Assembly (NCBI RefSeq): GCF_000153285.1
Contig: NZ_CH724168.1
Span: 1,083,008 to 1,147,007 of the forward strand
Length of the DNA stretch: 64,000 bases
Origin: Synechococcus sp. WH 7805
Lineage (GTDB): Bacteria; Cyanobacteriota; Cyanobacteriia; PCC-6307; Cyanobiaceae
Reading direction: 5' to 3'
Shown: positions 1 through 64,000 of the stretch, piece after piece
Layout of the letters: every line of letters starts with the position of its first letter
Numbering within the stretch: position 1 is the first letter of the stretch
Made by a program: the position numbers and the translations under genes
Notes under the pieces: model-generated
Databases searched by the model: none
Told to the model about the DNA's origin: nothing
Seen by the model: only the letters and a program-made list of their open reading frames with translations

Positions 1-1058
1 TCAACGCCGCCGCCGCCCCGGCATCCCAAGGAGATCTCTGCTTCCGGACCGTGGAAAGCTGGCTGCTGTGGCACTTGAGCGGGGCACGTCGCCACTGCTC
101 CGACATGAGCAATGCCAGTCGCACCCTGCTCATGGATCTGGAACAGCGCCAATGGGTGCCTGCGTTCTGTGATCACATTGGGCTCCCCACCAGCGCCTTA
201 CCCGATCTCGTGCCCTGCCGCGGTGACTTCGGCGCGATCGCCAGCGACTGCCCCTTCGCCGGAGTGCCGATCTGTGCACTCCTGGGCGACCAGCAGGCTG
301 CAACCCTCGGACAACTCTGCCTGGAACCAGGTGAAGCCAAATGCACCTATGGAACCGGTGCCTTCCTGGTGATCAACACCGGGACGGAGATCAAGCGCAG
401 TGACGCTGGGCTGCTGAGCACTCTCGGCTGGACTGATGACCAGGGCATTCCCACGTATTGCCTGGAGGGCAGCCTTTTCAATGCCGGCACCGTCGTGCAG
501 TGGCTTCGCGATGGATTGGAGATCATTCCCACAGCAGATGAGGTGAACCGTCTCGCCCTCAGTGTTGAAAACGCCGCGGGGGTGATGCTCGTACCGGCCT
601 TCACAGGCTGGGGCACACCCCACTGGGATCCCCAGGCACGCGGTCTGCTGATTGGCCTCACCCGCGACAGCCGACGGGGGCACATCGCCCGTGCCGCGCT
701 CGAGGGAATCGCCCTCTCCGTGGCGGGGTTGGTTCGACTGGCCGAGGATGCCATCGGCCATGGACTGGGAGAACTGGCCGTCGATGGCGGTGCAGCCGCC
801 TCAGATCCCCTTCTCCAGGCCCAGGCCGACAGCACAGGGCTGCGCGTGCGGCGCCCATCGCAGCTGGAAAGCACCGCACGGGGCGTCGCCTTGCTGGCAG
901 GCCTTCAGTGCGACGTCGTTCCCGACCTTCAGGTCCTTCTTCCCCAGCGTCAACAGAACACCCAACTGTTCAGGCCTCGTCTTGATCCTGATCAGCGCCA
1001 GACTTGGTTACGACGGTGGGATGACGCCGTTTCACGGAGCCTCCACTGGCATGAATGA
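1..1058 (+). CDS. glpK: Glycerol kinase, C-terminal part (5' end outside window)
   Basis: This enzyme phosphorylates glycerol with ATP to glycerol-3-phosphate in the cytoplasm. The open frame runs from base 3 to the TGA at 1056-1058, and no start codon is expected inside the window. The visible part begins with the GDLCF..TVESWLLW segment typical of glycerol kinases. It continues with LLGDQQAATLGQ, the KCTYGTGAFL phosphate-binding region and DGGAAASDPLLQ, all in family order (FGGY superfamily). About 350 residues are present, so roughly the first third is missing. Its end overlaps the start of glpD by 8 bases, so the two are almost certainly co-transcribed and translationally coupled. Identification is secure. 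Confidence 0.95.
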   Translation, partial: NAAAAPASQGDLCFRTVESWLLWHLSGARRHCSDMSNASRTLLMDLEQRQWVPAFCDHIGLPTSALPDLVPCRGDFGAIASDCPFAGVPICALLGDQQAATLGQLCLEPGEAKCTYGTGAFLVINTGTEIKRSDAGLLSTLGWTDDQGIPTYCLEGSLFNAGTVVQWLRDGLEIIPTADEVNRLALSVENAAGVMLVPAFTGWGTPHWDPQARGLLIGLTRDSRRGHIARAALEGIALSVAGLVRLAEDAIGHGLGELAVDGGAAASDPLLQAQADSTGLRVRRPSQLESTARGVALLAGLQCDVVPDLQVLLPQRQQNTQLFRPRLDPDQRQTWLRRWDDAVSRSLHWHE

Positions 1059-2625
1059 CACGTGCTTCGATCTCCTGGTGATCGGCGGAGGCGCCAGCGG
1101 TGCCTGCGTTGCCTACGAGGGCGTGCGCCGCGGCCTGCGTGTGGCCCTGCTGGAAAGCCATGACCTGGGAGGAGGCACCAGTTGCCGCAGCACCAAGTTG
1201 CTGCACGGAGGGGTTCGTTACCTCGAGCTTGCGTTCAAAACCGCCGACACGGCGCAGCTGCGATTGGTCAGAGAAGCCTTGCTGGAGCGGGGACACTGGC
1301 TCCAGCAAGCTCCTTTCCTAGCCAAACGCCTCGAACTGGCCCTGCCCACGGGCGGAGTGATCGGCCAGGCCTACTACCGCCTCGGGCTGGGCCTTTACGA
1401 CGCACTTTCGGGCCGCTCAGGGATTGGAAGCAGTCGCCTGCTCTCAAGCCAACAGCTGCGCCATGCCCTCCCCGCCCTTCGAGACGACATCACGCGGGGG
1501 GTGGCCTACAGCGACGGGCAGTTTGATGACGCGCGCCTCAACCTCCTGATGGCACTCACCGCGGAACAAGCGGGCGCGGTCGTGCGCACCCGTACGCGGG
1601 TCGTCGCCCTGGAAACCGACAGCAGCGGCAGGCTCTGCGGAGCGATCAGCGAAAGCACGGGCGGTCAAAGCGAGCGTTGGCAGGCGAGGGTGGTGGTGAA
1701 TGCCACTGGGATCCACTCCGACACGATCCGGAGGATGGCAGATCCCTCCTGCGAGAAGAGGATGCTCACCAGCCGTGGCATCCACCTCGTGCTCAAGCAA
1801 ACCCTTTGCCCGGAGGGAATCGGCCTGCTGCTGCCGTCTACCGATGACGGACGGGTGCTGTTCATGCTTCCGTTCTTTGGGCGAACCCTGGTGGGCACAA
1901 CCGACACCCCCTGCCCCCAGGAGCAGGCCTCCTCTCCATCAGAGAACGAAGTGAAGTACCTGTTGGATTATGTACAGCGCTGGTTTCCTGCACTCAACAA
2001 CATCGACGTAGGCAGCTGCTGGGCCGGGGGACGCCCTCTGCTGAAGCCTGCAGGTGCCGATGTGAACAGCAGCCGCGTCGTGCGCGAGCACGAGGTGGAG
2101 ACTCTGGCCTGCGGACTGGTCAGTGTGATGGGAGGCAAATGGACCACCTGCCGGCCCATGGCCATCGATACTCTCCAAGCAGTGGAGCAGCAGCTCGGGC
2201 ACGCCCTTCAAGCACCTGGGATGTTGCCTCTGATCGGCAGCGCCCCAGATTCCCTGCAAACACCTGCTCTGCTCCAGAGCCAGGAGGCCTCTCTGGAATC
2301 ACTGTTGCCAGACACGCCTCAGCGCCAGCAGCAGATCGCCCACCTACTGGGCAACCATGGGCTTGCAGCAACACACCTGGTGTCGAGCTGGTCTGACGAC
2401 GACCGACAGCCCCTCAGCGATGTGATTCCTGTCTGCCGAGGCGAGCTGCGTCATGCGATCACCCATGAGCATGCGCGAAGCGTCACTGATCTGCTCTGCC
2501 GCCGCACACGCCTGGCCATGGTGGATCAGCAGGATGCCGAGCGACTGCGCCCGGAGGTGAGCGAACTCCTGGCTCAGGCTGGCCACGGCAGTGCTGATGC
2601 TGGCGTCCTGGATCTGTCCCGCTGA
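1051..2625 (+). CDS. glpD: FAD-dependent glycerol-3-phosphate dehydrogenase
   Basis: The enzyme oxidises glycerol-3-phosphate to dihydroxyacetone phosphate and passes the electrons to the membrane quinone pool. The N-terminus has the FAD-binding dinucleotide fold (LLVIGGGASGACVAYEG) followed by GTSCRSTKLLHGGVRYLE, a hallmark of GlpD. GTTDTPCP and the C-terminal GGKWTTCRPMA also fit. The length of 524 residues is normal. I chose the ATG at 1051 because it puts the FAD motif close to the N-terminus; an in-frame ATG at 1021 would add ten residues without family similarity. It follows glpK with an 8-base overlap, so the pair forms a glycerol catabolic module. It meets the GH13 gene tail to tail. 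Confidence 0.95.
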   Translation: MNDTCFDLLVIGGGASGACVAYEGVRRGLRVALLESHDLGGGTSCRSTKLLHGGVRYLELAFKTADTAQLRLVREALLERGHWLQQAPFLAKRLELALPTGGVIGQAYYRLGLGLYDALSGRSGIGSSRLLSSQQLRHALPALRDDITRGVAYSDGQFDDARLNLLMALTAEQAGAVVRTRTRVVALETDSSGRLCGAISESTGGQSERWQARVVVNATGIHSDTIRRMADPSCEKRMLTSRGIHLVLKQTLCPEGIGLLLPSTDDGRVLFMLPFFGRTLVGTTDTPCPQEQASSPSENEVKYLLDYVQRWFPALNNIDVGSCWAGGRPLLKPAGADVNSSRVVREHEVETLACGLVSVMGGKWTTCRPMAIDTLQAVEQQLGHALQAPGMLPLIGSAPDSLQTPALLQSQEASLESLLPDTPQRQQQIAHLLGNHGLAATHLVSSWSDDDRQPLSDVIPVCRGELRHAITHEHARSVTDLLCRRTRLAMVDQQDAERLRPEVSELLAQAGHGSADAGVLDLSR

Positions 2626-2645
2626 ACGCGGGCCGCTCGCGCCCG

Positions 2646-4316
2646 TCAGCTGTCCTGCAAGGCTTCGTTCTGCTCTTCAACCTCACCCAGCAACCACCAG
2701 TTGAAGCCGTGGGCCGGCAAATACACAAACCAGCCTGCGCTGGCGGGTGGGTATTCACACCCCCACATCACTTCCCGGGTTCGCTCTCCCTCCCATCGGC
2801 TGAGATCGAGTTGAAGCGACGCTCCTGCCGCCGAAAGATTCGCCGCCACCAGCACGGTCATCGATCCGTCGCAGCGCACATAGCTGATCACACTGGGATG
2901 AACGCTCGGGAGCAGCTCGAAATCACCATGGCGCAAGGCCGGCAACAACCGCCGGCAGGTGAGCATGCGCCGGTGCCAGTTGAGCAGTGACCCTGGAAGC
3001 TGTTTCTGCACTTCCACATTCACCACCCGGTAGTCGTATCCAGGCGCTGTGATGGGCGGCAACACGAGCAGTGGGTCCGGGGCCGACGAGAAGCCTCCAT
3101 TCCGGGCCGGTGTCCAGGCCATGGGTGTGCGGTTGGGATCCCGGTCCCTCAATCCGGGCCAGTCCCCCATCCCCAGCTCATCGCCGTAATAAAGACAAGG
3201 CATCCCCGGCAGGCTGTAGAGAAGTCCGTGCAACACACGGTTCGAACCTGGATCGCCATTAAGCAAAGGAGCTAAGCGGCGATTAATGCCCCAGTTGAGC
3301 CAGTGACCCTGGCCCTGATGAAGCCCGGCTCGAATGATTTGGATCACCTCCTCGGGAATCAGATGACCATCTCCAAGCCAGAGCTCATCGTGATTGCGCA
3401 GGGGTAAAGCCCAGCGGCAGCCGCACACGGCGTCCTGGGCATCCTGAAGACACTGACGCAGATGCTCCGTGGAACCGCTGGCAATGGCCGCGAACAGATG
3501 AGCCGTGAGAACAAAATTGAACGCACCATGCAATTCATCGTCCGCGAGATAGGGCGCTGCCTCCTGCACCGGTTGGATTGCCTCGGCCAACAGGAGAACA
3601 TCGCGGCCATGAGAATCCACCCGCTCACGCAACCGCTTCAAAAAGGCATGCGTCTCCGGCAAGCCCTCGCAACGTGAATTCTCCTCTTCGCAGAGAAAGG
3701 GCACCGCATCCAGACGGAAACCATCAACACCACGCTCGATCCAGAAATCGACAACCTCGAGCATCTCGTCTTGCACCAGGGGGTTGGCGTAATTGAGGTC
3801 GGGCTGATGACGCAGGAACCGGTGGAGGTAGTACTGCCCCGCCACGTCATCCCATTCCCAATTGGACGATTCGAAGTGGCGGAACAGAACGGGAGCGTCC
3901 GCATAGCGATGGGGATCGTCGCTCCAGACGTACACCTCTCTCTCAGGCGTGCCCTGTGGTGCCCAGCGCGCCCTCTGAAACCAGGGGTGAAGCGCGCTGG
4001 TGTGATTCAGCACCAGATCCATCACCACCTTCAGACCATGCCCATGGGCTGCGGTGAGAAAACGATGAAAGGCCGCCAGATCTCCCAGATCTGGATGGAT
4101 CGCCTTGAAATCAGTGATGTCATACCCACCGTCCTGGAGGGGGGATGGATAGACCGGAGTCAGCCAAATCGCTTCCACGCCAAGCCAGCGCAGATAAGGC
4201 AAACGACTCGACAGCCCCTGCAGATCTCCCACGCCATCGCCGTTGCCATCGGCATAGCTGCGCACGATCAATTGATAGATCACGGCGCCGTTCCACCACC
4301 GCTGCTGCTTCGGCAT
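2646..4316 (-). CDS. treS: GH13 family glucosidase, trehalose-synthase-like
   Basis: This is a glycoside hydrolase family 13 enzyme of 556 residues. The N-terminus (WWNGAVIYQLIVRSYADGNG) and the DLVLNHTS, GFRLDAVPF and LRNHDE regions follow trehalose synthase (maltose alpha-D-glucosyltransferase) closely. The expected catalytic residues are present: nucleophile Asp203, acid/base Glu245 and the third carboxylate Asp310. There is no fused maltokinase domain, and the chain ends with a short beta-rich C-domain. TreS interconverts maltose and trehalose; related members hydrolyse alpha-glucosides or glucosyl-glycerol-like compounds. The gene converges on glpKD, so a role in handling glucosides that release glycerol is possible, but that is inference. 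The GH13 assignment is certain; the exact substrate is not. Confidence 0.8.
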   Translation of the reverse strand: MPKQQRWWNGAVIYQLIVRSYADGNGDGVGDLQGLSSRLPYLRWLGVEAIWLTPVYPSPLQDGGYDITDFKAIHPDLGDLAAFHRFLTAAHGHGLKVVMDLVLNHTSALHPWFQRARWAPQGTPEREVYVWSDDPHRYADAPVLFRHFESSNWEWDDVAGQYYLHRFLRHQPDLNYANPLVQDEMLEVVDFWIERGVDGFRLDAVPFLCEEENSRCEGLPETHAFLKRLRERVDSHGRDVLLLAEAIQPVQEAAPYLADDELHGAFNFVLTAHLFAAIASGSTEHLRQCLQDAQDAVCGCRWALPLRNHDELWLGDGHLIPEEVIQIIRAGLHQGQGHWLNWGINRRLAPLLNGDPGSNRVLHGLLYSLPGMPCLYYGDELGMGDWPGLRDRDPNRTPMAWTPARNGGFSSAPDPLLVLPPITAPGYDYRVVNVEVQKQLPGSLLNWHRRMLTCRRLLPALRHGDFELLPSVHPSVISYVRCDGSMTVLVAANLSAAGASLQLDLSRWEGERTREVMWGCEYPPASAGWFVYLPAHGFNWWLLGEVEEQNEALQDS

Positions 4317-4427
4317 CCGACTGATGCTTTCTCACTCCGTAGTAATGACGACGGAGGCTTCCGTCATCCCCTTCGCAATGGATGCAAGGGAAGACCTGCA
4401 AACATGCAACGGTCGCAGGGAACCGTG

Positions 4428-5828
4428 ATGGTTCAGATCACCGGGACCAGTCCCTTCTCAGCTACAGATCTCGAAGCACTGCGCGCCCCTGTGGTGAAAG
4501 GGACAAGCCGCCCAGAAGCCTGGCGACGGCTCCAACTGGATCGCTTGCATTCCCTCGTCTGTGACCACGAGCAGGAGGTGTTGGACGCGCTTCATCAGGA
4601 TCTGGCCAAACCGCCACTCGAAGGGATGGCCGAGGTGGTGTCCCTGCTGCAGGAATTGAAACTGGCCCGACGGAACCTGCGCCGATGGATGCGCCCTCAA
4701 TCGGTCCGGGTCCCAATCGTGCAGCAGCCCGGACGCGCCCAGCTGATCCGGGAACCACTTGGCTGCGTGCTTCTCATCGGGCCCTGGAATCTGCCCTTCA
4801 GTCTTACGTTCTGGCCTTTGGTTAGCGCACTGGCCGCAGGAAATACAGCTGTAATCAAGCCGTCTGAGCAGGCACCGGCAACAGCGGAGCTGATTGAACG
4901 ACTGGTGCCGCTCCACTTTCCCAGCGATGTGGTCCAGGTCGTGAACGGGGACGCCCGCGTGGCGGCGGATCTAGTCAGGCTCCGTTTTGATCACATTTTT
5001 TTCACCGGAGGGGGGCGGATTGGAGCCAAAGTTCTTGAAGGAGCAGCGGCCAATCTCACACCGGTGACCCTGGAACTCGGAGGCAAGAACCCTGCCGTGG
5101 TTCTCGCAGGGGCCGATCTGGAGGTCACCGCACGGCGACTGATCTGGGGAAAGGGATTTAACGCAGGACAAGCCTGTGTGGCGCCCGATCACATCCTTGT
5201 GGAACACAGTCTGAAAGGTCCACTCCTCCAGGCCATGACGGACCAGCGTCACGCGCTCTACGGCACCAACCCCCTGGAATCAGAGCACATGGCTTCACTG
5301 ATTTCTGAGCGTCACTACAAACGTTTGGCGGGCTTGATCAAAACAGCAAAGGACGACGGACGCGTCCTCCTTGGTGGGGAATGTGATGAAACCCGCCGCA
5401 GGATTGCCCCAACGTTAATCAGCATCCAAAACAACACTGACCCGTTGATGGCCGATGAACTGTTCGGTCCTCTTCTTCCTGTGATTGAAATCGATGATTT
5501 CAACGATGCAATCACTCGTATCCAAAGTCAGGACAAGCCTCTCGCTATTTATCTGTTTGGTGGAGATCCTGACGAGCAGCAACGCCTCCTGCGCACCACG
5601 AGTTCCGGGACCGTCTGTTTCAACGATGTCATCCTCCAGGCTGGCGTCCCAGGTCTTGCTTTCGGAGGTGTTGGGGCCAGTGGCATGGGATCCCATCACG
5701 GCGAAGCAGGGTTCCGCACTTTTTCGCATGAACGCTCGGTTCTGAAACGCTCGTTCTGGCTCGATCTACCGCAGAGATATCCTCCCTACACACTGAAGCC
5801 GGATACATTTCGCCGACTTTTGAGCTGA
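4428..5828 (+). CDS. Aldehyde dehydrogenase, class 3-like
   Basis: An NAD(P)-dependent aldehyde dehydrogenase of about 466 residues. Visible motifs are GPWNLPFSLTFWPLVSALAAGN (cofactor and substrate tunnel), FTGGGRIGAKV (nucleotide loop), LELGGKNP (general-base Glu region) and FNAGQACVAPDH, which holds the catalytic Cys. The C-terminal end lacks the long hydrophobic membrane anchor of fatty aldehyde dehydrogenases. Class 3 members act on fatty or aromatic aldehydes; the substrate here cannot be read. The start was set at the ATG at 4428, preceded by AGGGA; an in-frame ATG at 4404 is the alternative. The open frame runs far upstream antisense to the GH13 gene, which I judge non-coding. The gene diverges from the GH13 gene across about 110 bases. 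Confidence 0.9.
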   Translation: MVQITGTSPFSATDLEALRAPVVKGTSRPEAWRRLQLDRLHSLVCDHEQEVLDALHQDLAKPPLEGMAEVVSLLQELKLARRNLRRWMRPQSVRVPIVQQPGRAQLIREPLGCVLLIGPWNLPFSLTFWPLVSALAAGNTAVIKPSEQAPATAELIERLVPLHFPSDVVQVVNGDARVAADLVRLRFDHIFFTGGGRIGAKVLEGAAANLTPVTLELGGKNPAVVLAGADLEVTARRLIWGKGFNAGQACVAPDHILVEHSLKGPLLQAMTDQRHALYGTNPLESEHMASLISERHYKRLAGLIKTAKDDGRVLLGGECDETRRRIAPTLISIQNNTDPLMADELFGPLLPVIEIDDFNDAITRIQSQDKPLAIYLFGGDPDEQQRLLRTTSSGTVCFNDVILQAGVPGLAFGGVGASGMGSHHGEAGFRTFSHERSVLKRSFWLDLPQRYPPYTLKPDTFRRLLS

Positions 5829-5906
5829 GATTCGTTGACGAGCGTATGAAGCAGGGCTGGCGTCCTGTGGATGGCACCTTATGTTTCGCCCATCTATTGG
5901 AGATGT

Positions 5907-7001
5907 ATGCGCCGCACCCTCGTAGCACTCCTTGCCTTGATGGCCCTCTCGGGCCTTCCTTCCGGCGCAGCAAACATAACGGTCAGAGGCGGAGACACCC
6001 TCTCCGATATCGCTGAACGCTATGGCGTATCGATCGGCAGTTTGATGCGTGTGAATGGCCTGCGCGACTCAAACCATGTCGAGGCGGGGCAGACCCTGCG
6101 TCTTCCAGAGGGAGCAGCCGCAGGATTCACAGCTGGGAAGGGGCGGCATACGGTGCGTTCGGGAGACACCCTTGGTGCGATCGCTCTGCAGTACCGCGTC
6201 AGTGAGCGCCAATTAATGGTGTTGAACGGCCTCGCCAGTGCCGATCATGTGGAGAAAGGCCAAACGCTGAAACTGCCTAGCAATGCAGTTTTGCCAAAAC
6301 CGAAAACAGCCGCCAAACCCAAACTCAAGCCAGTACCGGTGAAGGCAGACCCCAATGCCACCAGTCACACCGTGGCGCGCGGCCAGACCCTGACGCAAAT
6401 TGCCAAGGCCTACAAAGTCCCTGTCGCATCGCTAGTCAGCATCAATTCCATTGCGAATCCCAACCAGGTGACCGTGGGCACCAAGCTCATGCTTCGAGCC
6501 AGCGAAACCCAACCAGCCGCCGCGGTGGCCACCAGGGATCAACCTGAAACAGCAGCCGTTCCTGAGACGACTGTGCAACCCAAGCCCAAGCCCAAGGCGT
6601 CAGCAGCCGAAATCAAAACGAACACAACTATCAAGCCCAAAACCAAGACAGCATCCAAGGCCAAGACAACAACCAAGGCCAAGTCAACAACCAAAGCCAA
6701 ACCAGTCATCACCGCAAAAGCCGATGTCTCGAAGACCTCACCAGGCATCCAACCGAACAAAGCTGACTGGAAGACCTATGGCCCCCTTCAGGTGGACTGG
6801 GGTAACTGGCAGTTAATGGGAGGCAGTGACGTCGCACCCACGCTTAACAGTGATGGACAGTCTCTGTATGTGGCCGTGAACTGCGCCGCAGAGAAGATCA
6901 ACGTGACGGCCGCCAATGGAAGCTGGAAGACCTGGAGCTCACCCCAGAAGAAGTTCGAACGCGACCTGTTGAAGGACCGCTGCAAGACCGCGAAGAGCTG
7001 A
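5907..7001 (+). CDS. Secreted LysM-repeat protein
   Basis: A 364-residue protein with a signal peptide (MRRTLVALLALMALSGLPSG, cleavage near AA). Three LysM peptidoglycan-binding modules follow, starting about residues 25, 82 and 155 and recognisable by VRGGDTLSDIAERYGVS, VRSGDTLGAIALQYRVS and VARGQTLTQIAKAYKVP. Then comes a Lys/Thr/Pro-rich linker (about residues 220-280). The compact C-terminal domain of about 75 residues has several Trp (DWKTYGPLQ, DWGNWQLMGG, SWKTWSSPQ) and two Cys. LysM proteins of this kind bind the cell wall. No peptidase or amidase domain is visible, so any enzyme activity would have to lie in the unrecognised C-terminal domain. The start gives an ideal signal sequence. 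It converges on recQ with only 8 bases between the stops. Confidence 0.85.
   Translation: MRRTLVALLALMALSGLPSGAANITVRGGDTLSDIAERYGVSIGSLMRVNGLRDSNHVEAGQTLRLPEGAAAGFTAGKGRHTVRSGDTLGAIALQYRVSERQLMVLNGLASADHVEKGQTLKLPSNAVLPKPKTAAKPKLKPVPVKADPNATSHTVARGQTLTQIAKAYKVPVASLVSINSIANPNQVTVGTKLMLRASETQPAAAVATRDQPETAAVPETTVQPKPKPKASAAEIKTNTTIKPKTKTASKAKTTTKAKSTTKAKPVITAKADVSKTSPGIQPNKADWKTYGPLQVDWGNWQLMGGSDVAPTLNSDGQSLYVAVNCAAEKINVTAANGSWKTWSSPQKKFERDLLKDRCKTAKS
6560..6725 (+). repeat. Degenerate in-frame repeat encoding Lys/Thr/Pro/Ala linker
   Basis: Short imperfect repeats of the type AAGGCCAA-GACAACAACC and AAGCCCAAGCCC lie inside the LysM gene and encode PKPKPK, then TTKAK-like units. Such low-complexity linkers are flexible wall-spanning spacers and vary in copy number between strains. 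Confidence 0.7.
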
Positions 7002-7009
7002 CGCCTGAA

Positions 7010-8497
7010 TCAAGCTGCATAAAGAAGGGGCCAGGGACGATGGAGAAACCGTCGGCCACTTTCCCTGATGTAAAGGCGCTGGTTGCCATCATCACTTTCC
7101 TGAATCAGCTCCTCCTGAACCAGACGACGGGCAAGCCAACCCCAGTGAGCCGATTGCCCCTCCTCGATATTGAGAGCATCACTGAGATGCCTGACATCCG
7201 TCCCGCGTGCAACGGCCAGTTTTTCCAACAGGATCTGCGCTTCATCTGACCAGTTCTGCCGGTGACACTCCATCTGGCATCGATCGCAGCGACCGCAGGG
7301 AGGGACAAGCTCACCGACCGAGAGCAGCAGTGCCTGTTCCCGGCAGCCCTCCCCTTCGGCCACAGCCTCCATTCGACGCAACTGCCGCTGGGCAAGCTCA
7401 ACCCGATGGGCCTCGTCTGCAGAATCACTCGCTTGTGATCGACGCAATGAGGCTTGCATCGCCCTGCCGAGGCTTGTGCGATCAGCGGGTGAAAAGAGCA
7501 CCAAGCAGTGAGCCGGCAATCCATCACGACCGGCACGACCCGATTCCTGCAGATAACCCTCAGGGGTACTCGGCAAATCAAGGTGGAGAACCAAACCCAC
7601 ATCCGAGCGATCGACGCCCATTCCGAAGGCGACCGTGGCGACAAGCACGGGATCGTTGCTGCCGAGAAAATGCTCAAGGGCCCGCAGTCGCACGTCCGGC
7701 TCGAGACCAGCGTGGTATGAGATGGCCTCAATGCCGGTTGAGCGGAGCCTCTCAGTCCACTGCTCGACTGAACGACGCGTCCGGGCATAGATCAGGGAGG
7801 CGCCTCTGGCTTGTTGGATAGCCGCAACCACCTCCTGGAGAGGATCTTTCACACGCCTGCGCATGGCGTAGTGCAGATTGCGTCGACGGGCTGATGCCAC
7901 CTGAATGAGAGGACGACGGAGATGCAACAGGCGGAGGATGTCGGCGCGAACGCGTGGTGCTGCTGTGGCGCTGAGCGCCACCATTGGCACACCTGGGCAG
8001 AGATCCCTCAACTGGCCAAGGCGTCGGTAATCCGGACGGAAATCATGCCCCCAGGCACTGATGCAGTGAGCTTCGTCCACTGCGAAAGCAACCAACTGAC
8101 CGGATGCCGCCTGCTCCTGCAGCAGAGAACGGATCGCTTCCCCCTGCAGCCGTTCCGGTGCGAGATACAGAAGTCTGAGGGTTCCTGCATCGATCTGTTC
8201 GAGGATGCGACGACGCTGCTCGAGCTCGATTCCGCCATGCAAACAGGCCGCCTCAATCCCCCGGCGGCGAAGCTGAAGCACCTGATCTTCCATCAGAGCC
8301 ACCAGCGGTGAGATCACCACGACCAAGCCAGCGCGAACGAGAGCCGGAAGTTGATAGCAGAGAGACTTGCCGCCGCCGGTCGGCAACACCGCCAAGCAAT
8401 CCTTGCCAGCAAGGAGGCACTCCACCACTGGACGCTGGCCCGATCGGAAGGATGACCATCCGTAATAACGCTGCAGCGTCGTCAGCAGCAAATCCAA
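7010..8497 (-). CDS. recQ: ATP-dependent DNA helicase RecQ (short form)
   Basis: A 3'-5' DNA helicase of superfamily 2 involved in recombination and restart of stalled forks. Motif I (PTGGGKS), the DEAH box ([18 protein letters not shown]), motif III (LSATA) and motif VI ([10 protein letters not shown]) are all visible. A zinc-binding cluster with CGRCDRCQ lies near residue 400. The chain ends at 495 residues, soon after a shortened RQC region, and no HRDC domain follows. That is shorter than E. coli RecQ and common in picocyanobacteria. The gene follows an unknown gene on the same strand with about 40 bases between them, so they may share a transcript. Confidence 0.93.
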
Positions 8498-8539
8498 GAC
8501 ACACTACAGGTGGTGTATCCACCATACCGAACGCCAGAT

Positions 8540-9586
8540 CTAGAGAACAGGTGGCTCCAGTTGATCCGGTGATTCCTCGACCAGTTGCAAGCGAACCCGC
8601 TTTCCTCCAGCCAGTTCCCCTAAAGAGACGCGCATGGTGGCTCCACTGAGGCTTTGCAGCGCAGAGAGAACATCCCTCAGATAGGGCGTACTGCTCCCAC
8701 TCTCAACCCAGAGCCGCTCTTGAAGACCGCCGAGTCGTCTCCAGGAGGTATGCAGCTTGAGCACAGCGGATTCCAGAGCATGGGCCTGACCAACGGCATC
8801 CGCAAGGAGGCCAAGCGCATCCAACCTCTGGGCCTCCTGCATCGCCTTCTCAAGATCCAGTTCACCCTGTTGAAACGCACGCACGGCCTCTCCCGATTCA
8901 GTGGCTTTAGTGATCCATCGCGCCGTGTGGGTGACATCCTTGATGCGATCGAGCTCTGGCTCATCGCGGAGCACCTTACGCAGATCCTCTTGCTGGGGCT
9001 CGGGAAGCTTGGCAAGCTCCCTCACCAGAGGCGCCACCGCCTTCGGAGGAAGAAGGTTCTGTTGCGTCCGCTCACGGATCTCCTCTGGCAGAAGGGGGCT
9101 CGTCGCCGCAGTGAACTCATCAGCCAACCGTCGCACCTGCTTCCGGGTGATCTCTTGTCCCTCATTGGCTGCTTCCGAGATCATCAGCTGCACCTCCGGT
9201 TCAGCCAGGGAGGTTTCCATGAAGGCTCTTTTTGAAAACTGATTGACACTGGTCGGCTCCAAAACGCCGTCACCAAGCATCTGTTCGGCGGATTCCGCCA
9301 GCTGGATCAGGCCATAAGCCCGCGTCTTGCTGATCTCTTGCTCTCTAAGCCACTGCAGAAAACCAGCACCGCGCCCATCACCTCCACGCTTCTCACGATC
9401 ACGTACAGCCTTGAGAATGCGCCCTCTCCAGATCTCAGTCTGAAGGTCGAATTTGTCGCAGACGGTCCATGCCTCTTCCAGCTTGGCCAGAAACTCCATG
9501 GTGCTGATGTCGTCCTGCTCCGGATCGGGCAGATCGAGCTCCAATAGTGGAGATTCAGGGGACGAGGGCAACACGAACCGCAGCAC
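8540..9586 (-). CDS. Conserved hypothetical protein
   Basis: I do not recognise a named family. The 348-residue protein is mostly helical and charged. An N-terminal region about residues 30-120 ([40 protein letters not shown]) looks like a DNA-binding-type helical domain, because [15 protein letters not shown] resembles a helix-turn-helix. The region about residues 145-200 contains [14 protein letters not shown], and the C-terminal third may be alpha/beta. Similarity to ParB/KfrB-type nucleoid proteins is only an impression. A GTG start at 9586 is used; a GTG twelve bases further in and an ATG at 9499 are alternatives. It sits upstream of recQ on the same strand and diverges from psaE, so a DNA-related role would fit. 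Confidence 0.65.
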
Positions 9587-9716
9587 AACAGACGTTGGAT
9601 GCTGCCATGGAAACCGACCGAACCAGCAGAGCCTTGGGACGACATTGTGTGACGCTCAAGCACCGAGGTGCCATCACCGAGATACGCTCCTTTTGCATCC
9701 CAGTTTCAGCGCAGCG

Positions 9717-9926
9717 ATGGCGATCTCCCGCGGTGACATGGTGCGCATCAAGCGCCCTGAGTCCTACTGGTTCAACGAAGTAGGCAAAGTGGCCTCCATC
9801 GACACGTCTGGCATCCGTTACCCGGTCGTGGTGCGGTTTGAGCAGGTGAACTACAACGGCATCTCAGGCTCCGAGGGCGGCATCAACACAAACAACTTTG
9901 CCGAATCGGAACTCGAACCAGCCTGA
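9717..9926 (+). CDS. psaE: Photosystem I reaction centre subunit IV PsaE
   Basis: PsaE is a small stromal subunit of photosystem I that helps dock ferredoxin and flavodoxin and supports cyclic electron flow. The 69-residue product begins [18 protein letters not shown], continues [13 protein letters not shown] and [12 protein letters not shown], and ends NNFAESEL. This is the complete SH3-like fold of the family at normal length. The start ATG at 9717 gives the canonical N-terminus. It diverges from the unknown gene at 9586, leaving about 130 bases for promoters. The mutM start lies only 5 bases after its stop, so mutM may be expressed partly by read-through. Confidence 0.97.
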
Positions 9927-9931
9927 GTCCG

Positions 9932-10783
9932 TTGCCGGAACTCCCGGAAGTAGAGACGGTTCGCCGGGGACTGGCGAGCCGTCTTCAGTCGTTTGTCATT
10001 CACGACGTAGATGTCCTGCGTGATCGGGCAGTCGCCAGTCCAGGGGGACCCCATGCTCTGTGCCTTGGACTGCAAGGGCAAAAAGTGGGGCATTGGAGCC
10101 GTCGAGGGAAATACCTCATGGCGCAACTGCACGAGCCGCAAACGGGAACCTGCAACGGGGTATGGGGCGTTCATTTGCGCATGACTGGCCAGTTCCAATG
10201 GCATCCAACGCAAACGGATCCCTGCCGTCACACACGGGTTCGCCTCTGGAATGAACAGGGCCATGAACTGCGCTTCGTGGATATGCGCAGCTTCGGAGAG
10301 ATGTGGTTTGTACCGCAGAACGTACCCATCGACTCTGTCATCACAGGCCTCCAACGATTGGGTCCCGAACCCTTCAGTGAAGAGTTCAACGCAACGTATC
10401 TGCAACAAAAACTGAGAGGATCAACCCGAACAATCAAGGCTGCTCTTCTAGATCAAGCGGTCGTTGCCGGGGCAGGCAACATCTATGCCGACGAAAGCCT
10501 TTTTGCATCAGGCATCGCACCGCATCGCAAAGCTGGTGAACTCAGGCTTGCTGAGCTCGAGCGCCTGTGCATAAGCCTCGTGCATGTTCTCGAGATCAGC
10601 ATCGGAGCCGGAGGCACCACCTTCAGCGATTTTCGAGACCTCGAGGGTGTGAATGGCAACTATGGAGGCCAAGCATCGGTCTATCGGCGCACAGGTCAAC
10701 CGTGCTTGGTTTGTGGCAACCCGATTGAACGCAAACGACTGGGGGGGCGCAGCAGCCATTGGTGCTCTGAATGCCAGAGTTGA
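9932..10783 (+). CDS. mutM: Formamidopyrimidine-DNA glycosylase
   Basis: This bifunctional glycosylase/AP lyase removes 8-oxoguanine and other oxidised bases, an obvious need beside a photosystem gene. The N-terminal PELPEVETVRRGL contains the catalytic proline that becomes residue 1 after Met removal, and the Glu next to it. The helix-two-turn-helix region (IKAALLDQAVVAGAGNIYADE) and a C-terminal zinc finger (CLVCG...WCSECQ) are intact. The length of 283 residues is normal. The start codon must be the TTG at 9932, because catalysis depends on that exact N-terminus. It lies 5 bases after psaE. Confidence 0.95.
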   Translation: MPELPEVETVRRGLASRLQSFVIHDVDVLRDRAVASPGGPHALCLGLQGQKVGHWSRRGKYLMAQLHEPQTGTCNGVWGVHLRMTGQFQWHPTQTDPCRHTRVRLWNEQGHELRFVDMRSFGEMWFVPQNVPIDSVITGLQRLGPEPFSEEFNATYLQQKLRGSTRTIKAALLDQAVVAGAGNIYADESLFASGIAPHRKAGELRLAELERLCISLVHVLEISIGAGGTTFSDFRDLEGVNGNYGGQASVYRRTGQPCLVCGNPIERKRLGGRSSHWCSECQS

Positions 10784-10786
10784 GCC

Positions 10787-11404
10787 ATGCGAAAAGACGA
10801 TCACAAACAACAATTAATCAAAGCCATTCGCGACCTGCACAACCGCGGGTGGTGTGACGGAACCGGCGGCAACTTCAGTGTTGTGTATGAGCAGGAGCCA
10901 TTGAGACTCTTGATGGCACCCAGCGGCGTGGACAAAGGATCCCTAGAGGCAACAGATCTGATTGAAGTCAATGCCCACGGCGAGGTAATCGGTGGCGAAG
11001 GGAAGGCCAGTGCAGAAACATTGATGCATCTTCAAATCATCAAACAGTGCTCTGCGGGAGCAGTTCTTCACACCCATTCAATCAACGGAACATTTCTTTC
11101 CAGACGGCATCAGGCAGAAGGGCACTTGAAACTGAGTGGATGGGAGATGCTCAAGGGACTGGCAGGCATCAGCACCCATGACACAACAGTTGAGCTGCCC
11201 ATTATCAAAAATGATCAGAATTTAAAATACCTGAGCGCAAAAGCAAGCCAATATTTAGAGGATGCACCTTCAGGCCTACTAGTCGGAGGACATGGCCTGT
11301 ACGCATGGGGTGATGATCTTTTTCAAGCCAAACGGCATACTGAAATCATTGAATTCCTCCTCGAATTGTCGTGGAGACAAACCCTGCTCAACAAAACACT
11401 GTGA
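10787..11404 (+). CDS. mtnB: Methylthioribulose-1-phosphate dehydratase
   Basis: A class II aldolase-family zinc enzyme of 205 residues that dehydrates methylthioribulose-1-phosphate in the methionine salvage pathway. Family features are GWCDGTGGNFSV near the N-terminus, the zinc-binding LHTHSINGTFLS, and the HGLYAWG segment near the C-terminus. The ATG at 10787 is 3 bases after the mutM stop. mtnC follows with a 4-base GTGA overlap, so the two act as one unit. The next pathway enzyme, acireductone dioxygenase, is not in the window. Confidence 0.92.
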   Translation: MRKDDHKQQLIKAIRDLHNRGWCDGTGGNFSVVYEQEPLRLLMAPSGVDKGSLEATDLIEVNAHGEVIGGEGKASAETLMHLQIIKQCSAGAVLHTHSINGTFLSRRHQAEGHLKLSGWEMLKGLAGISTHDTTVELPIIKNDQNLKYLSAKASQYLEDAPSGLLVGGHGLYAWGDDLFQAKRHTEIIEFLLELSWRQTLLNKTL

Positions 11405-12123
11405 TTGAGGCCATTGTTCTTGATATTGAAGGGACGACATGCCCTGTCAATTTCGTATCCCAGACTCTGTTCCCCTTCGCCCGGCGCCAACTCACACAGA
11501 CAATCTGCGCACAAAACCGCAAAGCCAGTGTGTTGGCTGCAATCCAAGAAGCCATCAGCGAATGGAAGAAAGACACCGATCCGACGAGCCAAGCACTCTT
11601 GCTTCAGGCAACCAGCCAGAACTCTCCTACCGAAGAAGAAGTTGTTCGTTACTTCGAACACCTCATTGAATGTGATCGAAAATCAACAGCCCTTAAGGAG
11701 CTGCAGGGAATCATTTGGGAGCAAGGCTATGCATCTGGGGAACTGCAATCCCCTTTGTACCCTGACGTGATTCCAGCTTTAGATACGTGGAAACAAAAAG
11801 GTCTCACCCTTGCAGTTTACTCATCAGGAAGCGTCAAGGCACAACAACTGCTGTATTCGCATACCACCAATGGAGACATCACAGATCGATTTAGCCAATG
11901 GTTCGACACCAGAACAGGACCAAAACTAAAAGAAGATAGCTACAACACTATCTGTCAAATAATCGGCATGAAAGCAGCGTCAATCCTCTTTATAAGTGAT
12001 CATCCTGGAGAATGTGATGCAGCCCTTGCTTCAGGAATGAAGACCAGATTCTGCCTTCGCGAAGGCAATCCACACCGCAATGGCGGTCACCATCAAGTCA
12101 TTCACAACCTCAAAGAAGCTTAG
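11401..12123 (+). CDS. mtnC: Enolase-phosphatase E1
   Basis: A HAD-superfamily enzyme that enolises and then dephosphorylates diketo-methylthiopentyl phosphate in methionine salvage. HAD motif I is VLDIEGTTCPVNFV. Motif II is VYSSGSVKAQ, and the C-terminal acid motif is LFISDHPGECDAA. I set the start at the GTG at 11401, which overlaps the mtnB stop as GTGA and gives 240 residues. A GTG at 11371 in the same frame would extend it by ten residues. Base composition drifts to A/T towards the 3' end, ahead of the AT-rich stretch. Confidence 0.92.
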   Translation: MIEAIVLDIEGTTCPVNFVSQTLFPFARRQLTQTICAQNRKASVLAAIQEAISEWKKDTDPTSQALLLQATSQNSPTEEEVVRYFEHLIECDRKSTALKELQGIIWEQGYASGELQSPLYPDVIPALDTWKQKGLTLAVYSSGSVKAQQLLYSHTTNGDITDRFSQWFDTRTGPKLKEDSYNTICQIIGMKAASILFISDHPGECDAALASGMKTRFCLREGNPHRNGGHHQVIHNLKEA

Positions 12124-12435
12124 TGCAAACACGATGTGGCTTAATCACAATCAAAAGAAGCAAAACAGAACGCAAATGGCTCGAGCGTTGCCTCAATAAC
12201 AAGACAGAAACCATTGACACCTCAATCATAATCGGCCAAACAAAGACCCAGCAAGGCCAACAAGTCAACCACAAGCGTGTCAACTCATTTGACATGTAAA
12301 GGGCAAATGTAACCTGAGAGCGCTCAAGAGAAGTAAACCGAATGTCAGAAATTCAAAACAAGACTATGTGATTGCCGAAACACATTTAAACGACTATTCA
12401 AGATAAAATCATTAAAGCCTTAAACCTCTAGCAAA
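12124..12435. other. AT-rich intergenic region
   Basis: About 310 bases between mtnC and the transporter gene with no convincing open frame on either strand. Composition is clearly richer in A/T than the genes to the left. I found no tRNA, no strong inverted repeat and no T-tract terminator. The promoter of the transporter gene is expected near the right end, where TTTAAACG and AAGATAAAATC occur, but no clear -35/-10 pair can be named. Confidence 0.5.
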
Positions 12436-13728
12436 ATGCTGTTGGCAATTAAACGCAGGCTTAACGAATTTCAAGACAGTCCTGTCAACAACTTGATGGC
12501 GGGATTGGTCATGTCACTTGTTTTGATACCTGAAGCCATAGGATTTGCCAGTGTCGCAGGTTTCTCACCGGAAACTGGTCTTTATGGAGCAATATTCCTG
12601 ACAATTGCGATCGCCATCACTGGGAGTCGCGTTGCAATGATCACGTCAGCATCAGGCTCAACAGCAGTACTCATGACTGGCCTAGCAGTGCATGGAAATA
12701 GCCTGGCTAATAATAAAGGGATCATTCTTCTATTAACGGCTAGCTTTTTTGCAGGTTGCTTCCAAATCCTATGGGGGATTTTAGGCGCTGGAAAATTAAT
12801 GAAATTTGTTCCCAAAGCAGTCGTTAGTGGCTTCGTCAATGCACTGGCACTACTGATCATCCAAGCAGAGTTACCACAGCTAGGGTTTGATCAACTTCTT
12901 GGGCTAGAACGACATCAGGACATAGGTCTTCTTCCCACGACAGCTCAACTACCGAGTATTTGGATACTGAGTGCAATAGGTATAGCAATCGTTTATCTCG
13001 CACCACGACTCACTCGGCTCATACCTGCTCAACTAATTTCCATTGTTGTTATAACAGTTATATCTACAATGCTTCAGCTTAAGATTCCAAAGGTCGGGGA
13101 CTTGGGTTCACTGCCAGAGGGCCTACATTCACCAATGTTACCTTGGATGATTCAAAGCGATCAAATACTATCTACCTCGGAAATTCTGACAATCACTCTG
13201 CCCATTGCAATAGCAATCTCGCTTGTGGGACTTCTAGAAACATTTTTGACCGTGGATTATATCGACACATTAACCGACACCAGAACAAGTAAAAAGAATG
13301 AAGCGATAGGACAAGGAGTGGCAAATATCATTTCGTCAATATTCGGAGGGATGGCTGGATGCGCATTAGTAGGTGAGTCAGTTATGAACAATAAAAATGG
13401 TGCCAACAGTAGACTATCAACTTTATCGACAGGGATATTTATTCTCATCATTGTCGTTTATGGGAAGAACTTACTGTCAGAGATCCCCCTTGCGGCAGTC
13501 GTGGCCGTGATGATCACGATCGCGCTAGAAACAGCAGATTCAGATAGCATTAAAAGCATAGGAAAGAAACCAAGTATTGACACATTACTAATGGTGGCAA
13601 CATTTTTAGCAAGTATGGCGACACATCCACATAACCTGGCCTTTGGCGTTGTGGTTGGCGTAACGACATCAGAACTCTATGGATATTTCAGTCGCAGAAA
13701 AAATAGTTCTAAATCGCGAGAGAAATAA
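12436..13728 (+). CDS. SulP-family anion permease lacking a STAS domain
   Basis: An integral membrane transporter of 430 residues. The N-terminal SulP signature is clear: LMAGLVMSLVLIPEAIGFAS, ETGLYGAIFL and ITSASGSTAVLMT, followed by some ten hydrophobic segments. GGMAGCALVGESV lies near residue 300, the conserved region before the last helices. Family members move sulfate, bicarbonate or other anions coupled to Na+ or H+. Most bacterial SulP proteins end in a cytoplasmic STAS domain. This one stops a few residues after the last helix (YFSRRKNSSKSREK), so that regulatory domain is missing and the protein is shorter than usual. The gene is AT-rich compared with its surroundings, suggesting different ancestry. 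Substrate cannot be assigned. Confidence 0.88.
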   Translation: MLLAIKRRLNEFQDSPVNNLMAGLVMSLVLIPEAIGFASVAGFSPETGLYGAIFLTIAIAITGSRVAMITSASGSTAVLMTGLAVHGNSLANNKGIILLLTASFFAGCFQILWGILGAGKLMKFVPKAVVSGFVNALALLIIQAELPQLGFDQLLGLERHQDIGLLPTTAQLPSIWILSAIGIAIVYLAPRLTRLIPAQLISIVVITVISTMLQLKIPKVGDLGSLPEGLHSPMLPWMIQSDQILSTSEILTITLPIAIAISLVGLLETFLTVDYIDTLTDTRTSKKNEAIGQGVANIISSIFGGMAGCALVGESVMNNKNGANSRLSTLSTGIFILIIVVYGKNLLSEIPLAAVVAVMITIALETADSDSIKSIGKKPSIDTLLMVATFLASMATHPHNLAFGVVVGVTTSELYGYFSRRKNSSKSREK

Positions 13729-13856
13729 GTGCAATTCCCACGAAGACCATTCTCAGGTTAACTACAACTTATGGCGCCAAAGTGGGCAATTCAAGACAAC
13801 AGGACATGCGAAAACGAAAAAGCGCTATAAGGTAGTAGTGAATTCTTAATCTCAAA

Positions 13857-15185
13857 ATGAATGATTACAGAATACTCGCTGAGACTATCAATCTCTTAAA
13901 AATTGACGAGCAATATATTGAGCTTCAGTCATCAAACGAAGTTGAATTAATTGACAGCTTTGAATATTATAGAGGTAAAAATCTCTCACAAAAACAATAT
14001 GACGACATACTTGAGCTTAGCAGCAACAAAGAAGCCTATTTAATGATACTATTGCCTCACCTTATTGATTTCTGTCACTTCATTCATCAGCAAACAAAAC
14101 TCAATCAAAGAATTTATTTCAAATCAAGAGATTGCTATTTCATAAAAAAGCTTTTTGATGCAATTTATCCAGGAGAGAGGCAAACGGAGTACGTTTATAT
14201 GTCCAGAAAAGCATGTTATACAAACAGTGCTCATTACAAAGCATATATTGATCACTTGGTAGCAGATACCACCAGCTTATGGGTCGACATTCAAGGCAGC
14301 GGAGACTCACACGTTTATTATTTCAAAACGAATTACAATTTTGTTCCGCAGTGCATATTTTTTAGACAAAATACTCTGCAGCGTGCTAACGAAATGACAG
14401 CTAATTACGAGCCAAAAGACTATGAAGTACTTAAAAGTTTTAAGACTCATTGCTGGAGACTTTTTGAAAAAGATTTTTTCGATGACTGTACTGAAGAAGC
14501 TTTTATTCTTGAGTCTCTCTGCAGAGCTCCACATGCCTCAGCGATTGATGTCGATCAAAACTTTCAGCCCTTATTTGAAAAGAGTTATGACTTACTAGAC
14601 AAAAATCTTCATGAATTAATGATAGCATATGGCTTTATTTTGGACAATTATTGGCAAGATAGTCATTACAAACTGAGAAGCTCACTCGCCGACGTCAATC
14701 AATCCGATTCAAATTCACAAGATTGGAATGGCATTGCGGCATTTGATATAGACGAAACAATCACTCATGATGATCATGGGGTCTTAGAAGAAGCTTTCAA
14801 TGTCTGCAATAACGAGCAAATAAAAGTTATTTTTATCACCGCACGATGGGATCCATTCTATGAAAACCATAATGGAAAACTAGCGGAAATACTTCCCCGC
14901 TTTAAGGACTTAACCAAGCATCCCATAGATCTATGGTTTAACCCATTGTCACGCAAGGGCAACAATGAATTCAACGATATGTACAAATCCAAACAATTAG
15001 ACAAAGCCAGAGCTGAACACAATCTCAAGCGAGAACAATGCATTCTGATCGACAATGTTAAATCAACAATCGATACGGCTAAAAAACAAGGATTTGTCAA
15101 TTCGGTCTGCGTTCCAAATCATGCCAAAGCAGGCATTACCAAGGAAGCCTTGCAAATGATCAACATGATTAGTAAAGGGACATAA
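13857..15185 (+). CDS. Unusual protein with C-terminal HAD phosphatase domain
   Basis: A 442-residue protein I cannot name. The C-terminal third (about residues 295-435) is a HAD-type phosphatase: motif I FDIDETIT, motif II VIFITARWDP, and the acid motif ILIDNVKSTIDTAKKQGF. The N-terminal two thirds hold RIYFKSRDCYFIKKLFDAIY and YVYMSRKACY, reminiscent of HAD-like domains in surface-polysaccharide clusters that carry a SRDG..L motif, here without the usual catalytic Asp pair. It may therefore be a degenerate plus an active HAD domain in one chain. The gene is strikingly AT-rich and uses A/T-ending codons, unlike almost everything else in the window. It stands alone between the SulP gene and the rRNA operon. 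Likely horizontally acquired; function unknown. Confidence 0.75.
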   Translation: MNDYRILAETINLLKIDEQYIELQSSNEVELIDSFEYYRGKNLSQKQYDDILELSSNKEAYLMILLPHLIDFCHFIHQQTKLNQRIYFKSRDCYFIKKLFDAIYPGERQTEYVYMSRKACYTNSAHYKAYIDHLVADTTSLWVDIQGSGDSHVYYFKTNYNFVPQCIFFRQNTLQRANEMTANYEPKDYEVLKSFKTHCWRLFEKDFFDDCTEEAFILESLCRAPHASAIDVDQNFQPLFEKSYDLLDKNLHELMIAYGFILDNYWQDSHYKLRSSLADVNQSDSNSQDWNGIAAFDIDETITHDDHGVLEEAFNVCNNEQIKVIFITARWDPFYENHNGKLAEILPRFKDLTKHPIDLWFNPLSRKGNNEFNDMYKSKQLDKARAEHNLKREQCILIDNVKSTIDTAKKQGFVNSVCVPNHAKAGITKEALQMINMISKGT

Positions 15186-15189
15186 GGCA

Positions 15190-15226
15190 CAAAAAAAGCC
15201 ACCCCTCCAAGGGGTGGCTTTCTTCG
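15190..15226. terminator. Bidirectional rho-independent terminator
   Basis: A perfect stem GCCACCCC/GGGGTGGC with a short loop (15198-15218) is flanked by seven A on the left and TTTCTT on the right. Read leftwards it gives a strong T-tract and can end the rRNA operon. Read rightwards it can end the HAD gene, whose stop is just upstream. Confidence 0.9.
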
Positions 15227-15240
15227 TTTGGAATGTTTTA

Positions 15241-15357
15241 CCTGGCATTGAGCTATTTTCTCAGGGGGCTACCCCCCAAATATCGTCGCCGCTGCTGCGT
15301 TTCACAACCGAGTTCGAGATGGATCGGAGTGGGTCCACAGCGCCATGAACACCAGGA
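15241..15357 (-). rRNA. rrf: 5S ribosomal RNA
   Basis: The minus strand reads TCCTGGTGTTCATGGCGCTG at the 5' end and closes with CTCAATGCCAGG, pairing the two ends as expected for 5S rRNA. The internal CCGATCCATCTCGAACTCGG is the conserved loop region. It is the last gene of the operon, just before the terminator at 15190-15226. Confidence 0.95.
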
Positions 15358-15472
15358 TAGATACATTCCCAAGGGTTGAACCCTGAGAACTGCATAGGTC
15401 ATTACCCAAAGCTCTCACTTCAGATAATGGGTCTGGTCTAAATAAAACTTGCCTCAGACAAGAGCCAAATTA

Positions 15473-18340
<2,868 letters not shown>

Positions 18341-18756
18341 ATAATCTCCAACACGCTTGCTGTTGTTGAAACAGATTCTTCCTGATTCATTGCTGAATCA
18401 AAAATCAAACTCTTGATTGCTCGACACAATCAAAAGAACGTGATGGAGTCTCGGCTCTTGCTCAAGAATCGACATCATCCTTAAAAAGAATGATGCATCC
18501 ATGAGAGATGCTTTATTCTTTCCAGACTTACCTATGCAGTTGTCAAGGTTCTGCTAGAACTTCAAATCAAATCATCAATTGCTTGATCATTTGACTCGAG
18601 CCCAGCATCTTATCAACCAAATTTAACTAGCAAAATTTTTTTGCTTTCATTTGGAATGACAGGAAGCTGGGGTCATCCAGCGGACACGTCTAAAATCACA
18701 CTCCAATCGAATTCATACTCCAATTCCTTTTGGAGATGGGGATACAGTTTGGTCAG
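18341..18756 (-). other. rRNA internal spacer (tRNA-Ala to 23S)
   Basis: About 416 bases of spacer, A/T-richer than the rRNA genes. It must hold the RNase III processing stem of pre-23S. The T-rich stretch around 18630-18650 may be part of an antitermination or processing signal. I saw no additional tRNA or coding frame. Confidence 0.7.
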
Positions 18757-18829
18757 TGGAGGTTAGGAGACTCGAACTCCTGACATCCTGCTTGCAAAGC
18801 AGGCGCTCTACCAACTGAGCTAAACCCCC
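18757..18829 (-). tRNA. trnA-TGC: tRNA-Ala (TGC)
   Basis: The minus strand gives a 73-base cloverleaf beginning GGGGGTTTAGCTCAGTTGG, with anticodon loop CTTTGCAAG (anticodon TGC) and TTCGAGTC in the T arm. It ends CCTCCA without an encoded CCA tail beyond the discriminator. It is the second tRNA in the 16S-23S spacer. Confidence 0.97.
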
Positions 18830-18838
18830 AACACCGAA

Positions 18839-18912
<74 letters not shown>

Positions 18913-19095
18913 AGGAGTCTCATCCCTTCAGGGGTGTGACCTAGACAAAGTTTAGGAACTAAAAATCTCCACCATCCTCACTTGCATCGCTGCAAATTTG
19001 ATGGCTTCAAAGCTGAGGTACCGATCGACCTAAGGTGACAGGATTTCGGCCTAAGAATAAAATACTCAGACATCAAAATCGTTGTTTGTCTCCCT

Positions 19096-20577
<1,482 letters not shown>

Positions 20578-21258
20578 TGTAGATCATTTCCTCTTGAATG
20601 CTCGCGCATCCTCAAAATGATTTGCTTCACCCATTCATCAGCACTGGCGTACTGATCACAGTTGATGCCTCCTTCCTCTGACAGAAGGGTTCAAAAGAGT
20701 GCACTTAGAATCTCTCCTTCGTGACTTTCCAGGATCTCAGATCCGGTTGTTGCTCCACATTGCGCACACCGACAACTCAAAAGCTCGTGAAAACTTTCAA
20801 GTTGTAAGCACAATGCTTCTTCGCAACGAATTGTTGTTGACGGGACCTCACACCTTCATCGCTCTTTCATTCATCACTCACTCCTCAACTTCTCAGTTGA
20901 TTCATCAGCAACAAACGCGATGAAAGCGTCAGTTCCTAAACTTTTCAGTTGTCCAGGTTCTGCCGTCGCGCTCCCTTGCAGAAGCGGTTGGCGGTGCGGT
21001 CTCGCGACCGCTTGTGAAACTTACAACACCGTGGGATCGCTCCCCTTTGGCCTTGTAAGCACTTCCAAACACTACAAGCTCACGCCCTTCATGCTTGAAA
21101 GCTGCGCTTCAGGCCTCAGCCCCCCGCGCAGTCCATAACCATAACACCTCCCACCCCCTCTCAAGCAACTACAAACCCAAACAGCGCATCTCCAGACTTG
21201 CTTCCACTGGCGAGAACAGGAGTCATCACTAGGTTTCGGGGATCTCCGGAGGAGAACC
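20578..21258 (-). promoter_or_regulatory. rRNA operon leader and promoter region, shared with invertase
   Basis: About 680 bases lie between 16S and the invertase gene. No coding frame is credible. Much of it is expected to be the long pre-rRNA leader with the 16S processing stem. A possible minus-strand promoter has TTGCTT (complement of 21163-21168) and TATGGT (complement of 21138-21143) with a 19-base gap, which is longer than ideal. On the plus strand GGAGGAGA at 21247-21254 is the ribosome-binding site of the invertase gene. Confidence 0.45.
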
Positions 21259-22755
21259 ATGGCCGGACGGTTCAGCCAGCAGAACCAGAGGGTGCGCCCG
21301 AGTTCCAAAGAGGATCAGGTTGTTCTGAAAGCCCGCGAGCATTTCGAGCGCACCCTGATTCCTGTGCGCGGACAACTCGCTGGAAGCGTCGCAGCCCTCG
21401 AGCACCCTCGTCACGACGAGGCTCTCAACTACGGCGAGATTTTCCTGCGCGACAACGTGCCGGTGATGGTCTATCTGCTCACGCAGAAACGCTTCGACAT
21501 CGTCAAACAATTCCTGAGTATCTGTCTCGATCTACAAAGCACCACGTATCAAACCCGAGGGGTTTTCCCCACAAGCTTCGTGGAGGAGAAAGGCCAATTG
21601 ATCGCCGACTACGGGCAGCGTTCCATCGGTCGCATCACATCGGTTGACGCAAGCCTTTGGTGGCCGGTTCTGTGCTGGATGTATGTGAAATCCAGTGGAG
21701 ACGAAGAGTTCGCCTCCAGCCAGGCGGTTCAACGGGGCGTGCAGCTGCTGCTCGACCTTGTGCTGCATCCCACGTTTGAGGGCACTCCGGTGCTCTTCGT
21801 GCCGGACTGTGCCTTCATGATTGATCGTCCGATGGACGTTTGGGGAGCACCGCTCGAGGTGGAAGTCCTCCTTTATGGCTCACTGCGTTGCTGCGCCCAG
21901 ATCATGGAGCTTGGACGAAAGCATCACGGCAGTCGGCTGCTGGATCAACGGCTCATACTGACCCGGCAATGGGTTCATGATCTACGTCAGTTCCTGCTCA
22001 AGCACTACTGGGTCACCAGCAAAACCATGCAAGTGCTGAGACGACGCCCCACGGAACAGTACGGAGACAACCAGCACCAAAACGAATTCAACGTTCAACC
22101 TCAGGTGATTCCCGACTGGCTGCAGGACTGGCTTGAAAATCGCGGCGGTTACCTCATCGGCAACATACGCACGGGCCGACCCGACTTCCGCTTTTACAGC
22201 CTGGGAAATTCACTCGGCTGTCTCTTCGGACTGCTCACGGCTCCTCAACAGCGCGCCCTATTCCGACTGACGCTGCATAACCGTGATCACCTAATGGCCG
22301 AAATGCCGATGCGCATCTGCCATCCACCGATGGAAAGCCTGGAATGGCAGAACAAGACCGGCTCAGACCCAAAGAACTGGCCCTGGAGTTACCACAACGG
22401 TGGGCACTGGCCAAGCCTTCTCTGGTTTTTCGGCAGTTCCATCCTGTTGCATGAGCGACGCCACCCCCATGCCGATGTGTTGCTTATGGGGCAGATGAAA
22501 GCTTTGCTCGAGGAGTGCTACTGGAGTCATCTCAACCAGTTGCCCAGGCAACAATGGGCTGAATACTTTGATGGTCCAACCGGTACGTGGGTCGGACAGC
22601 AATCAAGGACTTATCAGACCTGGACCATCGTTGGCTTTCTATTGCTTCACCAATTTTTACGGGTCAATCCCGATGATGTTCTATTGCTCGACCTCGACGA
22701 GGGTGCCGTTCCCGATCCTGACTCAATTGATAGTCCAGTGAGGCACAACGATTAA
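21259..22755 (+). CDS. invA: Alkaline/neutral invertase (GH100)
   Basis: This enzyme splits sucrose into glucose and fructose in the cytoplasm at neutral to alkaline pH. The 498-residue chain shows family GH100 features: ALNYGEIFLRDNVPVMVYLL near residue 55, the ITSVDASLWWPVLCWMY segment with the catalytic Asp, and PKNWPWSYHNGGHWPSLLW with the second acid region. The length matches cyanobacterial neutral invertases. The ATG at 21259 has GGAGGAGA just upstream. Sucrose is a known compatible solute in marine picocyanobacteria, so its turnover is a likely role. The gene converges on petD, sharing a terminator. Confidence 0.93.
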   Translation: MAGRFSQQNQRVRPSSKEDQVVLKAREHFERTLIPVRGQLAGSVAALEHPRHDEALNYGEIFLRDNVPVMVYLLTQKRFDIVKQFLSICLDLQSTTYQTRGVFPTSFVEEKGQLIADYGQRSIGRITSVDASLWWPVLCWMYVKSSGDEEFASSQAVQRGVQLLLDLVLHPTFEGTPVLFVPDCAFMIDRPMDVWGAPLEVEVLLYGSLRCCAQIMELGRKHHGSRLLDQRLILTRQWVHDLRQFLLKHYWVTSKTMQVLRRRPTEQYGDNQHQNEFNVQPQVIPDWLQDWLENRGGYLIGNIRTGRPDFRFYSLGNSLGCLFGLLTAPQQRALFRLTLHNRDHLMAEMPMRICHPPMESLEWQNKTGSDPKNWPWSYHNGGHWPSLLWFFGSSILLHERRHPHADVLLMGQMKALLEECYWSHLNQLPRQQWAEYFDGPTGTWVGQQSRTYQTWTIVGFLLLHQFLRVNPDDVLLLDLDEGAVPDPDSIDSPVRHND

Positions 22756-22788
22756 AGGCCGTGGCACGAGAGGATGCATCAAAACAGA

Positions 22789-22813
22789 AAAGCCCGGTCA
22801 AAGACCGGGCTTG
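22789..22813. terminator. Bidirectional terminator between invertase and petD
   Basis: A nine-base perfect stem AGCCCGGTC/GACCGGGCT with an AAA loop. On the minus strand it is followed by TTTCTGTTTT, so it fits petD; on the plus strand only TTG follows, a weaker fit for the invertase gene. Confidence 0.8.
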
Positions 22814-22839
22814 ATGTCGAACTGAAGAGATCAGGACGT

Positions 22840-23322
22840 TCAGAACAATCCAAGGGTGAGGGATTTGTCGATTGGCAGAGCAGCACCAATACCGAGGTAG
22901 ATCGTGGTGACGGTTCCGAACAGGAACACAGCCATGGCCACCGGACGGCGGAAAGGATTCTGGAACTTATTGAAGCTCTCGATGAAGGGAACCAGCATCA
23001 GTCCCAAAGGAACCAGAGTCTGCAAAGCGATTCCAAGCAGTTTGTTTGGAACAACACGCAGGATCTGGAAAACCGGGTAGAGGTACCACTCGGGAAGAAT
23101 TTCCAGGGGAGTGGCAAAGGGATCAGCCTTATCACCCAACATTGCAGGGTCAAGGACGGCAAGACCGACCACGCAAGCAATCGTTCCGAGGATGACAACT
23201 GGGAAGATATAGAGGAGATCGTTAGGCCAGGCCGGCTCTCCGTAATAGTTGTGTCCCATACCCTTGGCGAGCTTGGCACGCATCTTGGGATCTGAGAGAT
23301 CCGGCTTCTTGAGAATGTGCAT
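22840..23322 (-). CDS. petD: Cytochrome b6-f complex subunit IV
   Basis: Subunit IV of the thylakoid cytochrome b6-f complex, with three membrane segments. It forms the quinol-oxidising pocket together with cytochrome b6. The 160-residue product starts [20 protein letters not shown] and contains the conserved PEWY motif ([13 protein letters not shown]). It is complete and normal in length. It lies about 75 bases downstream of petB on the same strand, forming the usual petBD operon. Confidence 0.97.
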
Positions 23323-23396
23323 GGATCAGCGGGAGATGAAAAAACCTTAGACAGACCTGAATGACCTGATCAGGAACGATCAGAGACTGAAACGGA

Positions 23397-24053
23397 TCAC
23401 AACGGACCGGAGATGCCCTGCTTCCGGATCATCAGGAAGTGCATGAGCATGAACACTGCAAGCAGCCAAGGCATCACGAACGTGTGAAGGCTGTAAAAGC
23501 GAGTCAACGTTGACTGACCCACACTCTCGCCGCCACGGAGCAGTTCAACCATGAAATCACCGACCACAGGAATGGCAGCCGGAACACCCGACACGATTTT
23601 CACGGCCCAGTAACCAACTTGATCCCAGGGGAGGGAGTATCCGGTCACTCCGAAGGAAACCGTGATCACGGCCATCGTCACGCCGGTCACCCAGGTGAGC
23701 TCACGTGGACGCTTGAAACCACCGGTGAGATACACACGGAAGACGTGCAGGATCAGCATCAGCACCATCATCGAGGCGCTCCAGCGGTGCACCGAACGGA
23801 TCAGCCATCCAAAGCTCACGTCAGTCATGAGGTACTGAACGGAGCTGTAAGCCTCAGCAACGGTCGGCTTGTAATAGAAGGTCATCGCAAACCCAGTGGC
23901 GAACTGGATCAGGAAGCAGACCAAGGTGATACCACCCAGGCAATAGAAGATGTTGACGTGAGGGGGCACGTACTTGCTGCTGATGTCATCAGCAATGTCC
24001 TGAATTTCAAGACGTTCCTGGAACCAGTCGTAGACGGGTGAGGAGTTCGCCAT
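23397..24053 (-). CDS. petB: Cytochrome b6
   Basis: The haem-bearing core subunit of the cytochrome b6-f complex, linking photosystem II and photosystem I and serving cyclic electron flow. The 218-residue product has four membrane helices. Haem-ligating histidines occur in [20 protein letters not shown] and in the SLHTFVMPW and LMHFLMIRK helices. The Cys for the covalent haem c(i) lies near residue 38 in [12 protein letters not shown]. It is complete at the family length. It diverges from ctpA across only 58 bases. Confidence 0.97.
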
Positions 24054-24111
24054 GCAGTTATGGGCTTGGATTGCGAGAGTCTACCGACGACACTGAGGAA
24101 GGCGCGCAAGA

Positions 24112-25416
24112 ATGAAGCCAATGTTGCCGACTGTTAACAGCTGGTCAAATCAGTTGCAACGCCTTGCATCTGGCCTGTTCATCGGTGTGTTGATCAGCCT
24201 GCTTGCCGCACCTCAGGCCCTCGCTCTCAATGACGCCCAGCAGCTGGTGGTGGAGAGCTGGCGTCTTGTGAATCAGAGCTACGTCGATCCTGAGACGTTC
24301 GAAACAATCCGCTGGAAGCGGCTGCGTCAGAAAGCACTGGAAAACACCATCGAAACCAGTGAGCAGGCGTACAGCGCCATCGAAACCATGCTGCTGCCCC
24401 TGAATGACCCTTACACGCGGTTGCTCAGGCCTGACGACTACACCGTGATGAAAGCCAGCAACGAGGGAAGCCTCAGTGGTGTGGGATTGCAACTCGGACA
24501 TCCGCCTGACGGGGACGCCATCGTGGTGATTGCTCCTCTCGAGGGCTCGCCCGCGGCCGATGCCAGCGTCGTCAGTGGGACCGAAATCCTTGCCGTGGAT
24601 GGCGAAGGTGTCGACGCTCTCGGGCTGGAAGCGACCGCAGCTCGCCTTCGGGGAACCGTGGGCAGTCAAGTTCTGGTGACGTTGATGTCTCCCGAGGGAG
24701 AACGCAAAGAGATCAGCCTTGAAAGGCGAACCATTGACCTCCGGCCTGTGAGGACACGCCGCCTGCGCAGTGATGCCCACACCCTGGGCTACCTGCGCAT
24801 CACGCAGTTCAGTGAAGGCGTTCCTTCCCAAGTGAGGGCAGCTCTCGAAGAGCTTTCCGACAAGAACGTTGAAGGACTCGTGCTGGATCTCCGGAACAAC
24901 TCCGGTGGGTTGGTGAGCGCCGGACTGGCGGTGGCTGATGTGTTCCTGGATCAGGAGCCGATCGTGGAAACACGCAATCGCGACGGAATCGCCGATCCCA
25001 TTCAGTCAGGCCCTGGGGAGCTGTACAGCGGACCGATGGTGACCCTTGTCAACAGTGGAACTGCAAGTGCCAGCGAAATCCTGGCAGGCGCACTCCAAGA
25101 CGATGGACGATCTCTGCTGCTTGGGGATCACACATTTGGAAAAGGACTGATTCAGACCCTCACCAACCTGAGTGATGGCAGTGGTCTGGCTGTCACGGTG
25201 GCGGGGTATGTCACCCCAAGCGGACGGGACATCCAAGGGCAAGGCATCCAACCCGACCGGATCCTGGATCAACCAGAACCTCTCAACCCCGGAGGCGAAG
25301 GCGATCGCTGGCTGAATGACGCCGAGCGAGTGCTTCAGGCACTAATCGAACAGGAGCATCCGAGCGACCAGATCCAGCCTCTGGACAGCACAGACGTGGC
25401 ATCGCAACCAAGCTGA
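24112..25416 (+). CDS. ctpA: Carboxyl-terminal processing protease
   Basis: An S41-family serine protease of 434 residues, secreted to the lumen by a signal peptide (hydrophobic stretch followed by APQALA, about residues 17-42). A PDZ domain lies about residues 120-200 (SGVGLQLG, GTEILAVDGEGV). The catalytic core holds Ser in VNSGTASASEILAGAL and Lys in DHTFGKGLIQT. In cyanobacteria members of this group mature the D1 protein by trimming its C-terminus; three paralogues are common and I cannot prove which one this is. It diverges from petB and abuts the HD gene with no gap. Confidence 0.92.
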   Translation: MKPMLPTVNSWSNQLQRLASGLFIGVLISLLAAPQALALNDAQQLVVESWRLVNQSYVDPETFETIRWKRLRQKALENTIETSEQAYSAIETMLLPLNDPYTRLLRPDDYTVMKASNEGSLSGVGLQLGHPPDGDAIVVIAPLEGSPAADASVVSGTEILAVDGEGVDALGLEATAARLRGTVGSQVLVTLMSPEGERKEISLERRTIDLRPVRTRRLRSDAHTLGYLRITQFSEGVPSQVRAALEELSDKNVEGLVLDLRNNSGGLVSAGLAVADVFLDQEPIVETRNRDGIADPIQSGPGELYSGPMVTLVNSGTASASEILAGALQDDGRSLLLGDHTFGKGLIQTLTNLSDGSGLAVTVAGYVTPSGRDIQGQGIQPDRILDQPEPLNPGGEGDRWLNDAERVLQALIEQEHPSDQIQPLDSTDVASQPS

Positions 25417-26694
25417 ATGGCATCCCGCACGTACCACGACCCACTGCATCGAGGCATCAGCCTCGATGCGAGAGATCCAGCGGAAGCCATGGTTCTCTCG
25501 CTGGTGGACTCATCACCGTTTCAACGATTACGCCGGATCCGGCAGCTCGGACCAGCGTTCCTCACCTTCCATGGAGCCGAGTCGAGTCGATTCACCCATT
25601 CCCTTGGTGTGTTTTCCATTGCGCGACGGGCAATGGAAAGGCTCAAAACGCTGGATCCCTCACTAGAGCAGCAACGGGGTGTTCTCTACGGGGCCGCTCT
25701 GCTGCACGACCTGGGGCATGCCCCGCTGAGCCACACCGGGGAAGAGATGTTCGGCACCCACCACGAGCAGTGGTCTGCGCAGGTGATCCGAGAGCATCCT
25801 CAGATCCGGGATTCCCTGGAGAATTACGCCACAGGTACCGCTGATGCGGTTGCGGATCTCCTCGAACATGGCCAGGCAGAACGCGGGGTGATCAAATCCC
25901 TGGTCAGCAGCCAGCTGGATTGTGATCGCCTCGACTATCTGCTGAGGGACAGCTACAGCACCGGTGCTCGGTATGGGCAGCTTGACCTCGATCGCATTCT
26001 TGCCGCTATCACCCTTGCCCCTGATGGAGAGCTGGCCATTCATCCGAAAGGATTAATGGCGGTGGAGCACTACTTGGTGGTTCGCAACCTGATGTACCGC
26101 AGCGTTTACAACCACCGGCTGAACGTGATGTGCAACTGGTTGCTGGAGCGTCTCATTCAGGAGGCTCGCCATCTCGGTCCAGACCGCATCTGGGCGGATT
26201 CCACGATGCACCGTTGGCTGTGGAAGACCGAACGACTTGATCTCGAGAGCTACCTCGCCAACGACGACCTTCGCGTCGGCTATCACCTGCAGCGCTGGCA
26301 GGCCGATGCCCCTGCCCCCCTGGCGAGCCTGTGCGATCGCTTTCTCAATCGCCGGCTGCTGAAAGCCCTCGATGTGAGTGCACTTCACTCTTCCGATCGA
26401 CTGGAACTGCTCGCTGCCGCTCAAACAATGTCGGAAGCAGCTGGACTGGAGCCCACCCTCTGCTGCGGGCTGCGGCAACATCAGCTTCACGGCTATCACC
26501 CCTACCGAGGAGGCCTGCGGCTCTGGGATGGGCATAGCCTGCAGGCTTTAGAGCAGGAGTCAGCACTCGTGAGCAGCTTGGCCACGCCAGCGGAATCGGC
26601 CTGGTTGATCCACCCCCGGGAGATCGCCGCCGAGCTGAAGGCCAGGGTGAGACAGGAGATCTCGCCTCTTCAAGCAGGAAACGGCTGGCGATGA
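25417..26694 (+). CDS. HD-domain phosphohydrolase (dGTPase-like)
   Basis: A 425-residue metal-dependent phosphohydrolase of the HD superfamily. Metal ligands are visible in SRFTHSLGVFSIARR and YGAALLHDLGHAPLSHTGEE, and DCDRLDYLLRDS follows, as in the SAMHD1/dGTPase-related group. Members hydrolyse nucleotides; the substrate is not determined here. The ATG at 25417 starts immediately after the ctpA stop. The 3' end overlaps minC by four bases (ATGA), so the gene is likely co-transcribed with both. Confidence 0.85.
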   Translation: MASRTYHDPLHRGISLDARDPAEAMVLSLVDSSPFQRLRRIRQLGPAFLTFHGAESSRFTHSLGVFSIARRAMERLKTLDPSLEQQRGVLYGAALLHDLGHAPLSHTGEEMFGTHHEQWSAQVIREHPQIRDSLENYATGTADAVADLLEHGQAERGVIKSLVSSQLDCDRLDYLLRDSYSTGARYGQLDLDRILAAITLAPDGELAIHPKGLMAVEHYLVVRNLMYRSVYNHRLNVMCNWLLERLIQEARHLGPDRIWADSTMHRWLWKTERLDLESYLANDDLRVGYHLQRWQADAPAPLASLCDRFLNRRLLKALDVSALHSSDRLELLAAAQTMSEAAGLEPTLCCGLRQHQLHGYHPYRGGLRLWDGHSLQALEQESALVSSLATPAESAWLIHPREIAAELKARVRQEISPLQAGNGWR

Positions 26695-27356
26695 AAGCGG
26701 CGTCCCCGTCACAGGCCCAACGTGTCCTGATCCTCCCGCCCCACAAGAGCTGTCACTGGAATCAGTGGGTTCCGGACCAAAGGGAATCTCTACCGGTGGG
26801 ATCCGTCGACCTCGACATGGGTGACTGGTCGATGGGTTGTCGAGAGCTCACTGAACTCATGGAGGCCCTCGGGCGAGAGGGATACACAGTGCAGCAGATC
26901 ATCACCCACTGCCCCAAAACGCAGATCGGAGCCGCTGCTCTTGGTTTTCCGACTGGCCTCCGGCCGATGGCAGACACAGACGAAGAGACCGGTGGAGCCA
27001 AAACCGATGAAAGGCGAGGAGACCTGCGGATTCACCGGGGAACCCTTCGATCCGGGGATCACCTCAGCAGCGAGGGGCATGCGCTGGTGATTGGGGATGT
27101 CAACCCAGGAGCTTCCGTTACTGCTCAGGGCAATGTCTACGTTTGGGGCCGCCTGCGCGGACGCGCCCATGCCGGGGCCGCTGGAAACCTGTCGGCACGG
27201 ATCATCGCACTGCAGCTGAGGCCGCTGCAGCTGCGCATTGCCGACCTTGTCGCCAGAGGTCCGGAAGAGCCTCCGATGGCCGGACAGGCTGAACAGGCTT
27301 GCATCCGGGATGGTGATATTGCCATCGAGCCGGCCCGGCCTCCCTTCACGGGATGA
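26691..27356 (+). CDS. minC: Septum site-determining protein MinC
   Basis: MinC inhibits FtsZ polymerisation away from mid-cell and is brought to the membrane by MinD. The 221-residue product is recognised by its C-terminal beta-helix domain (about residues 120-205): HRGTLRSGDHLSSEGHALVI, GDVNPGASVTAQGNVYVWG, LRGRAHAGAAGN and ARIIALQLRPLQLRIAD. The N-terminal domain is poorly conserved, as usual. It starts in a 4-base ATGA overlap with the HD gene. minD and minE follow in order, giving the standard minCDE operon. Confidence 0.93.
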   Translation: MKAASPSQAQRVLILPPHKSCHWNQWVPDQRESLPVGSVDLDMGDWSMGCRELTELMEALGREGYTVQQIITHCPKTQIGAAALGFPTGLRPMADTDEETGGAKTDERRGDLRIHRGTLRSGDHLSSEGHALVIGDVNPGASVTAQGNVYVWGRLRGRAHAGAAGNLSARIIALQLRPLQLRIADLVARGPEEPPMAGQAEQACIRDGDIAIEPARPPFTG

Positions 27357-27426
27357 TCAAGCGAATCACCGGAAAAGGTTATTAGCCGATCGAAGCCATT
27401 AATGTGGCCCAACCAACCGGGACCCC

Positions 27427-28242
27427 GTGACGATTTCGCGAACGATCCTGATCTGCTCAGGCAAAGGAGGCGTTGGTAAGACAACGCTCACTGCCAATCT
27501 CGGCATCGCACTCTCCAGGCAGGGTGCGCGCACGGTGGTGCTGGATGCTGATTTTGGACTGCGAAACCTTGATCTACTCCTCGGCCTCGAAAACCGGATC
27601 GTGTACACAGCCCAGGAAGTACTGGCTGAAACATGCCGCCTAAACCAGGCCTTGGTGAAGCACAAACAAGAGCCGAATCTCGCCTTGCTGCCGGCGGGAA
27701 ATCCACGAATGCTCGAGTGGCTGAAACCTGAAGACATGCAAGCCATCGTCGGCATGCTCTCCGAACGCTTCGATTACGTCCTCATCGACTGTCCTGCAGG
27801 CATCGAAGACGGATTCAAGAATGCTGCGGCCGCTGCCAAAGAAGCCATCGTGATCACAACGCCCGAGGTATCAGCGGTGCGGGATGCAGACCGCGTGATC
27901 GGTCTGCTGAACACGCGGGGAGTCACTCCCGTGCAGCTCGTCCTCAACCGGGTTCGCCCCCGGATGATGGCCAATCAAGAGATGCTTGCTGTCGACGATG
28001 TCACCGACATCCTGGCGCTGCCACTGCTGGGCCTCGTTCTCGAGGATGAGCAAGTGATTGTGAGCACGAACCGAGGGGAACCGCTCACCCTTAACGGCAG
28101 TGCGTCGCCTGCAGCAAGGGCCTACACGAACATCGCCCGACGCCTTCAGGGTGAGGACGTGCCGTTGATGGATCCCGCTCGGGAAGGGCGAACGGGACTG
28201 CGTGCCAAGGTTCGCCGAATGATGCAAACCAAGATCTTCTGA
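27427..28242 (+). CDS. minD: Septum site-determining ATPase MinD
   Basis: A deviant Walker A ATPase that cycles on and off the membrane with MinE to position division. The motif [17 protein letters not shown] is near the N-terminus, [12 protein letters not shown] follows, and [11 protein letters not shown] is the Walker B region. The C-terminus carries an amphipathic membrane-targeting helix ([11 protein letters not shown]). The 271-residue length is normal. A GTG at 27427 is the start. It lies 70 bases after minC and 5 bases before minE. Confidence 0.97.
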
Positions 28243-28247
28243 ACGCC

Positions 28248-28529
28248 ATGACTCTTCAGGACCTTCTGGATCGAATTCTTGGTCGCCAGCCGGCCAGTGC
28301 CACAACGGCCAGAGAACGCCTCCAGCTCGTACTGGCTCACGATCGCAGCGATCTGAGTCCCGAGCAGTTGGATCAGATGCGCCGTGAAATTTTCGAGGTC
28401 GTCGCCAAATACGTCGACGTCGATCTTGAGGAGGGTGATGTCACTCTCGAAACCGAAGATCGCGTGACAGCCCTTGTGGCCAATCTGCCGATCCGGCGAT
28501 CCATGGCCTCCTCGAAACCTGGCGGCTGA
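28248..28529 (+). CDS. minE: Cell division topological specificity factor MinE
   Basis: MinE stimulates MinD ATPase and produces the pole-to-pole oscillation. The 93-residue product has the N-terminal anti-MinCD segment ([20 protein letters not shown]) and the C-terminal dimerisation domain ([20 protein letters not shown]). The length fits cyanobacterial MinE. It is the last gene of the min operon. The HTH gene starts 35 bases later on the same strand. Confidence 0.95.
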
Positions 28530-28564
28530 ACCGTGGAATCCTCGCGGCAGCGAGACCCTTCGGC

Positions 28565-28810
28565 ATGGCGCATTCAGCCAACCTCACCCAGGCAGAGATC
28601 GGCGTGATTCAGCTTCTGCTCCATGGCATGTCCAACAAAGCCATGGCCAAGACCTTGATGATCAGCATTCGAACCATCGAGAGTCATATCAGCCATGCGC
28701 TCATGAAAACAGGCTGCCGCTCGCGTTTGGAACTGGTTCTCTGGTGGCTGAGTCAATCAAAAGATCCCCACGGTCAACCCATCGGTAAACTTCCCTCAAT
28801 GCCGGCTTAG
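28565..28810 (+). CDS. Small LuxR-type HTH protein
   Basis: An 81-residue protein made almost only of a LuxR/GerE-type helix-turn-helix: LTQAEIGVIQLLLHGMSNKA, then MAKTLMISIRTIESHISHAL, with the usual conserved positions (T-E at the first helix, N-K-A, R-T-I-E-S-H). There is no receiver or autoinducer domain, so any signal must be sensed by a partner or by dimerisation. Its last three codons, including the TAG stop at 28808-28810, lie inside the tRNA-Thr gene on the same strand. Small GerE-domain proteins occur in picocyanobacteria; the target genes are unknown. Confidence 0.85.
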   Translation: MAHSANLTQAEIGVIQLLLHGMSNKAMAKTLMISIRTIESHISHALMKTGCRSRLELVLWWLSQSKDPHGQPIGKLPSMPA

Positions 28811-28872
28811 CTCAGCGGTAGAGCAGCGCTTTTGTAAAGCGAAGGCCGTCGGTTCAAATCCGTCAGCCGGCT
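28801..28872 (+). tRNA. trnT-TGT: tRNA-Thr (TGT)
   Basis: A 72-base cloverleaf: GCCGGCTTAGCTCAGCGG at the 5' end, anticodon loop TTTTGTAAA (anticodon TGT), T arm GGTTCAAATCC, and an acceptor strand AGCCGGC with discriminator T. No CCA is encoded. Its first ten bases overlap the end of the HTH reading frame. Confidence 0.97.
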
Positions 28873-28892
28873 TCCAAAGGGAAATGAATCCT

Positions 28893-29063
28893 TCAGGGAC
28901 GATCGCGATCACGGTGCCCAGCAAGGAGCCATACCCCTGTGAAGGCGAACAGCCAGGGCAGCACGTTCAGCTCAAACAGCGGGGTAAGGAGACGAATCAC
29001 CGGCTCAAGAAGCCAGTGAAAGGCCGTCTGGAGAACAAGCACGAGCGCTACCAACCAGAGCAT
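28893..29063 (-). CDS. Small hydrophobic membrane protein (56 aa)
   Basis: The minus strand holds an open frame from the ATG at 29063 to the TGA at 28893. It starts MLWLVALVLVLQTAFHWLLE and continues with LNVLPWLFAFTGVWLLAGH, giving two likely membrane helices and a charged tail (HRDRDRP). The start lies four bases after the stop of the preceding threonylcarbamoyl-AMP synthase-like gene, which supports a real gene in that operon. No family recognised; function unknown. Confidence 0.65.
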   Translation of the reverse strand: MLWLVALVLVLQTAFHWLLEPVIRLLTPLFELNVLPWLFAFTGVWLLAGHRDRDRP

Positions 29064-29067
29064 CGCG

Positions 29068-29691
29068 TTAAGAGGTGCCGTTTGGAATCATCACAGCGCC
29101 CTGTCGCAGCGTCTGCCAGCACCCCGGGGAGATCCACTTCAGAACGGTGCTGGCCAGACCCGATGGTTGGGGCCACGGCAAAGGGGCAAGCAGGGGAAGA
29201 GCTGGGAACGCCGCGGCCGCTTGCTCGGCGCTGCAACTGGGAGTTCCGCCGGATCGGTTGGCGCTCGTGGTAGCCAATGGACCACAGCGTGCAAGGAGAG
29301 AACGGGTCACTGCACAGGCAGGAATCCTCATGCCAAGGGTGTCTTGGCCGGGATTGAGGTGATTCGTCAGCGTCCCTTCGGCGGGTAGAACCAGCGTGAG
29401 CGGCCCAGGCCAGTAACGATCAGCCAGAGGCCGGGCATCCTCCCTGGCGATAACGGTGGTGAGGTCGAGTAGAGCGCTGACCTCTGCCGCCATCAGAATC
29501 AACGGTTTGTCCTGAGGGCGTTGTTTCAACGTCCAGATCTGGGCCGCTGAGGAAGGAGTGCATGCCAATGCCGGAAGCGTATCCGTGGGCAAGAGTGCAG
29601 CGCCCCCGCCGCAAAGGTGCCCGGCAATCTCCTCAACTGCCATCAATTGTCCATCTAACGGCGTCATGGCCATCGCCTGGAAAGATCTCAC
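29068..29691 (-). CDS. tsaC: Threonylcarbamoyl-AMP synthase (Sua5/YrdC/YciO family)
   Basis: The enzyme makes threonylcarbamoyl-adenylate from threonine, bicarbonate and ATP, the first step of the t6A37 modification of tRNAs that read ANN codons. The 207-residue product shows LCGGGAALLPTDTLPALAC near the N-terminus, IWTLKQRPQDKPLILM (the KxR..KP signature) and CGPLATTSANRSGGTPSC, which bind ATP and threonine. It is the single YrdC domain form. The start overlaps prmC by four bases. The family also contains YciO-type members of less certain function, so the symbol is tentative. Confidence 0.85.
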   Translation of the reverse strand: MRSFQAMAMTPLDGQLMAVEEIAGHLCGGGAALLPTDTLPALACTPSSAAQIWTLKQRPQDKPLILMAAEVSALLDLTTVIAREDARPLADRYWPGPLTLVLPAEGTLTNHLNPGQDTLGMRIPACAVTRSLLARCGPLATTSANRSGGTPSCSAEQAAAAFPALPLLAPLPWPQPSGLASTVLKWISPGCWQTLRQGAVMIPNGTS

Positions 29692-30587
29692 CCTCGCAAG
29701 GGACGCTGTGCCAATGCGAAGCGCATCACACCCTGAAGGTCAGGCCTGGCCTGGGGGGCATCGAGGCCCGCATCGCGCATCAGCATCAGAACATCATCGC
29801 TCTGGTCGTGGTGGTGCTCCACCAACAGCCATCCCCCTGGGGCAAGCGCCCTTGGCGCTTTATCAATGATGGCGCGTAAGCAATCCAGCCCGTCATCACC
29901 GCCCGAGAGGGCCAAATGAGGTTCATGGTCACGAACCACCGGGTCGAGACCATGAAGCTGAGTGCGAGGGATGTATGGAGGATTGGAAAGCACCAGATGC
30001 AACATGCCCCACAAGTGACGCAAGGGCTCCCACCAGCTGCCCTGATGCAGCGTCCATCCGTTCGAAGGCGCGAGTGACCGCAGGTTCACCCGCGCCAGGT
30101 CAAGAGCCTCGGCACTGAGATCGACGGCGTGTCCTTCCCAGCGAGGCAAAGAGCGGGCAAGCGCCACAGCAATGGCTCCACTTCCCGTACCGAGATCAGC
30201 CCAGAACCCGGCCTGAGGGAGAGCATCTGAATCGGAGTGCTTCAGGCACTGAAGAGCTAGGTCAATCAGAAGCTCGGTCTCCTGGCGAGGGATCAGCGCT
30301 GCTGCGCTGACCTGCAACTCCACATCACGCCATGGACATCGGCCCACCAGGTGCTGCAGGGGGACATGCTCCGTGACATGGCGATGCCACAACGATTCCA
30401 ATTCAGTGAGGGATGCAGCGAGATAAACGGTTGATTCCGGCAGGATGCGCATCTTCTGCAGTGCAGCCCAGCTGAGATCGCCCTGCATCATCAGCAGCCA
30501 GTCGAAATCAACAGCTCGCCCACCCTGCGCAAGCTTGGAGCGGCGCCAGGCGAGCAGGTCTTGCGCGGAACAACGCGTTGTTTGCAT
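29688..30587 (-). CDS. prmC: Release factor glutamine methyltransferase
   Basis: PrmC methylates the glutamine of the GGQ motif in peptide release factors RF1 and RF2 using S-adenosylmethionine. The 299-residue product has an N-terminal helical domain (HLVGRCPWRDVELQV, LIPRQETELLIDLAL), the SAM-binding loop WADLGTGSGAIAVALA and the catalytic LSNPPYIPR. The length is normal. It lies 9 bases after dprA and is coupled to the tsaC-like gene downstream by a 4-base overlap. Confidence 0.93.
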   Translation of the reverse strand: MQTTRCSAQDLLAWRRSKLAQGGRAVDFDWLLMMQGDLSWAALQKMRILPESTVYLAASLTELESLWHRHVTEHVPLQHLVGRCPWRDVELQVSAAALIPRQETELLIDLALQCLKHSDSDALPQAGFWADLGTGSGAIAVALARSLPRWEGHAVDLSAEALDLARVNLRSLAPSNGWTLHQGSWWEPLRHLWGMLHLVLSNPPYIPRTQLHGLDPVVRDHEPHLALSGGDDGLDCLRAIIDKAPRALAPGGWLLVEHHHDQSDDVLMLMRDAGLDAPQARPDLQGVMRFALAQRPLRG

Positions 30588-30596
30588 GGGCAGAAC

Positions 30597-31685
30597 CTAA
30601 ACGGAGCGCCAGCGCAGGCCTGGCATCGGCATCACGACGCCGGCAAGCTCTAATTGCATCAAGGTCTGGGCGATGTGCTGGGGATCCTCCTGAAGACACC
30701 TCGCCATCTGCTCGAGAGTGGCACCGTCATTCACTTGCTGGAGGAGCCTCTCTTTAGAAGGATCCAAGCCCGTGGGGCTGACCATCGAGTCCTGGCAGGG
30801 AACGGGGCCAGGTCCCAACGCATCAATGAAAGCCCCGAGATCAACCAGAGCGGAAGCCTTCCCTTGCAGGAGTGCATTGCTGCCCTGCGCGGAGTGACGC
30901 AGGGCATCGCCTGGAACCACCCAGAGCGGACGTGCCATCGACTCAGCGATGGCCGCGGAATGCAAAGCACCACTCGCCTTCGGACACTCGACAATCACCA
31001 CAGCCCTGGCGACAGCCACCAGGAATCGATTCCTGAGGGCGAACGTCGATCTCTGCACCCTGGCGTGATCCCTGAGCTCAGTGAACAGGAGCCCATTCTC
31101 CGCGACGGACTGCTGCAACCCACGATGGTCGTGGGGATAGACCCTGTGCAATGGCGTGCCGAGAACCCCAACAGGCACCCCTTTGGATTGAACACAGGCT
31201 CGATGAACAGCAGCATCAATACCCTCTGCGAGCCCACTCACCACCGGCCACCCTGCGAAGGCGAGGGCACGCCCAAGCGCCTCCGCCATGCGCAGCCCAT
31301 GCGCCGACGGTCGACGGGTACCAATCACAGCCACCGCCTGACGGCTGGAGAGCAGAGGCCAAAGATCACGGCGGCCACACCACTGCAAAGAAAGAGGCGG
31401 GCGATCGAGATCAAGTAGGGACTCTGGCCAGAGTGAGTCCATCGGCAGCAAAGCATGACCTGGAACCGTGACACTGCCCGGTGATCGGCACTCTTTGCGG
31501 TATCTCGCCAGGGAGCCAAGCAATGACTCTGGCCAGCCAAGGACGTTGCGAAACCTGGAGAGAGGCCAAGCCCAGAGATCAGCCAACCCACAGCCCATCT
31601 CACAAGACAAATCTGCAAGCTGTCGCATCCGCGAGGGGCCGATGCCAGGACAACCCGCCCATACCCACCACCAAGCCCGATCCAA
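30597..31685 (-). CDS. dprA: DNA processing protein DprA
   Basis: DprA loads RecA on incoming single-stranded DNA during natural transformation. The Rossmann-like core is clear: VIGTRRPSAHGLRMAEALGR, VVSGLAEGIDAAVHRAC, GVLGTPLHRVYP, FALRNRFLVAVARAVVIVEC and PLWVVPGDAL, followed by a C-terminal winged-helix-like part (LLQQVNDGATLEQMARCLQE). The N-terminus reads RAWWWVWAGCPGIGPSRM, matching the family start, so the TTG at 31685 is the likely initiation codon; an in-frame TGA lies two codons upstream. A long palindrome with a LexA-box-like centre sits directly in front. comF (41356) is the other competence-related gene in the window. Confidence 0.93.
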   Translation of the reverse strand: MDRAWWWVWAGCPGIGPSRMRQLADLSCEMGCGLADLWAWPLSRFRNVLGWPESLLGSLARYRKECRSPGSVTVPGHALLPMDSLWPESLLDLDRPPLSLQWCGRRDLWPLLSSRQAVAVIGTRRPSAHGLRMAEALGRALAFAGWPVVSGLAEGIDAAVHRACVQSKGVPVGVLGTPLHRVYPHDHRGLQQSVAENGLLFTELRDHARVQRSTFALRNRFLVAVARAVVIVECPKASGALHSAAIAESMARPLWVVPGDALRHSAQGSNALLQGKASALVDLGAFIDALGPGPVPCQDSMVSPTGLDPSKERLLQQVNDGATLEQMARCLQEDPQHIAQTLMQLELAGVVMPMPGLRWRSV

Positions 31686-31687
31686 CA

Positions 31688-31719
31688 GTCAAAACAAGTA
31701 CACCTGTACTTATTTTGAC
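31688..31719. promoter_or_regulatory. 32-bp palindrome with LexA-box-like centre
   Basis: The two arms mirror each other over 15 of 16 positions: GTCAAAA, one mismatch, AAGTACA, a CC centre, TGTACTT, one mismatch, TTTTGAC. The core AGTACACCTGTACT (31697-31710) matches the cyanobacterial LexA consensus RGTACNNNDGTWCB in type. It overlaps the last codon of the thioesterase gene and ends 3 bases before the dprA start codon. No T-tract follows on either strand, so it is not a normal terminator. Confidence 0.65.
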
Positions 31720-32162
31720 TGTTCTTTTCTGCGGCCTGTCAACGTCTCGAAAACTTTCGCGACCTCCTCAGGGGGGTGTCGTACGACCTTGAGCGTGCTT
31801 TGCACTTGAACGAGAACCAGTTCAACCGTTGCGTCTGCCACGCACACGCCAGCGCGAATGAAGCGCGTTGTCCAGGGCCAGCGCACACCAAGCTGAGGCT
31901 GAGGCACTGACTCCAGCACAACCTCATCACCAAGCCGCAAGGCCTCTCGATAGCGGATTTCAAGACGTACCACCGGCATGTCCAGCCCCGCGGCGACAAA
32001 ACGCTGGTAAGGAAAGTCAATGACATTGAGAGCCTCAACCCTGGCCTCCTCGAGCCATGCCACATATCCCCCGTGCCACATCACGCCACCGTGATCGGTG
32101 TGCTGTGGAAGCACACGTTTAAGCAGACGGAACGGAATCGCCGTAACGCTCTCATTCACCAT
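31710..32162 (-). CDS. Acyl-CoA thioesterase, 4HBT hotdog family
   Basis: A 150-residue single hotdog-fold thioesterase. Near the N-terminus it has RVLPQHTDHGGVMWHGGYVAWLEEAR, equivalent to the catalytic Asp segment of 4-hydroxybenzoyl-CoA thioesterases, followed by VRLEIRYREALRLGDEVVLE. In cyanobacteria a related enzyme hydrolyses 1,4-dihydroxy-2-naphthoyl-CoA in phylloquinone synthesis, but I cannot confirm that this is that enzyme. It precedes dprA on the same strand. Its stop codon lies inside the palindrome that precedes dprA. It diverges from the universal stress gene across about 50 bases. Confidence 0.8.
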   Translation of the reverse strand: MVNESVTAIPFRLLKRVLPQHTDHGGVMWHGGYVAWLEEARVEALNVIDFPYQRFVAAGLDMPVVRLEIRYREALRLGDEVVLESVPQPQLGVRWPWTTRFIRAGVCVADATVELVLVQVQSTLKVVRHPPEEVAKVFETLTGRRKEQSK

Positions 32163-32214
32163 CGAAAAGCCTCAACGAAACAGCCATAGGCTGCTGCATG
32201 TCTGAAGCAATGCA

Positions 32215-33063
32215 GTGTTCAAGAACCTGTTGATCGCCGATTCCGGCAAAGGCCACGTCGAGGAAATGGTCCGCATGCTGCGTGACCTGCCCGCGTTTCA
32301 GACAGCGAGGGTGAATTTGCTGCACGTGGTGTCCGAACAGAGCAAGGACAACTCAGACCAGCACTGGACCACGGCTGGCAGCCTGTTGGCCAAGGCCGTT
32401 GAAAAGCTGGGCCTCAACCCAGGTGACGTGAATTCGATCATCCGGCAGGGAGACGCCAAACAAACCGTTCTCAAGGTGGCTGACGAACTGGACGCGGATC
32501 TGATTGTGATGGGCTCCCGCGGCCTGGGACGCCTGCAGTCGATCCTTGCCAATAGCGCCAGTCAGTACGTTTTTCAGCTATCGACGCGCCCCATGCTGTT
32601 GGTCCGCGACGACCTTTATGTGCGGCATATCAATCGGGTCTTGGTGACCATCGACGGCACTGGCGTTGGGGACGACGCCCTTCGGCTGGCCTGCGAAATG
32701 GTGAGGGATATCCCCGGGGGACAACTCACAGGCGTTCACGTTTCACGGACTGAACCGACCCCATCGCGAGGGGCCTCAGGGTCCAGTGACACACTGCTCG
32801 ACCAAGCCGTCCAGAGGGCACGCATGCTCGGAGTAACACTTAACCCTCTGCATGTCACGGATGCGGATGTGGGCAAAGGGGTTTGCCGAGCCGCAGAAAC
32901 AATCCAAGCCGATCTAGTTGTGCTCGCCTCTCAAGATCGACGCCCGCTCGTAGCAAGGGGTTTGGTTGATCTCGACAAGCTTCTGGGTGGATCCGTCAGT
33001 GACTACATCAGAGTGCATGCCCCTGCGCCAGTGTTGCTCGTACGCGAACCAGAGAGGAGCTAA
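32215..33063 (+). CDS. Tandem universal stress protein
   Basis: Two UspA domains in one chain of 282 residues (about 1-135 and 138-282). Domain 1 has the ATP-binding pattern ADLIVMGSRGLGRLQSILANSASQYV. Domain 2 ends with ADLVVLASQDRR...GGSVSDYIRVHAPAPVLLV, where the usual G-x2-G-x9-G-S/T motif is partly lost. USP proteins bind ATP or other nucleotides and adjust metabolism under stress. The start is a GTG at 32215, inferred from the fit of MFKNLLIADSG to the first strand. The gene is monocistronic; a hairpin follows at 33074-33103. Confidence 0.88.
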   Translation: MFKNLLIADSGKGHVEEMVRMLRDLPAFQTARVNLLHVVSEQSKDNSDQHWTTAGSLLAKAVEKLGLNPGDVNSIIRQGDAKQTVLKVADELDADLIVMGSRGLGRLQSILANSASQYVFQLSTRPMLLVRDDLYVRHINRVLVTIDGTGVGDDALRLACEMVRDIPGGQLTGVHVSRTEPTPSRGASGSSDTLLDQAVQRARMLGVTLNPLHVTDADVGKGVCRAAETIQADLVVLASQDRRPLVARGLVDLDKLLGGSVSDYIRVHAPAPVLLVREPERS

Positions 33064-33073
33064 CCCTTTCAGT

Positions 33074-33103
33074 CAGCAAGGAGGGACTCAACCCTCCCTG
33101 CTG
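33074..33103. terminator. Hairpin over the psbM stop codon
   Basis: CAGCA-GGAGGG pairs with CCCTCC-TGCTG around the loop ACTCAA. It lies 10 bases after the universal stress gene and includes the psbM stop within its loop. A T-tract is weak on both sides, so it may be an RNA end-protecting stem rather than a strong terminator. Confidence 0.5.
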
Positions 33104-33192
33104 TTGGTTTGGATAAACAGAATGATCAAGAAAACGGTCGGCACAAGCACAAACAGCAGGCTGGCCACGAAACCGAGGTCGTTGGTTTCCAT
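33088..33192 (-). CDS. psbM: Photosystem II protein M
   Basis: A 34-residue single-helix subunit at the photosystem II dimer interface. The minus strand reads [20 protein letters not shown], followed by [14 protein letters not shown] and TGA at 33088. This is the complete PsbM sequence type. The ATG is at 33192. It lies downstream of the ferredoxin-like gene on the same strand (58 bases apart) and close to psbB, in line with picocyanobacterial gene order. Confidence 0.97.
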
Positions 33193-33250
33193 GAACGATC
33201 GAGAACCTGATGGAACGTATCACCGCTAGGAAGGCTTCGACACGAACCCA

Positions 33251-33739
33251 TCACGGCTCGTCACCGGGTGTAGCAGGAGCGTCTGTGGATGACTGCTTTT
33301 GAAGATCCTCATCATCGCCAGCCCCTTCATCGTCATCCTCACTGCTTTCCACCACAGGCCATGCCGTGGGCCCTGGCGGTAGAGGTGCACTGAGAGCCGC
33401 CTCAATGCGTCGGCGCTGATCACCCATCGACACCTGCGGCCTTGTGAGGATGACAACGGAACGTTCAACGAGAGCCTGGCAGGCGAGTCTCCAACTACCA
33501 GGCCGGCGGCGGAGCTTGGAATCCTCTACAGCTGTTCGGCCAGAGAGGGAGTTGGCGGCCGCCTGATCCCCTTTGACCTCAACAAAACAGGTAATGCACT
33601 GCCCACATCCACCACAGTTCCCCAGCTGGCCTTTCAGGCCATACAGCTGTATTCCCTCCCTAAGAGCCACGTCGCGGAGGTTCTCTCCCGGATAGCACTC
33701 CACGTCGCGACCTTCACGTACAAACCGGATCACAGGCAT
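33251..33739 (-). CDS. [2Fe-2S] ferredoxin-like protein with acidic tail
   Basis: A 162-residue soluble protein. Residues 1-95 form a [2Fe-2S] ferredoxin domain: MPVIRFVREGRDVECYPGEN at the start, and cysteines at about 42, 48, 51 and 87 with the C-x5-C-x2-C...C spacing of adrenodoxin/Isc-type ferredoxins (an extra Cys at 45). The C-terminal 60 residues are acidic and low in complexity (ESSEDDDEGAGDDEDLQ), which is unusual. It was started at the ATG at 33739; an in-frame upstream Met would add nine unrelated residues. It diverges from psbB and precedes psbM, suggesting a job in photosystem II assembly or redox supply, but that is inference from position. Confidence 0.85.
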   Translation of the reverse strand: MPVIRFVREGRDVECYPGENLRDVALREGIQLYGLKGQLGNCGGCGQCITCFVEVKGDQAAANSLSGRTAVEDSKLRRRPGSWRLACQALVERSVVILTRPQVSMGDQRRRIEAALSAPLPPGPTAWPVVESSEDDDEGAGDDEDLQKQSSTDAPATPGDEP

Positions 33740-33999
33740 GGAAACTCCTGGAGGAGGCGCAAGCACAGCGCCAAAACTCCATCACTTTGGGCCCTGAAGT
33801 TGCGTTTTGTAACCCCCCGCCTCGACTCATGCAAGCCATTGGAACCGCAGGGAAGACGGGACCAACGGACCAGCGGCAATCACTCCATGCTGATTCCAGA
33901 CGTTGCAGCTCACGACAACGGCACGCGCACACTGAGATGGACGCCTTACGATCGCTTGGTCTGGCTGTCTATACAGCTCCGTTCCCCCGAACCTGACCC

Positions 34000-35559
34000 A
34001 TGGGATTGCCCTGGTATCGGGTGCACACCGTCGTCATCAACGACCCCGGCCGTCTCTTGGCCGTGCACCTCATGCACACTGCCCTCGTTGCCGGCTGGGC
34101 CGGCTCGATGGCCCTTTATGAACTTGCCATCTTCGATCCGTCCGACCCTGTTCTGAACCCAATGTGGCGTCAGGGCATGTTCGTGATGCCCTTCATGGCA
34201 CGCCTTGGCGTGACCGACAGCTGGGGTGGTTGGAGCATCACCGGTGCCACCGGTGTTGATCCAGGTTTCTGGAGTTTCGAAGGTGTTGCCGCCGCTCACA
34301 TCGTGTTCAGCGGACTGCTGATGCTTGCTGCCATCTGGCACTGGACCTACTGGGACCTCGAGATCTGGCAAGACCCCCGCACCGGGGAGCCTGCTCTCGA
34401 CCTTCCCAAGATTTTCGGTATTCACCTCCTCCTCGCTGGTCTTGGTTGCTTCGGTTTCGGAGCGTTCCACCTCACCGGTGTGTTCGGTCCTGGCATGTGG
34501 ATCTCAGACCCATACGGCATCACAGGTCACCTCGAACCGGTGCAACCTTCATGGGGTCCTGAAGGATTTAACCCCTTCAACCCTGGGGGCATCGTCGCTC
34601 ACCACATTGCCGCCGGAATCGTTGGCATCATTGCTGGAATTTTCCACATCACGACGCGTCCCTCTGAGCGCCTCTACAAAGCGCTGCGGATGGGCAACAT
34701 CGAAACGGTGCTTGCTAGTGCGATTGCAGCGGTGTTCTTCGCTGCCTTCATCGTTGCCGGCACCATGTGGTACGGAGCAGCTGCCACCCCGATCGAGCTA
34801 TTCGGCCCCACCCGTTACCAGTGGGACCAGAGCTATTTCAAAACAGAAATCAACCGTCGCGTTCAAACGGCGATGGACCAAGGCGCCACTGCAGCCGAAG
34901 CGTACGCTTCGATTCCAGAGAAGCTTGCTTTCTACGACTACGTCGGCAACAGTCCTGCCAAGGGCGGTCTGTTCCGCGTCGGCCCGATGGTGAACGGTGA
35001 CGGTCTTCCCACTGGATGGCTCGGCCACATCTCCTTCACAGACAAAGAGGGAAGGGATCTCCAGGTCAGACGCCTTCCCAACTTCTTCGAGAACTTCCCC
35101 GTCATTCTTGAAGACAGCGATGGAATCGTTCGTGGAGACATTCCCTTCCGCCGTGCGGAAGCGAAATACTCGTTCGAACAGCAAGGAATCACCGCAACAG
35201 TGTTTGGTGGTGCCCTCGATGGACAAACCTTCACGGACCCTGCTGAAGTGAAGCGTCTTGCTCGCAAGGCTCAACTTGGTGAAGCGTTCGAGTTTGATCG
35301 GGAGACCTACAACTCCGACGGAACGTTCCGCAGTTCACCGCGTGGCTGGTTCACCTTCGGACACGCCACCTTTGCACTGCTGTTCTTCTTCGGGCATATC
35401 TGGCACGGTGCTCGTACTCTGTACCGCGATGTGTTTGCCGGTATCGATCCAGACCTCGGTGAACAGGTGGAATTCGGCCTCTTCCAAAAATTGGGAGACC
35501 GTTCCACCCGTCGTCTGCCCGATGGTTTTGTGCCACCGGCCGGAACCCCTCTCAGCTAA
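34000..35559 (+). CDS. psbB: Photosystem II CP47 chlorophyll apoprotein
   Basis: The inner antenna protein CP47 of photosystem II, binding about sixteen chlorophylls on six membrane helices. The N-terminus [20 protein letters not shown], the histidine-rich helices ([39 protein letters not shown]) and the large lumenal loop between helices 5 and 6 are all present. The 519-residue length is normal. psbT follows after 21 bases on the same strand. The 260 bases upstream, shared with the divergent ferredoxin-like gene, must hold a strong promoter. Confidence 0.98.
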
Positions 35560-35580
35560 TCGCCCTTTAGGAGTTACCCG

Positions 35581-35676
35581 ATGGAAAGCTTTGCTTACAT
35601 CCTCATCCTCACCCTTGCGATTGCCACTCTCTTCTTTGCTATCGCCTTCCGCGATCCACCGAAGATCGGCAAGTAG
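35581..35676 (+). CDS. psbT: Photosystem II protein T
   Basis: A 31-residue single-helix subunit of photosystem II near the dimer interface. The sequence starts [20 protein letters not shown] and ends [13 protein letters not shown] (35570-35573) stands 7 bases before the ATG. It is the second gene of the psbB-psbT transcript and is followed at once by a terminator. Confidence 0.97.
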
Positions 35677-35681
35677 TCCTC

Positions 35682-35712
35682 AAAACCCCGCCATTCGGCG
35701 GGGTTTTTTTTA
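35682..35712 (+). terminator. Rho-independent terminator of psbBT
   Basis: A stem AAAACCCCGCC/GGCGGGGTTTT with a short ATTC loop is followed by a run of eight or more T (35704-35711). It is a textbook terminator for psbB-psbT. Confidence 0.95.
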
Positions 35713-35793
35713 TGTCTTGCGCTGAAAATCACTGCTGCTCTGTTCACCTGTGGACGCAAACCGTATGATTAGTGCACATTCGAGTGCGCGGGC

Positions 35794-36270
35794 ATGCAAT
35801 GCCCTTCCTGTCAAAACACAGATAGCCGGGTGCTCGAGTCACGAGCAGCTGATGGCGGTCGCAGTGTGCGTCGACGCAGGGAATGCTTGAACTGTGAATT
35901 CCGCTTCACGACCTACGAACGAGTAGAAACCGTTCCAATCACTGTGATCAAACGGAATGGAAACCGGGAAGCATTCAGTCGCAGCAAGCTTCTTCACGGA
36001 CTTAGTCGTGCGTGCGAAAAAACAGGACTGGCTCCTGAACGGCTCGAAACGATCGTGGATGATCTGGAATTGATCTTGCAGCAACGCAATGGTCGTGAAG
36101 TCTCCAGCCATGACATCGGAGAACTGGTGCTCGAGCAGCTCAAGGGATTGAGCGAAGTCGCTTATATCCGCTTCGCATCGGTGTATAGACAATTCAGTGG
36201 TGTCAGTGATTTCGTCGCCACGCTCGAAGGCATCAACGCTTCCAAGACCCGCATAGAAGCTCTGGTTTAA
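35794..36270 (+). CDS. nrdR: Transcriptional repressor NrdR
   Basis: NrdR represses ribonucleotide reductase genes in response to ATP/dATP. The N-terminal zinc ribbon is complete ([17 protein letters not shown] with the pairs CPSC and CLNC), followed by RFTTYERVE. The ATP-cone domain follows ([30 protein letters not shown]-like). The length of 158 residues is normal. A possible promoter TTCACC, 15 bases, TATGAT lies at 35744-35770. It precedes the ribosomal protein S1 gene by about 100 bases. Confidence 0.96.
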
Positions 36271-36374
36271 GAGACAGACTCTCCACTCTGTAAAGTGAGG
36301 GATTGCCTGGACCAGGTCGGCGGGCCTGCTCCAGTTTCCTTCGCTCTGCTCAACGGGCAGACCGCCACCCCTCC

Positions 36375-37481
36375 ATGACTGTCACCTCCACTGATCCCGT
36401 TCAGGATCCTGCTGTGGAAACGGCTGAAACCCTCACCAACGTGCCCGAAGCAGCAGCCGAGATGGCAGCCGACCAGGCAGATTTCGGCACGGATGAAGAT
36501 CTCAGCATCCCCGAAGACATCCCCACCGCCGACGACCCCAGCAGTCGTGCAGCGAATCGGGACATGGACAACGCCGGCTTCACGCTGGATGAGTTTGCAG
36601 CCCTTCTCAGCAAGTACGACTACAACTTCAAGCCGGGCGACATCGTGAACGGCACGGTGTTTGCCCTGGAATCGAAGGGCGCCATGATCGACATCGGCGC
36701 GAAAACTGCGGCTTTCATGCCTCTTCAAGAAGTCTCGATCAACCGGGTGGAAGGGTTGAGCGACGTACTTCAGCCGGGCGAGATCCGCGAGTTCTTCATC
36801 ATGAGTGAGGAGAACGAAGATGGTCAGCTCTCACTCTCCATCCGCAGAATTGAATATCAGCGCGCCTGGGAACGGGTTCGCCAACTCCAGAAGGAAGATG
36901 CCACGATCTATTCCGAGGTGTTTGCCACAAACCGCGGTGGTGCCTTGGTGCGTGTTGAAGGTCTCCGTGGATTCATCCCTGGGTCTCACATCAGCACCAG
37001 AAAGCCCAAGGAAGAGCTGGTCGCCGATTTCCTTCCACTGAAATTCCTCGAAGTCGACGAAGAGCGCAATCGCCTCGTGCTCAGTCACCGCCGCGCGCTG
37101 GTGGAACGGAAGATGAATCGCCTGGAAGTGGGCGAAGTTGTGGTGGGTACCGTTCGTGGCATCAAGCCCTACGGCGCTTTCATCGACATCGGCGGTGTCA
37201 GTGGCCTGCTTCACATCTCTGAAATCAGCCACGAACACATCGAGACTCCCCACTCGGTTCTCAATGTGAACGATCAGATGAAGGTGATGATTATCGATCT
37301 CGATGCCGAGCGTGGACGCATCTCGCTGTCGACCAAAGCCCTCGAGCCAGAGCCCGGCGACATGCTCACCGATCCTCAGAAAGTGTTCGAGAAGGCCGAA
37401 GAGATGGCCGCCCGTTACAAGCAGATGTTGCTTGAACAAGCCGAAGAAGGCGAAGAACCCCTGGGCTCGATGATGGTCTGA
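36375..37481 (+). CDS. rpsA: 30S ribosomal protein S1
   Basis: S1 binds mRNA and helps initiate translation. The 368-residue product has an acidic N-terminal extension of about 75 residues and three S1 RNA-binding domains (about 85-155, 170-240 and 255-325; e.g. VNGTVFALESKGAMIDIGAK and GTVRGIKPYGAFIDIGGVSG). Three domains, rather than the six of E. coli, is the cyanobacterial and chloroplast form. The ATG at 36375 gives the family N-terminus (MTVTSTDPVQ); the open frame upstream is not conserved-looking. The HAD gene follows 14 bases later. Confidence 0.96.
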   Translation: MTVTSTDPVQDPAVETAETLTNVPEAAAEMAADQADFGTDEDLSIPEDIPTADDPSSRAANRDMDNAGFTLDEFAALLSKYDYNFKPGDIVNGTVFALESKGAMIDIGAKTAAFMPLQEVSINRVEGLSDVLQPGEIREFFIMSEENEDGQLSLSIRRIEYQRAWERVRQLQKEDATIYSEVFATNRGGALVRVEGLRGFIPGSHISTRKPKEELVADFLPLKFLEVDEERNRLVLSHRRALVERKMNRLEVGEVVVGTVRGIKPYGAFIDIGGVSGLLHISEISHEHIETPHSVLNVNDQMKVMIIDLDAERGRISLSTKALEPEPGDMLTDPQKVFEKAEEMAARYKQMLLEQAEEGEEPLGSMMV

Positions 37482-37495
37482 GTTGCTGAGCCCCC

Positions 37496-38290
37496 TTGGC
37501 TCATTTCAACCTCCGGGGCCAAAGCATTGGTCCCATCGACGGGGTGCTGTTCGACAAGGACGGCACCCTTTCTCACAGCGAGCCTCAGCTCAAGAGCCTG
37601 GCCGATGCTCGGATCGAAGAAGCCAAGCGTCAGTTCTCGGCTCAGGGAGCGTCGAGCGCGGACATCGGCGAACTTGAAGAGTTGCTGGTTCGCACCTACG
37701 GACGTAACCGAGAGGGGGTTCTGCCAGACGGAACCTTGGCTGTGGCCTCAAGACAGCACAACATCCTGAGCACAGCCACGGTGTTCGCACAAATGGGCCT
37801 GGGTTGGCCTAAGGCTTTGCTGATGGCGGAAGACGTTTTTAATTGTGTTGATGTCCAGTGGCAGGCAAAGCATCCCAATGGACATCCCGTTTCCATGCTG
37901 CCGGCAGCCTTCACCATGCTTCGATCGCTGAGGGAGGCCGGTGTGATCTGCGCGGTGATCAGCAATGACACCACCGATGGCATCCAAGCATTTCTGCGGC
38001 ATCACAATCTCACCGACATGTTTGCGGCGGTATGGAGTGCTGAGTGCTGGCCGTGCAAGCCAGATCCAGCTGCAGTCCACGCACTGTGTGCACAACTGAA
38101 TCTATCGGTCGATCGCTGCGCTCTGATTGGCGATGCCGACACCGATCTGTTGATGGCCAAACGTGCAGGCATCGGAGCCGCTATTGGCTACGTGGCAGGT
38201 TGGCATCGCTCCCCTGATCTCACGGCTCATGACCATCTGATTCATCACTGGCAAGACCTCACCTTGGAGAAGCCATCAGGACAACCATGA
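37496..38290 (+). CDS. HAD-superfamily hydrolase, phosphoglycolate phosphatase-like
   Basis: A cytoplasmic HAD phosphatase of 264 residues. Motif [15 protein letters not shown], motif [14 protein letters not shown], the conserved Lys in WPCKPDP and motif [18 protein letters not shown] are all present. A helical cap domain sits between motifs I and II, as in phosphoglycolate phosphatases, but the substrate cannot be assigned. The best start is a TTG at 37496, 14 bases after rpsA; no ATG occurs before motif I. metK follows 46 bases later. Confidence 0.85.
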
Positions 38291-38336
38291 CGCCGGAACT
38301 CCACGCTTTACAGTCCGACGAATTCGACAGCCCGGT

Positions 38337-39596
38337 ATGAGTCGCTACGTCTTCACCTCAGAATCGGTCACAGAAGGACATCCCGATAAAATCTGTGATC
38401 AGGTGAGTGATGCCGTTCTCGACGCCCTGCTGGCCCAAGACAGCAGCAGCCGAGTGGCCTGTGAAACGGTGGTCAATACCGGGCTTTGCATGATCACGGG
38501 TGAAGTGACCTCCAAAGCACAGGTCGATTTCATCCATCTGGTGCGCGATGTCATTCGAGAGATCGGTTACAGCGGTGCCAGGGCCGGCGGATTCGATGCC
38601 AACAGCTGTGCCGTTCTCGTCGCGCTCGATCAACAGTCGCCCGACATCGCCCAAGGTGTCGATGAAGCAGACGACCACGAGGGAGATCCTCTCGACAAAG
38701 TCGGCGCCGGCGATCAGGGCATCATGTTCGGATACGCCTGCAACGAGACCCCGGAGCTGATGCCGTTGCCGATCAGCCTGGCGCACCGGTTGTCACGTCG
38801 GTTGGCCGAAGTGCGTCACAACGGCACCCTGGATTACCTGCTTCCAGATGGCAAGACTCAGGTGAGCGTGGTCTATGAGAACGACAAGCCTGTTGCCATT
38901 GACACGATCCTGATCTCAACGCAGCACACCGCTGAGGTTGCTGGAATGAACGACGAACAGCAGGTTCGCGAACGCATCAGCGACGACCTTTGGACCCACG
39001 TGGTGGAGCCTGCAACGGCCGACCTTCCGCTGAAGCCTTCCAAAGACTCCACGCGCTATCTGGTAAATCCCACAGGAAAATTCGTGGTGGGTGGGCCACA
39101 GGGTGACGCTGGGCTCACAGGCCGAAAGATCATCGTGGACACCTACGGAGGATATGCCCGTCATGGCGGTGGAGCCTTCTCCGGGAAAGACCCCACAAAA
39201 GTGGACCGTTCAGCAGCTTATGCAGCTCGGTACGTGGCCAAATGCCTTGTGTCTGCAGGACTTGCACAACGCGCTGAAGTGCAGCTCAGCTATGCCATCG
39301 GGGTGGCCAAGCCGGTCTCGATCCTGGTGGAATCCTTTGGAACCGGCAAGGTTTCGAATGCGGAACTCACCGAATTGGTGCAACAGCACTTTGACCTGCG
39401 TCCGGGAGCCATCATCCAGCAATTCAAATTGCGTGAGATGCCCTCGTTGAGTGGAGGACGCTTCTACCGCGATACCGCTGCCTATGGCCACTTCGGCCGT
39501 CCCGACCTGAAGCTGCCCTGGGAAGACGTCGAAGACAAAGCATCAACCCTGCTTCAGGCTGAAGCCAGCCGTCTTCAACAGGGCAACACCCTCTGA
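38337..39596 (+). CDS. metK: S-adenosylmethionine synthetase
   Basis: The enzyme makes S-adenosylmethionine from methionine and ATP. The 419-residue protein starts [20 protein letters not shown], contains [13 protein letters not shown] and the Mg/K-binding [18 protein letters not shown] loop, and is complete. It connects functionally with mtnB-mtnC, which recycle the methylthioadenosine formed from SAM, although those lie 26 kb away. It is followed after 17 bases by the sugar kinase gene. Confidence 0.98.
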
Positions 39597-39613
39597 TCAC
39601 AGGCACTAACACC

Positions 39614-40882
39614 ATGGCGAACACGCCGCTTGCCCTCGGCATCGACCTGGGAACAAGTGGCGTGAGGATCGCCGTGATCGATTCCAGCCGGTCGCTGCTG
39701 TTCAGCGCCGCCACCCTCTACCGCCAGGGTCTGCAGGCACCGTCTGACTGGATTCAGGCTGTGACAGAGCTCATTCCATCCATCCCCACGCCGCTCCGCA
39801 GGCAACTGGGGGCTGTCGCCGTGGATGGAACCTCCGGCACGCTGCTCGCCTGCACCCATCAGGGGGACCCCCTTGGCGACGCACTGCCGTACCACCAGGC
39901 CTGTCCAGAACAGATCGAGAAAGTGCGTGATCTGATCGCCGAGGACGGTCCTGCCTGCAGCGCAAGTAGCAGCCTGGCCCGTGCCCTGAGGTTGCTGCAA
40001 CACCATCGGCAACCGGTCTTGCTGAGACACCAGGCTGATTGGGTGCATGGGTGGCTTCTCCAGGATTGGCGCTGGGGAGAAGAAGGCAACAACATCAGGC
40101 TGGGCTGGCTTTTGCAACGCCAGTGCTGGCCGGAAAGCTTTCACGCAGAACCGTGGATGGCGTCGTTGCCCGACATCCGTCCCAGCGGATCGCCTCTGGG
40201 AACGATTTCAAAAGAGCGCTCCAAAGACCTCGACTTACCCGATGACCTGCTCGTGGTCGCGGGCACCACGGATGCCAACGCCGCGGTGCTGACGGCAGAT
40301 GCAGCAGACGATGAAGGCATCACCGTGCTGGGAAGCACCTTGGTGATCAAGCGATTCATGGATGAGCCACTCAGGCCTGGGGCCGGCACCTCCACGCACC
40401 GAGTGGGTGGCCGCTGGCTTGGAGGTGGAGCGTCGAACAGTGGAGGCGCCGTGCTCCTTCAGGTGTTTCCAGGCATCGACCTAACAGAGCTGAGCCGTCA
40501 GATCGATCCCGAAGCATCCAGCGGGCTTGATCTACGACCGCTGGCTTGCAAAGGAGAACGCTTCCCGGTGGATGATCCAGCCCAGGAGCCCGTGCTCACG
40601 CCTCGCCCCGTGAGTGATGCGCTCTATCTCCATGGACTGCTCGAAGGTCTCAGCAGAATTGAACGAGATGGTTGGCAGCGCTTGCAGCAACTCGGGGCTC
40701 CAGCCCCCAAAAGGCTCGTGACGCTGGGAGGGGGTGCCAGAAATCCGCAATGGCGTCGCCTTCGCGAACGAATGCTGGGACTGCCGATCCGCAGCTGCAC
40801 CACCCCCCCGGCTGCAGGAGTGGCCCGTCTGGCGCTCACCGCTCTGCAACAAAAGGCCGCTGCGGCGAGCCATTCCGAGTGA
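39614..40882 (+). CDS. FGGY-family carbohydrate kinase
   Basis: A sugar kinase of 422 residues. The N-terminal ATPase fold has LGIDLGTSGVRIAVID, and AVDGTSGTLLACTHQGDPLG follows. The C-terminal domain carries LGSTLVIKRF and VTLGGGARNPQWRRLRERML. Related cyanobacterial and plant proteins annotated as xylulokinase have been shown to phosphorylate D-ribulose, so D-ribulose or D-xylulose is the likely substrate; the sequence alone does not decide. It is shorter than bacterial XylB. It is followed immediately by a small membrane protein gene. Confidence 0.88.
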   Translation: MANTPLALGIDLGTSGVRIAVIDSSRSLLFSAATLYRQGLQAPSDWIQAVTELIPSIPTPLRRQLGAVAVDGTSGTLLACTHQGDPLGDALPYHQACPEQIEKVRDLIAEDGPACSASSSLARALRLLQHHRQPVLLRHQADWVHGWLLQDWRWGEEGNNIRLGWLLQRQCWPESFHAEPWMASLPDIRPSGSPLGTISKERSKDLDLPDDLLVVAGTTDANAAVLTADAADDEGITVLGSTLVIKRFMDEPLRPGAGTSTHRVGGRWLGGGASNSGGAVLLQVFPGIDLTELSRQIDPEASSGLDLRPLACKGERFPVDDPAQEPVLTPRPVSDALYLHGLLEGLSRIERDGWQRLQQLGAPAPKRLVTLGGGARNPQWRRLRERMLGLPIRSCTTPPAAGVARLALTALQQKAAAASHSE

Positions 40883-40889
40883 GAATTGG

Positions 40890-41021
40890 TTGAGCTTCTC
40901 TGAACCCTTGCCCAACCGACTGCGTGACGTCCTGGCTGTGGGTCTGTTCCTGGTTCTCGCGGGCTATGTGGGGTTCAGCGGCTTCCGCCTGGCGCTGCTG
41001 CTCTGGCAGCGCTTCGGCTGA
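40890..41021 (+). CDS. Small single-helix membrane protein (43 aa)
   Basis: A short frame starting at the TTG at 40890 (MSFSEPLPNRLRDVLAVGLF, then LVLAGYVGFSGFRLALLLWQ and a short tail). It contains one long hydrophobic segment preceded by a charged amphipathic stretch. It lies 7 bases after the sugar kinase and 25 bases before the DUF2470 gene. Position, hydrophobic pattern and a plausible N-terminus favour a real gene; no family is recognised. Confidence 0.55.
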   Translation: MSFSEPLPNRLRDVLAVGLFLVLAGYVGFSGFRLALLLWQRFG

Positions 41022-41046
41022 ATCACTCTGACCGCTATCGATTCCC

Positions 41047-41334
41047 ATGGCTGCCGACCCTCTCACTCCTGAAGTCAGCGACCGCATCTGCCGTCATATG
41101 AATGACGACCACAGCGATGCCGTGCTGCGCTACGCCCACCATTACGGCGGGGTTCCATCCGCAACAGCGGCAACAATGAAAGAGGTCACAGCTAACGCGA
41201 TGACCTTGGACGTGGATGACCAGGCCGTGCGAATCCCCTTCGATCATGTACTGACTGACAGCGAAGATGCGCACAGAACCCTGGTGGCCATGCTCCGGGC
41301 CATGCCAGCGCCTGTGACTGGAGGGGAATCCTGA
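41047..41334 (+). CDS. DUF2470 domain protein
   Basis: A 95-residue protein that consists of one DUF2470 domain: VSDRICRHMNDDHSDAVLRY, then TANAMTLDVDDQAVRIPFDH and DSEDAHRTLVAML. This domain occurs at the C-terminus of HugZ-type haem oxygenases and split-barrel flavoproteins and includes a haem-contacting histidine motif (HMNDDHSDA). Standalone copies are common in cyanobacteria and may bind tetrapyrroles, but no function is proven. Confidence 0.85.
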   Translation: MAADPLTPEVSDRICRHMNDDHSDAVLRYAHHYGGVPSATAATMKEVTANAMTLDVDDQAVRIPFDHVLTDSEDAHRTLVAMLRAMPAPVTGGES

Positions 41335-41355
41335 GATAGCGCTGAAGAGCATGCA

Positions 41356-42018
41356 TTGCTGACTCCCCTCAAGGACTGCCTGAAGGATCTGCTCACCACG
41401 CTCTGTTGCCCGCGCTGCAAAAGGGAGATTGAACGTTGTCCTCGACAAGGACCGTTCTGTCTGGCCTGCTGGCAACGCTTTGCCCTTCCTGCTCGAGGAT
41501 TGCATGGAATTCGTCCCTACCGCTGGATGGCGGCGGGATGGTACGAGGGAGAGCTGCGCAATCTGATCCTGCAGCTGCGGTGCCATCCGGATCGCCGTCT
41601 TCTTCATGCACTCACCGAGGGCCTCGGTGCAGCCCTGCCAAACGATGCCGTTCTGGTTCCCATCCCCGGCTGGAAAGCCGAGTCCAGAAGCAACCCACTG
41701 CCCTTGATGATCTGTCGATCCCTGCAGCGGACCACCCGATCGCTGCTGAAGCGTTCACGTCCAACCGTCGGTCAGCACCATCTCAACCGGCAGCAGAGGA
41801 TGACGAATCAACGGGGAAGCTTTGTTGTAGACCCAGGGGTAGCGATCTCTCGAGCAGTTCTTAGCACCGAAGAGAGAGCGCCGGACCTTTGGCTTGTGGA
41901 TGACATCCTCACCAGTGGAGCCACGGCCCTTGCTGCCATGGATGCCCTGAACGTCCGGAGAATGACGGTCAGTGGAGTGATCTGCCTGGGCAGAACGCCC
42001 CTCGGACGCACACGGTGA
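41356..42018 (+). CDS. comF: ComF family phosphoribosyltransferase-like protein
   Basis: A 220-residue ComF-type protein, needed for DNA uptake in naturally transformable bacteria. The N-terminus has a zinc-ribbon-like cluster (CCPRCKREI, CLACWQRF). The C-terminal part is a phosphoribosyltransferase fold with the PRPP loop DLWLVDDILTSGATALAAMD and LNRQQRMTNQRGSF ahead of it. The apparent start is a TTG at 41356. It is the last gene before tRNA-Phe, which marks the left edge of the phycobilisome region. Confidence 0.88.
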   Translation: MLTPLKDCLKDLLTTLCCPRCKREIERCPRQGPFCLACWQRFALPARGLHGIRPYRWMAAGWYEGELRNLILQLRCHPDRRLLHALTEGLGAALPNDAVLVPIPGWKAESRSNPLPLMICRSLQRTTRSLLKRSRPTVGQHHLNRQQRMTNQRGSFVVDPGVAISRAVLSTEERAPDLWLVDDILTSGATALAAMDALNVRRMTVSGVICLGRTPLGRTR

Positions 42019-42048
42019 TTTAAGATCTCCATGTCGCGCAGACAACGC

Positions 42049-42121
42049 GCCGGGATAGCTCAGTTGGTAGAGCAGGCGACTGAAAATCGCCGTGTCCCCA
42101 GTTCAAATCTGGGTCCTGGCA
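42049..42121 (+). tRNA. trnF-GAA: tRNA-Phe (GAA)
   Basis: A 73-base cloverleaf: GCCGGGATAGCTCAGTTGGT, anticodon loop CTGAAAATC (anticodon GAA), T arm AGTTCAAATCT, discriminator A, no CCA encoded. In marine Synechococcus tRNA-Phe borders the phycobilisome rod region. Confidence 0.97.
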
Positions 42122-42137
42122 TTTCGCCACTCGTTCG

Positions 42138-42377
42138 TTGATACGTTTTCCTGTCAATGACGATCGTCAGTTCAACAATGCCGACGGCTTTGCAATGGCA
42201 TTTGACCCGGCTTGGAAAGAATGCCATGTCAAAGGATTGCTCTCAGGGCTCAATCTTGATGAGCAAATTGAAACGGTGATCAAAACCTTCGATGATCATC
42301 CATTCATCCAGTCCAGCCCCCAACAAGCACGGCAGGTCGCCAGATTTCGCGTGAGGTTGCTTGATCTTGAGGCCTAA
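42138..42377 (+). CDS. Small hypothetical protein at the edge of the phycobilisome region
   Basis: A 79-residue frame beginning at a TTG 16 bases after tRNA-Phe; an internal ATG at 42195 would give 60 residues (MAFDPAWKECHVKGLLSGLN...). The product is acidic and helical, ending TFDDHPFIQSSPQQARQVAR then FRVRLLDLEA. No family is recognised. It converges on the coiled-coil gene at 42396. Composition looks coding, but the start is uncertain. Confidence 0.6.
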   Translation: MIRFPVNDDRQFNNADGFAMAFDPAWKECHVKGLLSGLNLDEQIETVIKTFDDHPFIQSSPQQARQVARFRVRLLDLEA

Positions 42378-42395
42378 ATCAAGAGCTTGATTTCA

Positions 42396-42779
42396 TCAGG
42401 CGCTGAGCAGATTAATCTGTTCCTGATCAAGATCTGAATCGTCAACGATCTGTTCGTCTCCATGATCCATCTGGGGATCATCCACATACACGGTTTCGTC
42501 GACCTGCTCTTCGGATGCCTCAACAAGACGAAGTTCAGGCTCGGGATGCTCTTCTGACAACAAACCATGCAGGTGACGCAACCGGTCGCTGCTTTCAGTA
42601 AGGAGATGTTGACTCTCCTCGTCATTGACAGACGGCTGGTCGACTTGAGCCTCGAGCTGCTGGATTCGCTGTTCTAGTGACAGCAACCGAAGTGTGAGTG
42701 ACTCCGCAATCTCACTCACGGTATGGAGCTGTTGGCTGAGCTGATGCACTGTGGCCAAGAAACCATCACCAGAGGTCAT
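42396..42779 (-). CDS. Conserved coiled-coil hypothetical protein
   Basis: A 127-residue protein starting MTSGDGFLATVHQLSQQLHT. A heptad-like stretch (SLTLRLLSLEQRIQQLEAQV) predicts a coiled coil, and the C-terminal half is strongly acidic (EEQVDETVYVDDPQMDHGDE). The ATG at 42779 was chosen because upstream residues look random. It diverges from the CpcT-like gene at 42890. It lies between tRNA-Phe and cpcT, so it belongs to the phycobilisome neighbourhood, but its role is unknown. Confidence 0.7.
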   Translation of the reverse strand: MTSGDGFLATVHQLSQQLHTVSEIAESLTLRLLSLEQRIQQLEAQVDQPSVNDEESQHLLTESSDRLRHLHGLLSEEHPEPELRLVEASEEQVDETVYVDDPQMDHGDEQIVDDSDLDQEQINLLSA

Positions 42780-42889
42780 AAGGAGTAAGGACAATGCAAT
42801 CTTCGTGGATCGTATCGATCGTGAAGATGTTGTCCAGCAAGGAGATCTCAACCAGCAGGATGGGGAAAGAAGCTGTGATCGAGACCACG

Positions 42890-43531
42890 ATGAATGAGGC
42901 CCTTATCCGGTTGATCCGAAGCCTCAGCGCCAGCTTCAGCAACCAAGAACAAGCGTTTGAAAACCCGCCTCTTTACGGCAACATTTTGGTCCGGCTACGC
43001 CCTCTGCCCCAGCTGGATCCGGGATCTCTCTTGCTCGAGCAGGCCTACGCCATCGCCTCAAACGAGCCCTACCGAGTTCGGGTGCTGCAGCCGACCGTCT
43101 GCCCGACGCGTGGCCTGTTGATCCTGAACTACGCGATCCGCGACGATCAGCGCTTCTGGGGCAGTGTCGAAGACCCACAGCGACGCAGCCAGCTCACGGC
43201 AGCCGATCTCACCTTGCTGGAAGGGTGCTCATACCAAGTGCGCGAAACGGATGAGGGGTTCCGTGGCGAGGTTGAACCTGGATGCCGATGCCTGGTAACC
43301 CGGCGGGGGAAAACCTCGTATCTCGTGAGCAGCTTTGAGCTCACGGATGACGGGATGAGCACCATCGACAGGGGATACGACCCGGCGACACACGAGCATC
43401 TATGGGGATCGATCGCAGGTCCGTTCCAGTTCAAACGCACGGACGATCACAGCGCTGAGATCCCTCATCACTGGGTCACTGATCTCAAGAACACCGGCGG
43501 TACTGTGTTGGGCAATGGGGAGGACAGGTGA
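42890..43531 (+). CDS. cpcT: CpcT-type phycobiliprotein lyase
   Basis: A lyase of the CpcT/CpeT family (lipocalin-like beta barrel), 213 residues. The family pattern is visible: LIRLIRSLSASFSNQEQAFE at the start, LLLEQAYAIASNEPYRVRVL, GCSYQVRETDEGFRGEVEPG and FQFKRT. CpcT attaches bilin to Cys-153/155 of phycocyanin beta. A second family member (cpeT, 50205) lies beside cpeS, so this copy is best assigned to phycocyanin. The start was set at the ATG at 42890; an ATG at 42860 is the alternative. It is coupled to the next gene by a 4-base GTGA overlap. Confidence 0.82.
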   Translation: MNEALIRLIRSLSASFSNQEQAFENPPLYGNILVRLRPLPQLDPGSLLLEQAYAIASNEPYRVRVLQPTVCPTRGLLILNYAIRDDQRFWGSVEDPQRRSQLTAADLTLLEGCSYQVRETDEGFRGEVEPGCRCLVTRRGKTSYLVSSFELTDDGMSTIDRGYDPATHEHLWGSIAGPFQFKRTDDHSAEIPHHWVTDLKNTGGTVLGNGEDR

Positions 43532-43971
43532 CGCAATCGTCTGAAGCCATCATCCGTTCGCTCACGTCGAAGCTGGCTCCAGACATGGAGCTTCGCCTGT
43601 CCATCGGCGACGGCGTTCTGCGCATCAATGTGAAACCGGACGATCGCACGCTCTGGCAAGACACACTCCTAACCATCACTGAGCCCGGCAACGTTCTCCT
43701 GGCATGTGAAAGCAGCTCCTGCGCATTAGAGGCCACGAGGCTGACCTGGGTCGTTGGAGCTGCAATTCGTGACACCTCAATCGACCAAGCCGAAGCGATC
43801 GTGAACCTGCTGCAGTCCCTCGGGGTGGCATCGAACCTGGCTGAAGCGGTACCGGAGCACTGCCCAGGCCTTGCTGAGGAGATGACCTGGGCGTTCTATC
43901 TCGAACGCCATGGCTGGCTGACGGCATGCCCCGTGTTGCCATCAATGGCCTCTGGACAGTCAGAGCCATGA
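43528..43971 (+). CDS. Hypothetical protein coupled to cpcT
   Basis: A 147-residue protein starting MTQSSEAIIRSLTSKLAPDM at a GTG that overlaps the cpcT stop. The sequence is mixed alpha/beta (MELRLSIGDGVLRINVKPDD, LLACESSSCALEATRLTWVV) with four cysteines, and has no signal peptide or membrane segment. I recognise no family. Tight coupling with a lyase gene suggests a function in phycocyanin maturation. An ATG overlaps its own stop as ATGA, leading into the broken frame described next. Confidence 0.75.
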   Translation: MTQSSEAIIRSLTSKLAPDMELRLSIGDGVLRINVKPDDRTLWQDTLLTITEPGNVLLACESSSCALEATRLTWVVGAAIRDTSIDQAEAIVNLLQSLGVASNLAEAVPEHCPGLAEEMTWAFYLERHGWLTACPVLPSMASGQSEP

Positions 43972-44120
43972 CAGCCACAAACGCAGACGGAATCAAAGAT
44001 TGAGTGCAACGAGCCAAGGCGTGCGGGCTCGATCAGGACCCTCCCATCCCCGATGCTCTTCGCCAGGTCATTGCAGAGGCTGATGAGCAAAAACGCCTGC
44101 TCACTACCGATGAGATTTAA
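43968..44120 (+). pseudogene. Possible broken short gene
   Basis: An ATG at 43968 overlaps the previous stop (ATGA), typical of a coupled gene, but the frame meets TGA after 11 codons (44001). The same frame resumes at a GTG at 44004 with a protein-like stretch: MQRAKACGLDQDPPIPDALR, then QVIAEADEQKRLLTTDEI and TAA at 44118. Either the 38-residue part is a small gene of its own, or a once longer gene has been interrupted by a stop. Confidence 0.4.
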
Positions 44121-44378
44121 AAGTGTTGCCGTTGGTCAGGAGTAGGACCCACCGCACGGGCCGCGTTGCTGAATGACAAACCAGACCTAGTGAAACCTGA
44201 TTGCCTTGACCGAGTGATGCAAAGGCTTCAGCTCAAGCAGCCAAGTAGAAGCATTAGGGGCAACTCCTGAGCACACCAGCCACACGATTCTCAATGTGAT
44301 GAAGAGACGCGAAGGCTCCGCCACAGAACCGACCCAAAAGCCCGACAATCATTACCTATCAACTGAGCATTTCTACTG
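44121..44378 (+). promoter_or_regulatory. Upstream region of the cpcG-type gene
   Basis: About 260 bases without a clear gene. One frame still looks protein-like for a short distance (ALLNDKPDLVKPDCLDRVMQ near 44165-44225) and ends at TGA near 44270, possibly further debris of the broken gene upstream. The promoter of the linker gene should lie near the right end; no definite -35/-10 pair was found. Confidence 0.35.
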
Positions 44379-45101
44379 ATGGCACTTCAGCTCCTGGAGT
44401 ACCCGTTGACAAGCCAAAACCAGCGCGTCGGGGATTTGGGTGGCCTGACGTCCGAACTCAATCGGGCAACCTTTCCGAGCCGCGACGATCGCAACGCTCA
44501 GATTGAAAAGGCCTACCGGCAAATCTTCTTCCATGCGATGAAGTGCGACCGGGACGTCAACCTGGAGTCACAGTTCCGTGATGGCAGCATCACCACCCGT
44601 GACTTCATCCGCGGCCTGCTGCTCTCGAGGAGGTTCCAGGAAGGCTATGTCTCCTGCAACACCAATTACCGCCTAGTCGATCAGGTGATAGGACGCGTGC
44701 TAGGGCGTCCGGTTCACGGCCAGAGCGAGCGGATCAGTTGGTCAATCGTGATCGCCCAAAAAGGCTTCAGCGGTTTTGTGGATGCTGTCTTGGACAGCAC
44801 TGAATATCTCGATGCCTTTGGATATGACGACGTACCAGCCCATCGATCAAGGGTGATTCCTGGCGCTCCTACAGGAGAGATGCCGATCTACCAGCGCTTC
44901 CCTCGCTATGGCCGCGACCACAGGGACATGCTGTGGGAGCAGAAGCTGCTGACAAAAGATGAGCTCAACCAGCTTCCCACCTGGATGCAGAAGCCACCGG
45001 CATGGGCGAAGAAATTCTGGTTGGGCTTGGCCTTGGTCGGCAGTGTGGAAATCCTGCGAATCCTCGTCATCGTGGCAGGCTCGATGCTCAGCACTCGTTG
45101 A
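44379..45101 (+). CDS. cpcG: Phycobilisome rod linker, CpcG/CpcL type with C-terminal hydrophobic segment
   Basis: A 240-residue linker with one PBS-linker (REPEAT) domain (about residues 20-150): MALQLLEYPLTSQNQRVGDL at the start, QIEKAYRQIFFHAMKCDRD, RDFIRGLLLSRRF, YRLVDQVIGRVLGRP. Normal CpcG ends in a soluble core-binding part. Here residues about 212-236 (KFWLGLALVGSVEILRILVI then VAGSM) form one hydrophobic stretch long enough to cross a membrane. That is the hallmark of CpcL (CpcG2), which anchors rods to the thylakoid and feeds photosystem I. Assignment to CpcL rather than core-linking CpcG is inference. The stop overlaps the next start (TTGA). Confidence 0.85.
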   Translation: MALQLLEYPLTSQNQRVGDLGGLTSELNRATFPSRDDRNAQIEKAYRQIFFHAMKCDRDVNLESQFRDGSITTRDFIRGLLLSRRFQEGYVSCNTNYRLVDQVIGRVLGRPVHGQSERISWSIVIAQKGFSGFVDAVLDSTEYLDAFGYDDVPAHRSRVIPGAPTGEMPIYQRFPRYGRDHRDMLWEQKLLTKDELNQLPTWMQKPPAWAKKFWLGLALVGSVEILRILVIVAGSMLSTR

Positions 45102-45805
45102 CCTTCTTGGATTCCAAGCTGCAGCTGGCCCACTGGCTTCCGCCTGAACAAACACGACCTGAAACCCTCTCGGGCCCTTTGAAAGATGCCCGGGGGGCAG
45201 ATTGGCGGGGCCTCGTCCTCGGCTCCATCGATCTGAGTGGCGCGCTGCTGTGTCGCGTCGATCTCAGGGGCAGTGATCTGAGCTCCTGCTCGTTGGAGGG
45301 AGCCGATCTGCGCTTGGCGCGCTACGACAGCAAGACCGTGTTCCCCGAGGGGTTTGAGATCCGGAGCAGCGGCGCAGTGGGACCTGGCGCTCGCCTCAAC
45401 GGTGCCTTCCTGAATGGAGCCAACCTCAGAGACATGGACCTCAGAGGCACCAATCTGATGGGCAGCTATCTCAGTGGAGCCGACCTCAGCGGATGCCTGC
45501 TGGACCAGGTTCGACTGGTGGGAGCGGATCTGCGCCATGCCGTACTTCGAGGAGCCCGATGCCGTGGCACCCGATTCGGAGGCTGTCAGCTTGACTTTGC
45601 CGACTTCCGCGGAGCCGACCTCACGGACGCGGGACTTGAAGGGGTGGAGTCCATCCGAGGCGCCGATTTTTCCTTAACGACAGGCCTAGACCCCCTGAGA
45701 AACCATCTGCTCAGCAGGCCCATTCAGGAGCTTGACTGCTGGAACCCGTTGACACGGCAAAGCACAAGGGCGTCGCTCGACGCAGCAGCCGCGAACCCGA
45801 AATAA
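45098..45805 (+). CDS. Pentapeptide-repeat protein coupled to cpcG/L
   Basis: A 235-residue protein with a right-handed beta-helix of A(D/N)LXX repeats from about residue 30 to 195, e.g. LSGALLCRVDLRGSDLSSCS, LNGAFLNGANLRDMDLRGTN and LSGADLSGCLLDQVRLVGAD. The tail is short and not repeated. The start is a TTG at 45098 that shares bases with the cpcG-type stop, and gives MTFLDSKLQLAHWLPPEQTR. Pentapeptide proteins are scaffold or inhibitor-like structures; in cyanobacteria none is a standard phycobilisome part. The tight coupling argues that it serves the same complex as the linker. Confidence 0.82.
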   Translation: MTFLDSKLQLAHWLPPEQTRPETLSGPLKDARGADWRGLVLGSIDLSGALLCRVDLRGSDLSSCSLEGADLRLARYDSKTVFPEGFEIRSSGAVGPGARLNGAFLNGANLRDMDLRGTNLMGSYLSGADLSGCLLDQVRLVGADLRHAVLRGARCRGTRFGGCQLDFADFRGADLTDAGLEGVESIRGADFSLTTGLDPLRNHLLSRPIQELDCWNPLTRQSTRASLDAAAANPK

Positions 45806-45953
45806 CAGCCAAGCCGCTACCTAAAAAGCAAGCCGCTGTCAAAAAAATGCAGTGTCACGCAACACTCAAACACAATTGATTGAGCTTTATTGCGAAACAC
45901 GCCCGCATCCCTGATCACATCTGAGCATGGCAGCGAGTTGTCATCCGCTGTTT

Positions 45954-46838
45954 ATGCCCTTCGGTCCCGCCTCACTCCTCGGGGTTGAGCGTTTCTCTCA
46001 GGAAAGCGAAGCTCCGCTCGAGCTGATCCCTGGGGATGACGACGCCAAGAAAGAACAGATCATCAATGCGGTGTACAAGCAGGTGCTTGGCAACGCCTAT
46101 GTGATGGAGAGCGAGCGTCAGCTCGTGGCTGAATCCCAGTTCAAGCTCGGTGAAATCAGCGTGCGCGAGTTCGTGCGCATGGTTGCCAAGAGCGAGCTGT
46201 ACCGCGGCCGTTTCTTCGACACCTGCGCCCGCTACCGCTACATCGAACTGGCCTTCCGCCACCTGCTGGGACGCGCACCCGTGGACTTCGATGAGATGCG
46301 TGCCCATGCCGAGCGCCTGGACAGCAAGGGCTACGACGCCGACATCGACAGCTTCCTCGATTCCGACGACTACCAAAACACCTTTGGTGAGTGGACGGTG
46401 CCTTACCAGCGCGGCTGGAAGACCGAAAGCTGCACCACCATGCAGGAGTTCACCTGGAGCTTCCAGCTGCTGCGGGGCAACAGCAGCAGCAGCCTGAAAG
46501 GCGACCTTTCCGGCATCACCAGCAAGCTTGGCGGCAACGCTTACCAGAACCGCCCCATGGCGGTGGTTCCCCCCTCCTCCAGCGAAACCCAGGGCTGGAG
46601 CTTCCGTCCCTCCAAGAACCTGCAGGACGCCGCCACCCGCCTGGGCAGCGGCGCCACCGATCAGGGCAAGACCTACCGGGTGGAAGTCACCGGGTACAGC
46701 GCCAACAACGTGCGGCGCATCTCCCGCTACACCCGCTCCAACCGGGTGTACTACGTGCCCTTCGACAAGCTCTCCGAGCAGTTCAAGCGCATCCATGCCG
46801 AAGGCGGCACGATCGCCAGCATCACCCCCGCGAACTGA
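45954..46838 (+). CDS. cpeC: Phycoerythrin-associated linker CpeC
   Basis: A rod linker of 294 residues for phycoerythrin hexamers. A PBS-linker domain (about residues 28-160: KKEQIINAVYKQVLGNAYVM, ESERQLVAESQF, IELAFRHLLGRAPVDFDEM) is followed by a Ser/Gly-rich hinge. A C-terminal CpcD-like domain (about 235-292: KTYRVEVTGYSANNVRRISR, YYVPFDKLSEQFKRIHAEGG) completes it. The start is the ATG at 45954 (MPFGPASLLGVERFSQ), the family N-terminus. It opens the linker cluster cpeC-cpeE-cpeD. A strong inverted repeat separates it from cpeE. Confidence 0.9.
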   Translation: MPFGPASLLGVERFSQESEAPLELIPGDDDAKKEQIINAVYKQVLGNAYVMESERQLVAESQFKLGEISVREFVRMVAKSELYRGRFFDTCARYRYIELAFRHLLGRAPVDFDEMRAHAERLDSKGYDADIDSFLDSDDYQNTFGEWTVPYQRGWKTESCTTMQEFTWSFQLLRGNSSSSLKGDLSGITSKLGGNAYQNRPMAVVPPSSSETQGWSFRPSKNLQDAATRLGSGATDQGKTYRVEVTGYSANNVRRISRYTRSNRVYYVPFDKLSEQFKRIHAEGGTIASITPAN

Positions 46839-46867
46839 GGTACACCCTCAGTCCTGCTCCCATAGCA

Positions 46868-46902
46868 GAACCTTCTGGATGGTGAGACCAGCCAGAAGGT
46901 TC
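46868..46902 (+). repeat. Intercistronic hairpin between cpeC and cpeE
   Basis: GAACCTTCTGG pairs with CCAGAAGGTTC, and the inner TGGT with ACCA around GAG, giving 15 base pairs with one-base bulges on each side (A and G). No T-run follows, so it is more likely an mRNA stability or processing element than a terminator. Confidence 0.75.
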
Positions 46903-46953
46903 CGGGAGTAACGCCTGCTTTCCCAAACAAGGCCCTCCAACACCAATTCTCCC

Positions 46954-48573
46954 ATGTCTTCCAACAGCTCTAACGCCCTTGGCTTCGGCGCCACCCAACT
47001 GATCCCCGGCCCCGTCTCGTACTCCCGCACCCGCACCCCCTCCGGCAGTGCAGCTGTGCGCAACGGCGACTTCCGCAATCAGGGCACCAAGGCTTCCGTC
47101 GATTTCTTTGCCGCAGACGACGAAACCGCCTTTGCCGCCACCGTGCGGGCTGCTTACCGCCAAGTGTTTGGCAACGTGCAACCCATGGAGAGCGAGCGTG
47201 CCACCAGCGCCGAATCCATGCTCCGCAACGGCGACATCAGTGTGCGCGAGTTCATCCGCACCATCGCCAAATCAGAGTTTTACCGGTCCCGCTACTTCGA
47301 GGCGGTTGGCCCCCACCGTGCTGTTGAACTGAGCTTCAAGCACCTGCTGGGCCGCGGCCCCGTCAACGAAGCGGAAATCACCGCCCAGGTAACGCTGATG
47401 GCCGACGGTGGTTTCGACGCCGCCATCGACGGAATCCTGGATTCCGACGAGTACATCCAAGCCTTCGGGGAAGACACCGTCCCCTACTCGAGCAGCTTCA
47501 CCAGCCAGGCCGGTCAGCCCCAGGCCAGCTTCAACCGCATTGCCGCACTCGAGCGGAATTTTGCCGGCAGCGATACGGCCATCGGCAGCCGCAGTCAGCT
47601 GCTGGGCAACCTGGCCCAGGGCTACACCATTCGCATCAATCCGCCCGCTCAGGTGTATCGCAGCGATTCATTCGTTGCTGGTGGTTTCACCGGCAGCGGC
47701 AGCGCTCGCAGTGTCTTTGCACCGGTGAAGCGCAGCACCGCTGATGGAGGGGACAGCGCTCCCATGCGTGGAGACCTCTACGTCGGTTTTGGCCTTGGTC
47801 AACGGGTCCAAGAGACCTTCGAACGTTGCGAGGGCGACTCCGCCGATCAAATCAACGCTCTGATCCGCTCCACCTACCGCCAGGTGATGGGCAACCCTCA
47901 TCTGATGGAAAGCGAGCGCAGCCTCACCGCTGAAAGCAAATTCGCCGAGGGCACCCTCAGCACCCGCGAATTTGTCCGCGCCATCGCCCTCTCTGCGGAA
48001 TACAGCCGTCGCTTCTTCGAGACCAACGCGCCCTACCGCTTCGTTGAGCTCAACTTCAAGCACCTGCTCGGACGCGCACCTGTGTCTCAAGCTGAGGTGA
48101 GCGAGCACATTCAGCGCCTGGCCAACGAAGGCTACGAAGCTGAGATCAACAGCTACCTCGACGGCAGCGAGTATCAGGAAGCCTTTGGGGAGTACACCAT
48201 TCCCTTCCAGCGTGTGAGCACCGAGAACGGTCGCTCCCAGGTGGCCTTCAACCGCAACCTCGCCCTGTCCCAGGGGTACGCCTCGAGCGACACCGTTCAA
48301 ACGAGCTCAACCCTTGTGACCTCGGTTGCAACGAACAGCTCACCCAACAACTGGAACAGCACCACCCAGCGGATCAACCGCATCGGCGCTGCTTCTGGCA
48401 CAACCGAGCCCACCGGCAAGCGCTACCGGATCGTGGTTCAAGCGCAGCCGGCTGGTGGTCGTCAGCGCACGCCAAATGCCAGCTATCTCGTTTCGGGCAA
48501 AGACATGACCTCCCAGCTGGGCTACATCCACCGCCGCGGTGGCCGGATCGTATCGATCACCGAAGTGATCTGA
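46954..48573 (+). CDS. cpeE: Double-domain phycoerythrin linker CpeE
   Basis: A 539-residue linker with two PBS-linker domains (about residues 60-190 and 300-430) and a C-terminal CpcD-like domain (about 480-539: KRYRIVVQAQPAGGRQRTPN, LGYIHRRGGRIVSITEV). Domain 1 holds VRAAYRQVFGNVQPMESERA and LSFKHLLGRGPVNEAE; domain 2 holds IRSTYRQVMGNPHLMESERS and LNFKHLLGRAPVSQAE. The two-domain structure and length are those of CpeE in phycoerythrin-containing marine Synechococcus. It joins two hexamers of the rod. It is followed by cpeD after about 45 bases. Confidence 0.9.
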   Translation: MSSNSSNALGFGATQLIPGPVSYSRTRTPSGSAAVRNGDFRNQGTKASVDFFAADDETAFAATVRAAYRQVFGNVQPMESERATSAESMLRNGDISVREFIRTIAKSEFYRSRYFEAVGPHRAVELSFKHLLGRGPVNEAEITAQVTLMADGGFDAAIDGILDSDEYIQAFGEDTVPYSSSFTSQAGQPQASFNRIAALERNFAGSDTAIGSRSQLLGNLAQGYTIRINPPAQVYRSDSFVAGGFTGSGSARSVFAPVKRSTADGGDSAPMRGDLYVGFGLGQRVQETFERCEGDSADQINALIRSTYRQVMGNPHLMESERSLTAESKFAEGTLSTREFVRAIALSAEYSRRFFETNAPYRFVELNFKHLLGRAPVSQAEVSEHIQRLANEGYEAEINSYLDGSEYQEAFGEYTIPFQRVSTENGRSQVAFNRNLALSQGYASSDTVQTSSTLVTSVATNSSPNNWNSTTQRINRIGAASGTTEPTGKRYRIVVQAQPAGGRQRTPNASYLVSGKDMTSQLGYIHRRGGRIVSITEVI

Positions 48574-48619
48574 TCACTGTTCATCAACCCTTTCCTGCCC
48601 CCGTACCCCCCTTCGATTG

Positions 48620-49360
48620 ATGACTGAAGCCACCGTGAACACCGCGAATTCCGACCTGCGCCAGGCTGATGCGCAGGCCGTAATCCGTGCGGCCTACCGC
48701 CAGGTGTTCGGCAACGCCCACCTGATGGATGAAGAGCGCTGCAGCTCAGCCGAAAGCCTCTACATGAATGGCGACCTCAACGTTCAGGGCCTAGTGACCG
48801 CCTTTGCCCAGTCGGACACCTACCGCCGTCTGTTCCTGGACAAGAACGGTCCCTACCGCTTCGTTGAGCTCAACTTCAAGCATCTGCTTGGTCGTGCCCC
48901 CCACAACCAAGCCGAGCTCAGTGAGCACGTTCAGCGCCTCGCCAACGAGGGTTATGAAGCTGAAATCAACAGCTACACCTACAGCGACGAATACCTCAAC
49001 GCCTTCGGTGTCGACGATGTTCCGGCGATGCGCGGCAACAGCAGCCAATTGGGTCAGAGCAATGTGAGCTACACCCGCTCCGTGGCAATGGACTCCGGCT
49101 TCGCAGGCTTTGACGGCAGTAATTCCTCCATCCTGCTCTCGAGCATCGGCACCAATTCAGCCCCTGCTGCCGGTCCCAAGACCCCCGGCCCCGGCAACCG
49201 GGACAGCAAGCGTTACACCATCACCTGGACCACGGCATCCCCTGTGGGTGTGCGTCGCCGCTCGGTGCAACGCACCTCGGCTCCCTACAGCTCCCTCACC
49301 ACGAGCATCCAGGCCATTCAGAAGCGTGGTGGTCGCATTCTTTCTATTGCGAACACTTAA
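48620..49360 (+). CDS. cpeD: Phycoerythrin-associated linker CpeD
   Basis: A 246-residue linker with one PBS-linker domain (about residues 15-140: IRAAYRQVFGNAHLMDEERC, LNFKHLLGRAPHNQAELSEH) and a C-terminal CpcD-like domain (about 195-246: KRYTITWTTASPVGVRRRSV, IQAIQKRGGRILSI). Domain sequence is closest to the second domain of the neighbouring CpeE, suggesting an old duplication. The ATG at 48620 was preferred to the TTG just before it. A terminator follows at 49408. Confidence 0.85.
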   Translation: MTEATVNTANSDLRQADAQAVIRAAYRQVFGNAHLMDEERCSSAESLYMNGDLNVQGLVTAFAQSDTYRRLFLDKNGPYRFVELNFKHLLGRAPHNQAELSEHVQRLANEGYEAEINSYTYSDEYLNAFGVDDVPAMRGNSSQLGQSNVSYTRSVAMDSGFAGFDGSNSSILLSSIGTNSAPAAGPKTPGPGNRDSKRYTITWTTASPVGVRRRSVQRTSAPYSSLTTSIQAIQKRGGRILSIANT

Positions 49361-49407
49361 TCCTTGAGGCCTTCAGCCCCAACAGGCCCGCAATTCATTG
49401 CATGATC

Positions 49408-49438
49408 AAGCCCGGAAGCCAAGCTTCCGGGCTTTTTT
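49408..49438 (+). terminator. Rho-independent terminator after cpeD
   Basis: A 12-base-pair stem AAGCCCGGAAGC/GCTTCCGGGCTT with a CAA loop, followed by TTTTTT. It closes the cpeC-cpeE-cpeD linker unit. Confidence 0.93.
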
Positions 49439-49479
49439 AGTTCTGTCCGGGTCACGACGACCCACCCTCGATTGGTCCT

Positions 49480-49644
49480 ATGCCCCTACTTCGTCAAAGC
49501 AACCCCAACGAACGGCCGGGCCAGACCAACGGGCCATCCACCGCCAGCGTGCCGATGGCGATGGCGATGATGGTGGAATCCATGGTGCACATGGTGCAAA
49601 CAGCGCGCACCGATTCCAGTGCGAACACGGAAATCAAGGGCTGA
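49480..49644 (+). CDS. Methionine-rich small protein (54 aa) in the phycoerythrin cluster
   Basis: A short frame from the ATG at 49480 to TGA at 49642. It begins MPLLRQSNPNERPGQTNGPS and continues with a methionine-rich helix (VPMAMAMMVESMVHMVQTAR), ending in a polar tail. Codon composition matches the neighbours, and the gene sits 8 bases before cpeS on the same strand. No family recognised. The helix is amphipathic rather than clearly membrane-spanning. Confidence 0.55.
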   Translation: MPLLRQSNPNERPGQTNGPSTASVPMAMAMMVESMVHMVQTARTDSSANTEIKG

Positions 49645-49652
49645 TTTCCTCA

Positions 49653-50189
49653 ATGAATCTTGCGACGTTCGTCGAACGCAGCGAGGGTCAATGGCGCTCC
49701 ATGCGAAGCGGCCATTCCCTCGCTTTTCAGCAATTTGAAGAGGTGCTGAGCCAGATCAGCATCCAGCGGCTCAAGCTCGACGACGAACGCGTTCAGGAGT
49801 TGATTCAAGAGCAGACGGCTGCCCTTTCAGGAGAACCCGAAGCGCCGTTCCTGATGGAGTGGAATGCCGAAAGCGACTGGGAGCCCGATGATCCGTCCGA
49901 GGTCTCGGCGGGGTCCTGCATCCTCGTTCCGGTGCCTGACAACGACACGGAAGGGCAACTGCTTCGCAGTGTGGGCTACGCCGAAGCAGAACAGGCGATC
50001 TCCCGCTATCGCTTCCTCTCGGATGGCACCTTCGTGCTCAACACCCGCTACGGGCAGTCGATCGCTGAAGAGCGGATCTGGTTTGTCTCCGAACACGTGC
50101 GCTGCCGCTCCTCCGTGCTGCGCACCTCCGAAGGATCCGGGGTGCTGCAAACCTCCTTCGCCTCCGAGGTGAGGCGGTTGTCTGTCTGA
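49653..50189 (+). CDS. cpeS: CpeS-type phycoerythrobilin lyase
   Basis: A bilin lyase of the CpcS/CpeS family, 178 residues, a ten-stranded lipocalin-like barrel. Family features are MNLATFVERSEGQWRSMRSG at the start, PFLMEWNAESDW and SRYRFLSDGTFVLNTRYGQS followed by EERIWFVSEHVRCRSSVL. CpeS attaches phycoerythrobilin to Cys-82 of phycoerythrin beta. The start ATG at 49653 fits the family N-terminus. It lies in the compact run with the 54-residue gene, cpeT and cpeR, all on the plus strand. Confidence 0.9.
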   Translation: MNLATFVERSEGQWRSMRSGHSLAFQQFEEVLSQISIQRLKLDDERVQELIQEQTAALSGEPEAPFLMEWNAESDWEPDDPSEVSAGSCILVPVPDNDTEGQLLRSVGYAEAEQAISRYRFLSDGTFVLNTRYGQSIAEERIWFVSEHVRCRSSVLRTSEGSGVLQTSFASEVRRLSV

Positions 50190-50204
50190 GCCTGCCTGGT
50201 ACCG

Positions 50205-50816
50205 ATGCATCCTTCCCTGCTCTTCGCCCGCACGCTCTGCGGCCACTACAGCAACCGGGAACAAGCCCAGAACGACCCGAGCAAATTCGCGCACATCAAC
50301 ATCTTCTTCATGCCGCTGCCCTGGGATGTGCTGAAGGGGCCTGGCTTCTATTCAGAGCAAAGTTATGACCACGATCCCTGGCGTCCCTACCGCCAGGGCG
50401 TGCACCGGCTGCGCGAAGGCGACAACGGCGTTCACGTGGTGGAGAACTTCGGCATGGCCCAACCGGAACGGGTCGCCGGTGCGCCCCAGCACCCCGCCCT
50501 GCTGGCGGCCATCCAACCCGACACGCTTCAAGCGCGCTGCGGCTGCGCAATGCACTTCCAAAGTTGTGGCGCCAATGCTTATGAAGGCCGCGTTGAGCCC
50601 GGCAAAGGATGCCTGGTTCCTCGGGATGGACGGCTGACCTATCTGGTGAGTGAAGTGCAAGTGGATGCGCACTCCTGGAGCAGCCGTGACCGAGGCTTCG
50701 ATCCAGACAGCGATGACCTGGTCTGGGGGTCAGAACACGGCATGCTGCAGTTTCAACGGGTCGCGTCCTTGGCCGACGATCTGAATGAAGATTGGCTCAA
50801 GGGGCTCAACGACTGA
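50205..50816 (+). CDS. cpeT: CpeT-type phycoerythrobilin lyase
   Basis: A 203-residue lyase of the CpcT/CpeT family. It starts MHPSLLFARTLCGHYSNREQ, close to the family pattern, and shows FAHINIFFMPLPWDVLKGPG, FYSEQSYDHDPWRPYRQGVH and GRVEPGKGCLVPRDGR. CpeT is expected to attach bilin to Cys-165 (here near 167) of phycoerythrin beta. It lies 15 bases after cpeS. It is the second of two CpcT/CpeT proteins in the region. Confidence 0.9.
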   Translation: MHPSLLFARTLCGHYSNREQAQNDPSKFAHINIFFMPLPWDVLKGPGFYSEQSYDHDPWRPYRQGVHRLREGDNGVHVVENFGMAQPERVAGAPQHPALLAAIQPDTLQARCGCAMHFQSCGANAYEGRVEPGKGCLVPRDGRLTYLVSEVQVDAHSWSSRDRGFDPDSDDLVWGSEHGMLQFQRVASLADDLNEDWLKGLND

Positions 50817-50837
50817 GCCAGGCAACTTTTTAAAACC

Positions 50838-51149
50838 ATGCCTGCAAGCCCTGCCGAAAAACAGCTGAGAACCTGGATCCGATCCCAGCATCTGATCTGT
50901 CAGGGCACCGACTTCATCTTCGAAACTGTTGATCAGGCCCAACTCGAACGCTTCGAGAGCTGCCTTGGATCGATGGGAGGCCGTGTTCGTGAAGTGAAGG
51001 CTGTGGGCAACTGGCCCATGGGTCCGAACCGTTCCTTCAAGATTCTGCGCGCCATCGCCAGTGTTCCCCGCCCCGGCGGGGAACAACTTGTTCAGTACTG
51101 GGCAAGCCGCGGGGCCAACAAAACCCGCTATTCAGAGATCAGTTCTTGA
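50838..51149 (+). CDS. cpeR: Phycoerythrin operon activator CpeR
   Basis: CpeR is a small cyanobacterial activator needed for expression of phycoerythrin genes. The 103-residue product (MPASPAEKQLRTWIRSQHLI, then FIFETVDQAQLERFESCLGS) has the family length and the VKAVGNWPMGPNRSFKILRA core. It is not a classical helix-turn-helix protein. It follows cpeT by 21 bases, so it may be produced from the same transcript it activates. Its last 11 bases overlap the end of convergent cpeY. Confidence 0.88.
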   Translation: MPASPAEKQLRTWIRSQHLICQGTDFIFETVDQAQLERFESCLGSMGGRVREVKAVGNWPMGPNRSFKILRAIASVPRPGGEQLVQYWASRGANKTRYSEISS

Positions 51150-52422
51150 CACGGGCCAAGCGGGCCGACACATACGGATGCGGATCGGCATCCGACTCAG
51201 GCGCAACGCCCAGCTGATCCATGGCCATCACGGCGGCATAGCGGCACTCCCAGAAGGAGGTGGCTTGCGGATCGAGCCAGCGGCTGAGGTGCTGTCGGCA
51301 CACATCTGGAGCCAGGGCTGCCAAGCCGAGCAGTGCCGCGGGCTTGGACTTCATGAACTGGGGCCGGCGTGTGTCCACCGCCTCCAGCAACCACGTTGTG
51401 ATGGTCTCCAGGGCATCGTCCGGCCAGTCGCGCACGGCGGTGAACAAGCGGATGAAGAAATAGTGGGCCCCGTAATCATTGTGAGCCTCGTCGATCCAGC
51501 GCTGCTTCAGCAACGGCCAGAGCAACAGCGCTGGCCGGGAACGAACTGTCGTCAGCCCGAGATAAGCGCGGCTGAAATCCGTGCCGAAAAATTCCTGAAT
51601 CAGGAAATCGTCGGCCGGCGTGGCGTCGTAGCGATGCACCAACACCAGATCATCCGGACGATCCAGCAACAGGCGATCAACAGCTTCGACGAGGTCGAGC
51701 CCCTCGCAGGTGAGGGCCCCCTCGGGCCAGAGCGCGGTAAGCGCGCGCATGCGAAACACCGGCGAAACCGGGGCCTGGAGGATGCTGGGCAGCCACTGAA
51801 CGGCCTGACAATCGATCAGATCCTGAATGGCGGAATGCCGGTCCATTTGGTTGGGCAGCGTGAGGTGGTCTTCCAGGGCTGCCACCTGATCCACCCGCCC
51901 CGTCAACCGCGCCAACGCCGAGCGTGCGGCACCGCGCACCCCAGGAACGTCGTCATCGATCAGCGCTTCAATCGCGGGCAACGCCGCCGTGACCTTCAAC
52001 CCGGCCAAGCTCTGAATCAGCACACGCCTGTTCTGTGCAGGGTCCTGCAGCAAAGCAGTCATGCGTTGATGCAGGGCTGTTGATGCACTCCCGAGCTGTT
52101 CCAACGCCCAGGCGCTGTTCTCCACCAGGTAGGGGTCATCACTGTCCAAGCAGCTGCCAATGGCAGGAGCTGCCTCGTCCACCTTCAGCCGGCCCAACAC
52201 TTCAACGGCTTTGCGGCGCGCCAGCTTTTTGGCTTGCTGCTCATCCGAGTCGTTCAGCAGCTCAATCAGGGCGCGTTGGGTGGGCTCACCCGGGAAGTTG
52301 ATCAGGTGCGACACCGCCATGTAGTAGTCACTGGCGGAATCCAATTGGTCCAACGGCAACGTGAGAATGCGCAGAGCTTCCTCGTGGGACAAGCCCTGAT
52401 GGATGTTGTCGAAGCGGCTCAC
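51139..52422 (-). CDS. cpeY: HEAT-repeat bilin lyase CpeY
   Basis: An E/F-type phycobilin lyase, 427 residues of HEAT-like helical repeats. It begins RFDNIHQGLSHEEALRILTL after the initiation codon, includes EVLGRLKVDEAAPAIGSCLD and VENSAWALEQLGSASTALHQ, and ends near CRYAAVMAMDQLGVAP. CpeY attaches phycoerythrobilin to Cys-82 of phycoerythrin alpha, with CpeZ aiding. I chose the GTG at 52422, which places the family N-terminus correctly; the open frame to 52557 adds residues without similarity. It diverges from the small CpcD-domain gene and ends inside the cpeR coding end. Confidence 0.88.
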   Translation of the reverse strand: MSRFDNIHQGLSHEEALRILTLPLDQLDSASDYYMAVSHLINFPGEPTQRALIELLNDSDEQQAKKLARRKAVEVLGRLKVDEAAPAIGSCLDSDDPYLVENSAWALEQLGSASTALHQRMTALLQDPAQNRRVLIQSLAGLKVTAALPAIEALIDDDVPGVRGAARSALARLTGRVDQVAALEDHLTLPNQMDRHSAIQDLIDCQAVQWLPSILQAPVSPVFRMRALTALWPEGALTCEGLDLVEAVDRLLLDRPDDLVLVHRYDATPADDFLIQEFFGTDFSRAYLGLTTVRSRPALLLWPLLKQRWIDEAHNDYGAHYFFIRLFTAVRDWPDDALETITTWLLEAVDTRRPQFMKSKPAALLGLAALAPDVCRQHLSRWLDPQATSFWECRYAAVMAMDQLGVAPESDADPHPYVSARLARVKN

Positions 52423-52517
52423 GAAAACAATCCCGGCGGCAGCGCCCGCCCAAGCAGAAACAGACCACGACTCTGCAGCGCCGATGGCCGCAGTGGCGCT
52501 TGCATTAAGAAGTGTCC

Positions 52518-52841
52518 ATGCGCTGGAAACAATCACTAAGTCAGGGCAACCTGACACAAGTCATTTCGAGCACACGAATGGGGCCTTCCTTGGCGAACTC
52601 CTTGCACGTGGCCACGGGCATCGGCGTTGATATGCCCCTGCGCAGCGCGCGGCACCAACGTGTGCCCTTCAACCTGCTCAGCCGCAACCTTCAGCTGATG
52701 CATCGTCGCGGCGTTCAGATTTTGTCGGTGCGGGCACTGGGTGCAGACACGGCAACGGCAGAGGTGCAGCCAACCCCTTCGGCAAAGGCCGCAAGCCCGG
52801 TCAAAGAAACGTCCAAGCGGAGACGCCGCACCAAAAAGTGA
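52518..52841 (+). CDS. Small CpcD-domain protein
   Basis: A 107-residue protein, start ATG at 52518 (a GTG two codons upstream is possible). The middle part matches the CpcD/FNR/ApcC linker fold: RHQRVPFNLLSRNLQLMHRR followed by GVQILSVRAL. The tail is basic and disordered (KAASPVKETSKRRRRTKK). CpcD-domain-only proteins cap rod ends or regulate rod length; here no PBS-linker domain is attached. It may be a rod-capping linker for phycoerythrin rods; inference only. Confidence 0.7.
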   Translation: MRWKQSLSQGNLTQVISSTRMGPSLANSLHVATGIGVDMPLRSARHQRVPFNLLSRNLQLMHRRGVQILSVRALGADTATAEVQPTPSAKAASPVKETSKRRRRTKK

Positions 52842-52844
52842 CGC

Positions 52845-53270
52845 CTAGGCGCTGCGTTCAAACACGCCATCAGCTGGGCGTCCCTGTTTCAAACCCTCCC
52901 AGTTGATGGCCTTCAGGAAAGCAGAGCCATCAATGGTTTCCACCACATCCACGCCCCAACTGCCCTCTTGAAGCGGTGAACCAGGGGCGCCAGCAGTGTC
53001 CTTCCGGCCCCCAAGGGCCAGCAGGTTGTGATCCTCTGAGTGTCCGCATGCCTTGCGGAAGGACCGCCAAGTGCGAACCAGGGCATCGGCCAGATCATCG
53101 GTACTGCCCTCTGCCTCCAGCTTCACCAACCAATGGGGGTGAGCCAGCGGTTCAACGGTGCTGATCCAGTCGCCATGGGCCTGCAAACCGGCAGCCAATT
53201 CAGCAGCAGACAAGGCCGGTAAATCCTCAGACTGCACCTGCAAGTTGTGAGAAAGGACGAAGCAGGTCAT
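52845..53270 (-). CDS. Hypothetical protein between lyase genes
   Basis: A 141-residue protein starting MTCFVLSHNLQVQSEDLPAL. It is mixed alpha/beta with several Trp (GDWISTVEPLAHPHWLVKLE, TWRSFRKACGHSEDHNLLAL) and no membrane segment. No family is recognised. Its stop lies 3 bases after the stop of the convergent CpcD-domain gene, and it diverges from cpeF. The position inside the cpeY-cpeF-cpeZ group suggests a phycoerythrin-related role. Confidence 0.7.
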   Translation of the reverse strand: MTCFVLSHNLQVQSEDLPALSAAELAAGLQAHGDWISTVEPLAHPHWLVKLEAEGSTDDLADALVRTWRSFRKACGHSEDHNLLALGGRKDTAGAPGSPLQEGSWGVDVVETIDGSAFLKAINWEGLKQGRPADGVFERSA

Positions 53271-53347
53271 GGCTCTAGCTCTGTGACGAAGAGCCTAGAG
53301 CGAGAGGACGAAGTTCGATAATTCATAGCCTCCGGTGCGCAACGGTC

Positions 53348-54244
53348 ATGAGTGACCTTCCGTCTCTGTCCGTTAACGGGCAAAGCCAACAGCTGAACGA
53401 AGACGAAGCCAGTGAACTGGCGAAAGAACTGAAGCAGCAGTTGCGCAATGGCGAGGTGCCTGCTGCCGACGGTGAAAGCATCGAGCGGATGGTGGCCGGT
53501 CTGGGTGATCCCCGCGGCCTGATGCGTCTCACCTTTGCCGAGAGCCTTGGCGTGGTTGGCAAGGCTGCCGTGCCGTCGTTGTGTCGCGCCCTGGCTGAGC
53601 ATGAAAGCGTCACGGTGCGGCGCGCAGCAGCCAAAACGCTCACCTTGATCGAAGACCCCCGGGCACTCCCCGTGCTGCAGAAGGCCCTGCTACAGGATCC
53701 GGATCCGGTGGTGCAGGGGTCCGCCGTGGGTGCCATGGCCGCCGTGGGAGAAGAAGCCATTGATGGAATGCTCGAGATTCTGATCAATCCCAGCAGCACC
53801 GCCATGCAGCTGGGACTGGCCAGTTGGGGCCTGGCTTTCGTGGGGGCCCGTGCACCGGAGGCGCTGCGCAAGGCCGCCACATCGGAGCATGCGGAAATTC
53901 GTTGTGCAGCAATTGCAGCCCTCGGCGATCAGATCCAAGCCCTGGGGGACGATGCCGCCCGAGAGCTGGTGGAAAATGCGCTCACCGATGCCGAAACCGA
54001 CGTTCGCGCGGAAGCAGCAACCCTGCTGGGCAAATTGCACAGCCCCGATTGGGCCGTCCCCCGACTGGAACCCCTACTCAGCGATCCACAAGGGCAGGTC
54101 CGCAAAAATGCGGCCCTCTCCCTGATGAAATTGCAAGCAGCGGGCAGCATTGCAAGCCTGTCCCAGCAACTGGAACGGGAACAACAAGCCGACGTCAAAG
54201 CGGTGCTTCAACTCGCCATCAACCAGCTGGATCAGGACGGCTGA
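53348..54244 (+). CDS. cpeF: HEAT-repeat bilin lyase CpeF-type
   Basis: A 298-residue E/F-type lyase built of HEAT/PBS-lyase repeats (LGVVGKAAVPSLCRALAEHE, LIEDPRALPVLQKALLQDPD, VVQGSAVGAMAAVGEEAIDG). An N-terminal extension starts MSDLPSLSVNGQSQQLNEDE. Length and the N-terminal part fit CpeF (formerly MpeV-like), which attaches the doubly linked bilin to Cys-48/59 (here about 50/61) of phycoerythrin beta. Distinguishing CpeF from MpeU-type paralogues by reading alone is risky. The 3' end overlaps the convergent cpeZ by 13 bases. Confidence 0.78.
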   Translation: MSDLPSLSVNGQSQQLNEDEASELAKELKQQLRNGEVPAADGESIERMVAGLGDPRGLMRLTFAESLGVVGKAAVPSLCRALAEHESVTVRRAAAKTLTLIEDPRALPVLQKALLQDPDPVVQGSAVGAMAAVGEEAIDGMLEILINPSSTAMQLGLASWGLAFVGARAPEALRKAATSEHAEIRCAAIAALGDQIQALGDDAARELVENALTDAETDVRAEAATLLGKLHSPDWAVPRLEPLLSDPQGQVRKNAALSLMKLQAAGSIASLSQQLEREQQADVKAVLQLAINQLDQDG

Positions 54245-54861
54245 CGCGCCTTGAGATCGCGCACACGCAGCAAAGCTGAAGTAAGTGTTTCACGCACATA
54301 GCCATCGATGCTTGGGTCGGCGAGCAGCTCTTCAAACCCTTGCTCCACAGCAGGGTCGTTGATCTCAGCCAAGGCATTCACCGCAGCAACACCCTGGGCC
54401 GGATTGTCACCGCGACTGATCTCCAGCAGCAACGAAACAGCCTGCTGCCCCACCTGACCGAGAGCCATCACGGAGGCAACAGCAACCACCGGTGAGCTGT
54501 CCTGAAGGCCATCGCGAAGCACCTGCATCGCCTCCTCGCTGAAGGGAAGCCCGGGGTAGTTGGAGGCCAACTGGGCATAGGCCTTCACACAACTGGCCCG
54601 CACGGTGCCATCAGCACTGGAGCGAAAGCAATCGGCGATGGGTTGCATGGCACGTTCCCCGAATGCACCCAGCCCCCGTACGGAAGCCCGCCGCAGCGAC
54701 ACATCGGGCTGGTCCAACAGAGCAATCAAACGCGGCATGGCTTCGGCTTGCCAATGCTCCGCCATCGCCGTGAAGGCCTCGGTCTGGATGTAGGGATTGG
54801 GGTGAGCCAGATCGGCGAACAACCGATCGAGGTCGGGCACGGCGTCGTGTTCAGCACCCAT
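54232..54861 (-). CDS. cpeZ: HEAT-repeat lyase partner CpeZ
   Basis: A 209-residue HEAT-repeat protein (DLDRLFADLAHPNPYIQTEA, IALLDQPDVSLRRASVRGLG, AFGERAMQPIADCFRSSADG). The length and repeat pattern fit CpeZ, the chaperone-like partner that improves CpeY activity and stabilises phycoerythrin. It is on the minus strand downstream of cpeB-cpeA, with a terminator between. It converges on cpeF with overlapping ends. Confidence 0.8.
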   Translation of the reverse strand: MGAEHDAVPDLDRLFADLAHPNPYIQTEAFTAMAEHWQAEAMPRLIALLDQPDVSLRRASVRGLGAFGERAMQPIADCFRSSADGTVRASCVKAYAQLASNYPGLPFSEEAMQVLRDGLQDSSPVVAVASVMALGQVGQQAVSLLLEISRGDNPAQGVAAVNALAEINDPAVEQGFEELLADPSIDGYVRETLTSALLRVRDLKARQPS

Positions 54862-54940
54862 GTCCGCGATTCAAGCGATGAAGACGCGACCCTAAAACGC
54901 AGATCAGGGCTCGGACTTCCCAAACCCATGATCTCAACAA

Positions 54941-54972
54941 GACAAAAAAAAGGAGGCCCGAAGGCCCCTTTC
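54941..54972 (-). terminator. Terminator of the cpeBA operon
   Basis: On the minus strand a stem AAAGGGGCC/GGCCTCCTTT (TTCG loop, one bulge) is followed by eight T (complement of 54943-54950). It lies 25 bases after the cpeA stop. Confidence 0.88.
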
Positions 54973-54997
54973 AACGTTCGACTGAATCAGAACCTGA

Positions 54998-55501
<504 letters not shown>

Positions 55502-55546
55502 CTAAGTTGAAGTGTGCTTTGAAAAAGAGAGTTATCTCTGGCTGAT

Positions 55547-56470
<924 letters not shown>

Positions 56471-56686
56471 ATGGCTGATCCCTCTCTCGATGACCTGAAA
56501 GCCACCGTCGAGGAACTCTCCGCCTATAGGGATCGCTTGAAAGACGATGTGGTCGCCATGGGGCAGAAACTGAAGCTGCCCCAGAAGCGCATTGAACTCA
56601 CACTCAGCGAACATCCCGAGCTGCAGCGCCTCGAGGCCGTGTTGGCACAGCTGGACGAACAGATCCGCAGCGGGAGCGACGCTTAA
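56471..56686 (+). CDS. Small helical hypothetical protein
   Basis: A 71-residue protein (MADPSLDDLKATVEELSAYR, then DRLKDDVVAMGQKLKLPQKR and IELTLSEHPELQRLEAVLAQ). It is almost wholly alpha-helical and charged, with heptad-like spacing, so a two-helix coiled coil is likely. No family recognised. It lies just before the CpeU-type gene and diverges from cpeB, so it probably belongs to the cpeU-pebA-pebB transcript. Confidence 0.75.
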   Translation: MADPSLDDLKATVEELSAYRDRLKDDVVAMGQKLKLPQKRIELTLSEHPELQRLEAVLAQLDEQIRSGSDA

Positions 56687-56713
56687 GAAACGATGCATAC
56701 CAAGCCCTGCACA

Positions 56714-58754
<2,041 letters not shown>

Positions 58755-58937
58755 CCGCAGCGAGCGCGCCCTTCGATTAATTGATCGACAGGGGATTAAA
58801 CATTATGAACAGCCTTCGGGACTGCCCAAACCCTTTGGCGAGAATCTCTAGCGACGGGATGGGCACTGCTTCCCAGCCGTCCCCATTCAGGTCTGAAGAC
58901 TTCCTACCCTCCAGACAAAGTTTCAAGGAGCTAACCC
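58755..58937 (+). promoter_or_regulatory. cpcBA upstream region
   Basis: About 180 bases between pebB and cpcB. It should carry the strong phycocyanin promoter. AAGGAG at 58926-58931 is an excellent ribosome-binding site seven bases before the cpcB ATG. Confidence 0.6.
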
Positions 58938-59456
58938 ATGTTCGACGCCTTCACCAAGGTTGTCGCCCAGGCCGATGCCCGGGGCCAGTTCATCAGCCCC
59001 AGCGAAATCGATGCCCTCGCGGCAATGGTTTCTGACAGCAACAAGCGCCTGGACGCTGTCAACCGCATCACCTGCAATTCCTCCACGATCGTCGCCAACG
59101 CGGCCCGTGCACTTTTCGCTCAGCAGCCCGCTCTGATCGCCCCTGGCGGCAACGCCTACACAAGCCGTCGCATGGCTGCTTGCCTGCGCGACATGGAGAT
59201 CATCCTCCGCTATGTGACCTACGCGATCTTCAGTGGCGATGCTTCCGTGATGGAAGACCGCTGCCTCAACGGTCTGCGCGAGACCTATCTGGCACTCGGC
59301 ACCCCTGGAGCCTCTGTGGCTGCTGGCGTGAACCTGATGAAAGACGCCGCAATCGAGATCGCCAACGACAGAAACGGCATTACGCAAGGCGACTGCACAG
59401 CTCTGATGAGCGAAATCGGCACTTACTTCGACCGCGCTGCCGCTGCTGTTGCCTGA
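58938..59456 (+). CDS. cpcB: Phycocyanin beta subunit
   Basis: Phycocyanin beta, 172 residues ([20 protein letters not shown]). Bilin sites are Cys82 ([16 protein letters not shown]) and Cys153 (TQGDCTALM), and Asn72 in PGGNAYT is the usual methylated residue. In strains with phycoerythrin this protein is also called RpcB when a site carries phycoerythrobilin. The strong AAGGAG site and its place as first gene of the cpcBA operon fit high expression. Confidence 0.95.
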
Positions 59457-59498
59457 TCAGGCTCGGTTCAGACCGTCACAATCATCTTCCTCGGATCC

Positions 59499-59987
59499 AT
59501 GAAAACTCCCCTCACCGAAGCTGTATCCGCAGCAGATTCCCAAGGACGTTTCCTCAGCAATACGGAAATCCAGGGTGCTTTCGGGCGCTTCAACCGTGCG
59601 AGTGCCTCCCTGCAGGCTGCCAAGGCCCTGACCGCCAAGGCTGACACCCTGGTGAACGGTGCTGCACAAGCCGTTTACACCAAGTTCCCCTACACCACCC
59701 AGATGCAGGGACCGAACTATTCGGCAACGCCTGAAGGCAAAGCCAAGTGCTCCCGGGACATCGGCTACTACCTGCGTATGGTCACCTACTGCCTCGTGGC
59801 AGGTGGCACCGGTCCCATGGACGACTACCTGCTGGCCGGTCTCGACGAGATCAACCGCACCTTCGAGCTCTCCCCTTCCTGGTACGTGGAAGCTCTCAAC
59901 TACATCAAGGCCAATCATGGCCTGAGTGGTGATGCAGCTGGTGAAGCCAACAACTACATCAACTACGCCATCAACGCTCTCGTTTGA
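59499..59987 (+). CDS. cpcA: Phycocyanin alpha subunit
   Basis: Phycocyanin alpha, 162 residues ([20 protein letters not shown]). The single bilin-binding Cys84 is in [20 protein letters not shown]. It follows cpcB by 42 bases. A strong terminator lies 43 bases after its stop, before the lyase genes for this very subunit, so structural and lyase mRNA amounts are separated. Confidence 0.96.
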
Positions 59988-60029
59988 GCCCCGATCGGCG
60001 TCAGACCGACCACTCGCTCCTTGCTCATC

Positions 60030-60063
60030 TCTCCATCCTGATTTCAGGATGGAGATTTTTTTT
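60030..60063 (+). terminator. Terminator after cpcA
   Basis: A perfect 12-base-pair stem TCTCCATCCTGA/TCAGGATGGAGA with a TT loop and eight T after it (60056-60063). Very strong; cpcE/F downstream can be reached only by read-through or by a promoter in the short gap. Confidence 0.95.
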
Positions 60064-60079
60064 GCTTCTCCAGGCCCCC

Positions 60080-60877
60080 ATGACCTCAAGCTCACAAAGG
60101 GATTCGTCGCCGGTGGATGGCGAACCCATCAATGAGTCAGAGGCCATCCGACGCATGGCCGACCGCAACGATCCATCAGGTCGTTACTACGCAGCTTGGT
60201 GGCTTGGACGCCAACGCAGCCGACACCCAAGAACAGTGCCCTTACTTCTGGAAGCCTTGCAAGAGCGTTGCACTCCTGGGAATTCAGAGGCAACGATCAC
60301 ACCGATCGCCATCGCTCGTAATGCTGTTCGGGCCATGGCCAAACTCGGAGACGATGCCCAACCCTGCATCAATGAATTGCTCGCAACCCTCGAATCAGGT
60401 GACACCGGTCTTGTTGAGTGCACCGCTCGGACGCTCGGTGAACTGAGAGTTGAGGCCGCACTGCCGGGATTAAGACGTCTGCTGGCGTCTCAGAGCCCAA
60501 CCACCCCTTACGAGGCGGTGCTGGAAGCCATCGGCATGCTCGGTAGTCAAGACCCCTCGGTTTGCGCCGAGCTGAAACCGTTCACCACCCACGACAAAAT
60601 CTTGGTTCGTTGTGCAGCGAACCGGGCCTTGCTCCAGATCACACGGGAACCGATCTGGGCTGACGCCTTGCTCGAACTGCTCCAAAACAAGTCGATCGGT
60701 GTGAGACGAGCCAGTCTTCTTGATCTCGCAGCAGCAGGCTGGCGTCCCGCTGCTGAATCCATCGCCAACGCACGCGTCGAAGCCAATTTGAAGCTGGTTG
60801 CCTTGCGGGAACTCACTGAGCAATGTCCGCCGGGTGAAGATCGAACCTTCTTGGAGGCCATGGATGACTTGCTCTGA
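60080..60877 (+). CDS. cpcE: Phycocyanin alpha bilin lyase subunit CpcE/RpcE
   Basis: The E half of the heterodimeric E/F lyase that attaches a bilin to Cys84 of phycocyanin alpha. The 265-residue product is HEAT-repeat rich: SEAIRRMADRNDPSGRYYAA, WWLGRQRSRHPRTVPLLLEA, LVECTARTLGELRVEAALPG and VRRASLLDLAAAGWRPAAES. Whether it adds phycocyanobilin (CpcE) or phycoerythrobilin (RpcE) cannot be read from the sequence. The ATG at 60080 is 16 bases after the terminator T-run. cpcF follows 12 bases downstream. Confidence 0.88.
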   Translation: MTSSSQRDSSPVDGEPINESEAIRRMADRNDPSGRYYAAWWLGRQRSRHPRTVPLLLEALQERCTPGNSEATITPIAIARNAVRAMAKLGDDAQPCINELLATLESGDTGLVECTARTLGELRVEAALPGLRRLLASQSPTTPYEAVLEAIGMLGSQDPSVCAELKPFTTHDKILVRCAANRALLQITREPIWADALLELLQNKSIGVRRASLLDLAAAGWRPAAESIANARVEANLKLVALRELTEQCPPGEDRTFLEAMDDLL

Positions 60878-60889
60878 CCCAGCCCATGC

Positions 60890-61528
60890 ATGGCGATGAC
60901 GCAACTGAACCATTGGATCGACGCGGTCCGTGAGGCTGACTCACCCGAAGAACTCATCCGATCCACAAGCCAGTTGGCCTCAAGTGGGCACCCTGATGCC
61001 GCTCCATGCCTGATGGAGGTGTTGAGCTACAACAATCCAGTCGCCGCAGCTCTTGCCGTTGATGGACTTGTACGGATTGGTACGCCTGCCGTCGACCTGA
61101 TTCTGAAGGGAATGGACCCCAGGAACTACGGCGCCCGTGCCTGGGCGATGCAGGTTTTGGCGCGTTTGCATGATGTGCGCGGATTGGCACTACTGGAACG
61201 AGCTCTCAGCAACGACATCGGCCCAAGTGTGCGTCGCGGAGCAGCTCGAGGGCTCGGAGAACTGGTTCTCGATCAAGACCCCACGGCGAGGGCATTGCAA
61301 CTAGAGCGCTGCCTTCAGGCTCTGATCAGGGCCGCTTGCGACGAAGAATGGATCGTTCGCTATGCGGTTGTTTTTGCATTGGAACAAAGGGCGAAACAAT
61401 TGAACAAAGGTTCTGGTGAGTTCGAACGGGTGTCCACCGCGCTTCAACAACGAGCGGATCCTGGTGAATCGGTGGACGTGGTGAGACGAAGAGCAAGACT
61501 GGCTCTGCAGCGTTTGCAGGCGGCATGA
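60890..61528 (+). CDS. cpcF: Phycocyanin alpha bilin lyase subunit CpcF/RpcF
   Basis: The F half of the E/F lyase, 212 residues of HEAT repeats (LASSGHPDAAPCLMEVLSYN, AALAVDGLVRIGTPAVDLIL, VRRGAARGLGELVLDQDP). It works only with the E subunit. The ATG at 60890 is used; an ATG two codons later is equally possible. It is the last phycobilisome gene and overlaps the ptpA start by four bases (ATGA). RpcF is the alternative name if the bilin is phycoerythrobilin. Confidence 0.87.
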   Translation: MAMTQLNHWIDAVREADSPEELIRSTSQLASSGHPDAAPCLMEVLSYNNPVAAALAVDGLVRIGTPAVDLILKGMDPRNYGARAWAMQVLARLHDVRGLALLERALSNDIGPSVRRGAARGLGELVLDQDPTARALQLERCLQALIRAACDEEWIVRYAVVFALEQRAKQLNKGSGEFERVSTALQQRADPGESVDVVRRRARLALQRLQAA

Positions 61529-62004
61529 CCCAGAAGCTCCTCTTCGTTTGTCTCGGCAACATCTGCCGCTCACCAGCGGCCGAAGGCGTGTTTCTCCACC
61601 TCCTCCAAACGCGTGGTCTCGAGGATCACTTCCTTGTCGATTCAGCGGGTACCGGCAGCTGGCATGTGGGAAATCCTGCCGACCGACGCATGCAGGCCGC
61701 GGCCAATCGCCGCGGCATTCAGCTGCCCAGCCGAGCACGACAGATCGATCTGAACGATCTTGAAACGTTCGATCTGGTGCTGACGATGGATCAGAACAAC
61801 CTCAATGCCGTGAACGGTCTGGCACGGGAAGCCGGCGCAAGGGCCACGGCACGCATTCAACCGATGCTCAGCTACGGCCGCCGCTACAGCGAAGCCGAGG
61901 TTCCAGACCCGTATTACGGAGGCGAGGCAGGATTTGAGCATGTGCTCGATCTTCTCGAGGATGCCTGTGAGGCTTTGCTCGAGGAGCTCAGCCCTCCGGC
62001 GTAG
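61525..62004 (+). CDS. ptpA: Low-molecular-weight protein-tyrosine-phosphatase
   Basis: A 159-residue LMW-PTP. The catalytic loop CLGNICRSP (Cys followed by Arg) is at the N-terminus and the general-acid DPYYGG lies near residue 130. It is complete. It marks the right border of the phycobilisome region in marine Synechococcus. Because of the 4-base overlap with cpcF it is probably partly expressed with the lyase genes. It converges on panC-cmk with a 17-base overlap of coding ends. Confidence 0.92.
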   Translation: MTQKLLFVCLGNICRSPAAEGVFLHLLQTRGLEDHFLVDSAGTGSWHVGNPADRRMQAAANRRGIQLPSRARQIDLNDLETFDLVLTMDQNNLNAVNGLAREAGARATARIQPMLSYGRRYSEAEVPDPYYGGEAGFEHVLDLLEDACEALLEELSPPA

Positions 62005-63544
62005 GCCAGACCTCCTCAGCAACCCGGAAGCGAAACAAATCCTCGAGCGCATCAATCACGGCTTCGATCGACATCCCATCGGTGATCAATTCGGTGGCAT
62101 CGTCAGCCTGAACCAAGGGAGCCACCTCACGGGTGCTGTCCAAACGGTCCCGCTCCACGATCTGCGCTTCCAGCTCAGAGAGCTCGGGCACGGCATGACC
62201 TCTCGCCTCAAGATCCTTGGCCCGTCGCCGAGCTCGTTCTTCAGGGGTCGCGGTCAGAAACACTTTCACATCAGCATCGGGGAAGACGGCGGTGCCGATG
62301 TCGCGCCCTTCAGCCACAAGCCCACCACGCACCCCAAGCCGTTGCTGCTGCTGCGTGAGCAAAGCACGGACACAGGGATGCGCAGCCACCAGCGACACCG
62401 AGCCGGTGACCTCGGGATCGCGGATCGCCTCGGTGATGTCACGACCATTCACTCGAACGGTCTGCACACCATCCCGCAGAGGTGACAGATCCACCTCCAG
62501 CCCGTCGAGCAAAGCCTCCACCGCTGGGGCACTGCTGGGATCGGCGCCGTTCTTCTGCACCCACCAGGTGACGGCTCGATACATGGCTCCGGTGTCGAGA
62601 TAGAGAAGTCCCATCCGTTCTGCGAACGCACGGGTCACCGTGCTTTTGCCAGCGCCGGCAGGGCCGTCGATGGCGACGATGGGCGAACGGGTCATGATGA
62701 AAACGTGATCAATCAGGCGGGTTGCGCCACAGCGGACCGCCGCAGCCAGCAGTCGAATCGAGCGACCGGGCGGAGCAGGTTGAAGCGTGACGGGATCCAC
62801 GGTCTCTACATATTCCACCTCAAGACCCGCCCTCCTGAGTTGCTGGTGCAGAGCGGCATGTCTCGAGGCCTCATCAACTGCTCCTCGGGATAAATCACGA
62901 GCAGCTGAGCTCAGTGCCGAGCTGAATGCAGAAGCCACGGTTCGCTCCGCATCGCTCAGATAACGGTTGCGGGAACTGGCCGCCAACCCATCGGACTCCC
63001 TAACGGTGGGACACCCCCTCACCTTCACGGACAAGCCGAAGTCTTTGACGAGATGCCGCAGGATCGTGAGTTGCTGCCAATCCTTTTCGCCCAACCAAAG
63101 TTGACTGGGACGCACCAACCCCAGCAAGCGCATCACGACAGTGACCACACCATCAAAGTGGCCGGAGCGCCAGGGCCCACAGAGATGGGCTGTCAGGCTT
63201 GCAGGCGCCTGGAGCCGCCATCCCTCACCGCTGCCGTGTGGATATACCTGTCTCTCATCCGGACACCACAGAGCTGAGGCTCCCGCTTGATCAGTGAGCG
63301 CGCAGTCTTCCTCAAAGGTGCGTGGATAGCGATCGAAGTCTTCATCCACTCCGAACTGCAATGGATTCACAAAGGTGCTGACCAGGACAGAACCAGTCGA
63401 AGATTCGGCCCTCACCGCCGCGCTGATTAAACGGGCATGCCCCTGGTGAAGCCCCCCCATGGTGGGAACAAAGGCAATAGGACCCTGGCAGGCCTCACGC
63501 CAGGAGCGAAACTCCGAAGCCGTCCTGAGGATCTGGAGACTCAG
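61988..63544 (-). CDS. panC/cmk: Bifunctional pantothenate synthetase/cytidylate kinase
   Basis: A fusion of PanC (joins pantoate and beta-alanine) and Cmk (phosphorylates CMP and dCMP). PanC motifs are FVPTMGGLHQGHARLI, FVNPLQFGVDEDFDRYPRTF, GHFDGVVTVV and the KMSKS-like ASSRNRYL. Cmk begins with IVAIDGPAGAGKSTVTRAFA. The first ATG in this frame (63460) is the Met of the PTMG motif itself and would cut off the conserved N-terminus (LQILRTASEFRSWREACQGP). No ATG, GTG or TTG exists upstream in frame before the end of rlpA. The likely start is the CTG at 63544, which overlaps the rlpA stop as CTGA. Confidence 0.85.
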   Translation of the reverse strand: MSLQILRTASEFRSWREACQGPIAFVPTMGGLHQGHARLISAAVRAESSTGSVLVSTFVNPLQFGVDEDFDRYPRTFEEDCALTDQAGASALWCPDERQVYPHGSGEGWRLQAPASLTAHLCGPWRSGHFDGVVTVVMRLLGLVRPSQLWLGEKDWQQLTILRHLVKDFGLSVKVRGCPTVRESDGLAASSRNRYLSDAERTVASAFSSALSSAARDLSRGAVDEASRHAALHQQLRRAGLEVEYVETVDPVTLQPAPPGRSIRLLAAAVRCGATRLIDHVFIMTRSPIVAIDGPAGAGKSTVTRAFAERMGLLYLDTGAMYRAVTWWVQKNGADPSSAPAVEALLDGLEVDLSPLRDGVQTVRVNGRDITEAIRDPEVTGSVSLVAAHPCVRALLTQQQQRLGVRGGLVAEGRDIGTAVFPDADVKVFLTATPEERARRRAKDLEARGHAVPELSELEAQIVERDRLDSTREVAPLVQADDATELITDGMSIEAVIDALEDLFRFRVAEEVWPTPEG

Positions 63545-64000
63545 CGCAGCACCTCGAGCTTCACCTGGGCCACACCGCTTGACGTCAGCCCAAGCTGCTT
63601 AGCCGCACCATGGCCCAAATCGATCACACGATGGCCGACGAATGGTCCACGGTCGTTGATGCGCACCACAGCTTTCCGGCCGTTCCAGAGATTGGTCACT
63701 CGCACCTTGGTTCCGAATGGAAGTGAGCGGTGGGCCGCCGTCATGGTGCCAGGGCGGAAGACTTCTCCACTGGCTGTGCGATTTCCGTAGAACCCAGGCC
63801 CGTACCAGCTGGCTTCACCGGAGTGCGTGGAGACAACAACAGGTCCCACTGGCTTGAGCGGTTCGGGAGGAGCAACCGGTTCAGGAGCAACAGGCTCGGC
63901 AATGGAGGTCTCCAGCTCAACGCTGCCTGTGGACGGTTCAACAGCAGTGGCTTCCTCAACAGGAAGAACAAGGTCGAGCGGGTCAATGAAATCGAATTCA
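63541..64000 (-). CDS. rlpA: RlpA-like septal ring lytic transglycosylase, C-terminal part
   Basis: The open frame runs from beyond the window end to TGA at 63541. The visible 152 residues are a Pro/Glu/Val-rich linker followed by a double-psi beta-barrel domain: GEASWYGPGFYGNRTASGEV, FRPGTMTAAHRSLPFGTKVR, VTNLWNGRKAVVRINDRGPF and VGHRVIDLGHGAAKQLGL. These are the RlpA hallmarks. RlpA-type enzymes cut peptidoglycan without stem peptides during division. The start and any signal peptide are outside the window. The stop overlaps the probable panC start. Confidence 0.9.
   Translation of the reverse strand, partial: EFDFIDPLDLVLPVEEATAVEPSTGSVELETSIAEPVAPEPVAPPEPLKPVGPVVVSTHSGEASWYGPGFYGNRTASGEVFRPGTMTAAHRSLPFGTKVRVTNLWNGRKAVVRINDRGPFVGHRVIDLGHGAAKQLGLTSSGVAQVKLEVLR

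Follow-up and report, generated by a model that had tools for sequence, protein, structure and literature searches.

Does the close coupling of a rod-linker gene to a pentapeptide-repeat gene mean that the two proteins work together? In the window, by which we mean the whole 64,000-nucleotide stretch of DNA that was analysed, a CpcG-type linker gene of 240 codons with an ATG start (44379..45101, + strand) is followed at once by a pentapeptide-repeat gene (45098..45805, +). The pair itself had been named cpcGII and unk5 by Six et al. 2007 (PMC2246261) in marine Synechococcus, with the same genes, order and pentapeptide motifs as in the window, unk5 generally lying 3' of cpcGII. Among their 11 marine strains, unk5 was present in all phycoerythrin-containing strains and in neither of the two blue-green ones, and they counted it among the genes probably needed for phycoerythrin. 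Our analysis adds to that study the wide distribution of unk5, its head-to-head arrangement with cpeU-pebAB, the phylogenetic profile that it shares with CpeU, a comparison of CpcL-type tails and a predicted structure of Unk5.

The linker contains a single PF00427 domain, as CpcL requires (residues 34-156, E 1.4e-35, 122.6 bits against a cut-off of 28.7), and has orthologues in picocyanobacteria. The NCBIfam profile reaching furthest toward its C-terminus was CpcG3 (residues 1-226). The tail, residues 213-237 (45015..45089, +; FWLGLALVGSVEILRILVIVAGSML), forms a putative hydrophobic helix with a mean Kyte-Doolittle hydropathy of 2.28 over 19 residues. By the same 19-residue measure, the tails of all full-length CpcGII proteins, the window protein included, ranged from 1.55 to 2.28, whereas the CpcGI paralogues of the same and related genomes had a basic, hydrophilic tail, DYxxKVPYRSxGR, with a maximum hydropathy of 0.98 or less. 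The preliminary description had expected such a stretch as a mark of CpcL, and this was borne out, the core-binding type of CpcG having no such tail. Because the helix is present here and absent from the other CpcG of the same genome, the CpcL-like character of the linker looks real, judged from sequence. CpcL of Synechocystis (8HFQ), which forms rods that have no core and are joined to photosystem I (PMC10322944), likewise has one PF00427 domain and then a C-terminal hydrophobic helix; the window linker aligns with 8hfq_n across residues 1-207, although the two hydrophobic tails are unlike in sequence. By analogy, the window protein may attach rods to the membrane or photosystem I in this organism. 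Mass spectrometry by Six et al. 2007 found no CpcGII in the phycobilisome fractions of the strains examined, although the same authors had seen the protein earlier in WH8102 (PMC2246261). Its absence from these fractions fits membrane attachment, short of proof. Within the hydrophobic helix, the motif EILR (45048-45059, residues 224-227) pairs a Glu with an Arg three positions further on; both recur in many marine Synechococcus CpcL tails, but several tails from Cyanobium and Pseudanabaenaceae lack them. They could possibly be an intramembrane contact point.

How tight is the coupling? A TTG at 45098 does open a 235-residue pentapeptide reading frame with a 4-nt overlap (TTGA) with the cpcL stop, as first described. 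Three close relatives (L012, L013 and L096) end cpcL with TAA and thereby have no overlapping TTG; there the first in-frame start of unk5 is a GTG at codon 4. Codon 4 in the window is also a possible start, a TTG at 45107, which would give 232 residues and lie 5 nt past the cpcL stop with no overlap. Since the equivalent of the 45098 start is absent in these relatives, the true start may be at 45107. Thus the genes and their tight spacing are real, and the overlap is uncertain. A spacing of a few nucleotides was seen in about 20 picocyanobacterial loci, not all of them. The pentapeptide frame is also open for about 100 nt upstream inside cpcL (45002-45098), but the longer start that this allows, ATG 45002, received no support from the alignments.

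Unk5 belongs to the pentapeptide-repeat proteins (PF00805, E 1e-26), and in our search of 370 genomes matches to such proteins numbered dozens per cyanobacterial genome. Orthologues of Unk5 nevertheless stood sharply apart, at E 1e-37 or better vs about 1e-22 or weaker for generic pentapeptide proteins. Alignments of 7 and 43 sequences revealed two family-specific features: a break in the repeat with invariant and near-invariant columns, ARYDxxTxFPExFxxxSSGAVGPGAxLNGA (45317..45406, +), and a C-terminal cap, ESIxGADFS...GL...LLSxPxxELDxWNPxTRxTTRxSL (45653..45778, +), predicted to be alpha-helical. Both were common to the orthologues across the 43 sequences. The viral contigs searched held generic pentapeptide proteins only and no unk5, so unk5 is not known as a phage-borne pigment gene.

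Orthologues of Unk5 occurred in Nostoc, Planktothrix, Pseudanabaena, Moorena, Oscillatoria, Richelia, Ca. Synechococcus spongiarum and others. One further bearer (G072), which has an 824-residue Glr1262-like linker, is presumably Gloeobacter violaceus. Over the 370 genomes, 95 had both Unk5 and CpeB, 10 had Unk5 only and 14 had CpeB only (phi 0.84; Fisher p 1.7e-60, nominal, with kinship ignored). The agreement with CpeU, an S-type bilin lyase homologue, was closer: 100 genomes shared both, with 5 and 3 exceptions (phi 0.947; Fisher p 6e-80, again nominal and ignoring kinship). Unk5 therefore tracks CpeU more tightly than CpeB. We consider an association of Unk5 with phycoerythrin very likely, and the co-occurrence singles out CpeU as the candidate partner. 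The partnership with CpeU is short of proof, because genes that lie side by side can be transferred and lost together and so come to show the same phylogenetic profile.

The exceptions were informative. Ten of the 14 CpeB-only genomes are small genomes of the same family and, as far as their identity can be inferred, of Prochlorococcus type; in these ten CpeB-positive genomes neither Unk5 nor a CpeU orthologue was found (best CpeU match E 2.5e-17). The phycoerythrin-free picocyanobacteria had neither CpeU nor Unk5. Ten genomes were Unk5-positive and CpeB-negative. Five of them (G137, G142, G339, G359 and G361) kept a full-length PebB and a sixth (G127) a partial one, so that the absence of CpeB there is probably an assembly gap. 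Two others (G082 and G267) kept CpeU and lacked PebB, and the last two (G225 and G316) had unk5 without CpeU or PebB matches, the unk5 of G316 being only partial. In G082, which is Pseudanabaena sp. lw0831 (L148), unk5 adjoins a cpeU gene interrupted by an in-frame stop (contig 95, 93517-94053), and the two genes are likely relics following pigment loss. The pattern in all four genomes looks like decay after loss of the pigment.

We then asked where unk5 lies in 80 named loci. Divergent from unk5 within 2 kb, cpeU was found at 46 of the 55 assessable non-picocyanobacterial loci and at all three assessable loci of Ca. Synechococcus spongiarum (49/58 overall), and at these head-to-head loci pebA and then pebB often followed cpeU. 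None of these non-picocyanobacterial or sponge-symbiont cpeU-divergent loci had cpcL directly upstream of unk5 on the same strand. In the window itself, cpeU (56693..57274, +; upstream of pebA, as Six et al. 2007 define it) is followed by pebA and pebB for phycoerythrobilin synthesis (57271..58754, +), and the phycoerythrin subunit genes cpeA (54998-55492) and cpeB (55547-56107) are on the - strand. Directly 3' of unk5 are the phycoerythrin rod-linker genes (CpeC-like, MpeD-like and CpeE-like; PF00427 and CpcD domains; 45927..49360, +). Since the neighbour of unk5 in most other cyanobacteria is cpeU rather than cpcL, the arrangement in the window is one lineage's form of a wider phycoerythrin gene neighbourhood. 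Even among picocyanobacteria the order varied: freshwater Cyanobium mostly has unk4-unk5-cpeC with cpcL elsewhere, and in several marine strains another linker gene separates cpcL from unk5. The cpcL-unk5 pair was therefore largely not conserved beyond the marine picocyanobacteria. Two Pseudanabaenaceae loci (L043, 3073-9373, and L142) read unk5-cpcL-cpeC-cpeD, the reverse of the picocyanobacterial order, which suggests that the phycoerythrin cluster has had cpcL and unk5 close together on more than one occasion. The sponge symbionts (L135, L137, L139, L140 and L143) have unk5 and cpeU head to head, like distant cyanobacteria and unlike marine Synechococcus; in Ca. Synechococcus spongiarum and related bins, cpeY can come 8-35 nt after unk5.

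These data bear on the original reading, in which Unk5 would serve CpcL as a partner, structural or functional, in photosystem I-attached rods. This reading agrees with the roughly 20 picocyanobacterial loci at which the two genes adjoin and almost overlap, and with the two Pseudanabaenaceae loci with the order reversed. However, phycoerythrin-free picocyanobacteria keep CpcL and have no Unk5, Cyanobium and most of the other cyanobacteria have unk5 far from cpcL, and Unk5 is present in Gloeobacter, which is reported to be without a CpcG homologue (PMC12525769). Because CpcL tails from distant lineages cannot be aligned, the argument consists of these clear exceptions to the pairing, which run both ways. 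We regard the CpcL partnership as very unlikely, and the coupling lends no support to placing Unk5 in a CpcL and photosystem I unit. Tight gene coupling in one lineage should not be read as physical partnership. Could Unk5 instead be a generic pentapeptide protein that sits here by chance? Such proteins are abundant in cyanobacteria, but the loop and cap kept across the 43 sequences, the nominal association with CpeU and the synteny conserved in distant lineages all speak against this, and the phylogenetic profile contradicts a chance adjacency. We take it to be extremely improbable.

We favor, with about even confidence, a reading in which Unk5 is a conserved factor that acts together with CpeU in the maturation or assembly of phycoerythrin. 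Unk5 would be an accessory factor dedicated to phycoerythrin, scaffold or chaperone-like, that would act with CpeU while phycoerythrin is matured or assembled; we infer both its physical contact with CpeU or phycoerythrin and the step that it would help. In marine picocyanobacteria, unk5 has come to lie after cpcL and at the start of the phycoerythrin linker operon, a position that would co-express Unk5 with rod proteins without making it a partner of CpcL. According to PMC10053587, CpeB may receive phycoerythrobilin from homologues of CpeS, CpeT and CpeU, and the phycoerythrin lyases have a chaperone-like helper in CpeZ. CpeZ offers a possible working model for Unk5 as a non-catalytic helper of phycoerythrin chromophorylation, although it is a HEAT-repeat protein with no sequence relation to Unk5. 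A more specific version, in which a beta-helix scaffold would bring CpeU and the bilin-making enzymes together and pass phycoerythrobilin on to apo-phycoerythrin, is improbable in our judgement; if it is true, phycobiliprotein biogenesis would have in Unk5 its first pentapeptide-repeat protein. Phycoerythrin is a major light-harvesting pigment of the ocean. If the maturation reading is right, it adds a conserved member to phycoerythrin biogenesis, for which we found no report of function.

Unk5 might alternatively assemble or cap phycoerythrin rods alongside the phycoerythrin linkers, with no part in the lyase step. It directly precedes a cpeC-type linker gene in the window and in most picocyanobacteria, and the Prochlorococcus-type genomes that keep CpeB without Unk5 were, where tested, also without a CpcL/CpcG-type match (E 1e-25). 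The constant neighbour of unk5 outside picocyanobacteria is, however, cpeU and not the linkers, and solved phycobilisomes, including the phycoerythrin-containing ones of Gloeobacter and red algae, have no pentapeptide chain. Neither Unk5 nor its Gloeobacter orthologue matched any phycobilisome chain deposited in the Protein Data Bank, though loosely bound subunits can be lost. The Gloeobacter phycobilisomes were solved with their phycoerythrin rods, and no pentapeptide protein was named (PMC12525769). As the preliminary description stated, phycobilisomes still have no established pentapeptide component. A stoichiometric structural role in Gloeobacter phycobilisomes is unlikely; a structural role that is transient, loosely bound, of low abundance or easily lost would be compatible with the missing chain. 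Overall, a role in rod assembly seems doubtful to us.

What does the protein itself suggest? The predicted model (pLDDT 95, pTM 0.87) is a right-handed quadrilateral beta-helix with an alpha-helical C-terminal cap. Its best fold matches, over residues 68-229, were Rfr32 (2F3L and 2G0Y) and AT2G44920 (3N90), at Z 20-22 and rmsd 1.3-2.0; for 2F3L the values were Z 22 and rmsd 1.6 over 132 residues. These cyanobacterial and plant proteins are the closest solved pentapeptide folds to Unk5, which differs from them by its extra conserved break in the helix and by the sequence of its cap. Both are also thylakoid-lumenal, whereas Unk5 has no signal peptide. A lumenal role, prompted by the fold, is unlikely, as the N-terminus LDSKLQLAHWLPPEQ is without a hydrophobic signal, and Unk5 is probably soluble and cytoplasmic according to these predictions. 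Pentapeptide proteins have varied roles, in gyrase mimicry, in development and in the lumen, and the beta-helix fold leaves the function of Unk5 unspecified.

HetL and RfrA are regulators elsewhere, and Unk5 might by comparison regulate the expression or turnover of phycoerythrin genes. HetL was the nearest named NCBIfam pentapeptide family, though Unk5 reached only 85.7 of the 260 bits at its cut-off, and the divergent promoter layout with cpeU-pebAB is common for regulators. On the other hand, Unk5 has no DNA-binding or sensor domain, its gene is kept mid-operon in picocyanobacteria, and its strict co-occurrence is with one lyase homologue. Regulation is thus an unlikely function for Unk5.

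Some smaller observations concern the pigment type. Upstream of cpcL is an unk4-like gene (43528..43971, +), whose position and neighbours agree with Six et al. 2007 (PMC2246261); a scan of neighbours found no unk4-like gene beside unk5 outside picocyanobacteria. The interval between unk4 and cpcL holds no gene in the window, and aplA is found there in others. At the threshold used there was one CpeB-class match in the window's genome and two in most marine relatives. The single match and the absent aplA agree with a phycoerythrin-I-only pigment type like that of WH7805. Though the strain thus appears to be without phycoerythrin II, as reported for WH7805, its MpeD-like linker (46954-48573) has two PF00427 domains.
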